Shown here piece by piece: positions 1-64,000 of a DNA stretch of 64,000 nucleotides (position 1 is the first letter of the stretch; every line of letters starts with the position of its first letter). The DNA is taken from assembly GCF_027532185.1 (NCBI RefSeq), contig NZ_JAPZSV010000010.1:124001-188000 (forward strand), in the 5' to 3' direction. Made by a program: the position numbers and the translations under genes. The notes beneath the pieces were generated by a model. It searched no databases. It worked only from the letters and a program-made list of their open reading frames with translations, and was not told the origin of the DNA. Source of the DNA: Hylemonella sp. GTDB lineage: Bacteria; Pseudomonadota; Gammaproteobacteria; Burkholderiales; Burkholderiaceae_C.

Positions 1-26
1 GCTACCCGCAGCCCTGCAGGCGCCGC

Positions 27-296
27 TCAGGCAGGCAGCAGGAGGCCGTCCACACCATAGAGGCGGGCCAGATCGGTCAAGCGCGCGCTGAGATGGCGAA
101 TTTCAAAGCCCTTGCCGCGCGCCAGACTGGCACGCCGGAACTCCAGCAGCACCGACAGGGCCGAAGAGTCGAAGCGCTGCAAGGAGGCGGCGTCCACCAC
201 CACGGCGGCGCCATTCTGCGAGGGCAAGCCCTGCACCAGCATGCGCAGACAGGCCGCAGCCTGCTTGTGGGTCAACTCGGAAGGCAGCACCAGCAT
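27..296 (-). CDS. mlaB: MlaB-like STAS-domain subunit of the Mla transporter
   Basis: An 89-residue STAS-domain protein, the usual size of MlaB, the small cytoplasmic subunit that binds the MlaF ATPase and stabilises the MlaFEDB phospholipid transporter in the inner membrane. The core RFDSSALSVLLEF (about residues 41-53) is the STAS loop with the conserved serine pair before the helix. It starts just after the mlaC stop, with three bases between them, so it is the last visible gene of the mlaFED-mlaA-mlaC-mlaB string. The identification rests strongly on context, because STAS domains are short and divergent. Confidence 0.85.
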   Translation of the reverse strand: MLVLPSELTHKQAAACLRMLVQGLPSQNGAAVVVDAASLQRFDSSALSVLLEFRRASLARGKGFEIRHLSARLTDLARLYGVDGLLLPA

Positions 297-299
297 GGC

Positions 300-950
300 T
301 CAGGCCTTCTTGGCGTTGGACTTGTTGCGCTCGACCAGCGAGGCGATCAGGCCGTCGATGCCCTTGGCATTGACCTCCTGAGCAAACTGGCTGCGGTAGG
401 TCTCGACCAGCCACACGCCCATGACGTTGAGGTTGTAGATCTTCCAGCCGCGGCCTTCGCCGGGCGTCTTCTCCAGCCGGTAGTCGAGCTGGATGGGCTC
501 GGGATTGCCCTGGCCGCGCACCTCGGTGCGCACCACGACTTCCTTGTCCTCGGGGGCAGTACGCATGGGCTTGGCCGTGACGGTCATGTCATTGACCTGG
601 GCCAGGGCGCCCGCGTAGGTGCGTACGAGCAGGATCTTGTACTCCTCCTGCAGGCGCTTGCGCTGCTCGGGCGTGGCTTGGCGCCAGCCGGGGCCGACCG
701 AGGCCGCGGTCATACGCTGGAAGTTGACGTTGGGCATGATCTTGCTGTCGACCAGCGCGATGATGCGGTCGACGTTGCCCGCCTTGATGGCCGGGTCGGC
801 CTTGATGCTGTCGAGCACCTCGGTCGAGAGCTTGAGGATCATGGCGTCGGCCGCGTCGTCGGCAGCCCGCGCAGGCAAGAGGGCCTGAACGAGAACGATC
901 AGCCCCGTGGTGCTGGCCGCCAGCAGGCGGTGGAACAGACGTCGATGCAT
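300..950 (-). CDS. mlaC: MlaC periplasmic phospholipid-binding protein (Ttg2D/toluene tolerance family)
   Basis: 216 residues, the normal size for MlaC, the periplasmic shuttle that carries phospholipid between the outer-membrane MlaA complex and the inner-membrane MlaFEDB. A Sec signal peptide is visible (basic MHRRLFHR, hydrophobic stretch, cleavage near ARA-AD at about residue 30). The rest has the family pattern, including FQRMTAASVGPGWRQAT and a C-terminal NLNVMGVWLVETYRSQF. A ribosome binding site GAGGAG precedes the ATG. It lies between mlaA and mlaB in the same operon. Confidence 0.93.
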   Translation of the reverse strand: MHRRLFHRLLAASTTGLIVLVQALLPARAADDAADAMILKLSTEVLDSIKADPAIKAGNVDRIIALVDSKIMPNVNFQRMTAASVGPGWRQATPEQRKRLQEEYKILLVRTYAGALAQVNDMTVTAKPMRTAPEDKEVVVRTEVRGQGNPEPIQLDYRLEKTPGEGRGWKIYNLNVMGVWLVETYRSQFAQEVNAKGIDGLIASLVERNKSNAKKA

Positions 951-1034
951 GGTGAATTCACTCCTCTTGCAACGCAGCCGCCAGGCTGCCTTTACTCAAC
1001 GCGGCCAGAAGACATCCGGCCGACAGGCCCGACC

Positions 1035-1799
1035 CTACTTGGCTGGTTCGGGTTCGGCCTCGTAGTCCTCTTCGATCATCGGCTCTTCCGGCGGATTCCC
1101 GTCGTAGACCAGGTTGCGACGATGCTGCAGGTAGGCATCGCGCAGAAAAGTATATTTGTCGAGCGCGGCCTCTTCAAGCAGGCCCTCCTGCTTGAGCAGG
1201 CCGGCCCGCACGTGCACCACGCGCGTCGCCGTCAGCGTATTGCGCACGGGAACATCCTCGATCTGAGACAGCAGGTTGCCCTTGAAGTCCACCGGCAAGG
1301 CCGCCGTGTCCCGCACGGTCGAGGGGCCCAGCAGGGGCAGCACCACATACGGACCGGCGCCGACACCCCAGTAACCCAGGGTCTGGCCGAAGTCTTCGCT
1401 GTGGCGCGGGATCTGCATCTCGCTGGCCACGTCGAGCACGCCGCCCAGGCCCATCAGGGTGTTGACCCAGAAGCGCGTGAAGCTCTCGGCCGCTGCCTGC
1501 CCCTTGAGCTGCAGCACGCTGTTGACCGTGGTCCAGGCGTCGCCCAGGTTGCCAAAGAAGTTGCCCACACCCTTGCGCATCATCTCGGGCACGGTGTCCT
1601 GGTAGGCCGTGGCAACGGGCTTGAGCACCGCGCGGTCAACGGCATCGTTGAACTTGTAGACGCCACGGTTCCAGGGCTCCAGCGGGTCCGCTGGATTAGC
1701 CTGTGGGCCGGTGGCGCAACCGGTCAGCAGTACGCCAAGCGCAAGCGCGCACAGGCGCAGGGCGCTGGTGCGCCACATCCATGAAACGCCGAGCTTCAT
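1035..1799 (-). CDS. mlaA: MlaA/VacJ outer-membrane lipoprotein
   Basis: 254-residue MlaA (VacJ), the outer-membrane lipoprotein that removes phospholipid from the outer leaflet and hands it to MlaC. The signal peptide ends in a lipobox, LLTGC (Cys about residue 28). The mature part begins with the family motif DPLEPWNRGVYKFNDAVD and continues with NFFGNLGD and LGVD-like segments. The start overlaps the mlaD stop by 4 bp (ATGA), which suggests translational coupling. Having mlaA inside the mla operon rather than elsewhere is common in betaproteobacteria. An acidic C-terminal tail (EEPMIEEDYEAEPEPAK) follows the domain. Confidence 0.94.
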   Translation of the reverse strand: MKLGVSWMWRTSALRLCALALGVLLTGCATGPQANPADPLEPWNRGVYKFNDAVDRAVLKPVATAYQDTVPEMMRKGVGNFFGNLGDAWTTVNSVLQLKGQAAAESFTRFWVNTLMGLGGVLDVASEMQIPRHSEDFGQTLGYWGVGAGPYVVLPLLGPSTVRDTAALPVDFKGNLLSQIEDVPVRNTLTATRVVHVRAGLLKQEGLLEEAALDKYTFLRDAYLQHRRNLVYDGNPPEEPMIEEDYEAEPEPAK

Positions 1800-2269
1800 T
1801 TCTTGGCGGCGCCTTCCTCTGACTTGCTGTAGAGGAACTGTCCGATCAGGTTTTCGAGCACGATGGCCGACTGCGTGCTCGAGATCACATCACCCGCTGC
1901 CAGCAGCTTCTCGTCGGCACCGGCCTCGATGCCGATGTACTGGTCCCCCAGCAGACCACTGGTCAGGATCTTGAGCGAGCTGTCCTTGGGAAACTTGTAG
2001 CGGCTTTCCATGGACAGGACCACGCGCGCCTGGAAGGTCTTGTCGTCGAACGTGATGGACTCGATGCGGCCCACCACCACACCGCTGCTCTTGACGGCCG
2101 CCTTGGGCTTGAGGCCGCCGATGTTGTCGAAGCGCGCCTCGACCCGGTAGGTGGACTGGAAGCTCAGGTTGAGCAGATTGGCCGCCTGCAGGGCCAGGAA
2201 CAGGATGGCCGCCGCACCGATCAGCACGAACAGACCGACCCACACATCATTCTTTGAGCGTTGCACCAC
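1796..2269 (-). CDS. mlaD: MlaD, MCE-domain inner-membrane phospholipid-binding protein
   Basis: 157-residue MlaD. A single N-terminal membrane anchor (about residues 11-30, GLFVLIGAAAILFLALQAA) is followed by one MCE domain (about 38-117), typical of the hexameric ring that sits on MlaE and channels lipid through the periplasm. The MCE pattern is clear: YRVEARFDNIGGLKPKAAVK, then GVVVGRIESI, then SGLLGDQYIGIE. It lies 7 bp after mlaE and overlaps mlaA by 4 bp. Length and domain layout match the family. Confidence 0.95.
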   Translation of the reverse strand: MVQRSKNDVWVGLFVLIGAAAILFLALQAANLLNLSFQSTYRVEARFDNIGGLKPKAAVKSSGVVVGRIESITFDDKTFQARVVLSMESRYKFPKDSSLKILTSGLLGDQYIGIEAGADEKLLAAGDVISSTQSAIVLENLIGQFLYSKSEEGAAKK

Positions 2270-2276
2270 ACTCTCC

Positions 2277-3059
2277 TTAAATACTGAACATCAGGGCTGT
2301 CAGGACGAAGTCCAGGCCCAACACCAGGAGCGAAGCCATCACCACCGTCCGGGTGGTGGCACTGGACACCCCCTCGGGCGTCGCCTGCGCCTCGTACCCC
2401 TGATAGAGGGCGACAAAGGTCACGGTCAGACCAAACACCAGGCTCTTCACGATGCCGTTGCCGACATCTTTCCAGACATCGACCCCGCCTTGCATCTGGC
2501 TCCAGAAGGCGCCGCCGTCCACACCGATCATCACCACGCCCACAAACCAGCCACCAAGTATGCCCACGGCGCTAAAGACCGCAGCCAGCAGGGGCATGGC
2601 AATCACGCCGCCCCAGAAACGCGGCGCCAGGATGCGACGCACCGGATCGACGGCCATCATCTCCATGGCACTGAGCTGCTCCCCCGCCTTCATGAGGCCG
2701 ATCTCGGCCGTCAGCGAGGTACCGGCACGGCCTGCGAACAGCAGGGCCGCCACCACGGGGCCCAGCTCGCGCACCAGGCTCAGGGCCACGAGCAGGCCCA
2801 GGGCCTCGGAGGAGCCATATCGCTGCAGCGTGTAGTAACCCTGAAGCCCGAGCACAAAGCCCACGAACAAGCCCGAGACCAAGATGATGGCCAGCGAATG
2901 GTTGCCCAGAAAGTGGATCTGGTCACGTACCAGACCGAAGCGCTTGAAGGTCGGCCCCGCCAGCCGCAACAGGCGCAGGAAAAGATGCGTGGCATGGCCG
3001 ATGTCGACCAGCTTGCGGCGCACGGCATAACCCACGTCGGAAGGGCGCCACCAGCTCAT
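2277..3059 (-). CDS. mlaE: MlaE, permease of the Mla phospholipid ABC transporter
   Basis: 260-residue MlaE-family permease with about five to six hydrophobic segments. The characteristic MlaE stretch GPVVAALLFAGRAGTSLTAE is present at about residues 100-120, followed by EQLSAMEMMAVDPVRRILAPR, the region that contacts the ATPase MlaF. It forms the inner-membrane core of MlaFEDB with MlaF, MlaD and MlaB. The start overlaps the mlaF stop by 4 bp. Confidence 0.95.
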   Translation of the reverse strand: MSWWRPSDVGYAVRRKLVDIGHATHLFLRLLRLAGPTFKRFGLVRDQIHFLGNHSLAIILVSGLFVGFVLGLQGYYTLQRYGSSEALGLLVALSLVRELGPVVAALLFAGRAGTSLTAEIGLMKAGEQLSAMEMMAVDPVRRILAPRFWGGVIAMPLLAAVFSAVGILGGWFVGVVMIGVDGGAFWSQMQGGVDVWKDVGNGIVKSLVFGLTVTFVALYQGYEAQATPEGVSSATTRTVVMASLLVLGLDFVLTALMFSI

Positions 3060-3871
3060 GAGGACACCTCGCCGAAATCCTGCTCCACGGTCGGGCCGGG
3101 GTAATGGAACTGCACCGGCCCCTCGGCCTGGGCCTGCACAAACTGCTGCACCAAGGGATCGGTGGAGCGCTTAACTTCATCCGGCGTGCCCTGGGCCGCG
3201 ATGCGGCCGTTGGCCAGGATGACCACCTGATCCGCGATCAGGAAGGTTTCTTCCAGATCGTGCGAGACCACGATGCTGGTCACGCCCAGGCTGTCGTTGA
3301 GACGGCGGATCAGCTGCGCGGCCGTGCCCAGCGAGATGGGATCCAGACCGGCAAAAGGCTCGTCGTACATGATGAGCTCAGGGTCCAGCACAATGGCACG
3401 CGCCAGCGCCACACGCCTTGCCATGCCGCCGGACACCTGGCTGGGCATGAGATCGCGCGCACCGCGCAGGCCCACGGCGTTGAGCTTCATGAGCACAAGG
3501 TGACGGATCAACTCCTCGGTCAGATCGGTGTGCTCGCGCAGGGGGAAGGCTACGTTCTCGTAGACGCTGAGGTCGGCGAACAGGGCACCGAACTGGAACA
3601 GCATGCCCATGCGACGACGTGCTTCGTAGAGCTGCGTGTGATCCATGGTCGTCACATCCTGGCCGTCGAACAGCACCTGCCCCTGCTGGGCGCGGTACTG
3701 ACCGCCGATCAGGCGCAAGACCGTGGTCTTGCCGCCGCCCGAAGCGCCCATGAGTGCCGTCACCTTGCCACGCGGCACAGTGAGGCTGATGTCGTCGAGG
3801 ATGACCCGGTCGCCGTAACCGAAGGTCACGTTGCGCAGCTCGACCAGAGATGTATCAGATGATGCAGTCAT
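3056..3871 (-). CDS. mlaF: MlaF, ATPase of the Mla phospholipid ABC transporter
   Basis: 271-residue ABC ATPase. Walker A GASGGGKTT is at about residues 42-50, the signature VSGGMARRVALARAI near 150, and Walker B LIMYDEPFAGLD follows. The signature reads SGGM rather than SGGQ, as is usual in MlaF. It powers phospholipid movement through MlaE. It is the first gene of the operon. A bidirectional-looking hairpin with a T tract on the minus strand lies just upstream and probably terminates gltD, so the mla promoter should lie between about 3872 and 3972; I saw no convincing -35/-10 pair there. Confidence 0.95.
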   Translation of the reverse strand: MTASSDTSLVELRNVTFGYGDRVILDDISLTVPRGKVTALMGASGGGKTTVLRLIGGQYRAQQGQVLFDGQDVTTMDHTQLYEARRRMGMLFQFGALFADLSVYENVAFPLREHTDLTEELIRHLVLMKLNAVGLRGARDLMPSQVSGGMARRVALARAIVLDPELIMYDEPFAGLDPISLGTAAQLIRRLNDSLGVTSIVVSHDLEETFLIADQVVILANGRIAAQGTPDEVKRSTDPLVQQFVQAQAEGPVQFHYPGPTVEQDFGEVSS

Positions 3872-3908
3872 GAAAAATGCAAAAGCCGGTGAGGTCCGGC
3901 TTTTGCAT
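3872..3908 (-). terminator. Rho-independent terminator downstream of gltD
   Basis: A perfect 13-bp inverted repeat (3877-3889 ATGCAAAAGCCGG against 3896-3908) with a 6-base loop. Read on the minus strand it is followed by a run of five T. It lies 64 bases after the gltD stop and immediately before the mlaF start, so it separates gltBD from the mla operon. Confidence 0.85.
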
Positions 3909-3972
3909 CATAAGGCATCGAGCGTCACGTCCCTGTCAACGGTGGCTTTACAGGGTAAGGCTCCGTGAGGGT

Positions 3973-5439
3973 TCAGCGCGGCAATGCGCTGGTGCCCATG
4001 AGGAACTCATCCACCGCTCGGGCCGCCTGGCGACCCTCACGGATCGCCCACACCACCAACGACTGACCGCGACGGATATCGCCTGCCGCGAAGACCTTGG
4101 CGGCGTTGGTCGCATACCCCCCGGTGAAGTCCGTGCTGGCCTTGGCATTGCCGCGGCCATCCTTGTCAACGCCAAAGGCGTCGAGGATGGTGGCTACCGG
4201 GCTCACAAAACCCATGGCCAGCAGCACGAGGTCGGCCTTGTATTCCTTCTCGGTGCCCGGGATCTCGACGAACTTGCCGTCCTTGAACTCCACGTGCACG
4301 GTCTTGAGGCCCGTGACCTTGCCGTCCTTGCCGATGAACTCCTTGGTCGAGATCGCGAACTCGCGCTGGCAGCCTTCTTCATGGCTGGAGCTGGTGCGCA
4401 GCTTGAGCGGCCAGTAGGGCCAGACCAGGGGCTTGTTCTCCTGCTCGGGAGGTTGCGGCATGACCTCGAACTGGGTCACGCTGGCTGCACCGTGGCGGTT
4501 GCTCGTGCCCACGCAGTCCGAGCCCGTGTCGCCGCCACCGATCACGATGACGTGCTTGCCCGTGGCCATGATCTGGTCCTTGACCTTGCCGCCCGCGTTG
4601 ACGCGATTCTGCATGGGCAGGAATTCCATCGCGAAGTGGATGCCATCGAGCTCCCGGCCCGGCACCGGCAGATCGCGCGACTGCTCGGCACCGCCGGCCA
4701 GCAGGACGGCGTCGAAGTCCTTCTTGAGCTGCTCGGGGCTGACCGTGTCCTTGGCCCAGTTGGTGACCTTGGAGCCCTTGGGCAGCTCGCCGACGATGGT
4801 ATTGGTCTTGAAGACCACGCCCTCGGCTTCCATCTGCTTGACCCGACGGTCGATGTGGCCCTTATCGAACTTGAAGTCCGGAATGCCGAAGCGCAGCAGG
4901 CCACCGATGGTGTCGTTCTTCTCGTACACGGTCACGGCGTGGCCGGCACGCGCCAGCTGCTGGGCCGCGGCCATACCGGCCGGACCGGAGCCGACGATGG
5001 CCACTTTCTTGCCGGTCTTCACGGCAGCCGGTTGCGGCTTGACCCAACCCTGCTCCCAGGCCTTGTCGATGATGGCGTGCTCGATGGACTTGATGCCCAC
5101 CGCATCGTCATTGATGTTCAACGTGCAGGCCGCCTCGCAGGGAGCGGGGCAGACCCGGCCCGTGAAGTCCGGGAAGTTGTTGGTGCTGTGCAGCACCTCG
5201 ATCGCGTTCTTCCAGTCGCCCTGGTAGACCAGATCGTTGAAGTCCGGAATGATGTTGTTGACCGGACAGCCACTGTTGCAGAAGGGCGTGCCGCAATCCA
5301 TGCAGCGCGCGCCCTGGACCTTGGCCTGCTCGTCGGTCAGGCCGATCACGAATTCCTTGTAGTTCTTGACGCGCTTGGCGACGGGCTCGTAGCCCTCTTC
5401 CAGGCGCTCGTACTCCATGAAGCCGGTGACTTTACCCAT
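3973..5439 (-). CDS. gltD: Glutamate synthase small (beta) subunit
   Basis: 488 residues, the normal length of NADPH-dependent GltD. It takes electrons from NADPH through FAD and passes them by Fe-S clusters to GltB for glutamate formation from glutamine and 2-oxoglutarate. The N-terminal domain has cluster cysteines C46, C49, C54, C58 ([13 protein letters not shown]) and C97, C101, C105 (CPAPCEAAC). A dinucleotide fold [17 protein letters not shown] follows near residue 150, and a second GGGDTGSDC near 300. It is downstream of gltB, separated by an 80-bp spacer carrying a REP-like hairpin. Confidence 0.97.
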
Positions 5440-5469
5440 GATGTGTTCCTGATTTCTACTTGGTCAGTT

Positions 5470-5510
5470 GGGGTCAGAGCAGACTTGCTGCGCAAGTCCT
5501 GATCCGACCC
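5470..5510. repeat. REP-like imperfect palindrome between gltB and gltD
   Basis: A 41-base imperfect hairpin: outer arms GGGGTCAGA and TCCGACCC, with an inner 7-bp perfect stem GACTTGC (5482-5488) and GCAAGTC (5492-5498) around a 3-base loop. The GGGGTCAGA core recurs at about 10314 and, inverted, at about 11145, flanking the RAYT transposase gene. This is the arrangement expected of REP elements that a RAYT protein recognises. In the gltB-gltD mRNA it could also form a stabilising or attenuating structure. Confidence 0.65.
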
Positions 5511-5519
5511 ACAAAGTCA

Positions 5520-10241
<4,722 letters not shown>

Positions 10242-10272
10242 GGCGCACTCCTAAAATTTCACAAGGGTCGTA

Positions 10273-10301
10273 AGCATAGTGCAGCGCAGCACGTTTGACC
10301 A
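10273..10301 (-). promoter_or_regulatory. Probable sigma-70 promoter of gltBD
   Basis: On the minus strand, TGGTCA (10296-10301), a 17-base spacer and TATGCT (10273-10278) match the -35 and -10 consensus at 4 of 6 positions each. The predicted transcription start, near 10266, leaves a leader of about 25 bases with an AGGAG site before gltB. Moderate confidence, since both boxes are imperfect. Confidence 0.5.
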
Positions 10302-10311
10302 GAAATTTAAT

Positions 10312-10327
10312 AGGGGTCAGATTCCAA
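10312..10327 (+). repeat. GGGGTCAGA REP-core copy downstream of the RAYT gene
   Basis: The sequence AGGGGTCAGATTCC repeats the GGGGTCAGA core of the hairpin at 5470-5510. It lies about 100 bases past the transposase stop. An inverted copy lies on the other side of the gene (11144-11154). It is a partial REP unit; no complete hairpin is visible here. Confidence 0.4.
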
Positions 10328-10419
10328 TAATCAATCAGCGATCTCAGGGGTGCAATTAATCGGGGACATGTTGAAACGATTGAAGCTACAGCCGAGCATG
10401 TGGCGGGGCTCCATCTCGC

Positions 10420-11106
10420 TTATCGGGTAGCAGGCCGCCCGGCCCTCGCTTTGCTGAGGCGGCGGTCCGTCTTTTTCTGCAGTTCCGCAATGAAGGCTGG
10501 GCTGCCCAGGGCCCAGCCCTTGAGCACCGAGTCGGTCAGCTCCTGCTGCTGCGCCGCCGACAAGCCCTCCTGCACCAGACGCGCGTACGCCGCCTCGCGT
10601 GCGAAAGGCGTATTGCCGAGCTCCCAGTACAGGGGGTGCGGACTGATCAGCCGGTCACTGCGCAAGCCTGCATAGTGGCCGTGGCTGGACCAGGCATAGT
10701 CGCGCGCCTGCCCCACCAAGCCTGCCCGCACGGGGTTCAGATCGATGTAGCACATGCAGGCCAGCAGGTAGCGCTCGGTCTCGACCAGCGTGGACTTGTA
10801 TCGCCCTTCCCAGAGCGTGCCACTGCGGCCATGGCGGTCATTGAAAGAGCGCACGTAGCGCCGGCCCACAGCCTGCATCATGTGCGACAGGCCATCGGCC
10901 GTCTGCGGCGTGACCAGCAGGTGCAAGTGGTTGTCCATCAGCACATAGGCGTGGATGGCCACATCGTCCTGCCGCGCCTGCAGCTCCAGCAGGTCGAGCA
11001 TTTGCTGGCGATCTGCCTGATCCAGAAAGATGGCTTGCCGGTTGTTGCCACGCTGGATGACGTGGTGCGGATAGCCGGGGACGCTGAGGCGGGGAAGTCG
11101 GGCCAT
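10420..11106 (-). CDS. REP-associated tyrosine transposase (RAYT, Y1 HUH family)
   Basis: 228 residues with the Y1 transposase domain (IS200-like). The HUH metal motif is HLHLLVTP with histidines at about 60 and 62. The catalytic tyrosine is probably Y84 in GRRYVRSFN, followed by the RAYT hallmark RSGTLWEGRYKS. The N-terminus ARLPRLSVPGYPHHVIQRGNNR is typical of the TnpA_REP group. RAYT proteins are usually single-copy, domesticated genes that process REP palindromes elsewhere in the genome, and REP-like GGGGTCAGA sequences flank this gene. It stands alone on the minus strand between gltB and a lipoprotein gene, and appears intact. Confidence 0.9.
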   Translation of the reverse strand: MARLPRLSVPGYPHHVIQRGNNRQAIFLDQADRQQMLDLLELQARQDDVAIHAYVLMDNHLHLLVTPQTADGLSHMMQAVGRRYVRSFNDRHGRSGTLWEGRYKSTLVETERYLLACMCYIDLNPVRAGLVGQARDYAWSSHGHYAGLRSDRLISPHPLYWELGNTPFAREAAYARLVQEGLSAAQQQELTDSVLKGWALGSPAFIAELQKKTDRRLSKARAGRPATR

Positions 11107-11108
11107 GG

Positions 11109-11136
11109 TGATGCGGCGATGGAGTCCGCCGCATCA
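11109..11136. repeat. Perfect stem-loop in the 5' leader of the RAYT gene
   Basis: TGATGCGGCG (11109-11118) pairs perfectly with CGCCGCATCA (11127-11136) around an 8-base loop, directly upstream of the RAYT start codon on the minus strand. It could fold in the transposase mRNA leader or act as the binding site of the protein at its own gene. The inverted REP core TTCTGACCCC lies a few bases further upstream (11144-11154). Confidence 0.5.
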
Positions 11137-11175
11137 TAGGCCTGTTCTGACCCCGATTCAGAGAACCGGATCCGT

Positions 11176-11634
11176 TCACATCTTGGGCGCCTTGGCCACG
11201 CGCACCTTGCCACTGGTGGTGATCAGGATCACGGCCTCGCCGGGCTCGAACACTTCCGTTCCTTTGCCCTGGACGATTGCGCGCCGCTCGCCGTTCTTGA
11301 GCTGCACCAGGAGTTCGTAAGCTTCTTCACGTGTGCCGGCGCGTTCGATCACATTGCCGGCCACCGCACCGGCGACCGCACCGACGATGCCGATGACCTG
11401 GGCCTCACGTTGCCCGCTGCCGGCACCATAGCCGGCAATGCCGCCCACCGCGCCACCAGCCGCTGCACCTACGCCCGACTGGCTGCCTTCGACCGTCACG
11501 GCACGCACGGACAGCACCACCGCGTCGACCACCGTCGACAGACGCTGCGCATCGCCGCGCTGGATCACGTCCGGGCTGCTGGTGGCACATCCGGCCAGCA
11601 TCAGCGCCAGGCCCCACATCCAAAGTTTCTTCAT
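11176..11634 (-). CDS. Glycine-zipper outer-membrane lipoprotein (SlyB/Pcp-like)
   Basis: 152-residue lipoprotein. The signal peptide MKKLWMWGLALMLAGC ends with a lipobox Cys at 16. It is followed by a glycine-rich two-segment zipper (VGAAAGGAVGGIAGYGAGSG and VGAVAGAVAGNVI, about residues 55-95), as in the SlyB/Pal-like 17 kDa surface antigen family. The C-terminal part (EEAYELLVQLKNGERRAIVQ) matches the beta-rich tail of these proteins. The role is probably outer-membrane stabilisation, but that is inferred from family only. It sits 45 bp after the methyltransferase and may end that gene string. Confidence 0.8.
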   Translation of the reverse strand: MKKLWMWGLALMLAGCATSSPDVIQRGDAQRLSTVVDAVVLSVRAVTVEGSQSGVGAAAGGAVGGIAGYGAGSGQREAQVIGIVGAVAGAVAGNVIERAGTREEAYELLVQLKNGERRAIVQGKGTEVFEPGEAVILITTSGKVRVAKAPKM

Positions 11635-11679
11635 GATTCAACCTTTATCAAAACGAGGCGCCTGAACCGCGCCGACTTT

Positions 11680-12582
11680 TCATGCAACGCCGGAGGATTC
11701 CGGCGGTTGACTCGCGGGCAGGCGGAAACGGGTTTGCAACAGGGCCTCCAGGCCGAACTGCGCCAGTATGTCCTGCAACCGCTGCGCTGCGGCGCGTTTG
11801 CGCTGCCCTGTGTAACGCGCCAGGATCAACTCGTTCTTGAGACTGTGCTCCCAGCCCACGAGTTCCGTCACGGTCACCTGGTAGCCCATGGCCTCCAGGT
11901 AAAGACAGCGCAGGACATTGGTGATCTGGCTGCCAAGCTCACGGGTGTGCAGGGGGTGGCGCCAGAGTTCGGCCAAGGGCGTGCGCGACAGGGATAGCGC
12001 CTTGCCCGCGTTCAGCGCACGTGCCACCTCGGCCTGGCAGCAGGGCACGAGCACCATGGCGCGCGCCTGCTTCTGCAGGCCGAAGGCGATGGCGTCGTCC
12101 GTGGCCGTGTCACAGGCGTGCAGGGCCGTGACGACATCGATGCGCTCCGGCAAGGCCTGCGACTGCATCGATTCGGCCACACTGAGGTTGAGGAAGCTCA
12201 TGCGATCGAAGCCCAGGCGCTGCGCCAGCTCGCGCGACTTCTGCACCAGTTCCGCCCGGGTCTCGATGCCGTAGACCCGGCCGGCATTGCGCTGGCGGAA
12301 ATAGAGGTCATAGACGATGAAACCCAGATAGGACTTGCCGGCGCCATGATCGGCCAGCGTGATACCTGGCCCTTCCTTCACCACAGGCTCGAGCAACTGC
12401 AGCACTTCCTCGATGAAGCGAAATAGGTGATACACCTGCTTGAGCTTGCGCCGACTGTCCTGGTTGAGCTTGCCTTCGCGCGTCAGGATGTGCAACGCCT
12501 GGAGCAGCTCGATCGATTGCCCTTCGCGCAGATCCAGCATGGTCGACACATCGTGTGCGGACTGCGCAGACGTTTTCTTCAT
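11680..12582 (-). CDS. SAM-dependent methyltransferase of the Methyltransf_32 (METTL25/GSTCD-like) type
   Basis: 300 residues with a Rossmann methyltransferase core. Motif I is ITLADHGAGKSYLGFIVYDL (about 74-93), unusual in reading DHGAGKSYL as in the METTL25/GSTCD group. A later ALHACDTATDDAI and VLVPCCQAE (about 155-185) are also typical of that group. The substrate is not known and none is claimed. The start overlaps the end of the DUF1415 gene by 4 bp, so the two are probably co-translated. Confidence 0.75.
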   Translation of the reverse strand: MKKTSAQSAHDVSTMLDLREGQSIELLQALHILTREGKLNQDSRRKLKQVYHLFRFIEEVLQLLEPVVKEGPGITLADHGAGKSYLGFIVYDLYFRQRNAGRVYGIETRAELVQKSRELAQRLGFDRMSFLNLSVAESMQSQALPERIDVVTALHACDTATDDAIAFGLQKQARAMVLVPCCQAEVARALNAGKALSLSRTPLAELWRHPLHTRELGSQITNVLRCLYLEAMGYQVTVTELVGWEHSLKNELILARYTGQRKRAAAQRLQDILAQFGLEALLQTRFRLPASQPPESSGVA

Positions 12583-13181
12583 GACGGGTCTCCCGGCGGC
12601 TCATCTTCGAGACGGCGTTCCAGCCCCAGGGCCTGCCAGCCGCTCAGCCCCAGCTCACGCAGGCGCTGCATATTGCGCTCGTAGATCATCTCAGCCTCAG
12701 GGAAAGCCTCGACCGCGCGGTCGATGCTGGCTTCGCGCAGGAGGTGCAGGGTCGGGTATGGCGCACGGTTGCTGTAGTTGGTGATGTCCTCAGGCGAGGT
12801 GCCCGCAAACTGGTACTGCGGATGAAAGCTGGCGATCTGCAGAACGCCCTGCAGGTCCAGGGCTTCCAGCAGCGCGTCGGCCTCGTCGAGAAAATCATTG
12901 AAATCAAGAAAATCGTTCAGGCACCAGGGCGCTATCAGCAGCGTCGTGTCCCGGGCCTCCGGATCCGCAGCCGCCAATGCCAGCAGCTCCAGCTGCAGTT
13001 GCTCGCGCAAAGTCCTCGACTCGCTCGCACCGCTCACGACCCAGTGGATCTGGCCTTTGACATGCACACTTTTCGCAAAGGGGCAGAGGTTGAGGCCGAT
13101 CACCGCGCGTTCCAGCCAGGCCCGCATGTCCTGGCAGACAACATGGACTACCTCCGGTCTAACCTGGAGTGTCGAGCTCAT
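12579..13181 (-). CDS. DUF1415 family protein
   Basis: 200 residues, start chosen at the ATG that overlaps the upstream MFS stop by 4 bp (ATGA); a longer reading frame upstream is a shadow of the transporter. It carries the DUF1415 pattern: W-x-E-RAVIGLNLCPFAK near the N-terminus, then TTLLIAPWCLNDFLDFNDFL and IASFHPQYQFAGT and a C-terminal YPTLHLLREASIDRAV. The function of the family is unknown; the conserved Cys-Pro-Phe and His-Pro-Gln motifs suggest a binding or catalytic site. It lies between the transporter and the methyltransferase in the same operon. Confidence 0.88.
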   Translation of the reverse strand: MSSTLQVRPEVVHVVCQDMRAWLERAVIGLNLCPFAKSVHVKGQIHWVVSGASESRTLREQLQLELLALAAADPEARDTTLLIAPWCLNDFLDFNDFLDEADALLEALDLQGVLQIASFHPQYQFAGTSPEDITNYSNRAPYPTLHLLREASIDRAVEAFPEAEMIYERNMQRLRELGLSGWQALGLERRLEDEPPGDPS

Positions 13182-14440
13182 GGCGGACTCCTGCGCCCCA
13201 GCTGCATGGCCAGCCACAAACCCGCCAGCGAACACAGGCCGGTCACGGCCCAGGTCCAGTGCCAGCCGCCCACGGCGCTGGCCACCCAGGCCACCAGGGG
13301 CGGACCGGCAAACTGGCCGATTGAGGCCCATTGCTGCATCCAGCCCACGGTGGTCGACACCGTGCCGTCGCCCGGTGCCAGGCGCACCGCCAGCGAAAAC
13401 AAGGTGCCGGGAATCATGCCTCCGAGCATCGAGAACAGCAGGACCGCGACAAAGCGCAAAGCCGATGGCAAACCCTCGCCATGCGCCGACAGGGGCCACA
13501 CGAAGAACGCCAGCAAGGTGCCCAGCCCCATGACCGCAAAGCCGGTGTAAAGCAAGCGTTGGGGCTGGACACCACGACCCAGCAAACGCCCCGAGGCGAT
13601 ATTGCCCACCATGTTCACGCCCGCCACCAGGGCGGTCAGTACAGCACTGAGACCCCCAGCCACGCCGGCCTGGGCATAGATCGTGGGCAGGAAGCCGATG
13701 ACGGCCAACCATTGGCCTGAATACACGGCGAAACTCAGCGCGACCAGCCAGGGGCCCGGCGCGCGCAAGGTCTGCCTAAGACGCCCCCACCAACCCGGGG
13801 CCACACCTGTCGACGAGTGCGCCGCCAGTCTGCGCTGCCGATCCGACGGCACCCGCTGCAGCACCCCGCCCGCCATGAGCAGGGTCAGGCCCGCCAGCAG
13901 CCACCACCAGAACTCCCAACCCGCCAGCGCGATCACCGAAGGGCCGACCAGCAGGGCCAAGGCCGTGCCCAAGGGCATATAAGCCCCCCACAGACCCAGC
14001 ATCGCACTCATGCGCGCAGGCGGCACCAATTGTCGGATCAGGCTCGGGGCAGGCATGGAGACAAGCAGGAAGCCCAGGCCCTCCACGGCGCGCAGAACCA
14101 GCAGAGTCTGGGCATCACGCGCCCAGCCCCCCAGTAGCGAGGCCAGGGTGAGCAGCAGCAGACCGCTGACCATGCTGCGCTTGAGCCCCAGGGTGTCGGC
14201 AGAGAGCCCCACGAGCAGCCCCAGGGTCATCCCGGCCAGCTGCACAAGCGACAGCAGAAAGCCTGCCTGAAGCAACGACACACCCAGCGCCTCACCCAGC
14301 ACCGGAAGCGCCGGCGAGAGTTTGCCCACGTGCAGCGCGGCGCTCACGCCTGCGCCGATCACCACCCAAGCGCCGACCGTGTCCGTCTGTGTCACCGAGG
14401 GCGGCACGAGATGCTCGGGATATGCTGTCTTCGCACTCAT
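13178..14440 (-). CDS. MFS transporter
   Basis: 420-residue major facilitator with about 12 transmembrane segments. The inter-helix motif between TM2 and TM3 is LLVGLSADTLGLKRSMVSG and there is a central basic loop near residue 210. Substrate cannot be read from the sequence; the fold resembles the CynX/NimT-type transporters. The ATG at 14440 is preferred because it overlaps the dGTPase stop by 4 bp; another ATG is two codons upstream. It sits inside the aro-dgt-DUF1415 gene string. Confidence 0.85.
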   Translation of the reverse strand: MSAKTAYPEHLVPPSVTQTDTVGAWVVIGAGVSAALHVGKLSPALPVLGEALGVSLLQAGFLLSLVQLAGMTLGLLVGLSADTLGLKRSMVSGLLLLTLASLLGGWARDAQTLLVLRAVEGLGFLLVSMPAPSLIRQLVPPARMSAMLGLWGAYMPLGTALALLVGPSVIALAGWEFWWWLLAGLTLLMAGGVLQRVPSDRQRRLAAHSSTGVAPGWWGRLRQTLRAPGPWLVALSFAVYSGQWLAVIGFLPTIYAQAGVAGGLSAVLTALVAGVNMVGNIASGRLLGRGVQPQRLLYTGFAVMGLGTLLAFFVWPLSAHGEGLPSALRFVAVLLFSMLGGMIPGTLFSLAVRLAPGDGTVSTTVGWMQQWASIGQFAGPPLVAWVASAVGGWHWTWAVTGLCSLAGLWLAMQLGRRSPP

Positions 14441-15609
14441 GACCACAAACTCCGGCCTGTCAGGCGTGCGTGCTCCCGGCTGGCGTAACGGTCTGTCATG
14501 CCGGCGATGTAGTCGGCCACGACGCGTGCCACAGCGCTCTCGGCATCGGGCTGCTGCAGCGCAGCCTGCGCGCGGGCGGCATGCCCTGCCTGCATCTCCT
14601 GCGGCGCCGCGCGATAGCAGGCGAACAGCTCGAGGATGACCTGGCGTGCGAGCCCCATGGTCTGCATGACCTGGGGATGGCGGTACAGGTTCTGGAACAG
14701 GAATTTCTTGAGCATTACAGAGCGCTCCCGCATCTCTGTGCTGAAGGACAGCTGGGGCGGCAGCGCCCGGGCGGCATCGGCATTCGCTGGCCGGCTGGCG
14801 TCCAGTCTGACCTGCGTCGCGGCAATCACGTCATAGACCTGCGCGCTGAGCATCCGTCGGATGCTTTCATAGAGCAGGCGCCGGCCAGCCTGCGCCTCTG
14901 CGAGCTGGGGGTGTTCCTGCAAGGCCTGCTCGCGATGGGTTTCGAACAGGGGCACCGACGCCAGCTGCTCCAGGGTGATCAGGCCGGAGCGCACACCATC
15001 GTCGATGTCGTGCGCGTTGTAGGCAATCTCGTCGGCCAGATTGCAAAGCTGCGCCTCCAGGCTGGGCTGCGTGCGGTCGAGGAAACGGCGTCCCACGCCG
15101 CCCGGCTCCTGCACTTCGATCTGCTCGGCATTGGCACGCGAGCAATGCTTGAGAATGCCCTCGCGCGTCTCAAACGTCAGATTGAGGCCGTCGAATTCAG
15201 GGTAGCGCTCTTCCAGCTGATCGACCACACGCAAACTCTGCAGGTTGTGCTCGAAGCCACCATACCCGGCCATGCATTCGTTGAGCGCATCCTGCCCGAC
15301 ATGGCCAAAGGGCGTATGCCCCAGGTCGTGCGCCAAAGCAATCGCCTCCACCAGGTCCTCGTTCAAGCCCAGGGAACGTGCGATCGATCGCCCCAGTTGC
15401 GCCACCTCCAACGAATGGGTGAGCCGCGTGCGAAAGAGGTCACCCTCGTGGTTCAGGAAGACCTGCGTCTTGTAAACGAGCCGACGGAACGCCGTCGAAT
15501 GAACGATGCGATCGCGGTCGCGTTGATACTCGGTACGCGTGGGGGCAGCTGCCTCGGGATGGCGCCGCCCCCGCGTGCGTGCGGGGTCACTGGCGTAGGC
15601 AGCAGGCAT
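14437..15609 (-). CDS. dgt: Deoxyguanosinetriphosphate triphosphohydrolase-like protein
   Basis: 390-residue HD-domain dNTPase that hydrolyses dGTP (or other dNTPs) to nucleoside and tripolyphosphate. HD metal ligands are visible: H65 in [18 protein letters not shown], and H94-D95 in [13 protein letters not shown]; further conserved EGILKHCS and [16 protein letters not shown]. The [20 protein letters not shown] segment is typical of type 2 (short) dGTPases. The ATG at 15609 (MPAAYASD) is preferred; it overlaps the aroB end by 23 bp. The usual Burkholderiales order aroK-aroB-dgt is kept. Confidence 0.93.
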
Positions 15610-16717
15610 CGATGACCTCGCGCACCAGCGCATCGGGCGCGCCGCGCACGCCGGCCCGCCCGGGCGCCTCGATCACGACAAACTTGATCTCGCCGGCCTC
15701 GGACTTCTTGTCCAGCCGCATCAATTCCAGGTAACGCCCGGCGTTGTCGTCGGCGTTGAGCACAGGGCCGACAACAGGCAGACCCGCGCGCTCGATGAGC
15801 ACCCGCAGCCGCTGCACGAAGGCCGCATCCACCAGCCCCAGGCGATGCGAAAGCGTCGCTGCCATCACCATGCCGCAGCCCACGCCCTCGCCATGCAGCC
15901 AGGCGCCGTAGCCCAAACCGGCCTCGATCGCATGTCCGAAGGTGTGCCCGAAGTTGAGTATGGCGCGCAGACCCGATTCGCGCTCGTCCTGCCCCACCAC
16001 ATCGGCCTTGATCTCGCAGCTACGACGGACGGCGTGCGCCAGCGCGGAAACATCACGTGCACGTAGCGCGTCCATATGCCGCTCGAGCCAGTCGAGCAGG
16101 GCCATGTCGGCAATCGGACCGTACTTGATCACCTCCGCCAGCCCCGCACTGAGCTCACGCTCCGGCAACGTCCTGAGCGTGTCCAGATCGCAAATCACCC
16201 GCTGTGGCTGGTAGAACGCGCCGATCATGTTCTTGCCCAGCGGATGATTGATGGCGGTCTTGCCACCGACCGACGAATCCACCTGGGCCAGCAATGTGGT
16301 GGGAATCTGGACAAAAGGAATGCCGCGCATGTAGCTGGCAGCGGCAAAGCCTGTCATGTCACCGACCACGCCGCCCCCCAGGGCGTACAGGACCGTCTTG
16401 CGATCACATGCTTTTTCCAGTAGCGCATCGAAGATGCGGTTCAAGGTCTGCCAATCCTTGTAAGCCTCGCCATCAGGCAGTGCAACCACATGTACCCGCG
16501 CGTAGAGGACACCGAGCTGCTGTCTCAAGGTCTCTGCGTACAAGGGGGCCACAGTCTCATTGCTGACGATCAGGGCCTGGGAGGCCCGCGGCAAACCGGC
16601 GTAGCTGGACGCTTGCGCCAGCAGCCCGCTACCGATCAGGATGGGGTAGCTGCGATCTCCCAGCGGGATATGGAGCGGCTGGATCGCTGCGGATCCAGAA
16701 ATCATGTTATCGGACAT
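15587..16717 (-). CDS. aroB: 3-dehydroquinate synthase
   Basis: 376 residues, typical length. It converts DAHP to 3-dehydroquinate, second step of the shikimate pathway, using NAD and a divalent metal. NAD-binding [21 protein letters not shown]-type loop (about 115-135), metal ligands in AEVIKYG and [12 protein letters not shown], and HGEGVGCGM near residue 260. An alternative ATG lies four codons in (16705). A GAGGG sequence abuts the first ATG. It follows aroK after a 49-bp gap. Confidence 0.96.
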
Positions 16718-16767
16718 CCCTCTAGTTTAGGCCAGCCGCCTGCCCGGCCTTGGGCAAGAGACTGCTG

Positions 16768-17313
16768 CTAGGCTCTGGGCAATACGCCCGCTAGCTCCAA
16801 CTGCATGACGATCATATTGACCAGGGTTGAAACAGAGGGGCGCCCGGTGTCGATGACGAAGTGTGCAGTCTCACGGTAGAGTGGATCGCGCTGCTCGTAA
16901 AGATCGCGCAGGCGTTGCAAAGGGTCCTGCACCTGCAGCAAGGGCCTCTGCGTGTCGTGTCGCAGACGCCGCATCAATTCCTCGGGTGTTGATTTGAGGT
17001 AGATCACACGCCCCCGTTGGCGCAAATGCTCTCGATTGCGCTCCCGCAGGACCGCGCCGCCGCCTGTAGACAGCACGCCGCCCGACTCCGTCAACTCGTC
17101 GATGACCTGCGCCTCAATGTCACGGAAACGCTCCTCGCCTTCGCGCTCGAAAAACTCGCGGATCGGACAGCCCAGCCGCTGCTCGATCACATGATCCGAG
17201 TCAAAAAATGCAAGATGCAGGCGGCGGGCCAGCTGCCGACCCACAGTCGACTTGCCGGAGCCCGGCAAGCCGATCAGGCTGATCGACAGCGGCTGGCTGA
17301 GGTCTGTGCTCAA
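16768..17313 (-). CDS. aroK: Shikimate kinase
   Basis: 181-residue kinase that phosphorylates shikimate with ATP. Walker A GLPGSGKST is at about residues 15-23, shikimate-binding FDSDHVIEQRLG follows, then the lid and STGGGAVLRERNR. Length and motifs are standard. The start overlaps the pilQ stop by 4 bp, which couples aromatic biosynthesis genes to the pilus operon, a common arrangement in proteobacteria. Confidence 0.96.
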   Translation of the reverse strand: MSTDLSQPLSISLIGLPGSGKSTVGRQLARRLHLAFFDSDHVIEQRLGCPIREFFEREGEERFRDIEAQVIDELTESGGVLSTGGGAVLRERNREHLRQRGRVIYLKSTPEELMRRLRHDTQRPLLQVQDPLQRLRDLYEQRDPLYRETAHFVIDTGRPSVSTLVNMIVMQLELAGVLPRA

Positions 17314-19442
17314 CGCAGCGAGGTGCGATCCGTCAACGCCTTGGGCGTGATGAAGACCAGCAACTCCCGCTTCTCGGCGCGCTTCACCTTATTGCGGAAC
17401 AAGACACCCAGGCCCGGCAAATCGCCGAAGAATGGAATCTTGGCCGTATCTTCCTGCTCGGTCTGCGTGAAGATGCCCCCAATCACCACGGTGCCCCCAT
17501 TCTCGACCAGCACCTGGGTCTTGACGTGCTTGGTATCGATGGCAAAGCCAGCTGGCGTCGACTGACCCACTGTGTCTTTATTGATGTCGAGGTCCAGAAT
17601 GACACTGCCTTCGGGCGTGATCTGCGGCGTCACTTCCAGCATCAGGTTGGCCTTGCGGAAGGCAATCGACGTGGCGCCGCTTGCCGACGCGATTTGGTAG
17701 GGAAGTTCTGTACCTTGTTCGATTACGGCTTTGACCTTGTCCGCAGTCACCACACGTGGGCTGGAGACCACCTTGCCCTTACCATCGGCCTCCAGTGCGG
17801 AGATTTCCAGGTTCAGGAAACGCGCGGCATTCTCGCCAAAAATCGATACAGCGAAAGTACCGACGTTTGCGCCCAGAAGGGCAGTGGCAGGCAGGTTAAC
17901 AAAAGTGCCATTCGTCGTTCCAGCAGAAGTGGCGTTATAGGTGGGGCCAAAGTCCACACCGCGTCCGGAACCGCTGGAGATCTGGTCCATACCTCCTCCG
18001 AGGCGTACCCCCAGAGATTTACCGAAAACATCAGATGCTTCGACGATGCGCGCCTCAATCAGCACTTGCCGGACCGGGACATCTATCTTGGCAATCAGAT
18101 CCTGGATCTGCTCCAGCTTACTTGCGATATCAGTTACAAAGAGCTGGTTTGTCCGTACTTCCGCAATCACACTGCCCCTCGCGCTGACGATCCGGCTCGC
18201 AGCTGCACCTCCCGCACCAGGAACTGGCGCGGCGCCTACCCCCATCAGACCACGCTGAACGTCAAGAGCTTTTGCGTAGTTAAGCTGAAACGACTGCGTC
18301 CGCAAAGGCTCAAGCGTCTCCAAAGCTGCATTCGCCTCGCGCTCAAGTTTCTCCTTGGCAAGAATTTCATCCTTGGGCGCAATCCAGAGCACGTTGCCGT
18401 TCTTGCGCAATCCCAATCCCTTGGACTGCAGAATAATTTCCAGGGCCTGATCCCAGGGCACGTCCTGCAAACGCAAGGTCACGTTGCCGGTCACGGAATC
18501 CGACGTCACGACGTTGAAATTGGTGAAGTCTGCGATCACCTGCAGCAAGGCGCGAATCTCGATGTTCTGGAAATTCAGGGACAGCTTCTGCCCGGTGTAA
18601 CCAGGCCCCTGGGTCAGCTTCGTCGCATCCACGCGCTGGGGTTTGACCTCGACGACAAACTGCTCGTCGCTCTGGTAGGCACTGTGCTCCCAGTTGCCCT
18701 TGGGCTCGATGACCATGCGCACACGATCGCCCACCTGGAAAGCCGTGACCGTCTGCACGGGCGTCCCGAAGTCACTGACATCAAGCTTGCGGCGCAGGCC
18801 TTCTGGCAGGCTGGATTTCATGAACTCAACCACCAGCGTCTGACCGCTTTGGCGAATATCCACCCCTACCTGGCTGTTGGGTAGCGCCACCACCACCCGG
18901 CCGGAGCCGCTCACACCGCGACGGAAGTCCAGGTCCTTGATTGGCAGGGTTTCACGGCTCTTGTTCTCAGCAAAAGCCGGGGCAGGGCCTGCCGGACTGG
19001 CGGTTGCCGCGACGGGCTCCAAGGTGACCAGCAAAGACTGCCCTTGCAGTTCAGCCTTGTAATTGGTGGCTTGCCGCAAATTGAGCACCACACGCGTGCG
19101 GTCCCCAGCCGGAATCATGTTGATGGACTGCAGATTGCCCTGATTCACGTCGATCGTGGAGCGCCCCATCACATTGCCCACGCCGGCAAAATCCAGCGCG
19201 ATCTTGGCCGGCGACTTGATGGAGAAGCCATTAGGCACGGCCTTCAGCGGCTGGGAAAGATCGATCTTGACAACCTCCACCCCGCCTTGCAAAGACCCTG
19301 AAACCGCCTGGATGATGGGCATGCCAGAGGCTGCTGCAGACGTACCCTCGCTGGCAACTTGCGCATGCAAGGCCGACATGGTGATCAGCGAACCCAGCAC
19401 CGCCATCACCCAGCGTGTTGCCGACAAATTCTGTTTTTTCAT
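17310..19442 (-). CDS. pilQ: Type IV pilus secretin PilQ
   Basis: About 710 residues. A signal peptide (MKKQNLSATRW with hydrophobic core, cleavage near LHA-Q), two AMIN peptidoglycan-binding domains in the first 300 residues, a secretin N-terminal/STN region (LSLNFQNIEIRALLQVIADF), an N1-type domain and the C-terminal secretin channel (QVLIEARIVEAS, VTPQITPEGSVILDL, VVIGGIFTQTE). It forms the outer-membrane pore for pili. The ATG at 19442 is chosen because it overlaps the pilP stop by 4 bp and gives a clean signal peptide; a longer start exists 15 codons upstream. Confidence 0.96.
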   Translation of the reverse strand: MKKQNLSATRWVMAVLGSLITMSALHAQVASEGTSAAASGMPIIQAVSGSLQGGVEVVKIDLSQPLKAVPNGFSIKSPAKIALDFAGVGNVMGRSTIDVNQGNLQSINMIPAGDRTRVVLNLRQATNYKAELQGQSLLVTLEPVAATASPAGPAPAFAENKSRETLPIKDLDFRRGVSGSGRVVVALPNSQVGVDIRQSGQTLVVEFMKSSLPEGLRRKLDVSDFGTPVQTVTAFQVGDRVRMVIEPKGNWEHSAYQSDEQFVVEVKPQRVDATKLTQGPGYTGQKLSLNFQNIEIRALLQVIADFTNFNVVTSDSVTGNVTLRLQDVPWDQALEIILQSKGLGLRKNGNVLWIAPKDEILAKEKLEREANAALETLEPLRTQSFQLNYAKALDVQRGLMGVGAAPVPGAGGAAASRIVSARGSVIAEVRTNQLFVTDIASKLEQIQDLIAKIDVPVRQVLIEARIVEASDVFGKSLGVRLGGGMDQISSGSGRGVDFGPTYNATSAGTTNGTFVNLPATALLGANVGTFAVSIFGENAARFLNLEISALEADGKGKVVSSPRVVTADKVKAVIEQGTELPYQIASASGATSIAFRKANLMLEVTPQITPEGSVILDLDINKDTVGQSTPAGFAIDTKHVKTQVLVENGGTVVIGGIFTQTEQEDTAKIPFFGDLPGLGVLFRNKVKRAEKRELLVFITPKALTDRTSLR

Positions 19443-19984
19443 TTGACTCTCTCCTGCAACTGCAGTGTGGCGGGGCGTTCGATCCATTCACCCACGGCGT
19501 CCTGCACGATCTCACGCAGCGTGACCTCGGTCTCCGTGATCTTGGTGACCTTGCCGTAATTCATGCCCAAGTAGCTGCCCAGTCGGACCTGGTACAGCAG
19601 GTTGTCGACCCGGACCAGAGCGGCAGGCTGTCCTTGCTGGATCAGGCTCCCGACCATGGTCATCGCATCCAGCGGAAATCCCTCCAGCGCTTCCTTGCGA
19701 CGAGCCAGTTCAGGCGCAATCAAGGCACTCGTCAGGGTCGCCGGTTGCGCCACATCACGCTTCAAAGCAGCCGTCAGTTTTTCCTTGCTGAACGGATCTA
19801 CGGCTGTCGTCTCAACATAGTCCTCAGGCTTGAAGGGCTTGGGTTCGGAAATCGGCTGCACACGCGGCCGCATCTGGTTGCGCTGATCCAGCATCCAGGA
19901 GCGCAATTCATCCTCGCTCGATGCACCACAGCCGGCGAGCAGGAACGCCAAAGATGCAAGCCAAAATGAACGATACGACTTCAT
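19439..19984 (-). CDS. pilP: Type IV pilus assembly lipoprotein PilP
   Basis: 181-residue inner-membrane lipoprotein (lipobox LLAGC, Cys 19) that links the PilMNO platform to the PilQ secretin. A flexible, proline-rich region precedes the C-terminal beta domain (SLIQQGQPAALVRVDNLLYQVRLGSYLGMNYGKVT), the HR domain that binds PilQ. It overlaps pilO by 4 bp and pilQ by 4 bp. Confidence 0.95.
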   Translation of the reverse strand: MKSYRSFWLASLAFLLAGCGASSEDELRSWMLDQRNQMRPRVQPISEPKPFKPEDYVETTAVDPFSKEKLTAALKRDVAQPATLTSALIAPELARRKEALEGFPLDAMTMVGSLIQQGQPAALVRVDNLLYQVRLGSYLGMNYGKVTKITETEVTLREIVQDAVGEWIERPATLQLQERVK

Positions 19985-20649
19985 TTGCGCCCCCCCGCGG
20001 TCTTGCGCTGGGCAGCGATTTCATCCTGATCCAGGTAGCGGAAGGTCTTGGCGGTGGCATCCATGGTCAAAGTGCTACCGTCAGTGCGCGGCGTTACCGT
20101 CAGATTGTTCAGCGTCACAATGCGCGACAGGTGAGCGACGTCTGCAGTGAAGGAGCCGATGTCATGGAAACGGCCGGTCACCTTGAGCGTGATGGGCAGT
20201 TCAGCGTAATAGTCGCGCACCACAATCTGGCCCGGCCTGAACAATTCGAATTGCAGACTGCGCCCCAACCCGGCCTGGTTGATGTCGGAGAGCAGCGCGT
20301 CCATCTCGGCCTTGCTCGGAAGCTGTTTCTCCAGCTGCGTCACATACTGCAGCACCTGCTCGCGTTGCTTGCGCAAGGCGTCAAGGTTGATGGCCTTCGC
20401 CAGCTTGGTCCGGTACTCTTCGCGCAACTGGGTTTCTTTTGCACGCGCCTGCGTCAGGATCTCGTCCTCGCCGCTGAGCCAAACAAACCAGAGCACGACC
20501 ACGACGACAATCGCCACGAACAGGAAAAGGCCGTAGCGCGGCAGCGCCGGCCAGACCACAGGATTGCGGGGATCGAGATTGCTGAATTGCGAGCGCAGTG
20601 TCTCCTGCAGTTGCGCAAACTTCTGATTCAGGGATGACGTGGCAGCCAT
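19981..20649 (-). CDS. pilO: Type IV pilus assembly protein PilO
   Basis: 222 residues. One transmembrane segment (about 40-60, LFLFVAIVVVVVLWFVWL), a coiled coil (about 65-110, rich in Q, E, K and R) and a ferredoxin-like periplasmic domain. It pairs with PilN in the inner-membrane alignment complex. The ATG at 20649 is chosen because AGGGGGA precedes it and the protein then has the usual PilO length; a longer frame upstream overlaps pilN. Confidence 0.94.
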   Translation of the reverse strand: MAATSSLNQKFAQLQETLRSQFSNLDPRNPVVWPALPRYGLFLFVAIVVVVVLWFVWLSGEDEILTQARAKETQLREEYRTKLAKAINLDALRKQREQVLQYVTQLEKQLPSKAEMDALLSDINQAGLGRSLQFELFRPGQIVVRDYYAELPITLKVTGRFHDIGSFTADVAHLSRIVTLNNLTVTPRTDGSTLTMDATAKTFRYLDQDEIAAQRKTAGGRK

Positions 20650-20662
20650 ATATGTTTCCCCC

Positions 20663-21286
20663 TCACGGCTTGGCCGGTGCGGCCGCGGCCGAACCGGCTG
20701 CCCCGCTGGCTGCGGACTTCTGGACTTCGCTGGCGCGCAACATGCGCACGCGAACCGTGAAATTGGCGACGCGGCGCTGTTCCTTGCCCAGAGCGACATT
20801 GGCCGCCACGATCTCGATCAGTTCCGGCTTGGTAAACCAGGGCGAGTGGTAGGCCAGATTACGTAGCAGCTCGGAGACGCGCTCCTGCGACTGCGCCGTG
20901 CCCTGTAACGAGATCAGCTGATTGTCTTCACGCATGGAGGTGATGAAGACCCCTTCAGGGAACTGGCGCGTCAGCTCGCTGAGCAGGTGCACCGGCATAT
21001 TGCGATCGGCCTGGAGGTTCTCCACGGCCTGCTGGCGCGCCCGCAGGGCCGAGATTTCGGCTTCCAGGGCGGCAATATCCTTGATCTGCGCATCCAGCTT
21101 CTGGATTTCCTGGGTCAAGAGGTTGTTCAGACCTTCCTGCGAAGAAATCTGCCCCTGCAACCAAAGAAAGACGACACCGGCGATCAGACCTCCCGCGAGG
21201 GCGGAAGCACCCAGCGAGGCATTGAAGACGTCCTGGCGCTTTTTGCGCGCCGCCTCGCGGTGAGGCAGCAGGTTGATGAGTATCAC
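20663..21286 (-). CDS. pilN: Type IV pilus assembly protein PilN (GTG start)
   Basis: 207 residues. It begins with the PilM-binding motif (M)ILINLLPHREAARKKR, followed by a membrane segment (about 25-45) and a coiled coil. This is the cytoplasmic tail by which PilN recruits PilM. The start codon is GTG and overlaps the pilM stop (GTGA). The C-terminus is Ala/Pro-rich. Confidence 0.94.
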   Translation of the reverse strand: MILINLLPHREAARKKRQDVFNASLGASALAGGLIAGVVFLWLQGQISSQEGLNNLLTQEIQKLDAQIKDIAALEAEISALRARQQAVENLQADRNMPVHLLSELTRQFPEGVFITSMREDNQLISLQGTAQSQERVSELLRNLAYHSPWFTKPELIEIVAANVALGKEQRRVANFTVRVRMLRASEVQKSAASGAAGSAAAAPAKP

Positions 21287-22362
21287 TGCAGGAACCTCCG
21301 CATCGCCAGACCACAGGATGTCAGGTAGGACGGGGCCTCGCGCGTCATCTTCTTGAGCCTCACCCCGTCACCGATCTCCATGCCTTCAAAAGGATTCATC
21401 AGGGTGCAGGGAAAGCTGAGCTGCTGTGTCACGGCATCGGTCAACCCTTGGAGGGCAGCGGCACCGCCGGCCAGCATGATGTAGTCCACCTTGTGGTGCG
21501 GCGTGCTGGTGAAGAAAAACTGCAGGGCCCGGCCGATTTCCTGCACCATGCTTTCGATGAAAGGCCGCAAAACGGTGCTCTCGTAGTCATCGGGCAACTC
21601 GCCGCTGCGCTTCTTGGATTCAGCCTCTTCCAGAGAGAAACCGTACTGGCGCACGATCAGTTGCGTGAGCTGGGCGCCACCGAATGCCTGGTCACGCTCG
21701 TAGAGCACCTCGTCGTCCCGGATGACCTGCATGCTGGTCGTCAGGGCTCCCACCTCAAACAAGGCCACGATGGCCCCCACCCCCTGCTCCGGCAGGTTGG
21801 CGATCAAACGCTTGGCCGCCAGCCGCGAGGCATACGACTCCACATCCACGATCACCGGCTTGAGGCCGGCGGATTCAGCCAAACCCTGGATATCTTGGAC
21901 TTTTTCCCGACGCGACGCCGCGATCAGCACATCAATGTCACCGGTGGACGTTGCGCTCGGGCCAATGACGCAGAAGTCCAGGCTCACTTCTTCCAGCGGG
22001 AAGGGGATGTATTGGTTGGCCTCGGCCTCGACCTGCATCTCCAGCTCGGTCTCGCTCATGCCCCCAGGCAGCACAATCTTCTTGGTGATCACGGCCGAGG
22101 GCGGCAGGGCCATGGCGACGTTCTTGGTCTTGGTACCACTTTTCTTGACCAGACGGCGCACGGCCTCGGCGACTTCATCGAACTTCTCGATGTTGCCGTC
22201 CGTGATCCAGCCGCGCTCCAGCGGCTCGATCGCGCAGCGATCCAGCACATACTGCCCCGCCTTGTTTTTGCTCAACTCCACCAGCTTGACGCTGGACGAG
22301 CTGACATCCAAGCCCAGCATGGGCTCGGCCTGGCGGCTGAACAAGGATCCTAAGAAGCTCAA
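21283..22362 (-). CDS. pilM: Type IV pilus assembly ATPase-like protein PilM (TTG start)
   Basis: 359-residue actin-like cytoplasmic protein of the pilus alignment complex. Actin-fold motifs: LGLDVSSSSVKLVEL near the N-terminus, VGAIVALFEVGALTTSM in the middle and IMLAGGAAALQGLTDAV near the C-terminus. The start codon is TTG, preceded by AGGGGA at 5-base spacing. First gene of the pilMNOPQ-aroKB string. The divergent PBP1A gene starts about 270 bp away, as in many beta- and gammaproteobacteria. Confidence 0.95.
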   Translation of the reverse strand: MSFLGSLFSRQAEPMLGLDVSSSSVKLVELSKNKAGQYVLDRCAIEPLERGWITDGNIEKFDEVAEAVRRLVKKSGTKTKNVAMALPPSAVITKKIVLPGGMSETELEMQVEAEANQYIPFPLEEVSLDFCVIGPSATSTGDIDVLIAASRREKVQDIQGLAESAGLKPVIVDVESYASRLAAKRLIANLPEQGVGAIVALFEVGALTTSMQVIRDDEVLYERDQAFGGAQLTQLIVRQYGFSLEEAESKKRSGELPDDYESTVLRPFIESMVQEIGRALQFFFTSTPHHKVDYIMLAGGAAALQGLTDAVTQQLSFPCTLMNPFEGMEIGDGVRLKKMTREAPSYLTSCGLAMRRFLQ

Positions 22363-22601
22363 GAGCGTCCCCTGATGGAAGAAAACCAGCCCTAGGCCGG
22401 CAAACCTATGAATTCACTTGAATGCTAGCAGTTAGGTCCTTGTCCTGCAAAGGATTTTTCCCTTCCTTTCACCATATGACGTTGTCAAAAGCAGACGCTT
22501 TGTATGTGATTGCAACAGGGGCCGACGGCCCGCCGGACAGACAGAACCGTGGACAACCACTGGATCCCAATCTGGCGCGGGTTCGGGGCGCCGTGAATTT
22601 T

Positions 22602-22607
22602 TATAAT
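22602..22607 (+). promoter_or_regulatory. Consensus -10 box (TATAAT) before PBP1A
   Basis: A perfect TATAAT lies at 22602-22607. It contains the first in-frame ATG (22606), which therefore cannot be the translation start if this promoter is used; the start at 22633, with AAGG five to six bases before it, fits. No good -35 is seen 16-18 bases upstream. The 22363-22632 intergenic region also has to hold the divergent pilM promoter, for which I see no convincing pair. Confidence 0.5.
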
Positions 22608-22632
22608 GGCGACGCGCCCTTACAAGGTATTT

Positions 22633-25128
22633 ATGCCGCCTGACTCCCCCTCTGATTCCGAACACCCTTCGGCTGCTGCCGGCATGAAAACCTCACGCTT
22701 GGACCGGCTGCACCCAGCCCTGCGGCTGGCTCTGTTGGGCGCCGCCGTGGGCTTGGCCGGGCTGCTATCGCTGTTGATGGCCGTCGGGATCGCCATGGCG
22801 CTGGCCTACCCCAATCTGCCGGACGTCTCCGACCTCTCCGAATACCGCCCCAAGCTGCCCCTGCGGGTCTTCTCGGCCGAGGGCGACCTGATCGGCGAGT
22901 TCGGGGAAGAGCGGCGCAACTTCACCCCGATCAAGGACATCCCCCGGGTCCTGACCGATGCCGTGCTGGCCATCGAGGATGCCCGATTCTTCCAGCATGG
23001 CGGGGTGGATTACGTCGGGGTGGTGCGGGCTGGTCTGGCCAACGTGGGCAGGGCCAAGAGCCAGGGCGCCTCTACGATCACGATGCAGGTCGCGCGCAAC
23101 GTCTACCTGTCCTCCGAAAAGACCTTCACACGCAAGATCTACGAGATTCTGCTGACCTTCAAGCTGGAACACCTGCTGACCAAGGACCAGATCCTCGAGA
23201 TCTACATGAACCAGATCTACCTGGGCAACCGGGCCTACGGCTTCGCCGCTGCGGCCGAAACCTATTTCGGCAAGTCGCTCAAAGAAGTCAGCATCGCCGA
23301 AGCCGCGATGCTGGCCGGGCTGCCCAAGGCGCCGTCCGCCTACAACCCGATCAGCAACCCCAAGCGCGCCCGCAGCCGCCAGCTCTACATCATCGATCGC
23401 ATGCTGGACAACGGCTTCATCACGGCCGAAGAAGCGGAAAACGCCAAGAAGCAGACACTCAAGATCAAGTCGAGCGGCAACGCGACCGCAGCCGGCACCC
23501 CTTCGCGCAGCCACGCCGAGTTCGTGGCGGAGATGGTCCGTCAGCTGATCTTCGCCCAGTACGGCGAGGAAACCTATACGCGCGGCCTCAACGTCACGAC
23601 CACGATCCGCTCAAGTGATCAGGAGGTGGCCTACCAGGCCCTGCGCCAGGGCATCCTGGACTACGAGCGCCGCCAGGCCTACCGCGGCCCGGAGAAATTC
23701 GTCTCCTTGCCCACCAAGGCCGAAGAGCTCGATGACGCCATGGATGACGCGCTGGACGAGCACCCCGACAACGGCGACCTGCTCAGCGCCCTGGTCCTGG
23801 AAGCCAGCGCGCGCAAGGTTGTGGCCGTGCGCCGGGGCGGGGAGGTGCTGGAGATCACCGGCGACGGCCTGCGCTATGCCCAGGCCGCCCTGCAACCCCG
23901 CGCCGCGCCCAAGCTCAAGATCCGCCGCGGCGCCATCATCCGCGTGATGAAGACGCCCAAGGACAGCTGGGAAATTCTGCAGCTCCCCGAGGTCGAGGGC
24001 GCCTTCGTCGCGCTCGACCCACGCAACGGCGCCATCAGGGCCCTGGTCGGCGGTTTCGATTTCGAGAAGAACAAGTTCAACCACGTCACCCAGGCCTGGC
24101 GTCAACCCGGATCCAGCTTCAAGCCCTTCATCTATTCGGCCGCGCTGGAAAAAGGCTTTACGCCCGCCACCGTGGTCAACGATGCGCCGCTGTTCTTCGA
24201 GCCCGAACTGACCGGCGGCCAGCCCTGGGAGCCGAAGAACTACGACGGCGCCTTTGAAGGCCCCATGCCCCTGCGCCGTGGCATGGCCAAGTCCAAGAAC
24301 ATGATCTCGATCCGCGTGCTCGATGCCATCGGTCCCCGCTATGCGCAGGAGTGGGTTAGCCAGTTCGGCTTCGACGCCGAAAAGCACCCACCCTATCTGA
24401 CCATGGCGCTTGGCGCAGGCTCGGTCACCCCCATGCAGATGGCCATCGCCTACTCCGCCTTCGCCAACGGCGGTTACCGCGTCAACCCCTGGCTGATCAG
24501 CAAGATCACCGAACAGAAGGGCAAGGTCCTGGCGCAGGCCAAGCCGGTGGCCCCCGACGAATCGATGCGCGCCGTCGATGCCCGCAACGCTTTCGTGATC
24601 TCCACTCTGTTGCAGGAGGTCATGCGCACGGGCACGGGATCGCGCGCCATGGTGGCCCTGAAACGCCCCGACATCTATGGCAAGACCGGTACCACCAACG
24701 ACTCCATGGACGCCTGGTTCGCCGGCTACCACCCCAGCATCTCCGCGGTGACCTGGATCGGGTACGACACACCGCGCAAGCTAGGGGATCGCGAGACCGG
24801 CGGCGGCCTGAGCCTGCCGGTCTGGATCAGCTATATGCAGCACGCCTTGCGGGATGTCCCCATCCTGGAACTCGCGCCCCCCGAGGGCGTGGTCCAGGCC
24901 GGCGTCGACTGGGTGTATGCCGAGCACGCCAAGGATGGCGGCGTGCTGTCTCTGGGCCTGGACGACATGCCCGCGGTCATGCCCCCGCCCGGCGGGCTCC
25001 TGCCGCTGCCGCCTGCGTCCGTGGCGCCCCCGGCCGCTGTACCGCCGCCCGCTCCGGCCCCGGCAACACCAACCAGCCCGCCACCCGGCGAGGAAAGGCT
25101 GCGGATCCTCGATCTGTTCAGGAACTGA
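22633..25128 (+). CDS. mrcA: Penicillin-binding protein 1A
   Basis: 831-residue class A bifunctional peptidoglycan synthase. One N-terminal membrane anchor (about 30-58), then the GT51 glycosyltransferase domain (AIEDARFFQHGGVDYVGVVR, GASTITMQVARNVYL), an OB-like insert, and the transpeptidase with SxxK in GSSFKPFIYSAALEKG, SKN in MAKSKNMIS and KTGTT in YGKTGTTNDSMDAW. The C-terminus is a proline-rich tail. The 22633 ATG is preferred over 22606 (inside the -10 box). Divergent from pilM. Confidence 0.95.
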   Translation: MPPDSPSDSEHPSAAAGMKTSRLDRLHPALRLALLGAAVGLAGLLSLLMAVGIAMALAYPNLPDVSDLSEYRPKLPLRVFSAEGDLIGEFGEERRNFTPIKDIPRVLTDAVLAIEDARFFQHGGVDYVGVVRAGLANVGRAKSQGASTITMQVARNVYLSSEKTFTRKIYEILLTFKLEHLLTKDQILEIYMNQIYLGNRAYGFAAAAETYFGKSLKEVSIAEAAMLAGLPKAPSAYNPISNPKRARSRQLYIIDRMLDNGFITAEEAENAKKQTLKIKSSGNATAAGTPSRSHAEFVAEMVRQLIFAQYGEETYTRGLNVTTTIRSSDQEVAYQALRQGILDYERRQAYRGPEKFVSLPTKAEELDDAMDDALDEHPDNGDLLSALVLEASARKVVAVRRGGEVLEITGDGLRYAQAALQPRAAPKLKIRRGAIIRVMKTPKDSWEILQLPEVEGAFVALDPRNGAIRALVGGFDFEKNKFNHVTQAWRQPGSSFKPFIYSAALEKGFTPATVVNDAPLFFEPELTGGQPWEPKNYDGAFEGPMPLRRGMAKSKNMISIRVLDAIGPRYAQEWVSQFGFDAEKHPPYLTMALGAGSVTPMQMAIAYSAFANGGYRVNPWLISKITEQKGKVLAQAKPVAPDESMRAVDARNAFVISTLLQEVMRTGTGSRAMVALKRPDIYGKTGTTNDSMDAWFAGYHPSISAVTWIGYDTPRKLGDRETGGGLSLPVWISYMQHALRDVPILELAPPEGVVQAGVDWVYAEHAKDGGVLSLGLDDMPAVMPPPGGLLPLPPASVAPPAAVPPPAPAPATPTSPPPGEERLRILDLFRN

Positions 25129-25458
25129 TCAGGCGCTGAAGCGCAACGGAACACCGGCCTGTTCGCTCGCGTAGCGCGACAGGCTGGCGAAGAATTCGCC
25201 TTGGCCTTTGGTGTCCATCCAGCGCTGGCCGTCGAACTTGTAGTGGTAGCCGCCGGAACGCGCGGCCAGCCAGATCTCGTGCAGCGGCTTCTGCAGGTTC
25301 ACCACGATCTGGCTGCGATCCCGGAACACCAGAGTCACCATGCCGCCGACGCGCTGGTTGTCGATGTCCGCGTCGCTCTCCTCATTGATGCGGTCACAGC
25401 AGGCCTCGATGGCGCTGAGCACGCGCTCCGCGCGGTCCATGAACTCGGTGTCGGTCAT
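25129..25458 (-). CDS. cyaY: Frataxin-like iron-binding protein CyaY
   Basis: 109 residues, standard CyaY. An acidic first helix ([19 protein letters not shown], then EESDADID) binds iron; the sheet contains [23 protein letters not shown], the family signature. It modulates Fe-S cluster assembly on IscU/IscS. It converges with PBP1A (stops adjacent) and diverges from lptM with only 12 bp between the two start codons. Confidence 0.96.
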
Positions 25459-25464
25459 TACAAT
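25459..25464 (+). promoter_or_regulatory. Possible -10 box (TACAAT) placing lptM as near-leaderless
   Basis: TACAAT at 25459-25464 is 6 bases before the lptM ATG, in the 12-bp gap between the divergent cyaY and lptM starts. Used as a -10, it would start transcription at about the ATG. No -35 match is evident and no ribosome binding site precedes lptM. Confidence 0.3.
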
Positions 25465-25470
25465 TCCGTG

Positions 25471-25731
25471 ATGTTGCGAACCAGCCGGATTCTAGTCAGT
25501 GCCCTCAACCATGGCGTTTGCGCTGGTATGGCCGCCCTGATGCTGCTGGCCCTGGCGGGTTGCGGCCAGACCGGCACGCTGTACCTGCCCACCGAGCCGG
25601 CCGCCGCCAAGCGGGCCACCTTGCCTGAATCGCTCTGGCCGGTCATGCCCAAGAAGAAGGAAGGCGCCGCTCCTGGCGCCGACACGCCCGCCTCAGCCCC
25701 TGTGCCCTCTACCGAAACCGTCAAGCCATGA
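25471..25731 (+). CDS. lptM: LptM-like lipoprotein (YifL family)
   Basis: 86-residue lipoprotein. The lipobox LALAGC places Cys at 31, and the mature protein begins [10 protein letters not shown], the short motif of LptM/YifL, which helps the LptD/LptE lipopolysaccharide translocon to mature. The rest is Pro/Ala/Lys-rich. The cyaY-lptM-lysA neighbourhood is widely conserved. The start is set at 25471, since an upstream extension would run into cyaY and the next ATG (25528) lacks the basic signal-peptide n-region. The stop overlaps the lysA start (ATGA). Confidence 0.85.
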
Positions 25732-27002
25732 CCGCCCAGAATCTCCCGGGTCGCCCCCACATCGCCTACCGTGGCGACACGCTGTACATCGAAAACGTGC
25801 GCCTGGCCGATCTGGCCCGCGCCCACGGCACACCGCTCTTCGTTTACTCCAAGTCGGCCATGCTGGGCGCCCTGGCCGCCTACCAGCGCGGCTTTGCCGG
25901 GCGCAAGGCGCAGATCTGCTATGCCATGAAGGCCAATTCCTCGCTGGCCATCCTGCAGCTGTTTGCGCGCGCCGGTTGCGGCTTCGACATCGTCTCGGGT
26001 GGTGAACTCGAACGCGTGCTGGCCGCCGGCGGCGAGCCGGGCAAGATCATCTTCTCGGGCGTGGGCAAGACCCGCGCCGAGATGCGTCAGGCGCTGGAAA
26101 CCGGCATCGGCTGCTTCAACGTGGAAAGCGAGGCCGAGCTCGACGTACTCGACGAAGTCGCACGGGCCATGGGCAAGCGTGCGCCCGTGAGCATCCGCGT
26201 CAACCCCAACGTCGACGCCAAGACCCATCCCTACATCTCCACCGGCCTCAAGGGCAACAAGTTCGGCATCGCGCACGAACGCACCCTGGCCACCTACCAG
26301 CGTGCTGCCGCCCTGCCCGGTCTTCAGGTCGTGGGCATCGACTGCCACATCGGCTCGCAGATCACGCAGGAAAGCCCCTACCTTGACGCCATGGACCGTG
26401 TGCTCGACCTCGTCGACGCGATCGAGGCTGCCGGTATCCGCCTGCACCACATCGACTTCGGCGGTGGCCTGGGCATCGACTACAACGGCGACACGCCGCC
26501 GGCAGCCGACGCGCTCTGGGCCCGCCTGCTCGCCAAGCTCGACGCCCGCGGTTACGGTGACCGCCAGCTCATGATCGAGCCCGGGCGCTCCCTTGTGGGC
26601 AATGCCGGCGTCTGCCTGACCGAGGTGCTCTACCTCAAGCCCGGCGAGCAGAAGAACTTCTGCATCGTCGACGCCGCCATGAACGACCTGCCGCGCCCCG
26701 CCATGTACGAGGCCTACCACCAGATCGTGCCGCTGAGCGTCCGTGCGGGCAACACCTCTATCTGGGATCTGGTGGGACCCATCTGCGAAAGCGGCGACTG
26801 GCTGGGCCGTGACCGCGCGCTCAACCTGCAGCCCGGGGATGTGCTGGCCGTGCTTTCGGCGGGAGCGTATTGCATGAGCATGGCCAGCAACTACAACACG
26901 CGCGGCCGGGCGGCCGAAGTATTGGTCGATGGCGACCAGGTTCATATGATCCGCCAGCGCGAAAGCGCGGCCGACACCTTCCGGCACGAGAAGCTGCTTT
27001 GA
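25728..27002 (+). CDS. lysA: Diaminopimelate decarboxylase
   Basis: 424-residue PLP enzyme that decarboxylates meso-diaminopimelate to lysine. The PLP lysine is in ICYAMKANSS (about residue 67); phosphate-binding HHIDFGGGLGIDY, EPGRSLVGNAG and the active-site Cys in GPICESGDWL are all present. The length is standard. It overlaps lptM by 4 bp. Confidence 0.97.
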   Translation: MTAQNLPGRPHIAYRGDTLYIENVRLADLARAHGTPLFVYSKSAMLGALAAYQRGFAGRKAQICYAMKANSSLAILQLFARAGCGFDIVSGGELERVLAAGGEPGKIIFSGVGKTRAEMRQALETGIGCFNVESEAELDVLDEVARAMGKRAPVSIRVNPNVDAKTHPYISTGLKGNKFGIAHERTLATYQRAAALPGLQVVGIDCHIGSQITQESPYLDAMDRVLDLVDAIEAAGIRLHHIDFGGGLGIDYNGDTPPAADALWARLLAKLDARGYGDRQLMIEPGRSLVGNAGVCLTEVLYLKPGEQKNFCIVDAAMNDLPRPAMYEAYHQIVPLSVRAGNTSIWDLVGPICESGDWLGRDRALNLQPGDVLAVLSAGAYCMSMASNYNTRGRAAEVLVDGDQVHMIRQRESAADTFRHEKLL

Positions 27003-27093
27003 CCCGTGCGCAGCTTGTCGTGAGGTCCATCCCGGTCCATGCAGTCCACGACGCCCCCGCGCGGCCGGATGGCCTGAGCTGATCGTCGGCACC

Positions 27094-28848
27094 ATGCGCG
27101 CATCGCCCAAGTCCCTGTCCGGCCTCGCGCCTTTCCTGAGGCCCTACCGGTGGCATCTTTTCGCCGCCATGCTTTTCCTTCTGCTGGCGGCGGCGGCCAC
27201 CCTGGCCTTCCCCTCGGCGTTGCGCAGGCTGATGGACCAGGGTTTTGCGACCGATGCCACACAGGGCCAGCTGGCACTGAGCTTCCTGCACCTCTTCGCC
27301 CTGTCGGTGGCCCTGGCGGTCTTCTCGGCAGGGCGCTATTTCACGGTCAGTTGGCTGGGTGAGCGCATCACGGCGGATCTGCGCAACGCCGTCTACGCCC
27401 ACGTCCTGCAGCAGAGCCCCGCCTTCTTTGAAACCACACAGCCGGGCGAAGTGCTGTCCCGTCTGAGCAACGACACCACCCTGGTGCAGACCGTGCTGAG
27501 CTCCTCGTTCTCCATGGGTTTGCGCAATCTCTTGATGGGCGCCGGCGCCCTGGTGATGCTGGTCTGGACCAACCCATGGCTGATGCTGCAAGTCGTTGCC
27601 GTGCTTGTCGCCGTCATCCTGCCCTGCGTCACCCTGGGCCGGCGGGTGCGCCGCTTGTCGCGCGCCAGTCAGGACCGGGTGGCCGACTCAAGTGCCATGG
27701 CCAGCGAAGTGCTCCACGCCATCCCGGTGGTGCAGAGCCACGCGGCCGAGCGGCGGGAAACCGAGCGTTTCATCGAAGCGTCCCGTCGGTCCCTGCGCAC
27801 CGCGCTGGGACGCATCCGCGCCCGGTCGGTGCTGGTCGGCTTCATCATCATCGCTTCGAGTGCCGTCCTGCTCTGGGGCCTTTATCGGGGCACCCTGGCG
27901 GTGCAGGCCGGCACGAGCAGCGCGGGCCAGCTGGGTGAAACGGTGCTCTACGTCGTGCTGCTGGCCAGCGCCTTTGCGGTGCTCGGAGAGGTGTATGGCG
28001 ACTTGGCCCGTGCGGCGGGCGCGACCGAACGGCTGATGGAGTTGTTGAATACCGAGTCGGGTCTCAAAACCGTGGCGCAGCCCGTGCAGGTGGCCCGCCC
28101 CGAGGGCGGCTCCTCCCTGCGTCTGGAGAACCTGCGTTTTCACTACCCCTCACGCCCCGACACGTGGGCGGTCGACGGCCTCAGCGGCGACATACGGCCG
28201 GGGCAGACCGTGGCCCTGGTCGGTCCAAGCGGTGCGGGCAAGACCACCTTGTTCGAGCTGCTGATGCGGTTCTACGATCCGCAGTCCGGCCGGATCGTGC
28301 TCGATGGGGTCCCCGTCGAACAGATGTCGCTGCAAGAGCTGCGCGAGCGCATCGCCATCGTGCCGCAGGAGCCGGTGATCTTTTCCGGCACGGTCGGTGA
28401 CAACATTCGCTACAGCCGGCCGGATGCGAGCATCGAAGAGGTGCAGGCCGCAGTCCGCGCCGCCTATGCGGACGATTTCATCGCCCAGCTCCCCGACGCT
28501 TATGACACCGACCTCGGGGAACGCGGGGTACGACTTTCGGGCGGGCAACGGCAGCGTATCGCGATCGCGCGAGCCATCCTGAAAAGCGCGCCCCTGCTGC
28601 TGCTGGACGAGGCGACCAGCGCACTCGACGCCCAGAGCGAAAGCATGGTTCAGGCCGCGCTCGGTCAGGCCATGCGGGGCCGGACCACGCTGGTGATCGC
28701 CCACCGTCTTGCCACCGTGCAGCGGGCCGACGTGATCTGGGTGATCGATCGCGGTCGCCTCGTGGAACAGGGCACCCACACCACGCTGCTGGCGCAGGGC
28801 GGGCTGTACGCCAGCCTGGCGGCGCTGCAGTTCAACAGCTCACCCTGA
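27094..28848 (+). CDS. MsbA-like ABC exporter (fused permease and ATPase)
   Basis: 584-residue half-transporter. Six transmembrane segments lie in the first 320 residues, with the intracellular coupling loop region FFETTQPGEVLSRLSNDTT. The ATPase domain has Walker A LVGPSGAGKTTLFELLMRF (about 373), signature RLSGGQRQRIAIARAI and Walker B PLLLLDEATSALD. It belongs to the MsbA-related subfamily; lipid or drug export is likely but the substrate is not shown. The final 9 bp overlap an antisense small membrane protein gene. It is the last plus-strand gene before the photosynthesis cluster. Confidence 0.9.
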   Translation: MRASPKSLSGLAPFLRPYRWHLFAAMLFLLLAAAATLAFPSALRRLMDQGFATDATQGQLALSFLHLFALSVALAVFSAGRYFTVSWLGERITADLRNAVYAHVLQQSPAFFETTQPGEVLSRLSNDTTLVQTVLSSSFSMGLRNLLMGAGALVMLVWTNPWLMLQVVAVLVAVILPCVTLGRRVRRLSRASQDRVADSSAMASEVLHAIPVVQSHAAERRETERFIEASRRSLRTALGRIRARSVLVGFIIIASSAVLLWGLYRGTLAVQAGTSSAGQLGETVLYVVLLASAFAVLGEVYGDLARAAGATERLMELLNTESGLKTVAQPVQVARPEGGSSLRLENLRFHYPSRPDTWAVDGLSGDIRPGQTVALVGPSGAGKTTLFELLMRFYDPQSGRIVLDGVPVEQMSLQELRERIAIVPQEPVIFSGTVGDNIRYSRPDASIEEVQAAVRAAYADDFIAQLPDAYDTDLGERGVRLSGGQRQRIAIARAILKSAPLLLLDEATSALDAQSESMVQAALGQAMRGRTTLVIAHRLATVQRADVIWVIDRGRLVEQGTHTTLLAQGGLYASLAALQFNSSP

Positions 28849-29010
28849 GCCGTCCTCGGGCCCGCCCCGCCCCGAGGTATCCCGGGCCCCGTCACGCTTT
28901 TTTTCCTTCTCGCGCCGCGTCTGCTCCCGCGCGCGACGCACGTCGTGCAATTGCCACAGGCCAAACGCGATGACCACGACAAAGATGCCCAATTCCAGCC
29001 ATATACCCAT
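28840..29010 (-). CDS. Small single-pass membrane protein divergent from crtE
   Basis: A 56-residue protein. Residues 1-20 (MGIWLELGIFVVVIAFGLWQ) form one transmembrane helix, followed by a strongly charged tail (VRRAREQTRREKEKKRDG). A strong ribosome binding site GGAGGGA sits 8 bases before the ATG. The frame ends inside the 3' end of the ABC exporter on the other strand (9-bp overlap). The start faces crtE across 138 bp that hold a PpsR-type operator, so it may be co-regulated with photosynthesis genes. I do not recognise the family; no function is assigned. The charge pattern predicts N-out/C-in. Confidence 0.7.
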   Translation of the reverse strand: MGIWLELGIFVVVIAFGLWQLHDVRRAREQTRREKEKKRDGARDTSGRGGPEDGSG

Positions 29011-29057
29011 GATCTGAGTCCCTCCTGGCTCCTAGCTTGAAGCGTTTCAACCTTAGA

Positions 29058-29075
29058 TGTCAATATAAGTTGACA
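29058..29075. promoter_or_regulatory. PpsR/CrtJ operator upstream of crtE
   Basis: TGTCAATATAAGTTGACA matches TGT-N12-ACA exactly, the palindrome bound by the redox and light-responsive repressor PpsR (CrtJ). It overlaps the -35 box of the predicted crtE promoter. The ppsR gene lies in this window. It lies between crtE and the divergent small membrane protein gene, so it could act on both. Confidence 0.8.
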
Positions 29076-29097
29076 TCTTGTCGATTAAATATATATT
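29070..29097 (+). promoter_or_regulatory. Predicted sigma-70 promoter of crtE
   Basis: TTGACA (29070-29075), a 16-base spacer, then TATATT (29092-29097). The -35 is the right half of the PpsR palindrome, so binding of the repressor would block polymerase. Predicted start near 29104, about 45 bases before crtE. Confidence 0.6.
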
Positions 29098-29114
29098 GAC
29101 AGTCATGGCTGTCA
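29097..29114. promoter_or_regulatory. Second palindrome upstream of crtE with inverted half-sites
   Basis: TGACAGTCATGGCTGTCA is symmetric at 8 of 9 pairs, with the ACA and TGT half-sites turned inward (ACA-N8-TGT) rather than the usual TGT-N12-ACA. It begins at the end of the predicted -10 box and covers the likely transcription start. It might be a second PpsR contact or the site of another regulator. Confidence 0.35.
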
Positions 29115-29148
29115 TCTTGGCTTGATGGCCCCTCATCCAGGAGGCCCC

Positions 29149-30063
29149 ATGAGCCTGTTGACGCGCACCGAACAAGCCCTGCGAACCCACTTTGATGCGG
29201 CCGCGGGGATGGGAGCCCCGCCGCTGCTGCAGGCAGCGATGGAACATGCCGTTTTTTCGGGGGGCGCACGGGTGCGCCCGCAGCTGTGCCTGGCGGTCGC
29301 CACCGCCTGTGGCGACGACACGCCCGAGCTCAGCAATGCCGCCGCCGTGGCCTTGGAGCTGATGCATTGCGCCTCGCTGGTGCACGACGACATGCCGGCC
29401 TTCGACAACGCCGCACTGCGGCGCGGGCGACCCTCGGTGCACAAGGCTTACGGTGAGCCGCTGGCGCTGCTGGCCGGGGACGGCCTGATCGTCATGGCCT
29501 ACCGGGTGATGCTCCAGGCCGGGCGCGACCATCCCCAACGCCTGATGGCTCTGCTCGACAACCTCACCCAGGGCGTGGGCCTGCCCCATGGCATCGTGGC
29601 CGGCCAGGCCTGGGAATGCGAGACGACCGCCGATCTGGGGCAGTACCAGCGCGCCAAGACCGGTGCGTTGTTCATCTCCAGCACCTGCGCGGGCGCCCTG
29701 AGCAGCGGCCAGCCCGCCGGGGCCTGGGCCCCGCTGGGCACCTTCCTCGGGGAGGCCTACCAGGTGGCGGACGACATCCGCGACGTGATCGGTGATGCGG
29801 CCAGCCTGGGCAAACCCGCCGGGCAGGACGCCCTGCTGGCACGGCCCAGCGCTGCCCAGGTGCTCGGGCTCGATGGCGCCATCCAGCATTTCGAGTCCCT
29901 GATCGATCAGGCCAGCGAGTCGATCCCGGCCTGCGCCAGCCGTGACATGCTGCGTGCGCTGGTCCAGCACGAATCGGAGCGGCTTGTGCCGAAGTCGGTC
30001 TGTGAAGACGCTCGCCAGCGCCGGATCCAGGGCGGCGCAGTGGCTCCGATCACGGTCCGCTGA
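29149..30063 (+). CDS. crtE: Geranylgeranyl diphosphate synthase
   Basis: 304-residue polyprenyl synthase that makes GGPP for carotenoids and for the bacteriochlorophyll tail. The first aspartate-rich motif is LVHDDMPAFDN (about 83-93) and the second is VADDIRDVIGD (about 205-215). The start at 29149 follows AGGAGG; an in-frame ATG nine codons upstream lacks such a site. Head of the plus-strand photosynthesis superoperon, 10 bp before crtF. Preceded by a PpsR operator. The assignment as CrtE rather than a farnesyl synthase rests on context. Confidence 0.92.
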   Translation: MSLLTRTEQALRTHFDAAAGMGAPPLLQAAMEHAVFSGGARVRPQLCLAVATACGDDTPELSNAAAVALELMHCASLVHDDMPAFDNAALRRGRPSVHKAYGEPLALLAGDGLIVMAYRVMLQAGRDHPQRLMALLDNLTQGVGLPHGIVAGQAWECETTADLGQYQRAKTGALFISSTCAGALSSGQPAGAWAPLGTFLGEAYQVADDIRDVIGDAASLGKPAGQDALLARPSAAQVLGLDGAIQHFESLIDQASESIPACASRDMLRALVQHESERLVPKSVCEDARQRRIQGGAVAPITVR

Positions 30064-30073
30064 ACCGCGCGCC

Positions 30074-31255
30074 ATGACCGAGCCCCTGGACCTCGCCGCA
30101 CCCGCGGTCACCCCGGCGGCCGGTGGACGCTGGCGGGACAGCTGGCATCGCTGGCTGGAACGCATGTACGCCAGCACGGCGCTGTACCGCTGGTCCCTGG
30201 CCAGCCCGCTGACACGCTGGGTCACGCGGCGACGCACCCAGCAGCTTTTCGACCTCATGGCTGGCTTCGTGCACAGCCAGGTGCTGCTGGCCTGCGTCCG
30301 CCTGGACCTCTTTCACTTTCTTTATCAATCCCCTGCGGACCTGAACACGATCGCGCGGCATACCGGCCTGCCCGAACCGGCATTGCAGCGCCTGCTGCTC
30401 TCCGCCGTGGCCCTGGGGCTGCTGGAGCACCGCAGCCAGGGGCGCTACGGCCTGGCGCCGCTGGGCGTCCCGCTGGTCACGGACCCGGGCATCGCCCGCA
30501 TGGTCGAACACAACCACCTGCTGTACCAGGACCTGCAGGACCCGCTGGGCCTGCTGCGCGACGCCTGGCAAGGCGGCATGGCCGCGTACTGGCCTTACGC
30601 GCACGATCCGGCGGCCGCACGACAGCCGCCCTCGGACAGTTTTCGGCGCTACTCGGAGCTGATGGCCGCCTCGCAGGGTTTTGTGGTGCAGGAGATCCTG
30701 TCGTCCTACCCTTTCGGGGAGCATCGCTGCGTGCTCGACGTCGGTGCGGGTCTGGGCCGCTTTGCCACCGCGCTGGGCCGGCACGCGCCGCACCTGCAGC
30801 TGCAGCTCTTCGATCTGCCCCCGGTGCTGGCGCTGGCACGTTCCGCGATGGCCGACCAGGGCCTGCAGCGTGCGCCGCAGTTCCACCCCGGCAGCTTCGT
30901 CGACGACCCGCTGCCCACCGGTGCCGACCTCGTCACGCTGGTGCGTGTCGCCCACGACCATCCGGACCGGGTCGTGCGCGAGCTGCTGAAAAAGATCCAC
31001 GACACCCTGCCCCTGGGTGGCACCCTGCTGCTGGCCGAGCCCATGGCCCGCTCGGCCGACGCCGCGCGCGCGCCGTCCGACGCCTACTTCCATTTCTACC
31101 TGCTGGCCATGGGCGCGGGGCGTCTGCGCACACCCGAGGAGCTGTGCGCGCTGATGCAGGACGCCGGCTTCAGCCACATCGAGCGCGTTCCGAACCCCAT
31201 GCCCATCCACGCCCAGATCCTTTTGGGACGGAAATCTAGGTGTTTACCCTTGTAA
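30074..31255 (+). CDS. crtF: Hydroxyneurosporene O-methyltransferase
   Basis: 393-residue SAM methyltransferase of the plant O-methyltransferase-like (dimerising) group. It methylates the 1-hydroxy group of demethylspheroidene in the spheroidene pathway. A winged-helix dimerisation region (PALQRLLLSAVALGLLEH) precedes the SAM motif VLDVGAGLGRFATALG (about 220) and LFDLPPVL. The start at 30074 lies 10 bp after crtE; a longer upstream frame overlaps crtE and is not conserved. The stop codon lies inside the first bchC PpsR operator. Confidence 0.95.
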   Translation: MTEPLDLAAPAVTPAAGGRWRDSWHRWLERMYASTALYRWSLASPLTRWVTRRRTQQLFDLMAGFVHSQVLLACVRLDLFHFLYQSPADLNTIARHTGLPEPALQRLLLSAVALGLLEHRSQGRYGLAPLGVPLVTDPGIARMVEHNHLLYQDLQDPLGLLRDAWQGGMAAYWPYAHDPAAARQPPSDSFRRYSELMAASQGFVVQEILSSYPFGEHRCVLDVGAGLGRFATALGRHAPHLQLQLFDLPPVLALARSAMADQGLQRAPQFHPGSFVDDPLPTGADLVTLVRVAHDHPDRVVRELLKKIHDTLPLGGTLLLAEPMARSADAARAPSDAYFHFYLLAMGAGRLRTPEELCALMQDAGFSHIERVPNPMPIHAQILLGRKSRCLPL

Positions 31256-31258
31256 ACA
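31241..31258. promoter_or_regulatory. PpsR/CrtJ operator 1 of bchC
   Basis: TGTTTACCCTTGTAAACA fits TGT-N12-ACA with symmetric arms. It overlaps the crtF stop codon and is separated from operator 2 by exactly 8 bp, the same tandem spacing described for the bchC promoter of Rhodobacter capsulatus, where CrtJ binds cooperatively. Confidence 0.8.
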
Positions 31259-31266
31259 TCGAAATG

Positions 31267-31284
31267 TGTAAATCTTATTTGACA
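31267..31284. promoter_or_regulatory. PpsR/CrtJ operator 2 of bchC
   Basis: TGTAAATCTTATTTGACA fits TGT-N12-ACA. Its right half is TTGACA (31279-31284), which could serve as the -35 with CAGAAT (31301-31306) as -10 at 16-base spacing. That promoter would begin transcription at about the bchC ATG (31313). Confidence 0.8.
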
Positions 31285-31312
31285 CTTCTCAATGTAAGTT
31301 CAGAATGAAGCC

Positions 31313-32266
31313 ATGAAAGCACAAGCCGTTGTCTTCAACCAGCCCAGGGATCTGTCCCTGCAGGCCCTGGAACTGCCCGAACTGCAGGCCGGACAGCTGG
31401 AGGTCGCGGTCGACTACAGCGGCATCAGCACCGGTACCGAGCGCATGCTCTGGGACGGCAGCATGCCGGCCTTCCCCGGCATGGGCTACCCGCTCGTGCC
31501 CGGCTACGAGACGGTCGGCCGCGTGGTGCGCAGCGCCCCCGGCGCCAGCTTGCAAGAGGGCCAGACGGTCTTCGTGCCCGGCGCCAACTGTTTCAGCGGT
31601 GTACGCAGCCTGTTTGGCGGCGCGGCCTCACGGCTCATCGTCACGGAGCAGAAGGTCCTGCCCATCTCGGAACAGCTCGGGCACCGGGCTGTGCTGCTGG
31701 CCCTCGCGGCCACGGCCTACCACGCGGTGTCCGGCGGCGGACAGCAGGAACCCCATCGCCCGCCTGAGCTGATCATCGGCCACGGTGTCATGGGTCGGCT
31801 GCTGGCGCGCCTGACGGTCGCGGCGGGTTGCCCCGCACCCACCGTCTGGGAAAGCCAGCCCGAACGCCTCGCCGGTGCCCAGGGCTATCCGGTCCTGCAC
31901 CCGCAGAACGACCCGAGGCAGGACTACGGCACGATCTACGACGTCAGCGGCGACGCTTCCCTGCTCGACCAGCTGATCCGGCGCCTGCGCCCCGGGGGCG
32001 AGGTCGTGCTGGCCGGCTTCTACAAGCAGAGCCTGCAGTTCGCCTACGCGCCGGCCTTCATGCGCGAAGCCAGCATCCGCGTGGCGGCCGAATGGAAGCG
32101 CCCCGACCTGCTCGCCGTCCATGAACTGGTCCGCCAGGGCCGGCTGTCACTCGACGGCCTGGTCACCCATGTCCAGCCCTCACAACTTGCCACCGCTGCG
32201 TATGAGACCGCGTTCGGTGATGTCGCCTGTCTCAAGATGATCCTCGATTGGAGTGCCAGCGCATGA
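31313..32266 (+). CDS. bchC: Bacteriochlorophyllide a dehydrogenase BchC
   Basis: 317-residue medium-chain dehydrogenase that oxidises the C3 hydroxyethyl group to acetyl in bacteriochlorophyll a synthesis. The N-terminal GroES-like part has GISTGTERMLWDG and YPLVPGYETVGRVV; the nucleotide fold includes ELIIGHGVMGRLLARL. Catalytic zinc ligands of classical alcohol dehydrogenases are not evident, as is usual in BchC. First gene after the twin operators; overlaps bchX by 4 bp. Confidence 0.95.
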   Translation: MKAQAVVFNQPRDLSLQALELPELQAGQLEVAVDYSGISTGTERMLWDGSMPAFPGMGYPLVPGYETVGRVVRSAPGASLQEGQTVFVPGANCFSGVRSLFGGAASRLIVTEQKVLPISEQLGHRAVLLALAATAYHAVSGGGQQEPHRPPELIIGHGVMGRLLARLTVAAGCPAPTVWESQPERLAGAQGYPVLHPQNDPRQDYGTIYDVSGDASLLDQLIRRLRPGGEVVLAGFYKQSLQFAYAPAFMREASIRVAAEWKRPDLLAVHELVRQGRLSLDGLVTHVQPSQLATAAYETAFGDVACLKMILDWSASA

Positions 32267-33273
32267 ACACCCAGACCTCGCCCGCAGAACAGCCCATCCA
32301 GTTTGTGGAGCGGCTACGCCAGGAGGCCGCGCAGGCCCCCGACCCCGTCGCCACAGGCGAAGTCACCAAGGCCACCCAGGTCATCGCCATCTACGGCAAG
32401 GGCGGCATCGGCAAGAGCTTCACGCTCGCCAACCTCAGCTACATGATGGCGCAGCAGGGCAAGAAGGTGTTGCTGATCGGCTGCGATCCCAAGAGCGACA
32501 CCACCAGCCTCTTGTTTGGCGGCAAGGCCTGCCCGACCATCATCGAGACCTCCTCGCGCCTCAAGCTCGCCGGCCAGGCCGTGAGCATCAGCGACGTGTG
32601 TTTCAAGCGTGACGGCGTCTTCGCCATGGAGCTCGGTGGCCCCGAGGTCGGCCGCGGCTGCGGCGGACGCGGCATCATCCACGGCTTCGAGACGCTGGAG
32701 AAGCTGGGCTTCCACGACTGGGGCTTCGACTACGTGCTGCTCGACTTCCTGGGCGACGTGGTCTGCGGCGGCTTCGGCCTGCCGATCGCCCGCGACATGT
32801 GCCAGAAGGTCATCGTCGTCGCCAGCAACGACCTGCAGTCACTCTACGTGGCCAACAACGTCTGCTCGGCCGTCGAATACTTCCGCAAGCTTGGTGGCAA
32901 CGTCGGCGTGGCCGGCATGGTCATCAACAAGGACGACGGCACCGGCGAGGCCCAGGCCTTCGCCGGCAATGCTGGGATCCCGGTGCTGGCCGCGATCCCG
33001 GCCAACGAGGACATCCGGCGCAAGAGCGCCAGCTACGAAATCATCGGCAAGCCCGACACCGAGTGGGGCCCGCTCTTCGCGGAGCTGGCGAAAAACGTCG
33101 CCGAAGCCCCACCCATGCGACCCAAGCCGCAGACCCAGGACCAGTTGCTCGGTCTGTTCTCGGCCGAAGTGACGGGCCGCGATTTCAAGATGGAGCCCGC
33201 CACCCTGTTTGACATGGTCGGCAAGGACGACACGGTCAAGCCCAGCCTGGAAGTGGTCTACGACCAGACCTGA
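32263..33273 (+). CDS. bchX: Chlorophyllide a reductase iron protein BchX
   Basis: 336-residue nitrogenase-like Fe protein. Walker A/P-loop YGKGGIGKS at about residues 44-52, switch and cluster cysteines in GGPEVGRGCGGRGI and [12 protein letters not shown]. It hydrolyses ATP and donates electrons to BchY-BchZ for reduction of ring B of chlorophyllide a, the step that makes the bacteriochlorin. The start at 32263 overlaps the bchC stop (ATGA). A distinct N-terminal extension of about 35 residues separates BchX from BchL. Confidence 0.96.
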   Translation: MNTQTSPAEQPIQFVERLRQEAAQAPDPVATGEVTKATQVIAIYGKGGIGKSFTLANLSYMMAQQGKKVLLIGCDPKSDTTSLLFGGKACPTIIETSSRLKLAGQAVSISDVCFKRDGVFAMELGGPEVGRGCGGRGIIHGFETLEKLGFHDWGFDYVLLDFLGDVVCGGFGLPIARDMCQKVIVVASNDLQSLYVANNVCSAVEYFRKLGGNVGVAGMVINKDDGTGEAQAFAGNAGIPVLAAIPANEDIRRKSASYEIIGKPDTEWGPLFAELAKNVAEAPPMRPKPQTQDQLLGLFSAEVTGRDFKMEPATLFDMVGKDDTVKPSLEVVYDQT

Positions 33274-33280
33274 GCACATC

Positions 33281-34822
33281 ATGGCCCGCACCATCCCCAT
33301 CCAGCAGGTCACTGCCACATCGGCACCGGGCGAAGCCCAGGGCTGTCATGCCGGCGCCGAGCAGATGCAGGCCGCTGCACGACAGGCCGGCAAGTCGGAG
33401 GTGCTGGAGCAGTACGCCCGCGACTATCCGCGCCAGCCCGAAGCCGGCCCGCACGACCAGCCGCAGAGCATGTGCCCGGCCTTCGGCTCGCTGCGGGTGG
33501 GCCTGCGCATGCGACGCACCGCGACCATCCTCTCGGGCTCGGCCTGCTGCGTCTACGGCCTCACCTTCACCTCCCACTTCTACGGCGCGCGTCGCAGCGT
33601 GGGCTACGTGCCTTTCAATTCGGAGACCCTGGTCACCGGCAAGCTGTTCGAGGACATCCGCGAGGCGGTGCACGCCGAGGCGAATCCAGACAAGGTTGAC
33701 ACGGTGGTCATCATCAACCTCTGTGTGCCGACGGCCAGCGGCGTGCCGCTGCAGCTGCTGCCCAAGGAAATCAACGGGGTGCGCATCATCGGTATCGACG
33801 TGCCCGGCTTCGGTGTCCCGACCCACGCCGAGGCCAAGGACGTGCTGGCTGGCGCCATGCTCAAGTACGCCCGTGAGGAAATCATGAGCGGCCCCGTGGC
33901 CACGCCCAAAGGCGGACGCTCGGCCGTGCCCACCGTGAGCCTGCTGGGCGAGATGTTCCCGGCCGACCCGGTGATCATCGGCCAGATGCTCGCACCCATG
34001 GGCTTGGCGGCTGGTCCGGTGGTGCCCACGCGCGAATGGCGCGAGCTGTATGCGGCGCTGGACTGCAGCGTGGCCGCGGCTATCCATCCCTTCTATACGG
34101 CCAGCATCCGCGAGTTCCAGACCGCCGGGCGACCCGTCGTCGGCTCGGCGCCCGTGGGCCTCGACGGCACGCAGGACTGGCTGCAGAGCGTCGGCACCGC
34201 CGCTGGCATCGCGCAGGACCTCATCGATCAGTCGCGCAACCAGCAACTGGGCGCCATGCGCGGCCTGCTGTCGCAGAAGCCCATCAGCGGGCGCATCACG
34301 CTCAGCGGCTACGAAGGCTCAGAACTGCTCGTGGGCCGCCTCTTGATCGAGTGCGGCGCCGACCTGCGTTACGTCGGCTCGGCCTGTCCGGCCACGCCCT
34401 GGAACGCGCACGACATCGCCTGGCTGCAGGCCCATGGTGTGCAGGTGCAGATGCGCGCCTCCCTGGAACAGGACCTGGCCGCCATGCACGAGTACCAGCC
34501 CCACCTGGCCATCGGCACCACACCGGTGGTGCAGAAGGCCAAGCAGCTGAGCATCCCCTCGTTGTACTTCACGAACCTCATTTCGGCGCGTCCCCTGATG
34601 GGCGTGGCCGGCGCGGGCTCCCTGGTACAGGTGGTCCAGTCGGCCATCGGCAACCAGCAACGTTTCGACGAGATGAAGGCCTTCTTCGGCGAGGTCGGCG
34701 CCGGCCACGCCGCGGGCGTCTGGGAATCCGTGCCGGTGGACCGTCCCGAGTTCAAGGCCGAGACCCGTCGCCTGCTGGAGAAGCAGCTCAAGAAGCGCAA
34801 GGCCGAGGAGATGGGCACATGA
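33281..34822 (+). CDS. bchY: Chlorophyllide a reductase subunit Y
   Basis: 513 residues, a NifD/NifK-like subunit that with BchZ holds the 4Fe-4S cluster and the chlorophyllide site. Conserved segments include [29 protein letters not shown] with candidate cluster cysteines, and a C-terminal [19 protein letters not shown]. The start at 33281 is 7 bp past bchX; an upstream extension would be out of family. It overlaps bchZ by 4 bp. Confidence 0.95.
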
Positions 34823-36315
34823 GCAACCCTAAGTCTCCGCTCATCCTGGACCACGACCGCGCCGGCGGTTACTGGGGTGCGGTCTATGTCTTCACCGCCA
34901 TCAAGGGCCTGCAGGTCGTGATCGACGGCCCGGTGGGCTGCGAGAACCTGCCCGTGACCTCGGTGCTGCACTACACCGACGCCCTGCCGCCGCACGAGCT
35001 GCCCATCGTGGTCACCGGTCTGGCCGAGGAGCAGCTGGGACGCGAAGGCACGGAAGGCGCGATGAAGCGCGCGCATGCCACGCTGGACCCGGACCTGCCC
35101 GCCGTGGTGGTCACTGGCTCGATCGCCGAGATGATCGGCGGCGGCGTCACGCCCGAGGGCACGAACATCGCGCGCTTCCTGCCGCGCACCATCGACGAAG
35201 ACCAGTGGCAATGCGCCAACCGCGCCATGTACTGGCTGTGGAGCGAGTACGGCCCGCGCAAGGTCCCGGCGCGCACACCGTACAACGAGCGCCCGGCCGG
35301 CGAGCGTCCGCGCGTCAACATCATCGGCCCGGCTTACGGCACCTTCAACAGTGCCAGCGACCTGGCCGAGATCCGCCGTCTGGTCGAAGGCATCGGCGCC
35401 GAAGTGAACATGGTCTTCCCCCTGGGCAGCCACCTGGCCGACGTGCCCAAGCTCGCCGAGGCCGACGTCAACATCTGCATGTACCGCGAGTTCGGCCGCA
35501 TGCTCTGCGAGGCGCTGGAGCGTCCCTATCTGCAGGCGCCCATCGGCCTGCACAGCACCACCCGCTTCCTGCGCAAGCTCGGACAGCTGCTCGAGCTCGA
35601 TCCCGAGCCCTTCATCGAGCGCGAGCGCCACACCACGATCAAGCCCATCTGGGACCTCTGGCGCTCCGTCACGCAAGACTTCTTCAGCACCGCCAGCTTT
35701 GCCGTGGTGGCCGGAGAGACCTACGCACGCGGCCTGAAGAATTTCCTCGAGGTGGAGATGGGCCTGCCCTGCCGCTTCAGCATCTCTCGCACGGCCGGCA
35801 CCAAGACCGACAACGTCCGGGTGCGTGAACTGGTCAAGACGCAGACGCCCCTGATCCTCTTCGGCAGCTACAACGAACGCATGTACCTGAGCGAGATCGC
35901 CAGCCAGGGACCCATGCGCGCTTCCTTCATCCCGGCGTCCTTCCCCGGCGCCATCATCCGCCGGCACACCGGCACCCCCTTCATGGGCTACAGCGGTGCG
36001 ACCTACCTGATCCAGGAAGTCTGCAACGCCCTGTTCGATGCCCTGTTTCACATCCTGCCGCTGGCCACCGACATGGACCAGGTCGAGGCCACCCAGGCCC
36101 GCGGTCTGGTCACGCCCAACGCCACCTGGCAGGACGAGGCGCAGTCCCGGCTGCGCGAACTGATCCAGGCCCAGCCGGTACTGGTGCAGATCTCCGCGGC
36201 CAAGCGCCTGCGCGACCAGGCCGAACAGATTGCCCGGATCACTGGCTGCGAGAGCGTCACGCTGACGCACGTCGAGGCCGCGGGTCACGCCCTGGGCATG
36301 GGGGTGCCGGCATGA
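34819..36315 (+). CDS. bchZ: Chlorophyllide a reductase subunit Z
   Basis: 498-residue NifK-like partner of BchY. N-terminal [16 protein letters not shown] and [20 protein letters not shown] carry the conserved cysteine for the shared cluster; a C-terminal protochlorophyllide-reductase-like domain (about 440-490, [19 protein letters not shown]) is present. The ATG at 34819 overlaps the bchY stop; a much longer upstream frame is a shadow of bchY. Immediately followed by the puf region, as in other purple bacteria. Confidence 0.96.
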
Positions 36316-36443
36316 GCCGCCTCCCGCCCCAACTCTCAGCGGACTGCGCCCTCATCGGCCGCAGCGCTACCCCGATGTCGTGGCGTCATGCTGCGGCTGC
36401 CCATCTGCGCGGGCTGTGCGCAACCCTGGCTGCAAGGCCGTAA
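36312..36443 (+). CDS. Candidate 43-codon micro-ORF coupled to bchZ, at the pufQ position
   Basis: An ATG overlapping the bchZ stop (ATGA) opens a 43-codon frame ending TAA 13 bases before pufB. This is where pufQ stands in Rhodobacter. The product ([18 protein letters not shown]...) is Ala/Arg/Leu-rich with no transmembrane helix, so it is not a PufQ by sequence. It may be a short coupled leader or chance; it is reported because the 4-bp overlap is the linking style of this operon. Confidence 0.25.
36356..36399. repeat. Stem-loop between bchZ and pufB
   Basis: GCCGCAGC (36358-36365) pairs with GCTGCGGC (36390-36397), extended by one wobble and one C-G pair, around a 24-base loop. It lies 58 bases before pufB. 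Hairpins at this place in purple bacteria stabilise the pufBA segment against 5' decay; here that role is inferred. Confidence 0.4.
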
Positions 36444-36456
36444 CGAAGGAGCACAT

Positions 36457-36600
36457 ATGTCAACCAAGACATCCATCTCAGGACTGTCGGACGAAGAAGC
36501 TCAGGAGTTTCACCACTACTACATGCAAGGATTTGTGGGATTTACGGCCGTGGCTGTAGTTGCACACATTCTGGTGTGGATGTGGCGCCCCTGGCTCTGA
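36457..36600 (+). CDS. pufB: LH1 antenna beta polypeptide
   Basis: 47 residues. Typical beta: acidic N-terminus ([19 protein letters not shown]), one membrane helix, bacteriochlorophyll-ligating His in [19 protein letters not shown] lies six bases before the ATG. It forms LH1 subunits with PufA around the reaction centre. The usual direct pufB-pufA neighbourhood is interrupted by the 74-residue ORF that follows. Confidence 0.96.
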
Positions 36601-36636
36601 TTTCCGCGTTTTTCAACGATTGACGGAGTAACTGTC

Positions 36637-36861
36637 ATGCAACACACCCCATTACTCGAAGACGACCGTGCGCTTGCGCACGAGTCTCAGGCTTTCTGGA
36701 CGATCTTCCTGCTGGCTTTTGTTCTTCTCTTCACGGTAGTTCTGCTGGCCAAGCTGGTAGGCATGCCGTGGCGGGAGATCCTGCCCGGCGCGGAGCACGC
36801 CAAAGGCATCGGTCAAGGTGTGAAAGCGGCGGTTTACACCTTCATGTCCCACATCATCTAG
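36637..36861 (+). CDS. Unknown single-pass membrane protein inserted between pufB and pufA
   Basis: 74 residues with its own ribosome binding site (GGAG about 10 bases upstream) and its stop overlapped by the pufA ribosome binding site (TAGGAGA). Acidic N-terminus ([12 protein letters not shown]), one helix at about 20-42 ([20 protein letters not shown]), then [16 protein letters not shown] and a mildly amphipathic C-terminal helix ([14 protein letters not shown]). There is no His in the helix, so it is not a normal bacteriochlorophyll-binding antenna chain. The segment [10 protein letters not shown] faintly recalls the beta motif [11 protein letters not shown] with His replaced by Lys. By position and size it could be a ring-associated or gating peptide like PufX or protein W, but no homology is shown. 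Confidence 0.75.
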
Positions 36862-36871
36862 GAGATACATC

Positions 36872-37072
36872 ATGTGGAGAATTTGGCGACTTTTTGATCC
36901 GCTGCGCACCATGGTGGCCCAGGCCATTTTCCTGTTCGCGCTGGCAGCGATGATTCACCTCATCCTGCTGAGCACCAACAAGTTCAACTGGCTGGACGGA
37001 GCGAAGAAGCCGGCGGCGACAACGGGGCAGTACACCCCCTTGCCGCCCTCGGCTCCTACCGCGAAGTCCTGA
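36872..37072 (+). CDS. pufA: LH1 antenna alpha polypeptide
   Basis: 66 residues. Typical alpha: [13 protein letters not shown] at the membrane interface, one helix with the ligand His in [16 protein letters not shown], then a tail ([22 protein letters not shown]) longer than in many LH1 alpha chains. AGGAGA precedes the ATG by six bases. It pairs with PufB in LH1. Confidence 0.96.
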
Positions 37073-37091
37073 GCCCTCAAGCCCAGCGCAG

Positions 37092-37118
37092 GTGCTGATG
37101 CGGGACAGCGTCCAGCAC
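37092..37118 (+). repeat. Stem-loop in the pufA-pufL spacer
   Basis: GTGCTG (37092-37097) pairs with CAGCAC (37113-37118) around a 15-base loop, with extra partly paired flanks (CAG and CTG). It lies between the antenna and reaction-centre genes, where purple bacteria carry mRNA hairpins that leave pufBA more abundant than pufLM. The stem is short; role inferred by position. Confidence 0.35.
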
Positions 37119-37155
37119 AGCATCTGCCCATCACAGACTAGCAGGAGACCACACC

Positions 37156-37998
37156 ATGGCCATGCTGAACTTTGAGAAAAAATACCGGGTCCGTGGCGGG
37201 ACTCTGCTCGGTGGTGATCTGTTCGACTTCTGGGTCGGCCCTTTTTACGTCGGTTTTTTTGGTGTCACCACCCTCTTCTTTGCGGTGCTCGGAACCGCCA
37301 TGATCCTCTGGGGTGCCTCGCAAGGCCCCACCTGGAATCTCTGGCAGATCAGCATCGCGCCCCCCGACCTGTCCTACGGCCTGGGCTTCGCCCCGCTGAT
37401 GGAAGGCGGCCTCTGGCAGCTCATCACCGTTTGCGCCATCGGCGCCTTCGTGTCCTGGATGCTGCGCGAGATCGAGATCTGCCGAAAACTGGGCATGGGC
37501 TACCACGTGCCCTTCGCCTTCGGCGTGGCGATCTTCGCCTACGTCACCCTGGTGGTGATCCGGCCCGTACTGATGGGCGCCTGGGGACACGGTTTCCCCT
37601 ACGGCATCTTCAGCCACCTGGACTGGGTGTCCAACGTGGGCTACCAGTACCTGCACTTCCACTACAACCCGGCGCACATGATCGCGGTGAGCTTCTTCTT
37701 CGCCAGCGTGTTCGCGCTGTCGTTGCATGGCGGCCTGATCCTGTCCTCGACCAATCCCAAACCGGGCGAGACCGTGCGTACGCCGGAGCATGAAGACACC
37801 TTCTTCCGCGATGTCATCGGCTACTCGATCGGCACCCTGGGCATCCACCGCCTCGGTCTCTTCCTGGCCCTGGCCGCCGTGCTCTTCAGCGCACTGTGCA
37901 TCGTGCTCAGCGGCCCCTTCTGGAGCCGCGGCTGGCCCGAGTGGTGGAGCTGGTGGCTGAACCTGCCGATCTGGTCCCAGTGGCCCGTCACCAAGTAA
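37156..37998 (+). CDS. pufL: Photosynthetic reaction centre L subunit
   Basis: 280 residues, five transmembrane helices. Conserved elements: N-terminal [15 protein letters not shown], special-pair His in [16 protein letters not shown], non-haem iron ligand histidines in LSLHGGLIL and [11 protein letters not shown]. It binds the bacteriochlorophyll special pair, bacteriopheophytin and quinones with PufM. 12 bp before pufM. Confidence 0.98.
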
Positions 37999-38010
37999 GG
38001 GGAACCCATC

Positions 38011-38988
38011 ATGGCGCAATACCAGAACCTCTTCACCACCGTACAGGCCACGGGCCCGGTGCACCACGGCGTCGAGCTCGGCCGCGGCAACGACCCTCGG
38101 CTCGGCGAGCCTTTGGTCAGCTACTGGCTGGGCAAGCTCGGCAACGCCCAGCTCGGGCCGGTCTACCTCGGCGGTCTCGGCCTGGCCTCGCTGGTGTGCG
38201 GACTGATCGCCTTCGTCACCATCGGCTTCAACATGCTGGCCTCGGTCGGCTGGGATCCCATCCAGTTCGTGCGACAGCTCTTCTGGCTGGCCCTCGAACC
38301 CCCACCGCCCAGCTACGGCCTGTCGCTGCCCCCGCTCAACCAGGGCGGCTGGTGGCTGATCGCCGGCGGCTTCCTCACGCTGTCGCTGCTGCTGTGGTGG
38401 GCCCGCACCTACCGCCGTGCGCGTGAACTGGGCATGGGCACGCACATCGCCTGGGCCTTCGCCGCGGCCATCTGGCTCTTCCTCGTGCTGGGCTTCTTCC
38501 GCCCGGTCCTGATGGGCTCATGGGGCGAGGCGGTGCCCTTCGGCATCTTCCCGCACCTGGACTGGACGGCTGCCTTCTCGCTGCGCTACGGCAACCTGTT
38601 CTACAACCCCTTCCATGCGCTCTCCATCGCCTTCCTCTACGGATCGGCCCTGCTGTTTGCGATGCACGGCGCCACCATCCTGGCGGTGACACGCTTTGGC
38701 GGCGAGCGGGAAATCGAGCAGATCACCGACCGCGGTACGGCCTCCGAGCGGGCTGCGCTGTTCTGGCGCTGGACCATGGGCTTCAACGCCACGATGGAGT
38801 CGATCCACCGCTGGGCCTGGTGGTTCGCCGTGCTCTGCCCCCTGACCGGTGGCATCGGCATCCTGCTGACCGGCACCGTGGTCGACAACTGGTACCTCTG
38901 GGCCATGAAGCATGGTGTGGCGCCACCCTACCCGGACGTCTTTCCGCTGATCAGTGACCCGGCCCTCAGCACAGGAGTCAAGCCATGA
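38011..38988 (+). CDS. pufM: Photosynthetic reaction centre M subunit
   Basis: 325 residues, five transmembrane helices. Special-pair His in [19 protein letters not shown], iron ligands in FAMHGATIL, the Glu in GEREIEQ and the His in [11 protein letters not shown]. The C-terminus extends past the last helix toward the cytochrome subunit. It overlaps pufC by 4 bp. Confidence 0.98.
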
Positions 38989-40064
38989 AGCAAAACAACA
39001 GCACACCCGGCGCCTGGCGCCTGAGCACGGCGTCCACGCTCAAGGGCCTGACACTGATCCTGGCTTCGGCCTTCCTGGTCGGCTGCGAACGCCCGCCCAT
39101 GGAGTCGGTCCAGCACGGCTACCGCGGCACCGGCATGGTCCAGGTCTACAACCCGCGCACGGTCGAGGCCAACGCCGCGGACGCCAAGAACGTGGTGCCT
39201 GTGGCCGAGCCCCAGGCCGACGCCAGCGGACCCAAGGCCTCGGCGGTCTACCAGAACGTCAAGGTGCTGGGTGATCTGAGCGTCGGCCAGTTCACCCGGG
39301 TGATGGTGGCCATGACGTCCTGGGTCGCGCCCAAGGAAGGCTGTGTCCACTGTCACAACCCGGCCAATTTTGCGGATGACAGCAAGTACACCAAGCAGGT
39401 CAGCCGCAAGATGATCGAGATGACCCAGCACATCAACAAGGACTGGCAGCAGCACGTGGGCAGCACCGGCGTCACCTGCTACACCTGCCACCGCGGCCAG
39501 AACGTGCCCAGCGACATCTGGACCAAGCTCAATCCCCAGCCCTACGGCTCCAACTTCATGGGGGACAAGGCCGGGCAGAACGAGCCCAATCCGGTGGCCA
39601 ACCTCTCGTCGCTGCCGGTCGATCCGTTCACGCCCTTCCTGCTTGGCAACGAGCCCATCCGGGTCAACGGCAACACCGCCCTGCCCTCGGGCAACCGGCA
39701 GTCGATCAAGCAGGCCGAGGCGACCTACAGCCTGATGACTCACATCTCCACCTCGCTGGGCGTCAACTGCACCTATTGCCACAACACCCAGTCCTTCTCG
39801 AACTGGAAGGGCAATCCGCCCCAGCGGCTCACCGCCTGGTACGGCATCCGCATGGCGCGCGACCTCAACGTCAACTATATGGAGACCCTGGTCGAGGCCT
39901 TCCCGGCGCATCGCAAGGGCGCCATGGGTGACGTCGCCAAGCTCAACTGCGCCACCTGCCACCAGGGTGCCAACAAGCCGCTGAACGGCGCGCCCATGGC
40001 CCAGGACTTCACGGAACTCGGTGGCCTGGCCAAGGTGCTGGCCAGCAACGTCCCGAAGCAGTGA
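38985..40064 (+). CDS. pufC: Reaction centre tetrahaem cytochrome c subunit
   Basis: 359 residues. Lipoprotein signal with Cys at 34 (LASAFLVGC) and four CxxCH haem sites at about 120-124 (CVHCH), 165-169 (CYTCH), 262-266 (CTYCH) and 322-326 (CATCH). Methionines upstream of each site supply axial ligands. It sits on the periplasmic face of the reaction centre and re-reduces the special pair. Followed by a strong terminator, so it is probably the end of the main puf transcript. Confidence 0.97.
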
Positions 40065-40083
40065 ACGTCCAGTCGTAACCTCC

Positions 40084-40124
40084 GGGGCCTGCCATGATCA
40101 CCATCCTGGCACGGCCCCTTTTTT
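40084..40124 (+). terminator. Rho-independent terminator after pufC
   Basis: GGGGCC (40084-40089) pairs with GGCCCC (40113-40118), with an inner GCCA/TGGC extension, and is followed directly by six T. It lies 20 bases past the pufC stop and about 77 bases before crtA. It should end or attenuate the puf message before the crtA-crtD-crtC genes. Confidence 0.85.
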
Positions 40125-40200
40125 CTGCCGAAGACCGGGGCACGACGCCGCGGTCCTGCTGCAAGGCCGGGTGCGCCCGGTCGCAGTCGGGCACGCAGCC

Positions 40201-40977
40201 ATGAGCGCCGTCGCCTCCTCGGCCGACGTCCTGCCCGGTGTGGTGGTGATCATCCTGCTCGACTACCTGCGCCGCCACCAGGCCTGGGCCTGGATGCGTC
40301 TGGTCGCCGGCCCCGCCAGTTTCAAGGACGTGCCCGGTCTTCTGTTCACCAAGGTCATGGGCAGCGGCCATGGCGGCGGCTTCACCCTGCGCCCCAGCGC
40401 CACGCACCAGGGCCTGATCTGCCGCTTCAGCCGGCTCGATCTGGCGCTGGATTTCCTGCGGGGCCCACAGGCTGGCGCCCTGCGCGAACGCGCACGCGAA
40501 TCCTGGTCCGGGGTGCTGGCGGTGAGCTCCAGCCGCGGCAGCTGGGACCAGCAGGCCTGGCCACTCACGGACGCCAGCACCGGCGTGGAGGCTCGCGTCG
40601 ATCAAGCAGCGCCTGCCCGACCGCTGGCCATCCTCACACGGGCCAGCATCGTGCCCTCCAAGGCCATGGCCTTCTGGCGCTATGCGCCAGCGGCGCAGGC
40701 CGATCTCAGGAAAGCACCAGGCTGCCTGCTCGCCATGGGCCTGGGCGAGGTGCCCTTGGTGCGCCAATGCACCTTCAGCCTCTGGCGCGATGCGCAAGCC
40801 ATGCGCGACTACGCCACCCAGGGCGCGCATCAGGTAGCCGCCGCCGCCGCGCATCGCCACGGCTTTTTTTCCGAATCGCTGTTTGTGCACATGGACGTGC
40901 TGCAGATGGCCGGGCGCTGGCAAGGGCAGGACTTCGGTAACGAACTGGGACTCAACCAGGAGACAGCGCATGCCTGA
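40201..40977 (+). CDS. crtA: Spheroidene monooxygenase
   Basis: 258-residue CrtA, which adds a keto group to spheroidene to form spheroidenone under oxygen. Conserved segments: FKDVPGLLFTKVMGSGHGGGF, AILTRASIVPSKAMAFWRYAP and FSESLFVHMDVLQMAGRW. The ATG at 40201 is chosen to exclude a frame running back through the pufC terminator; no strong ribosome binding site is visible. It overlaps crtD by 8 bp. Confidence 0.92.
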   Translation: MSAVASSADVLPGVVVIILLDYLRRHQAWAWMRLVAGPASFKDVPGLLFTKVMGSGHGGGFTLRPSATHQGLICRFSRLDLALDFLRGPQAGALRERARESWSGVLAVSSSRGSWDQQAWPLTDASTGVEARVDQAAPARPLAILTRASIVPSKAMAFWRYAPAAQADLRKAPGCLLAMGLGEVPLVRQCTFSLWRDAQAMRDYATQGAHQVAAAAAHRHGFFSESLFVHMDVLQMAGRWQGQDFGNELGLNQETAHA

Positions 40978-42526
40978 ACGTCACGTGGTCGTCATCGGCG
41001 CCGGCATGGGCGGTTTGGCCAGCGCCCTGCGTCTGGCCCACCAGGGCTGCCAGGTCACGGTGGTCGAGTCCTCGGGTCAGCCGGGCGGCAAGGTCCACGC
41101 ACGGGAAGTCGCCGGCGCCCTGGTCGACAGCGGCCCCACCGTGTTCACCATGCGCTGGGTCTTCGACGAGCTGCTGCGCGAAGTGGGCACCGACCTGGAG
41201 ACCGAGCTGGCCATCGAGCCGCTGAACATCCTGGCGCGCCACTTCTGGCACGACGGCAGTTCGCTGGATCTGCACGCCGACCCGCAGCGCAGCGAGGCCG
41301 CCATCGCCGGCTGGGCGGGGCCCGACGAGGCGCTGCGCTTCCGCCGCTTCTGCGCCACGGCCCGCCAGGTCTACGACACGCTGGAGGCGCCGGTCATCCG
41401 CTCCGCCCGCCCCAATCTGATCCCGCTGATGGCGCGGCTGGGGCCGACGGGCCTGGGCGTGCTTACACGGCTAGGCCCCATGCGCAGCCTCTGGCACAGC
41501 ATGCAGCATCAGTTCAGCGATCCGCGCCTGCGGCAGCTCTTCGCACGCTACGCCACCTACTGCGGCTCCTCGCCCTGGCAGGCGCCCGCCACGCTGATGC
41601 TGATCGCCCAGGTCGAGATGAACGGCGTGTGGTCGGTGCGCGGCGGCATGACGGCCTTGTCAGCCATGCTGGTGCGGCTGGCGCAGGCACGCGGCGCGCG
41701 TGTGCGTTACCGCACGCGCTGCACGCGCATCGTGCAGCAGCAGGGCCGTGTCACCGGGGTGCTGCTCGACACGGGTGAGTACCTGCCGGCCGACGCCGTG
41801 GTCTTCAACGGCGATGTGGCGGCCTTGCGTGCCGGCCTGCTCTCGGATGAGGTGCGCAGCGCCGTGCCCCGGTCCGCGCCGCCGCGCTCGCTCTCGGCGC
41901 TCACCTGGTCGATCCACGCATCCGCCACCGGGCTCGCGCTGGACCGCCACAACATCTTCTTCTGCGACGACTATGCGCGCGAGTTCGACGACGTGTTTGC
42001 CAAGCGCCGGCTGCCCCAGCAGCCCAGCGTCTACGTCTGCGCCCAGGACCGCCCAGGCGACGTCGCCGCAGGTGATGCAGAGCGTCTCTTCTGTCTGGTC
42101 AATGCCCCTGCCATCGGGGACGACGACACGCTCGATGAAAAGGGGCTGGCCTTATGCGAATCCAACAGTTTTCAACGCCTGCAGCGACTCGGCCTGAAGC
42201 TGGCGATCACGCCGGAGAACTGCGTGCGGACCACACCCTGGGAATTCCACCGCCGCTTCCCGGCGACGGGGGGCGCGCTGTACGGCCAGGCGACCCACGG
42301 CTGGACCACCATCTTCTCGCGCCCGGGCGCGCAGACCCCGGTGCGAGGCCTGTACCTGGCCGGGGGCAGCGTGCATCCGGGGCCGGGCGTGCCGATGGCG
42401 GCGATGTCCGGCCGGCTGGCGGCCGAGGCCCTGCTGGCGAACCTCGCTTCGACCAGCGTGTCCCCGCGGACGGCTATCTCTGGTGGTATATCGACGCCCT
42501 CAGCGACGATGGACAGCACGGCCTGA
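40970..42526 (+). CDS. crtD: Methoxyneurosporene dehydrogenase (hydroxyneurosporene desaturase)
   Basis: 518-residue FAD-dependent carotenoid desaturase of the CrtI/CrtD family that adds the 3,4 double bond. N-terminal dinucleotide fold VVVIGAGMGGLASALRLAHQG, then GGKVHAREVAGALVDSGPTVF. The C-terminal FAD signature is LYLAGGSVHPGPGVPMAAM. It is called CrtD rather than CrtI because crtI-crtB lie on the opposite arm and because of its place beside crtC. The last 24 or so codons after EALLANLAS read through the start of the CrtC-like sequence and may be dispensable. Confidence 0.93.
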   Translation: MPERHVVVIGAGMGGLASALRLAHQGCQVTVVESSGQPGGKVHAREVAGALVDSGPTVFTMRWVFDELLREVGTDLETELAIEPLNILARHFWHDGSSLDLHADPQRSEAAIAGWAGPDEALRFRRFCATARQVYDTLEAPVIRSARPNLIPLMARLGPTGLGVLTRLGPMRSLWHSMQHQFSDPRLRQLFARYATYCGSSPWQAPATLMLIAQVEMNGVWSVRGGMTALSAMLVRLAQARGARVRYRTRCTRIVQQQGRVTGVLLDTGEYLPADAVVFNGDVAALRAGLLSDEVRSAVPRSAPPRSLSALTWSIHASATGLALDRHNIFFCDDYAREFDDVFAKRRLPQQPSVYVCAQDRPGDVAAGDAERLFCLVNAPAIGDDDTLDEKGLALCESNSFQRLQRLGLKLAITPENCVRTTPWEFHRRFPATGGALYGQATHGWTTIFSRPGAQTPVRGLYLAGGSVHPGPGVPMAAMSGRLAAEALLANLASTSVSPRTAISGGISTPSATMDSTA

Positions 42527-43362
42527 CCCTCATCGCCTTCGTCGGCAGCGTCTTCTCGCCCTATTACGCCTGGGCGCGGCGCCGCGGCCCGGCCGATCCG
42601 GACAACCATTGCGCGCTCAACGTGGCGATCTACAGCCGCGGCGCGAGCCGCTGGGCCATGACCGAACGCGGCGCCCAGCACTGCGGACGCGACGGCCGGC
42701 AGTTCACCATCGGCCCGAGTGCGCTGGAGTGGGACGGCAGCTGCCTGCGCATCCGCATCCGCGAACGGTCCGTGCCCTGGGGCCAGCGCATCGAGGGCGA
42801 GGTGCGCCTGTGGCCCGAACAATTGTTCAACTTCTCCACCCCGCTGGACGCCGCCGGGCGCCACCGCTGGGGCCCGCTGGCGCCCTCGGCCCGGGTCGAG
42901 GTCGACTTGCCCGCGCCCGGCCTGCGCTGGAAAGGCCAGGCCTACCTGGACTCCAACGAGGGCGACGAACCGGTCGACCGCGCCTTCCACACCTGGAACT
43001 GGTCTCGCGCGCGCCTGCGCGACGACAGCACCCTGGTCTTCTACGACATGCAATGGCCGGGTCAGGACGAGCGCCTGCTGTCGCTGCGCTTCACACCCGA
43101 TGGCCAAGTGGAAGCCATGCCCCCTGCCCCCGCGCATGTCTTGCGCCCGACCGGCTGGCGCATCCGCGGGCGCATGCGCAGCGAGGGGCCGGTAAGCCTG
43201 CACGAAGAGCTGGAAGACACGCCCTTCTACCAGCGCTCGCTGCTCAAATTCAGCTACGCCGGTGAGTCCCTGCTGGCCTTCCACGAAACCCTGTCTGTGC
43301 CGCGCCTGGTCTCGCCCATCGTACAGGCCATGCTGCCCTGGCGCATGCCGCGGCGGGGATGA
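42154..43362 (+). CDS. crtC: Hydroxyneurosporene synthase (carotenoid 1,2-hydratase), start uncertain
   Basis: The frame carries CrtC: DGYLWWYIDALSDDGQHGLT, FVGSVFSPYYAWARR, NHCALNVAIYSR and a C-terminal LLKFSYAGESLLAFHETLSVPR. CrtC hydrates the psi-end of neurosporene. Conserved sequence starts near 42467, yet the only ATG/GTG/TTG in frame upstream is the ATG at 42154, 373 bp inside crtD; CTG codons at 42220, 42238 and 42301 are the only alternatives. The N-terminal 100 residues of the long form read like out-of-frame crtD. A non-ATG start, a frameshift from crtD or an extended start are all possible. Confidence 0.85.
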   Translation: MRIQQFSTPAATRPEAGDHAGELRADHTLGIPPPLPGDGGRAVRPGDPRLDHHLLAPGRADPGARPVPGRGQRASGAGRADGGDVRPAGGRGPAGEPRFDQRVPADGYLWWYIDALSDDGQHGLTLIAFVGSVFSPYYAWARRRGPADPDNHCALNVAIYSRGASRWAMTERGAQHCGRDGRQFTIGPSALEWDGSCLRIRIRERSVPWGQRIEGEVRLWPEQLFNFSTPLDAAGRHRWGPLAPSARVEVDLPAPGLRWKGQAYLDSNEGDEPVDRAFHTWNWSRARLRDDSTLVFYDMQWPGQDERLLSLRFTPDGQVEAMPPAPAHVLRPTGWRIRGRMRSEGPVSLHEELEDTPFYQRSLLKFSYAGESLLAFHETLSVPRLVSPIVQAMLPWRMPRRG

Positions 43363-43391
43363 TGCACGCTGGGTCGAGCACATGCATCATC
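43358..43391 (+). repeat. Stem-loop overlapping the crtC stop codon
   Basis: GATGATGCA (43358-43366) is perfectly complementary to TGCATCATC (43383-43391), loop 16 bases. The crtC stop codon lies in the left arm. No T tract follows, so this is not an intrinsic terminator; it could protect the 3' end of the crtADC message. Confidence 0.4.
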
Positions 43392-43728
43392 TGCAGAGGT
43401 ACCTTAGAGTCGCAGGCCTACACCCGCTGGAAGGGTCGAAGACTTGATGAGACAGGGCAACCATACCGTTGCATTGCGGGTTGTAGTCTGTTGTTTTACA
43501 TGGGTCGTTGGCAGATGATGAGACTCAGGATATAAATCAAATTCCACACGAACACGGCAGGCAGTAGTCATGACCGACAGCCCATGCTGTTCAGCGCTCT
43601 AGCGGTCAACATCAAACCAATGAACCCCCAGCAGCCTAACCGTACATTGGAGCGAGGCAGCCACAAGCTGCACTTATGGTTCCAGTCGCTGCGGTCCGGC
43701 GGCTCCTCACTTGCAAGCTGAACAACCA
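43392..43728. other. Gene-free stretch of 337 bp between crtC and the DUF1851 gene
   Basis: No gene, RNA or clear promoter is supported here. It is visibly less GC-rich than the flanking photosynthesis genes (for example ATATAAATCAAATTCCACAC near 43533), and frames are short. Together with the accessory gene that follows, it looks like inserted DNA, but no insertion sequence ends, target-site duplication or integron attC core could be recognised. Confidence 0.5.
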
Positions 43729-44202
43729 ATGGCCACCTGGTCGCAGCTCACCCTCCAGCCCAACGCTGCGGCACTCGAAGCTTTGCGCGAACATTGGCGC
43801 TGGCTGCTGGGTGAGGACTGGTCGCCTCTCCTGTTCTCTGCGCTCGGTGACGTCTTCCTGCGTCTACCTGCGGGCACGGTCTGGTGGCTCAGCACCGCGA
43901 CCGGCAGCATGGAGCAGGTTGCCGATTCGCCAGAACAGTTTCAGGAACTGCTGGCCGGCGAGCAGGCTCAGGAGTGGTTTCTGCCCGGGCTGATCGATGT
44001 GCTCCGCGCTCAGGGCAAGGTTCTTCGGGACGATCAGTGCTACACCTATGCGATCTACCCGATCTTCTCTGCAGGCAGCTTCAGCGCGGAAAACATGCAC
44101 CCGGTGTCAGCGCAGGAGCACTTCTCGGCCAGCGGGCATTTGCACGAGAGCCTGCGCAAACTACCAGATGGTGCGAAGGTGCAAATCACCATCACCGACT
44201 GA
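43729..44202 (+). CDS. DUF1851 / T6SS immunity Tdi1-type C-terminal domain protein
   Basis: 157 residues from the ATG at 43729 (a TTG at 43711 is an alternative). The pattern LLFSALGDVFLRLPAGTVWWLSTATGSMEQV, then EEWFLPGLIDVLRAQGK-like text, then QCYTYAIYPIFSAGSFSAENM and HFSASGHLHESLRKLPDG matches the DUF1851/Tdi1 immunity family, often found near toxin genes or as stray mobile genes. No toxin gene is visible. It lies alone between crtC and the converging crtB, unrelated to pigment synthesis, so it is probably a later insertion. Family call from recall, no search run. Confidence 0.7.
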   Translation: MATWSQLTLQPNAAALEALREHWRWLLGEDWSPLLFSALGDVFLRLPAGTVWWLSTATGSMEQVADSPEQFQELLAGEQAQEWFLPGLIDVLRAQGKVLRDDQCYTYAIYPIFSAGSFSAENMHPVSAQEHFSASGHLHESLRKLPDGAKVQITITD

Positions 44203-44226
44203 TGACCTACCACGAGCGCGCCAGGC

Positions 44227-45303
44227 TCAAGCCGACCGCGAATGCATCATGGGTTGCCGCCGCAGGCGCCGTGCGTCCTCGCGCCGCTCCAACAGGTCCA
44301 TGACCCAGGCCACCCGTTGCGGCATGGCGCGGTTGGGGAAGAAGGCGCCAGCCAGTTCGCTGCTGACGCGCGGCTGCTGGCAATCACGCACCAGGTAATC
44401 GATGGCGGCCAGTGGCGTGGGCGCAACCAGGGGCGTGCGTATCCACGGGGCCTGGGCCCAGGCGGCTGCCAGCAGCACGAGCTTGCGCGCGGTGCTCACC
44501 ACGGTGCGGTGCGTGACCGGGTCGAGGCCGTCGCGGCGCAGCTGGTGGCCGATTTCCGCATAGATCAGGCTGGCCGACAGAATGGCGGCGCGGCAGTCCG
44601 GCGGTAGCGCGGCGATGCCGGTCTGCGCCTGTTGGTAGAGGCGATCGGCCTCGTCGAGCAAACGCGTGATCACGCTTTGCAGGGCGGGTGTGCAGACCGG
44701 CTGCTGCAGCCAGGTGTCCGGGGTGATGCCGGCCTCGCGCAGCCAGTCACGGGGCAGGTAGATGCGCTGGATGGCGGCGTCGGCCCCCACGTCGCGCGCG
44801 ATATTGGTCAGCTGCATGGCCACGCCGAGTTCGCAGGCACGGGCCAGCGTGTCCACGCTTTGCGGGCCCATGATCCAGCACATCATGGCGCCCACGCTGC
44901 CGGCGACACGGGCCGCGTAGGCCTGCACATCTTCGAGGCTGTCGTAGCTGCGGCCGGCGGCGTCCCAGGCAAAGCCTTCAATCAGCGCATCGAGCAGATG
45001 GCGCGGCAGCTGGTACTGCTGCACCACCGTGCTCAGCGCGTGGTCCTCCACAAAATCGCTGGGCGTACCGGCATAGATCAGGTCCAGCCGTTCCCGCAGG
45101 ACGTCCACGGGGGCATCACCCGGCGCGGCCTCGTCGACCAGATCGTCTGCCACGCGGCAGAAGGCATAGAGCGCGATGGCCGCCTGGCGGATGCGCAGCG
45201 GCAGCAGGCGGCTGGCGGCAAAAAAAGTCTTGGAGCCCCCCTGCATCATGGTGGCGCAGGCCTGCAGGCTGTCGGGGCCGAGGGCGGTGTCAGGCATGGA
45301 CAT
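44227..45303 (-). CDS. crtB: Phytoene synthase
   Basis: 358-residue head-to-head prenyl synthase joining two GGPP into phytoene. First Asp motif RVADDLVDEA (about 51-60) and second NIARDVGADA (about 167-176), plus IYLPRDWL. It is the last gene of the long minus-strand operon and overlaps crtI by 14 bp. It converges with the DUF1851 gene, leaving 24 bp between stops with no obvious terminator. Confidence 0.96.
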   Translation of the reverse strand: MSMPDTALGPDSLQACATMMQGGSKTFFAASRLLPLRIRQAAIALYAFCRVADDLVDEAAPGDAPVDVLRERLDLIYAGTPSDFVEDHALSTVVQQYQLPRHLLDALIEGFAWDAAGRSYDSLEDVQAYAARVAGSVGAMMCWIMGPQSVDTLARACELGVAMQLTNIARDVGADAAIQRIYLPRDWLREAGITPDTWLQQPVCTPALQSVITRLLDEADRLYQQAQTGIAALPPDCRAAILSASLIYAEIGHQLRRDGLDPVTHRTVVSTARKLVLLAAAWAQAPWIRTPLVAPTPLAAIDYLVRDCQQPRVSSELAGAFFPNRAMPQRVAWVMDLLERREDARRLRRQPMMHSRSA

Positions 45304-46843
45304 GGGGGATCACCGATTCGAGGGCCTTGGCCGACATGAGCACACCGGGTACACCGGCGCCCGGGTGGGTACCGGCGCCCACCATGTAGAGGCCGGGGAT
45401 GTCCTCGCTGCGGTTGTGCGGGCGGAACCAGGCGCTTTGCGTCATCACGGGCTCCAGGCCGAAGCCTGCACCCTTGTAGGACCAGAGCCGGTCGTGGAAA
45501 TCCTGCGGCGTGCTGACCTTGGACGTGACGATGGACTGCTGCAAGCCCGGCAACACACTGCGCTCCAGCACCTCGGCAATCGCCGCGCGGTAGGTCTCGG
45601 CGTAGCTGGCCCAGTCGGTCCCGCTGTCCAGATGCGGCACGGGTGACAGCGCGTAGAAGGTGTCGCAGCCGGCGGGCGCGAGCGACGGGTCGGTCGCCGT
45701 GGGGCGGTGCAGGTAGAGACTGAAGTCGTCCGCCAGCTTGTGGCGCTTGAAGATGTCCGTCAGCAGGGCTTTGTAGCGCGGGCCCAGCACCATCATGTGG
45801 TGGTGCACGTCGGCGTACTGGCGCGAAGTACCGAAGTACCAGACGAACAGACCCATGGAGTACTTGCCGCGCTCGATGCGCGCGTCGGTCCAGTGACGGC
45901 GGTGTTCGCGCGCCACCAGGTGCTTGTAGGTCCAGGCGGTGTCGGCATTGCTCACCACGATGTCGGCGGCGATGAACTCCCCGCTGTCGAGCTCGACGCC
46001 GCAGGCCCGGCCGTTCTCGATCCGGATCTGGGTGACGGGCGCGTTGCAGCGCAGCTGCACGCCCCGCGCCTGCAGCAGGCCCACGAGGCCGCGCACGATG
46101 GCACCGGTGCCACCCATGGCCGAATGCACACCCCAGGTGCGCTCCAGCGAGTTGATGAGCGCATAGGCCGAGGTCACCGAGAAGGGGTTGCCGCCGATCA
46201 GCAGCGGATGAAAGCTCATCACCACGCGCAGCTTCTCGTTCTTCATGTACTTGGCCACGAGGCTGTGGATGCTGCGCCAGGCCCGCATCTTGACGAAAAA
46301 GGGGATGGCCTTGAGCAGATCGGTGGGTTTGTCAAAGGCCTGGGAGCCCAGGCCCTGGAAACCCAGGTCGCGGCAGTAGTCGGCGTCTTTCACAAACTTG
46401 CGGTAGCCGGCCACGTCGGCGGGCGAGAAGCGCGCCACCTCGGCCTCCATCTGCGCCTCGTCGCCGCTATAGTCGAAACAGCTGCCGTCGTCGAAGCGGA
46501 TGCGGTAGAAGGGGTCCATGGGCACCAAGGTCACGTCGTCGGCGAAACGCTTGCCGCACATCGTCCACAGTTCTTCGAGCAGGAAGGGGGCGGTGATGAT
46601 GGTGGGGCCGGCGTCGAAGGTGAAACCGTCCTGCCGGTGCACATAGGCACGGCCACCAGGCGCGTCGAGCTTCTCCAGCACCTTGACCTGGTAGCCCATC
46701 ACGCTCAGACGGATGGCCGCCGCCAGGCCGCCAAAGCCGCTGCCGATGACAACGGCCATGGGCCGATCCGACGCACCGCCTGGGTCTGTTGGGCCGGTTC
46801 TGCGCGTGGGCGTCCCGAAGCCCTCCGAGGTGTAGGCGTTCAT
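45290..46843 (-). CDS. crtI: Phytoene desaturase
   Basis: 517 residues. FAD-binding MAVVIGSGFGGLAAAIRLSVMG (split over residues 29-50) and the desaturase family PGGRAYVHRQDGFTFDAGPTI; C-terminal LYMVGAGTHPGAGVPGVL. It desaturates phytoene in three or four steps to neurosporene or lycopene; the presence of crtA, crtC, crtD and crtF indicates neurosporene feeds spheroidene. The ATG at 46843 overlaps the puhE stop (ATGA); a longer frame upstream is a shadow of puhE. Confidence 0.96.
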   Translation of the reverse strand: MNAYTSEGFGTPTRRTGPTDPGGASDRPMAVVIGSGFGGLAAAIRLSVMGYQVKVLEKLDAPGGRAYVHRQDGFTFDAGPTIITAPFLLEELWTMCGKRFADDVTLVPMDPFYRIRFDDGSCFDYSGDEAQMEAEVARFSPADVAGYRKFVKDADYCRDLGFQGLGSQAFDKPTDLLKAIPFFVKMRAWRSIHSLVAKYMKNEKLRVVMSFHPLLIGGNPFSVTSAYALINSLERTWGVHSAMGGTGAIVRGLVGLLQARGVQLRCNAPVTQIRIENGRACGVELDSGEFIAADIVVSNADTAWTYKHLVAREHRRHWTDARIERGKYSMGLFVWYFGTSRQYADVHHHMMVLGPRYKALLTDIFKRHKLADDFSLYLHRPTATDPSLAPAGCDTFYALSPVPHLDSGTDWASYAETYRAAIAEVLERSVLPGLQQSIVTSKVSTPQDFHDRLWSYKGAGFGLEPVMTQSAWFRPHNRSEDIPGLYMVGAGTHPGAGVPGVLMSAKALESVIPHVHA

Positions 46844-47637
46844 GCGTGCTTTCGAGGCGGTGGGTTCAGGGCCGGCTTGGTGGAAGGTGTGGCCATGGCC
46901 CAGCCCCAGAGACGATCGAGGGGCCAGGGGAACATCATGATCAGATGCTCGACGATGGCCAGACCCAGCAGGGTGGCCAGCATGACCCAGCCGGTGGTGA
47001 TGGCCACGGCGCCCTGCTGCGCCAGCCAGACCAGCCAGACCCAGGTGCCGATGGCCACACTGAGCGAGAGCACGAACCAGGGCGTGATGCTGCGCTGGCG
47101 GAAATAGCTGCCCAGATAACGCAGGTGCGGCGGCAGGTACTGCGCACCGGTCTGCGGCACACCGAAGAAAAGATTGAGCTTGGCCGACAGGCGCATGCAC
47201 CACAGCAAGGCATAGGTGCAGATCGCCACATGGTTGGGCTGCTGCGCCTGCATCCACCACAGCAGTGCGAAGTTCGCGATCAGCGCGAGCTCGTGGTAGA
47301 GCATGACCTGCACCGACTCGACGAAACGGCGCCAGCCAGTGGCACCGGGCGTGAGTGCCGTGGTGCGCGGGCCGGTGATCCAGCCGGTCAGAAAGGCCAG
47401 CTCGTGCCAGCCCCACATGAGGATGACGCTGCCAAAGGCGAGGTAGGCGTTGGCCACGCTGACCTCGCGCATGCTCCAGGCCACGCCGGCAAAACTCAGG
47501 GCCAGCAGCACGGTCCAGACCGCCAGGCTCAGGCGGAAGGTCTGCGGCGGGCGACGGTCCAGCCACAGGATCACGCCCGTGCCGAACCACCAGCACAGGG
47601 CTGTGTAGAGGCAGGCCCAGATGACTTCAGTTACCAC
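46840..47637 (-). CDS. puhE: Photosynthetic complex assembly protein PuhE (GTG start)
   Basis: 265-residue polytopic membrane protein, about seven to eight hydrophobic segments, of the PuhE (photosynthetic complex assembly protein 2) family. Distinct text includes [40 protein letters not shown] (split) and [16 protein letters not shown]. PuhE affects assembly of reaction centre-LH1. The start is GTG at 47637, overlapping the acsF stop by 7 bp; the upstream in-frame ATG at 47730 lies deep in acsF and is unlikely. Confidence 0.92.
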
Positions 47638-48713
47638 GCGGGCTCCATGCGGACCTGGGGCGAGATCTGCTGCCGGATGACCGGCATGAAGTACAGGCGG
47701 CCGAAGGTGCCCAGGGCCTGCACAGCGCACACGCCCTGCTGCAGCCGGCCGATGATGCCGCCACGGGCCTTGGCCTTTTCCATGGCCTGCGAGATCGCGA
47801 ACAGACGCTCGAGACCACGGCGGAAAGCCGGGTTGTCCGTGTCCAGCGCCACCGGGAAGACCTGCTGGGTGATGGCGGTGGTGATGCGGAACACCTGGTA
47901 GTCGTACTCGCCGGACTCCAGACCCATGGCCTCGTGCAGCATGGGGCGCGTGTGGTCACGCACGTACATGGTGGCGTAGACGGCCAGCAGGAAGAAGCGG
48001 ATCCAGTAGGTATTGGCACCGCGCAGCAGGTGCGGGTTGGCCCGCATGATCAGGGCGAAGGACTCGCCGTGGCGGAATTCGTCATTGCACCAGCGCTCGA
48101 ACCAGCGAAAGATCGGATGGAAGCGCTTCTCCGGATGCTTTTCGAGCTGGCGGAAGATGGTGATGTAGCGCGCATAGCCGATCTTCTCGGACAGGTAGGT
48201 CGCGTAGTAGATGTACTTGGGCTTGAAGAAGGTGTACTTCTTGGTGCGCTTGAGATTGCCCAGGTCGATGCCCAGGTCGAAGTCGCGCAGCGACAGGTTG
48301 ATGAAGCCCGCGTGGCGCGATTCGTCGCGCGCCAGATAGGTCATGAGCTGCTTGATGTCGGGGTTGCTGACGTTCTTGCGGATCTCGTTGTAGAGCACGC
48401 AACCCGAGAACTCCGACGTCAGCGAACTGACGAGGAAATCCAGGAACTCCTGGCGCATCTCGGGGGACAGGCTGGCCATGCCCGCGCTCATCTCGGCCGC
48501 GAAGGCCTCGTCGCGCTGGAAGTGGTCGTGGTTGTTGTCGCCTTCATACTCGGCCATCATCTTGTCCCACTCGGCACGCACCGGCTCAACGCTGAGGCGG
48601 TTCATCTCGGCAAAATCGGTGGTGTAGAAGCGCGGGCTGATCATGTCGCTGTGCACGGCCTTCTGGTTGGCATCGACAGCAGTTTCTATCGGTCGGACGG
48701 CGGAGGCATTCAT
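47631..48713 (-). CDS. acsF: Aerobic Mg-protoporphyrin IX monomethyl ester (oxidative) cyclase
   Basis: 360-residue di-iron enzyme that forms ring E of bacteriochlorophyll with oxygen. Iron ligands fit a ferritin-like pattern: E101 in TSEFSG, E131-x-x-H134 in ARDESRHAG and E212-x-x-H215 in [10 protein letters not shown]. The start at 48713 follows GGAG; a longer frame upstream overlaps puhC. Its presence shows an oxygen-dependent cyclase route; the anaerobic BchE is not in the window. It lies between puhC and puhE, as in Rubrivivax relatives. Confidence 0.96.
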
Positions 48714-48729
48714 GAGGGGCTCCTCTGGA

Positions 48730-49200
48730 TCAAAGGGATGAGGTGGTGGTGCCGGTCTGCAGCAGACGGGCAAAGACGGCCGCATTGGTGGGGCCAAAGG
48801 CCTCGAGATCGATGCGCTGCCCGGTGGACGGATCCAGCAGGGTCAGCCGGCCATCGCCGCGGGCGATCAGGGTCAGCGGCGCCTGCGGACCGATGCCTGC
48901 GCGCTTGCGTTCGCGCACCAGGGCGCGCAGGGTGCTGCGCAGGAAGCCCTGCTCACCCTCGAAGCTGGCGATCTGCGCACCGGTGCCGGCGTCGATGGCC
49001 ACGACCTCGCCGGCCGGGCCATCGCGGAACAGGAGCTCGCGCTGCCACAGGGTCTGGGCGTCCGGCCGCTGCACTATCACGCCCTGCCAACGCGCCCAGC
49101 CCACCAGCAGCAGCACCAGCAAGAGCAGGCTGCCCAGCAGCTTGACCGCCGCCGGCAGGGCCGATGCGGGTGCGCTGGGCTGGGGGGCGGCGGTGTTCAT
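48730..49200 (-). CDS. puhC: Photosynthetic complex assembly protein PuhC
   Basis: 156 residues with one membrane anchor (about 18-38, [18 protein letters not shown]) and a periplasmic beta-rich domain: [38 protein letters not shown] and the PFxLxxRxDGRLTLxDPxTG-like [20 protein letters not shown]. PuhC supports reorganisation of RC-LH1. It overlaps puhB by 4 bp. Confidence 0.93.
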
Positions 49201-49871
49201 GCCAGCACTCCACCGCTGTGCAGCGAAGGTTCGCCTTCACGCTGGCCTGCGGTCACGATCTGCTCTCCCGAATGGCTTTCACGCCAGACCTTGAGCAGCA
49301 GCTCACCGACAGCCTGGCCATCGGGCAGACAACGCAGCGTCGGTTGCGGATGCTTCAGATGCCAGGCACGCTGATGCGGCCACAGATGGAGCCAGCCGAT
49401 GTGATCGTCCGGGTAGAGCTGCAGTGCGATGTCGGTGCTGTCCTGGCCATGGTGCAGGCTGGAAGCCCCCGCGATGCGGCGAAACGGGAGATTGAAGGTC
49501 ACGGTCAGCACGATGCCGATGCGCATGATGACCCGCTTGTTGGTCACGGTGTAGAGCGCGGTACGTGCGGCGAACCAGGCGCACAGGGCCAGCAGACCGA
49601 GCGCGAGCGTGGCCAGCGATCCACTGACGACCATGGGGCGCCAGAGATCGCCACCACTCTGGCCGGTGCTCAGCAGCTGGGCCAGCTGCACCGCCATCAT
49701 GAGGCCGAAGTACACGCCGATCTTGCGCAGATGGAAGGCGTGCACCGCGAGCTGTCGCCAGTCTGGCGAGCCCTGCCAGAGCAGGGTTTCACCGGGCGGC
49801 AGAGCGGCGGGCAGGCCCGGCGCGGCCTCCCACTCGTGCTCGTGGGTGGGCTGCACGGTGGTGGCCTTCAC
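49197..49871 (-). CDS. puhB: Photosynthetic complex assembly protein PuhB
   Basis: 224 residues. An N-terminal LPPGETLLWQGSPDWR, two to three membrane helices (about 48-105), then a PH-like (bPH) domain with YTVTNKRVIMRIGIV. PuhB is a reaction-centre assembly factor. It overlaps puhA and puhC by 4 bp each. Confidence 0.93.
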   Translation of the reverse strand: MKATTVQPTHEHEWEAAPGLPAALPPGETLLWQGSPDWRQLAVHAFHLRKIGVYFGLMMAVQLAQLLSTGQSGGDLWRPMVVSGSLATLALGLLALCAWFAARTALYTVTNKRVIMRIGIVLTVTFNLPFRRIAGASSLHHGQDSTDIALQLYPDDHIGWLHLWPHQRAWHLKHPQPTLRCLPDGQAVGELLLKVWRESHSGEQIVTAGQREGEPSLHSGGVLA

Positions 49872-50632
49872 AGCAGCGGCTCCTGCCGGTCCGGCGTGGC
49901 GTACAGGGTGCCGGCACCGAAGTAGGCGGTGATCTTCTCTTCTTCGAGCAGGGTGACCTGCTCGGGCGACTTCGTCTTGGGCACGTCGGCGAATTGCGCC
50001 CCAAGCAGGGCGTGGACATGGACGCCGTCACGCTTGACGCGCGAGAAGGTCATGGGCAGCAGCACGCGCTGGCCGGAGCCCGCGACTTCCACTTCCAGGT
50101 AGCGGAACAGCATTTCCATGCGGTCCACCCAGAGGTCGACCACCTTGCCGGCCACCGCGCCGTCGGCACCGATCACCGGCAGGCCGCGTGGATCGGTGTC
50201 CTTGGCCGCGACCCCATGGCCTGCGGCCGTCCGCAGCGGCACGATCTTGGGCTGACCGTGCAGATCAGCGTCGGGGACATCGGCGCGCTGGGCCCAGGCC
50301 CCGGGACCGACGCCCGCGAGCAGCGGGTTGCCTACCGGCTCCAGCGGTGCACCGTTCCAGCCGTGCACCGGTGTGCCCTGGTACTGGCCGTCGGCGCGGT
50401 TGGGGTCAGGCGCGATGTGCACATGGCCGTCGGCCGTCTTGAAGGTGGCAGGCGTGGACGGCACCGGCCAGCCATCGGTCTTCGGGCCGTTGAGTCGTCC
50501 CGGATCCATGGGATAGCCCTCGCGGTGGTTCTCGCGCACGAGGTAGTAGATCAGGCCCGCGAAAAACACCCAGAAAAGGTACAGGACGATCTGGGCCACG
50601 TCCACGTACTGGGTTATTGCTCCTGTTTCCAT
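49868..50632 (-). CDS. puhA: Photosynthetic reaction centre H subunit
   Basis: 254 residues. One N-terminal membrane helix (about 12-33, AQIVLYLFWVFFAGLIYYLVRE), then YPMDPGRLNGPKTDGWPVP and a cytoplasmic PRC-barrel domain (LPVIGADGAVAGKVVDLWVDR, LLPMTFSRVKRDGVHVHALLG). It caps the L-M dimer and gates proton access to QB. 31 bp after lhaA with an AAGGAGCT site. Confidence 0.97.
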   Translation of the reverse strand: METGAITQYVDVAQIVLYLFWVFFAGLIYYLVRENHREGYPMDPGRLNGPKTDGWPVPSTPATFKTADGHVHIAPDPNRADGQYQGTPVHGWNGAPLEPVGNPLLAGVGPGAWAQRADVPDADLHGQPKIVPLRTAAGHGVAAKDTDPRGLPVIGADGAVAGKVVDLWVDRMEMLFRYLEVEVAGSGQRVLLPMTFSRVKRDGVHVHALLGAQFADVPKTKSPEQVTLLEEEKITAYFGAGTLYATPDRQEPLL

Positions 50633-50663
50633 AGGTCAGCTCCTTGAAAAAACACCACACCGA

Positions 50664-52088
50664 TCAACCGGGCAGCTCGGCTAGGCCGAGTCTCAACATG
50701 GGCTGGGGCTGCTCGTTGCGACTGCTGCGCAGGAGCGGCCCCAGGGCGATCAAGACCACAAACAGGAGATAGATCTCCAGGTGGTAGACAAAGCTATAGC
50801 CCGTGACGGGCGTGTTGAGCACATCGCCCAGGCGGCCGGACAAGGCCAGGCTGGACACGCCATCGCGCAGCGCACCGCCCAGCGCCATGGCCACGCCGGT
50901 GGCCGTGGCCTGTACCGCGCCCCAGGCGCCCAGCACCAGGCCGCTCAGGCGGCTGTTGGAAAAGGACATGGCCGTCACCAGCATGCCCACCGAAAACAGG
51001 CCCGAGCCGAAACCGATGAGGAACACGCCGCTGCGAAACAGCGGGACCGAGGCCAGCGGCGCGGCAAAGATCACCATGGCAAACGCCGGCAGACCCAGCA
51101 GCACGCCCAGGCTGGCCAGACGGCAGGCATGCCAGCCCGAGGCCAGCCAGCGCGAGGACAGGGCAAAGGCCAGCAGGGAGCCGCCGGCACCGAGGGCGGT
51201 CAGGCTGCTGGTGGCACCCACATCCAGGCCGAGGAGCTCGGCGCCGTAGGGCTCGAGCACGATGTCCTGCATGCTGAAGGCCAGCGAGCCCAGGGCGACC
51301 GTCCACAGAAAGCGCCGCATCTTGGGCAGCGCCATCAACTCTTTCCAGCTGCTGCGAAAGCCTCCGGCCGCACGCGCCCCGCGCTTGCCCTGCCGTGCTT
51401 CCTGCTTCCACATCGAGATCAGGTTGATGACGGCCACGAACACGGCCGCGCCCTGGATCACCTGGATCAGGCGCTTGGGGCTGAAGTCGGTCAGAAGCAG
51501 ACCGAAGATCACGCTGCTGCCGATCATGCCCAGCAGCAGCATGCTGTAGAGCAGCGCCACCACACGCGGACGCTTGTCCTCGGTGGCGAGGTCATTGGCC
51601 AGGGCAATGCCCGCCGTCTGCGTGACCTGCAGGCCGGCGCCGATGAGCACAAAGGCCAGGCCAGCGCCGAGCTGACCGGCCCACACCGTCTTTTCGGCGG
51701 CTTCGGACAGCAGCAGCAGGGCAAAGGGCATCACGGCCAGGCCGCCGAACAGCAGCAGGGTGCCGGTCCAGAGGTAGGGAATGCGGCGCAGGCCCAGCGC
51801 CGAGGGATGGGTGTCGCTGCGGTAGCCGATCAGGGCGCGCAGCGGCGCGAACACCATGGGGATGGCCACGGCCAGCGCGACCCACCAGGTCGGTACCTGC
51901 AGCTCTACGATCATGACGCGGTTGAGGGTGCCCACCATCAGCGCCACCACCATGCCGATCACCACCTGGAACAGCGCGAGGCGCAGCAGGCGCCCCATCG
52001 GCAGCTCGGGCGAGGCCGCATCGGCAAACGGCATGAAGCGCGTGCCGTAGGCCGTCAACCAGCGGGGCATGGGCAGGCGCAGTTTCAT
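50664..52088 (-). CDS. lhaA: LhaA/PucC-family light-harvesting assembly protein
   Basis: 474-residue MFS-like protein with about 12 membrane segments of the PucC/LhaA (BCD) family, which helps LH1 assembly and may deliver bacteriochlorophyll. Conserved text: VGTLNRVMIVELQVPTWWVAL, PLRALIGYRSDTHPSALGLRR-like loop and AFSMQDIVLEPYGAELLG. The ATG at 52088 overlaps the bchM stop (ATGA); an upstream extension is a bchM shadow. Directly before puhA, as in other purple bacteria. Confidence 0.94.
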   Translation of the reverse strand: MKLRLPMPRWLTAYGTRFMPFADAASPELPMGRLLRLALFQVVIGMVVALMVGTLNRVMIVELQVPTWWVALAVAIPMVFAPLRALIGYRSDTHPSALGLRRIPYLWTGTLLLFGGLAVMPFALLLLSEAAEKTVWAGQLGAGLAFVLIGAGLQVTQTAGIALANDLATEDKRPRVVALLYSMLLLGMIGSSVIFGLLLTDFSPKRLIQVIQGAAVFVAVINLISMWKQEARQGKRGARAAGGFRSSWKELMALPKMRRFLWTVALGSLAFSMQDIVLEPYGAELLGLDVGATSSLTALGAGGSLLAFALSSRWLASGWHACRLASLGVLLGLPAFAMVIFAAPLASVPLFRSGVFLIGFGSGLFSVGMLVTAMSFSNSRLSGLVLGAWGAVQATATGVAMALGGALRDGVSSLALSGRLGDVLNTPVTGYSFVYHLEIYLLFVVLIALGPLLRSSRNEQPQPMLRLGLAELPG

Positions 52089-52792
52089 GTGCGACTCCAC
52101 TCCCATGCCTGGGAGGTGTAGAAACCGCGGGCCACGCGCTGCATGCGGGCTTCCTGCCAGCCCTGCAGGCCCGGATGCTGCTGGAGTTGCCGCTGCAAGG
52201 CAGCATAGGCCACCGGTGACAGCGAAGGCGAGCGATCGCTGCGCGGGAACAACCGCCCCACGCTGTGCATGAGGGCCAGCAGCGGCGTGCGCGGTGCAAA
52301 CGTGAACGTCATGGAGCGGCGCACCCTTGGGGCCAGGCTGGCCAGGGCTTGCACGATCTGCTCGCAGTCGTAGTGGATGAGCGAGTCCATGCACACCACA
52401 TGATCGAAAGTCCCCAGGTCTGCGCTCAGCATGTCGCCCGAGAGAAAAGTGACCGAGCCGGCCAGCTGGGGACGCTCCTCGGCCATGCGATCGGCCGCGA
52501 GCTTGACCAGGGTGGGCGAGAGATCGATGGCGATGACCTCGGCACCCCGTTGCGCCGCCTGCAGCGCGAGCGCCCCCGTGCCGCAACCCGCATCGAGCAG
52601 GCGCAGGCCGCGCATGTCTTCCGGCAGCCAGGACAACAGGGTGGCCCGCATGGTGTCGCGCCCGGCCCGCACGGTGGCGCGGATGCGCCCCACCGGTTCG
52701 TTGGAGGTCAGGCGCGCCCAGGCATCGGCCGCGGTGCGGTCGAAATAGTGTTCGATCTGGCTGCGGCGCTGTTCGTAGGCGGTGCTGTTCAT
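52085..52792 (-). CDS. bchM: Mg-protoporphyrin IX O-methyltransferase
   Basis: 235-residue SAM methyltransferase. N-terminal QIEHYFDRTAADAWARLTS, SAM motif LRLLDAGCGTGALALQAA (about 63-80) and DHVVCMDSLIHYD. It methylates the ring-C propionate after Mg insertion. 13 bp after bchL; overlaps lhaA by 4 bp. Confidence 0.96.
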   Translation of the reverse strand: MNSTAYEQRRSQIEHYFDRTAADAWARLTSNEPVGRIRATVRAGRDTMRATLLSWLPEDMRGLRLLDAGCGTGALALQAAQRGAEVIAIDLSPTLVKLAADRMAEERPQLAGSVTFLSGDMLSADLGTFDHVVCMDSLIHYDCEQIVQALASLAPRVRRSMTFTFAPRTPLLALMHSVGRLFPRSDRSPSLSPVAYAALQRQLQQHPGLQGWQEARMQRVARGFYTSQAWEWSRT

Positions 52793-52805
52793 GGCGTGGG
52801 TGCTT

Positions 52806-57497
<4,692 letters not shown>

Positions 57498-57523
<26 letters not shown>

Positions 57524-59060
57524 CGTAGAGGGTCTCCACGGTGATGGTGGGTACACCCTGGTCCAGCGCGTAGCGCTCGGTGTTGCGTCGTGCCTTGCCG
57601 CGCACGAAAAACGGGATCTTGCCCAGCTCCTTTTCGGCCTCGGGGCTCCATGTCGCCGTGCCGGCCGCCACGGTGATGGGGGCGGCGGCGGCCGGCATGG
57701 CCGGCGTTTCGGCGGCGGCGACGCTGACCGCCGCGGGGCGGGTGCCGCCCAGGTGCGAGGGGGCGGCACCGGCGTGGAACTCGAAGTCCTGACGGAACAT
57801 GCCCAGCAGGTGCTCTTCGAGTCCCATCATCAGTGGGTGCACCCAGGTGTCGAAGAGGACGTTGGCGCCCTCGTAACCCATCTGGGGTGCGTAACGGGCC
57901 GGGTAGTCCTGCACGTGGACCGGTGCCGAGATGACCGCGCAGGGGATGCCATGGCGCTTGGCGATGTGGCGTTCCATCTGGGTGCCCAGGATGAGCTCGG
58001 GCTGCAAGGCGGTGATCTGATTTTCGACCTCGAGGTAGTCGTCGGTGATCAGGGCCTCGACACCGTGTTTCTTGGCGCAGTCCCGCACCTCGCGCGCGAA
58101 CTCGCGGCTGTAGCTGCCCAGGCCCACGACCTCGAAGCCCATCTCCTCGCTCGCGATGCGGGCGGCCGCGACCACGTGGGTGGCGTCGCCGAAGATGTAG
58201 ACCCGCTTGCCCGTGAGGTAGGTCGAGTCGACCGAGCGCGCATACCAGCGTGCGCGGGCGACGGCCTCGTCTTCTGCGGGTGCGGACAGACCGGTGAGAG
58301 CGCAGACCTCGGCCAGGAAATCGCGCGTGGCGTTCAGGCCCAGGGGCACGGTCTTCGTGTAGGGCTGGCCGAACTGGCGCTGCAGCCATTGCGCGGCCGC
58401 GAGTCCGATCTCCGGGTAGAGCACGACGTTGAAGTCGGCTTCGGCCAGCTTCCGCAGGTCGGCCACGCTGGCGTCGAGCGGCGCGACGACCGCCACGTCG
58501 ACACCCAGCTGCTGCAGCAGCTGCGTGACCTCGCGCACATCGTCGCGGTGACGGAAGCCCAGGGCGCTGGGGCCCAGCAGATTGCAGCGGGGCCGCGCCT
58601 GGGGTTTTTTCTCGCCCGGCTTGTGCACGAGATGACGGCACAGCTGGTAGAAGGTTTCGCTGGCGCCCCAGTTTTCCTTGCGCTGGTAGGAGGGCAGCTC
58701 CAGGGCCACCACCGGAATCGGCAGCTGCAGGGCCTGCGCCAGGCCGCCCGGGTCGTCCTGGATCAGCTCGGCCGTGCACGAGGACCCCACGAGCAGGGCG
58801 GCGGGCTGGTGACGCTGCACCGCCTTGCGGGCTGCGTCCTTGAAGAGCTCGGCGGTGTCACCGCCCAGGTCGCGCGCCTGGAAGGTGGTGTAGGTCACGG
58901 GCGGACGCTGGGCGCGGCGCTCGATCATCGTGAACAGCAGGTCAGCGTAGGTGTCGCCCTGCGGGGCGTGCAGGACATAGTGCACATCACGCATCGCGGT
59001 GGCAATACGCATGGCGCCGACGTGAGGCGGTCCTTCGTAGGTCCAGAGCGTGAGTTGCAT
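57498..59060 (-). CDS. bchB: Light-independent protochlorophyllide reductase subunit B
   Basis: 520 residues. N-terminal [20 protein letters not shown], then [20 protein letters not shown] with a cluster-region cysteine, [20 protein letters not shown], and [21 protein letters not shown]-type text (split). An Ala/Pro-rich linker of about 40 residues leads to the C-terminal BchB domain ([20 protein letters not shown]). Partner of BchN. The ATG at 59060 lies 8 bp after bchN; the frame upstream is a bchN shadow. Confidence 0.96.
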
Positions 59061-59068
59061 GGTGGGTC

Positions 59069-60861
<1,793 letters not shown>

Positions 60862-60893
60862 GAAGAACCTTGGTCGACTGGTGGCTTGGATTC

Positions 60894-60922
60894 ACTTTAG
60901 AACCCGAAAGCCCATGTGTCAA
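60894..60922 (-). promoter_or_regulatory. Predicted sigma-70 promoter of the bchF operon
   Basis: On the minus strand, TTGACA (60917-60922), a 17-base spacer and TAAAGT (60894-60899). The -35 is half of the PpsR palindrome. The predicted start, near 60887, leaves a leader of about 26 bases before bchF. Confidence 0.6.
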
Positions 60923-60934
60923 TTTAAATTGACA
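60917..60934. promoter_or_regulatory. PpsR/CrtJ operator upstream of bchF (and ppaA)
   Basis: TGTCAATTTAAATTGACA is a perfect 18-bp palindrome of the TGT-N12-ACA form. It covers the -35 of the bchF promoter. As the only such site seen in front of the bchF to crtB string, it may control about 16.6 kb of genes. It may also affect the divergent ppaA gene. Confidence 0.85.
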
Positions 60935-61109
60935 ACAAATTAATAAACCAGGGTTTACACCTATCGAAATCTTTCCGGATCGAATCACACTGGATTCGTG
61001 GCGGTTCCGAGGCCCCAACAGAGCCCGGACCCGCCCGATGGGTTGCGACGAGCGCGCCGACGTGTTGGAACTTGCCGCTGGTGTATTCCACTGAGGATCG
61101 GTGCCTGCC

Positions 61110-61901
61110 ATGCCGCAATTTCAGCTAGACCACCCCTGCTTCCAGCACCCTGAGGTCAGGGAAGCGAGCCAGTCCACGAGCTTTCTGAGGTCGCCGACCG
61201 GCCCCCGGCTGGTGGGTGGAACGACCTACGAGGGCCGGTCGGAGCTCGAAGCAGGCCACGTGCAGAGCCTGGCCCAGGCCTGCCTGACGAGCCTGGATGC
61301 CGCACGTCAGCTGATCAGGGGCTGGCAGCGCCAGGGGCTCTCGCTGGCACAGATCTACACCCGGGGCATCGCTCCCTGCGCCCGCCTGCTGGGCGACTGG
61401 TGGGGCACCGACCGCATCGATTTCGCCACGACCACCATCGCCAGCACCCACCTGCAGCGCCTGTTGCATGAGTTCAGCGCCGAGTTTCTGCAGGAAGCGC
61501 CCTGCCCCCCTCAGAACCTGAGCCTGCTGCTGCTCGCCGAGCCCGGCGCGCAGCACAGCCTGGGCTTGTTCATGCTGGGCGAATTCTTTCGCCGGGCCGG
61601 CTGGGCCGTGACTGTCGGCCTGCCCGCCGATGTGACCGAGTTCAAACGCCTGTTCCGGGCCGAGTGGTTCGACGCCATCGGCGTCAGCCTCAGCACGGAC
61701 CGCCACCTGGCATCGCTGGAAAAACTGCTTCCCCAGCTCAAGGCCACCTCGGTCAATCAGGACATGCACATCTTCGTCGGTGGGCCACTGATCATGAGCG
61801 ATCCTGGGCGCGTGGACTGGCTCTGCGCCGAAATCGTGGCGGCCGATGCGCCCGCGACGGTGCAACGCGTCACCGAGAGCATGGCCAGCCGCGTGGTTTG
61901 A
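61110..61901 (+). CDS. ppaA: PpaA/AerR-type cobalamin-binding photosynthesis regulator
   Basis: 263 residues. Central helical MeCbl-cap-like region (about 50-125, AQACLTSLDAARQLIRGW, FATTTIASTHLQRLLHEF) followed by a B12-binding Rossmann domain: LLLAEPGAQHSLGLFMLGEFFR holds the candidate cobalamin His at about 149, then GVSLSTDRHL and IFVGGPLIM. AerR/PpaA antagonises or modulates PpsR/CrtJ. It is next to ppsR, the usual place. A GTG at 61101 with GAGGA 3 bases before it is an alternative start. Confidence 0.9.
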   Translation: MPQFQLDHPCFQHPEVREASQSTSFLRSPTGPRLVGGTTYEGRSELEAGHVQSLAQACLTSLDAARQLIRGWQRQGLSLAQIYTRGIAPCARLLGDWWGTDRIDFATTTIASTHLQRLLHEFSAEFLQEAPCPPQNLSLLLLAEPGAQHSLGLFMLGEFFRRAGWAVTVGLPADVTEFKRLFRAEWFDAIGVSLSTDRHLASLEKLLPQLKATSVNQDMHIFVGGPLIMSDPGRVDWLCAEIVAADAPATVQRVTESMASRVV

Positions 61902-62020
61902 GAGCGCATGCGCTGCACACCGGGAACCCACGCCATGAGGTCACCCAGCCCCCAAAATCAGCGTTTTCCCCGGGTCGCCCAGGCGCTGGCGCCGCCTACA
62001 ATCGATTGTCCAAGACAAAA

Positions 62021-62065
62021 ATACTGTCAACATACACATATACCATCACGTTAGATTGACAGTAT
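62021..62065. promoter_or_regulatory. Split inverted repeat at the ppsR start
   Basis: ATACTGTCAA (62021-62030) and TTGACAGTAT (62056-62065) are perfect 10-bp inverted arms, 25 bp apart, each containing a PpsR half-site (TGTC/GACA). The right arm overlaps the ppsR ATG (62064). A TACAAT -10-like box lies upstream at 61997-62002. The layout suggests autoregulation, but the spacing is not the normal N12. Confidence 0.5.
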
Positions 62066-63452
62066 GCGTCTCCCCACACTTGACTCCTCGAACTTCACCC
62101 GGCTTCTGGGTGTCGTCTCGGACCTCGCCCTGGTAATGGACGCGTCCGGGGTGATTGAGGACGTGTCGACCGGCAGTGCGACGCTGGTAGCTTCCGGCTG
62201 TCAGGCCTGGATTGGACGCCGATGGCTGGAGACCGTCACCTCCGAGAGCCGAACCAAGATCCAGGAGCTGCTGGCCAGCGTGAACGCCCCCGAGACGCCA
62301 CGCTGGCGTCAGGTCAACCACCCGTCTCCCATGGGCAACGATGTGGCGGTGCAATATGTGGTTCTGCCGCTGGAGCAGGGGAAAATCCTGGCGCTGGGGC
62401 GCGATCTCGAAGCCATCGCCGAACTGCAGCGTCGCCTGGTCGAGACCCAGCAGTCGATGGAGCGGGACTATCTGCGGCTGCGCCAGATCGAAGCACGATA
62501 CCGGGTCCTGTTCGACACCTCCTCGGAAGCCGTGCTGCTGGTCGACGCCGCGACCCAGCGCGTGCTCGAGGCGAATATGGGCGCACAGTCCCTGCTCAAA
62601 GATGCTGGCAAGCGCCTGGTGGGGCGCGACGTCCGGGAGTGGTTCGAAGACGACAGCCAGAGCGAGGTGCAGTCTCTGCTGCGCACGGCCCTGGCCACCG
62701 GTCGCATTGAGATGTGCGCCGCCCGCGTCGTGGGCCTCTCCGCTCCCCTGACGATGTCCGCCACCGTCTTCCGACAGGAGGGCGGCGCCCAGTTCCTGAT
62801 CCGGCTGGTCAGCCGCGAAGCGGCGGCCGAAGTCCATCACGACAACGGGACGACACTGGCCCTGGTGGATGCGATGGAACACTTCCCGGATGGCTGGCTG
62901 CTGACCGACACCGCTGGCGTGATCAAGACCGTCAACGAGGAAAGCATGGCCCTCATGGGTCTGACGGCAGCCTCCCAGATCGTGGGTCAGGGCATGGAGC
63001 GCTGGTTGCAGCGCGGCGCGGTCGATTGGGGTGTGCTGAACACGAGCCTGCGCCAGCAGCTGCCGGTACGCAACTTCGCCACCGAGATGCGCACGCTGTC
63101 GGGCCTGACGGTCCCGGTCGAGGTCTCCGCCGTCTACCTCTCGCGCCCCGAGCCCGCCTATGCCTTCTTTGTCCGCGACGTCAATCGCCGCCCCTCGGGT
63201 GCCGCGGCCGGTGCGCCCGGTCCGGTGCACCCTTTCGCCGAGCTGTCCCAGCTGGTCGGGCGCCGCCCCATCAAGGACATCGTGGGCGAGACGGTGGACA
63301 CCATCGAGCGCATGTGCATCGTGTCGGCGCTCGAACTCACGCACAACAACCGCGCCTCGGCAGCCGAGATGCTGGGGCTGTCCCGCCAGAGCCTCTATGT
63401 CAAGCTGCGCCGCTTCGGCATCGTCGCCGACGCAGACGTCGAAACCAGCTGA
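62064..63452 (+). CDS. ppsR: PpsR/CrtJ transcriptional repressor of photosynthesis genes
   Basis: 462 residues, the family's usual length. An N-terminal domain, a coiled Q-linker (about 115-145, ELQRRLVETQQSMERDYLRLRQ in pieces) and two PAS domains (DTSSEAVLLVDAATQRVLEAN; PDGWLLTDTAGVIKTVNEES), then a Fis-type helix-turn-helix (ASAAEMLGLSRQSLYVKLRR). The redox cysteine expected in the DNA-binding domain is present at C418 (ERMCIVSALEL). It represses bch, crt and other genes through TGT-N12-ACA sites. No strong ribosome binding site precedes the ATG. Confidence 0.95.
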   Translation: MRLPTLDSSNFTRLLGVVSDLALVMDASGVIEDVSTGSATLVASGCQAWIGRRWLETVTSESRTKIQELLASVNAPETPRWRQVNHPSPMGNDVAVQYVVLPLEQGKILALGRDLEAIAELQRRLVETQQSMERDYLRLRQIEARYRVLFDTSSEAVLLVDAATQRVLEANMGAQSLLKDAGKRLVGRDVREWFEDDSQSEVQSLLRTALATGRIEMCAARVVGLSAPLTMSATVFRQEGGAQFLIRLVSREAAAEVHHDNGTTLALVDAMEHFPDGWLLTDTAGVIKTVNEESMALMGLTAASQIVGQGMERWLQRGAVDWGVLNTSLRQQLPVRNFATEMRTLSGLTVPVEVSAVYLSRPEPAYAFFVRDVNRRPSGAAAGAPGPVHPFAELSQLVGRRPIKDIVGETVDTIERMCIVSALELTHNNRASAAEMLGLSRQSLYVKLRRFGIVADADVETS

Positions 63453-63464
63453 TCGCAAGCCAGA

Positions 63465-63493
63465 TTGACACTAGGTGTCAATCTGAGTTGACA
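63465..63493. promoter_or_regulatory. Composite PpsR operator upstream of bchG
   Basis: TGTCAATCTGAGTTGACA (63476-63493) fits TGT-N12-ACA. It shares its left half with a second palindrome, TTGACACTAGGTGTCAA (63465-63481), so three half-sites lie in 29 bp. TTGACA at 63488-63493 with CACAAT at 63510-63515 (16-base spacing) could be the bchG promoter, starting transcription at about the ATG. Confidence 0.7.
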
Positions 63494-63521
63494 ATTTCGA
63501 ATCTGTCTCCACAATGGAGAC

Positions 63522-64000
63522 ATGAGCAGCCCACCTCTCACCTTGACGCCGCCCCTGCAGCGACCTGCGCTGAGGACGGTGGCCGAGCTGCTCAAGCCCA
63601 TCACCTGGTTTCCGCCCATGTGGGCCTTTGCCTGCGGGGTGGTGGCCTCGGGCCAGAGCCTGTCCGCGCACTGGGGCCTGATCGTGCTGGGGCTCGTACT
63701 GACCGGCCCCCTGGTCTGCGCCAGCAGCCAGGCGGTCAACGACTGGTTCGACCGCCATGTCGATGCCATCAATGAACCGCAGCGGCCCATCCCTTCGGGC
63801 CGCATGCCCGGACGCTGGGGCCTGGGCATCGCCATCGCCTGGACGCTGCTGTCCCTGCTCTGGGCCACGCTGATGGGCCCGTGGGGTTTCGCGGCCTGCG
63901 CGCTGGCCATCGTCTTTTCCTGGGCCTACAGCGCCCCGCCCGTGCGCCTCAAGGCCAACGGCTGGTGGGGCAACGCGGCCTGCGCCCTGAGCTACGAGGG
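63522..64000 (+). CDS. bchG: Bacteriochlorophyll synthase BchG (partial, runs off the window)
   Basis: The first 159 codons of BchG, a UbiA-type prenyltransferase that esterifies bacteriochlorophyllide a with geranylgeranyl or phytyl diphosphate. KPITWFPPMWAFACGVV and the prenyl diphosphate site NDWFDRHVDAINEPQRPIPS (about 75-94) are diagnostic, followed by SGRMPGRWGL. The 3' half lies beyond the window edge. GGAG precedes the ATG at an unusually short distance of two bases. Confidence 0.95.
   Translation, partial: MSSPPLTLTPPLQRPALRTVAELLKPITWFPPMWAFACGVVASGQSLSAHWGLIVLGLVLTGPLVCASSQAVNDWFDRHVDAINEPQRPIPSGRMPGRWGLGIAIAWTLLSLLWATLMGPWGFAACALAIVFSWAYSAPPVRLKANGWWGNAACALSYE

Follow-up and report, generated by a model that had tools for sequence, protein, structure and literature searches.

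The DNA analysed here was a 64,000-nt window of Hylemonella sp. (NZ_JAPZSV010000010.1, positions 124,001–188,000 of the forward strand), and all coordinates are positions in this window. Ten genes lie in one direction in the order bchC, bchX, bchY, bchZ, pufB, X, pufA, pufL, pufM and pufC. The names pufB and pufA were assigned by NCBIfam models and pufM by TIGR01115, and the bch genes, pufL and pufC were named from reading their translations. As shown in Table 1, X is an ATG frame between pufB and pufA. It begins 36 nt from the end of pufB and ends 10 nt before pufA, and its ATG is preceded by GGAG, confirming the 74-codon frame with its own ribosome binding site and operon spacing that had been described in an earlier note on this DNA.

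Table 1. Features of the pufB–X–pufA region and their positions in the window
Feature	Position	Strand	Evidence
pufB, short LH1 beta, 47 aa, ends WRPWL, no tail	36457–36600	+	NF040862, 85.9 bits (cut-off 61)
X (ORF2/ORF74 in the literature), very probable pigment-less beta paralogue, 74 aa	36637–36861	+	
Transmembrane helix of X, residues 19–42	36691–36762	+	hydropathy; model helix 7–41
Codon AAG (Lys39) at the bacteriochlorophyll-ligand His position of beta	36751–36753	+	alignment to beta
Conserved C-terminal tail of X (W45–I74), homologous to some long-beta tails	36769–36858	+	
pufA, LH1 alpha, 66 aa	36872–37072	+	NF040861, 68.1 bits (cut-off 35)
Strong stem-loop between pufA and pufL	37088–37127	+	fold of 37066–37155

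When the 271-nt pufB–pufA gap was shuffled base by base, 36 of 2000 shuffles contained an ORF of at least 74 aa, a chance of about 2% by length alone; the reality of the gene was settled by conservation. Among pairs of 222-nt copies of X, 806 of 9453 differed by 3–25%, and 20, 15 and 65% of their substitutions fell at codon positions 1, 2 and 3, respectively. The dN/dS ratio (Nei–Gojobori) was 0.00–0.36 in 17 individually reported pairs; over 1648 non-independent pairs with an X dS of 0.1–1.0 it had a median of 0.32, a 90th percentile of 0.64 and a maximum of 1.00, and in the neighbouring genes the median was 0.094 (beta, 1360 pairs) or 0.129 (alpha, 1549 pairs). Thus, X evolves faster than pufB and pufA yet is clearly constrained by purifying selection. 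Frame 0 was open in all 179 fetched copies, which is not independent evidence because the copies were retrieved as open-frame matches. The earlier note had named a frame missing from close relatives, or a dN/dS near 1, as grounds against its reading; the frame was found in 7 of the 26 genomes of the window's genus, and the ratios lay mostly far below 1. No Pfam or NCBIfam model scored over its cut-off on the X of the window.

X lay between pufB and pufA in the 35 loci fetched first (L001–L035). A pufM match was obtained in 64 of 399 sampled genomes of the family (61 over the curated cut-off), and these comprised 53 with pufB-X-pufA (30 loci from the first X search and 23 from later searches), seven with a long beta and no X (G065, G083, G133, G171, G194, G195 and G224), one with a short beta and no X (G139), and three that were cut or rearranged and were left unclassified (G232, G331 and G394). 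The earlier description of X as an extra gene between two normally adjacent ones therefore does not hold for this family, where pufB-X-pufA is the usual arrangement (53 of the 61 judgeable pufM genomes). The phototroph G139 (locus L123) has 47 nt between pufB and pufA, and its lack of X is probably a loss; since it has a short beta without X, X is not indispensable.

In the order sample, 47 of 399 genomes matched the X profile, and their loci read as 39 with X, five with a long beta and three with a short beta, the last three having another small ORF upstream of pufB. The 39 genomes with X spanned nine families (f1, f2, f3, f8, f10, f13, f18, f20 and f30), although X in f3 was weak and its contig stops after X. 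Outside the order, the profile matched five of 369 genomes from the class and 13 of 365 from the phylum (the totals were 7 and 16, the remainder belonging to the order); none of these five and 13 had pufB-X-pufA, and one of the five matches (G813) was not at a puf locus. Four alphaproteobacterial plasmid records annotated with pufB and pufA, from six fetched of 11 with pufM, encoded nothing between the two genes, and none of nine pattern matches in viral contigs encoded a relative of X. In a scan of named genomes, the best 80 of 151 loci included Limnohabitans, Rubrivivax and Piscinibacter; two loci of Rubrivivax gelatinosus (L092 and L100) and one of R. benzoatilyticus (L097) had X after pufB and upstream of pufA. 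Two loci labelled Akkermansia muciniphila and Candidatus Fonsibacter lacus (L051 and L086) carried pufB-X-pufA operons like those of Burkholderiales, and are probably mislabelled or contaminated MAGs. Nine further loci (L144, L149, L151, L152, L154, L155, L190, L195 and L196) had divergent LH1 beta and alpha genes with X retained between them; the alpha scores of this set were 41–53, and most others scored about 100–135.

The relationship of X to known proteins was read from searches of the PDB and from profile comparisons. A single-sequence search with X gave the LH1 beta chain 8z81_B as top match (E 3.8e-4), and a profile of 35 X proteins matched 8z81_B at E 2.9e-15, 9m8m_B at 1.3e-12 and 7xxf_B at 2.8e-11; among the 45 PDB sequences matched by this profile beta chains were found, and none was an X protein. 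Compared with a profile of 11 long betas, X gave a probability of 99.4 and a score of 102.8 over 67 of 74 columns. The controls were 16.0 for alpha and 0.4 for PufX (two sequences), and they carry the homology argument, because the E-values of one-to-one profile comparisons are uncalibrated. Matches to family models were weak or absent: the X of the window had no match to PF00556 or NF040862 at E 10, PF00556 matched 7 of 35 X proteins at E 1 (best 2.6e-4), and scores below cut-off were given by the X of L103 (20.8 bits with PF00556, cut-off 23) and that of L092 (18.3 bits with NF040862, cut-off 61). Unrelated membrane models matched X as well or better (DUF2567, 9 of 35; DMT_YdcZ, 7 of 35). 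In the genome of the window, LHC gave a single beta and a single alpha match, and neither PufX (PF11511) nor PufQ scored over cut-off.

The ligand His of beta aligned with column 39 of X, which is Lys39 in the window. Among 156 distinct X proteins the commonest residue here was Gln (83), followed by Lys (31), Ser (20), Thr (9), Leu and Ala (3 each) and Asn (2), and E, C, R, G and H occurred once each; the ligand His was thus missing from 155, the lone His being in L149. Gln is able in principle to bind (bacterio)chlorophyll, but a residue so variable is hardly a ligand. Taken together, the comparisons indicate that X is almost certainly a ligand-less paralogue of LH1 beta, which bears out the earlier suggestion of a degenerate beta duplicate with Lys in place of the ligand His. 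Derivation of X from alpha, or X as the source of Gemmatimonas pufA2, was rejected on the alpha comparison and is also rejected in the relevant section of PMC12817894; identity with PufX was rejected on the PufX comparison.

The protein has one hydrophobic stretch, at residues ~19–42, in agreement with the single helix at about 20–42 proposed before, and its best Kyte–Doolittle window begins at residue 23 (score 2.91). One face of the helix is conserved (positions 24, 28, 31, 35 and 38, being F, F, L, V and A in the window and most commonly F, F, F, A and A in the family), and its residues are common to beta; the conservation moment of 7.25 at 100 degrees, calculated without a shuffle control, was the largest of six angles. 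X is without the conserved beta N-terminus, which ring betas keep. Mean information rose along the protein, from 1.18 bits in residues 1–19 to 2.26 in 20–44 and 3.08 in 45–74. AlphaFold2 (44 sequences) predicted helices at 7–41, 45–48 and 58–73 with a mean pLDDT of only 68.1, and Foldseek with this low-confidence model returned three matches to E 10 and none to 0.001, none of them useful. The amphipathic C-terminal helix of the earlier note was recovered as the predicted helix 58–73, its amphipathy being weak (moment 0.30, residues 57–74). At its two ends X has net charges of −0.7/+0.7, short beta of −3.0/+1.0 and long beta of −2.2/−0.2; these values do not decide the topology of X, which was therefore taken from its homology to beta, a protein with a cytoplasmic N-terminus and a periplasmic tail.

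A feature missed by the earlier reading is that X pairs with a shortened beta and bears a tail like that of long betas. After WRPW, long betas have 22–28 residues and betas beside X have 1–3. All 164 distinct X operons had a short beta followed by X, and none of 25 long-beta operons had X; X lay between beta and alpha in 162 of the former, and the contig ended after X in the other two. These operon counts are non-independent because the operons are related and were mostly found through X, and the family sample is the fairest version of them. They derive from 227 loci read, from which were left out ten lacking a scored beta, X or alpha frame (L124, L125, L127–L132, L156 and L157), eleven set aside by hand (the repeat operons L126, L158, L160, L161, L209–L212, L226 and L227, and L208, which is not a puf locus), eight exact beta+X DNA duplicates and two incomplete loci (L115 and L207). 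Seven operons had a short beta without X: no partner was found in three (L123, from G139, L224 and L225), and the other four (L201–L203, from one family of the order, and L205) had an upstream ORF of the Q-like kind described below. The X–pufA gap was 10–22 nt (10–13 nt in 139 of 162 operons) and resembled the gap of 10–16 nt between long beta and pufA in 25 operons, as would be expected of a gene that retains the 3′ end of an old beta.

An HMM of the X tail alone matched five long-beta tails (from f11, f30 and f43) at 29–37 bits, or at 16–35 bits when the PGAE part was removed; among 1040 shuffled tails the top scores were 6.2 and 5.5 bits, respectively. Two of the five (L193 and L194) are identical, and so strong a match was seen in only five of 26 long-beta tails, none of them from the window's own family. 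Among the other 21 tails, those of L213 and L214 exceeded every shuffle weakly with the PGAE part (9.8 and 8.7 bits), and none of the 21 did so without it. Judged against 40 shuffles of its own, a tail did better in 13 of 26 cases with the PGAE part and in 7 of 26 without.

A tree was built from 121 identity-thinned rows (57 X, 33 short beta, 24 long beta and 7 Q-like) and 74 columns, with a bootstrap that had not settled. All 57 X rows formed one clade (support 99/100) on a long branch, placed beside no particular long beta, the five with matching tails included. Short and long betas were intermixed, with 8 and 10 changes and at least two of each by the starred branches; as neither kind forms one clade, the tree gives no support for a single loss of the beta tail. 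Within one genus (g170, of f30), long-beta operons (L193, L194 and L197) occurred alongside X-type operons (L162, L173, L177, L179 and L196), a hint that cluster transfer or later change has mixed the two kinds. The simplest history would be that a long beta was duplicated once in tandem and its parts were divided between the copies, one keeping the pigment and the other the tail, and X looks like a single old duplicate of long beta.

Published transcript data exist for Roseateles depolymerans. There ORF74 (RD2015_RS05155) lies between pufB (RS05150) and pufA (RS05160) on the major 1-kb puf transcript, and in a delta-SP70 mutant 2.34% of ORF74, 0.71% of pufA and 1.09% of pufB were left, these being the three most reduced genes according to the parts of PMC10037100 concerned with them. 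In the window, the segment containing the stem-loop after pufA folded at −32.4 kcal/mol (z −2.27), a value equalled by 5 of 200 shuffles. Such a structure may stabilise a pufB-X-pufA message at its 3′ end, and would fit a short message like the 1-kb transcript. No secondary structure was detected between pufB and X (z −0.03), and the single terminator-like site within pufA was at chance level.

How X might act can be outlined from its descent. The ancestor would have been a single long beta (~76 aa) directly before pufA, which was then duplicated in tandem. The first copy would have kept the pigment site and lost the tail, giving the short pufB. In the second, which became X, the ligand His and the conserved beta N-terminus would have disappeared and the transmembrane face and the tail would have been retained. 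By homology to beta, X should span the membrane in the same orientation, the N-terminus being cytoplasmic and the tail periplasmic, and should pack against alpha as beta does. Lacking the ligand, it could not hold bacteriochlorophyll in the normal way and would leave a pigment-free seam in the LH1 ring at the place of a beta. The conserved tail may anchor this seam on the periplasmic side, to PufC, alpha or an adjacent beta, and X, in one or a few copies per reaction centre, may help to close the ring, to attach the cytochrome subunit or to let quinone pass. For our preferred proposal, that X is a pigment-less accessory subunit of RC-LH1 at a special place in the ring, arisen through a divided beta duplicate, we consider the chances to be evenly balanced.

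The main rival is that X is a PufQ-like factor of assembly or pigment handling. Located in the membrane while the complex is being made, it would direct (bacterio)chlorophyll, or precursors of it, to newly made alpha and beta, and would not last in RC-LH1. For PufQ itself, ferrochelatase binding and an effect on porphyrin flux are reported in the portion of PMC5725709 dealing with it, which also gives the features that X shares with PufQ: a size of 74 aa, a single helix, a conserved C-terminus and a variable N-terminus. Only 141 nt separate bchZ from pufB in the window, and the genome is without a PufQ over cut-off. Against it, the gene position differs, PufQ genes lying upstream of pufB and X following pufB in the 164 distinct operons. 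Pfam PufQ (PF05398) had no match to the X of the window at E 10 and was absent among 25 of the 26 families listed for the 35 X proteins, while three annotated PufQ proteins used as control scored 59.8–137 bits. Compared directly, X and a PufQ profile of three sequences gave 46.4 with the tails unaligned, a weak match next to the 99.4 with long beta; long beta and PufQ did not match (3.9). The idea that X is simply a relocated PufQ is weak on this score and on the separate clade of the ORFs that follow.

These Q-like ORFs lie upstream of pufB in some other lineages (G830, G923 and G1182; family f23) and speak for the rival: their profile gave 98.3 with X and 98.9 with long beta, and 67.6 with PufQ, rising to 83.8 when THSYN_RS31365 of Thiodictyon was added (alpha control, 6.9). 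Against the rival, the tree placed them in a clade separate from X (99/94). Such ORFs were seen at L204, L205, L221, L201–L203 and L233 (1620–1844) and are not called PufQ by Pfam; one of them is THSYN_RS31365, annotated as hypothetical. The Q-like ORFs, perhaps with PufQ too, may be further ligand-less relatives of beta. On balance, a PufQ-like role for X seems rather unlikely. Still less probable, in our judgement, is that X resembles gamma, with many copies filling the spaces between beta chains so that quinone pores are sealed and the ring is stabilised. The position of ORF74 on the abundant pufBA message allows a high copy number, and gamma-like peptides occupy 11 of 16 sites in Rhodopila (relevant section of PMC9640540); the Rhodopila peptide, as described there, has 22 aa, the opposite orientation and a gene away from puf, whereas X has 74 aa, is beta-like and has a conserved tail. 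It would also be conceivable that X is a translational spacer or decaying relic that sets the beta:alpha ratio, its protein being unimportant. The absence of X from the G139 lineage, the degenerate ligand site and N-terminus, and a median dN/dS above those of beta and alpha would agree with this, but purifying selection, the codon-position pattern and a tail that is the most conserved part across nine families make it very improbable.

Returning to the accessory-subunit reading, we tentatively propose, as a possibility and with less confidence than its general form, that in phototrophic Burkholderiales the pigment-free beta copy became an RC-LH1 subunit specialised as a seam or gate. The ring would then be opened or anchored by a descendant of the antenna chain, independently of PufX, protein-W and gamma. 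Many RC-LH1 structures have already been solved. Should X be part of the particle, an unseen core subunit would be present in many phototrophic Burkholderiales (Limnohabitans, Rubrivivax and Piscinibacter, and Roseateles by place), and quinone passage through their ring would become directly testable. The switch between short beta with X and long beta would be a clear case of duplicates dividing the parts of one protein.

The gene itself is already in print. ORF2 of R. gelatinosus has the same place as X, after pufB and upstream of pufA, and its function is given as unknown, after Nagashima 1994, in PMC12817894, where the section concerned compares it with PufA2 (10.1–14.5% identity, alpha His missing) and not with beta. 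ORF74 of Roseateles depolymerans has an X-like place by its locus tag and 74 codons by its name, so that its identity with X rests on place and length as given in the part of PMC10037100 cited above. A published link of X, ORF2 or ORF74 to beta was not found in a search that left most subscription papers outside, and a term search of the review PMC10214105 gave neither Rubrivivax nor PufQ; relative to the literature found, the beta-paralogue nature of X seems new. PufX, protein-W and gamma are small membrane peptides that modify the LH1 ring, and the likeness of X to them is hypothetical; protein-W (RPA4402), for instance, is described in the relevant part of PMC7806223 as a 10.5-kDa protein with three predicted helices. 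The closest known relatives are the long LH1 betas (8z81_B, 9m8m_B and 7xxf_B), to which X is homologous over the helix and the WR motif, and in 8z81_B also in the PGAE tail, and from which it differs in being without the ligand His and the conserved beta N-terminus.
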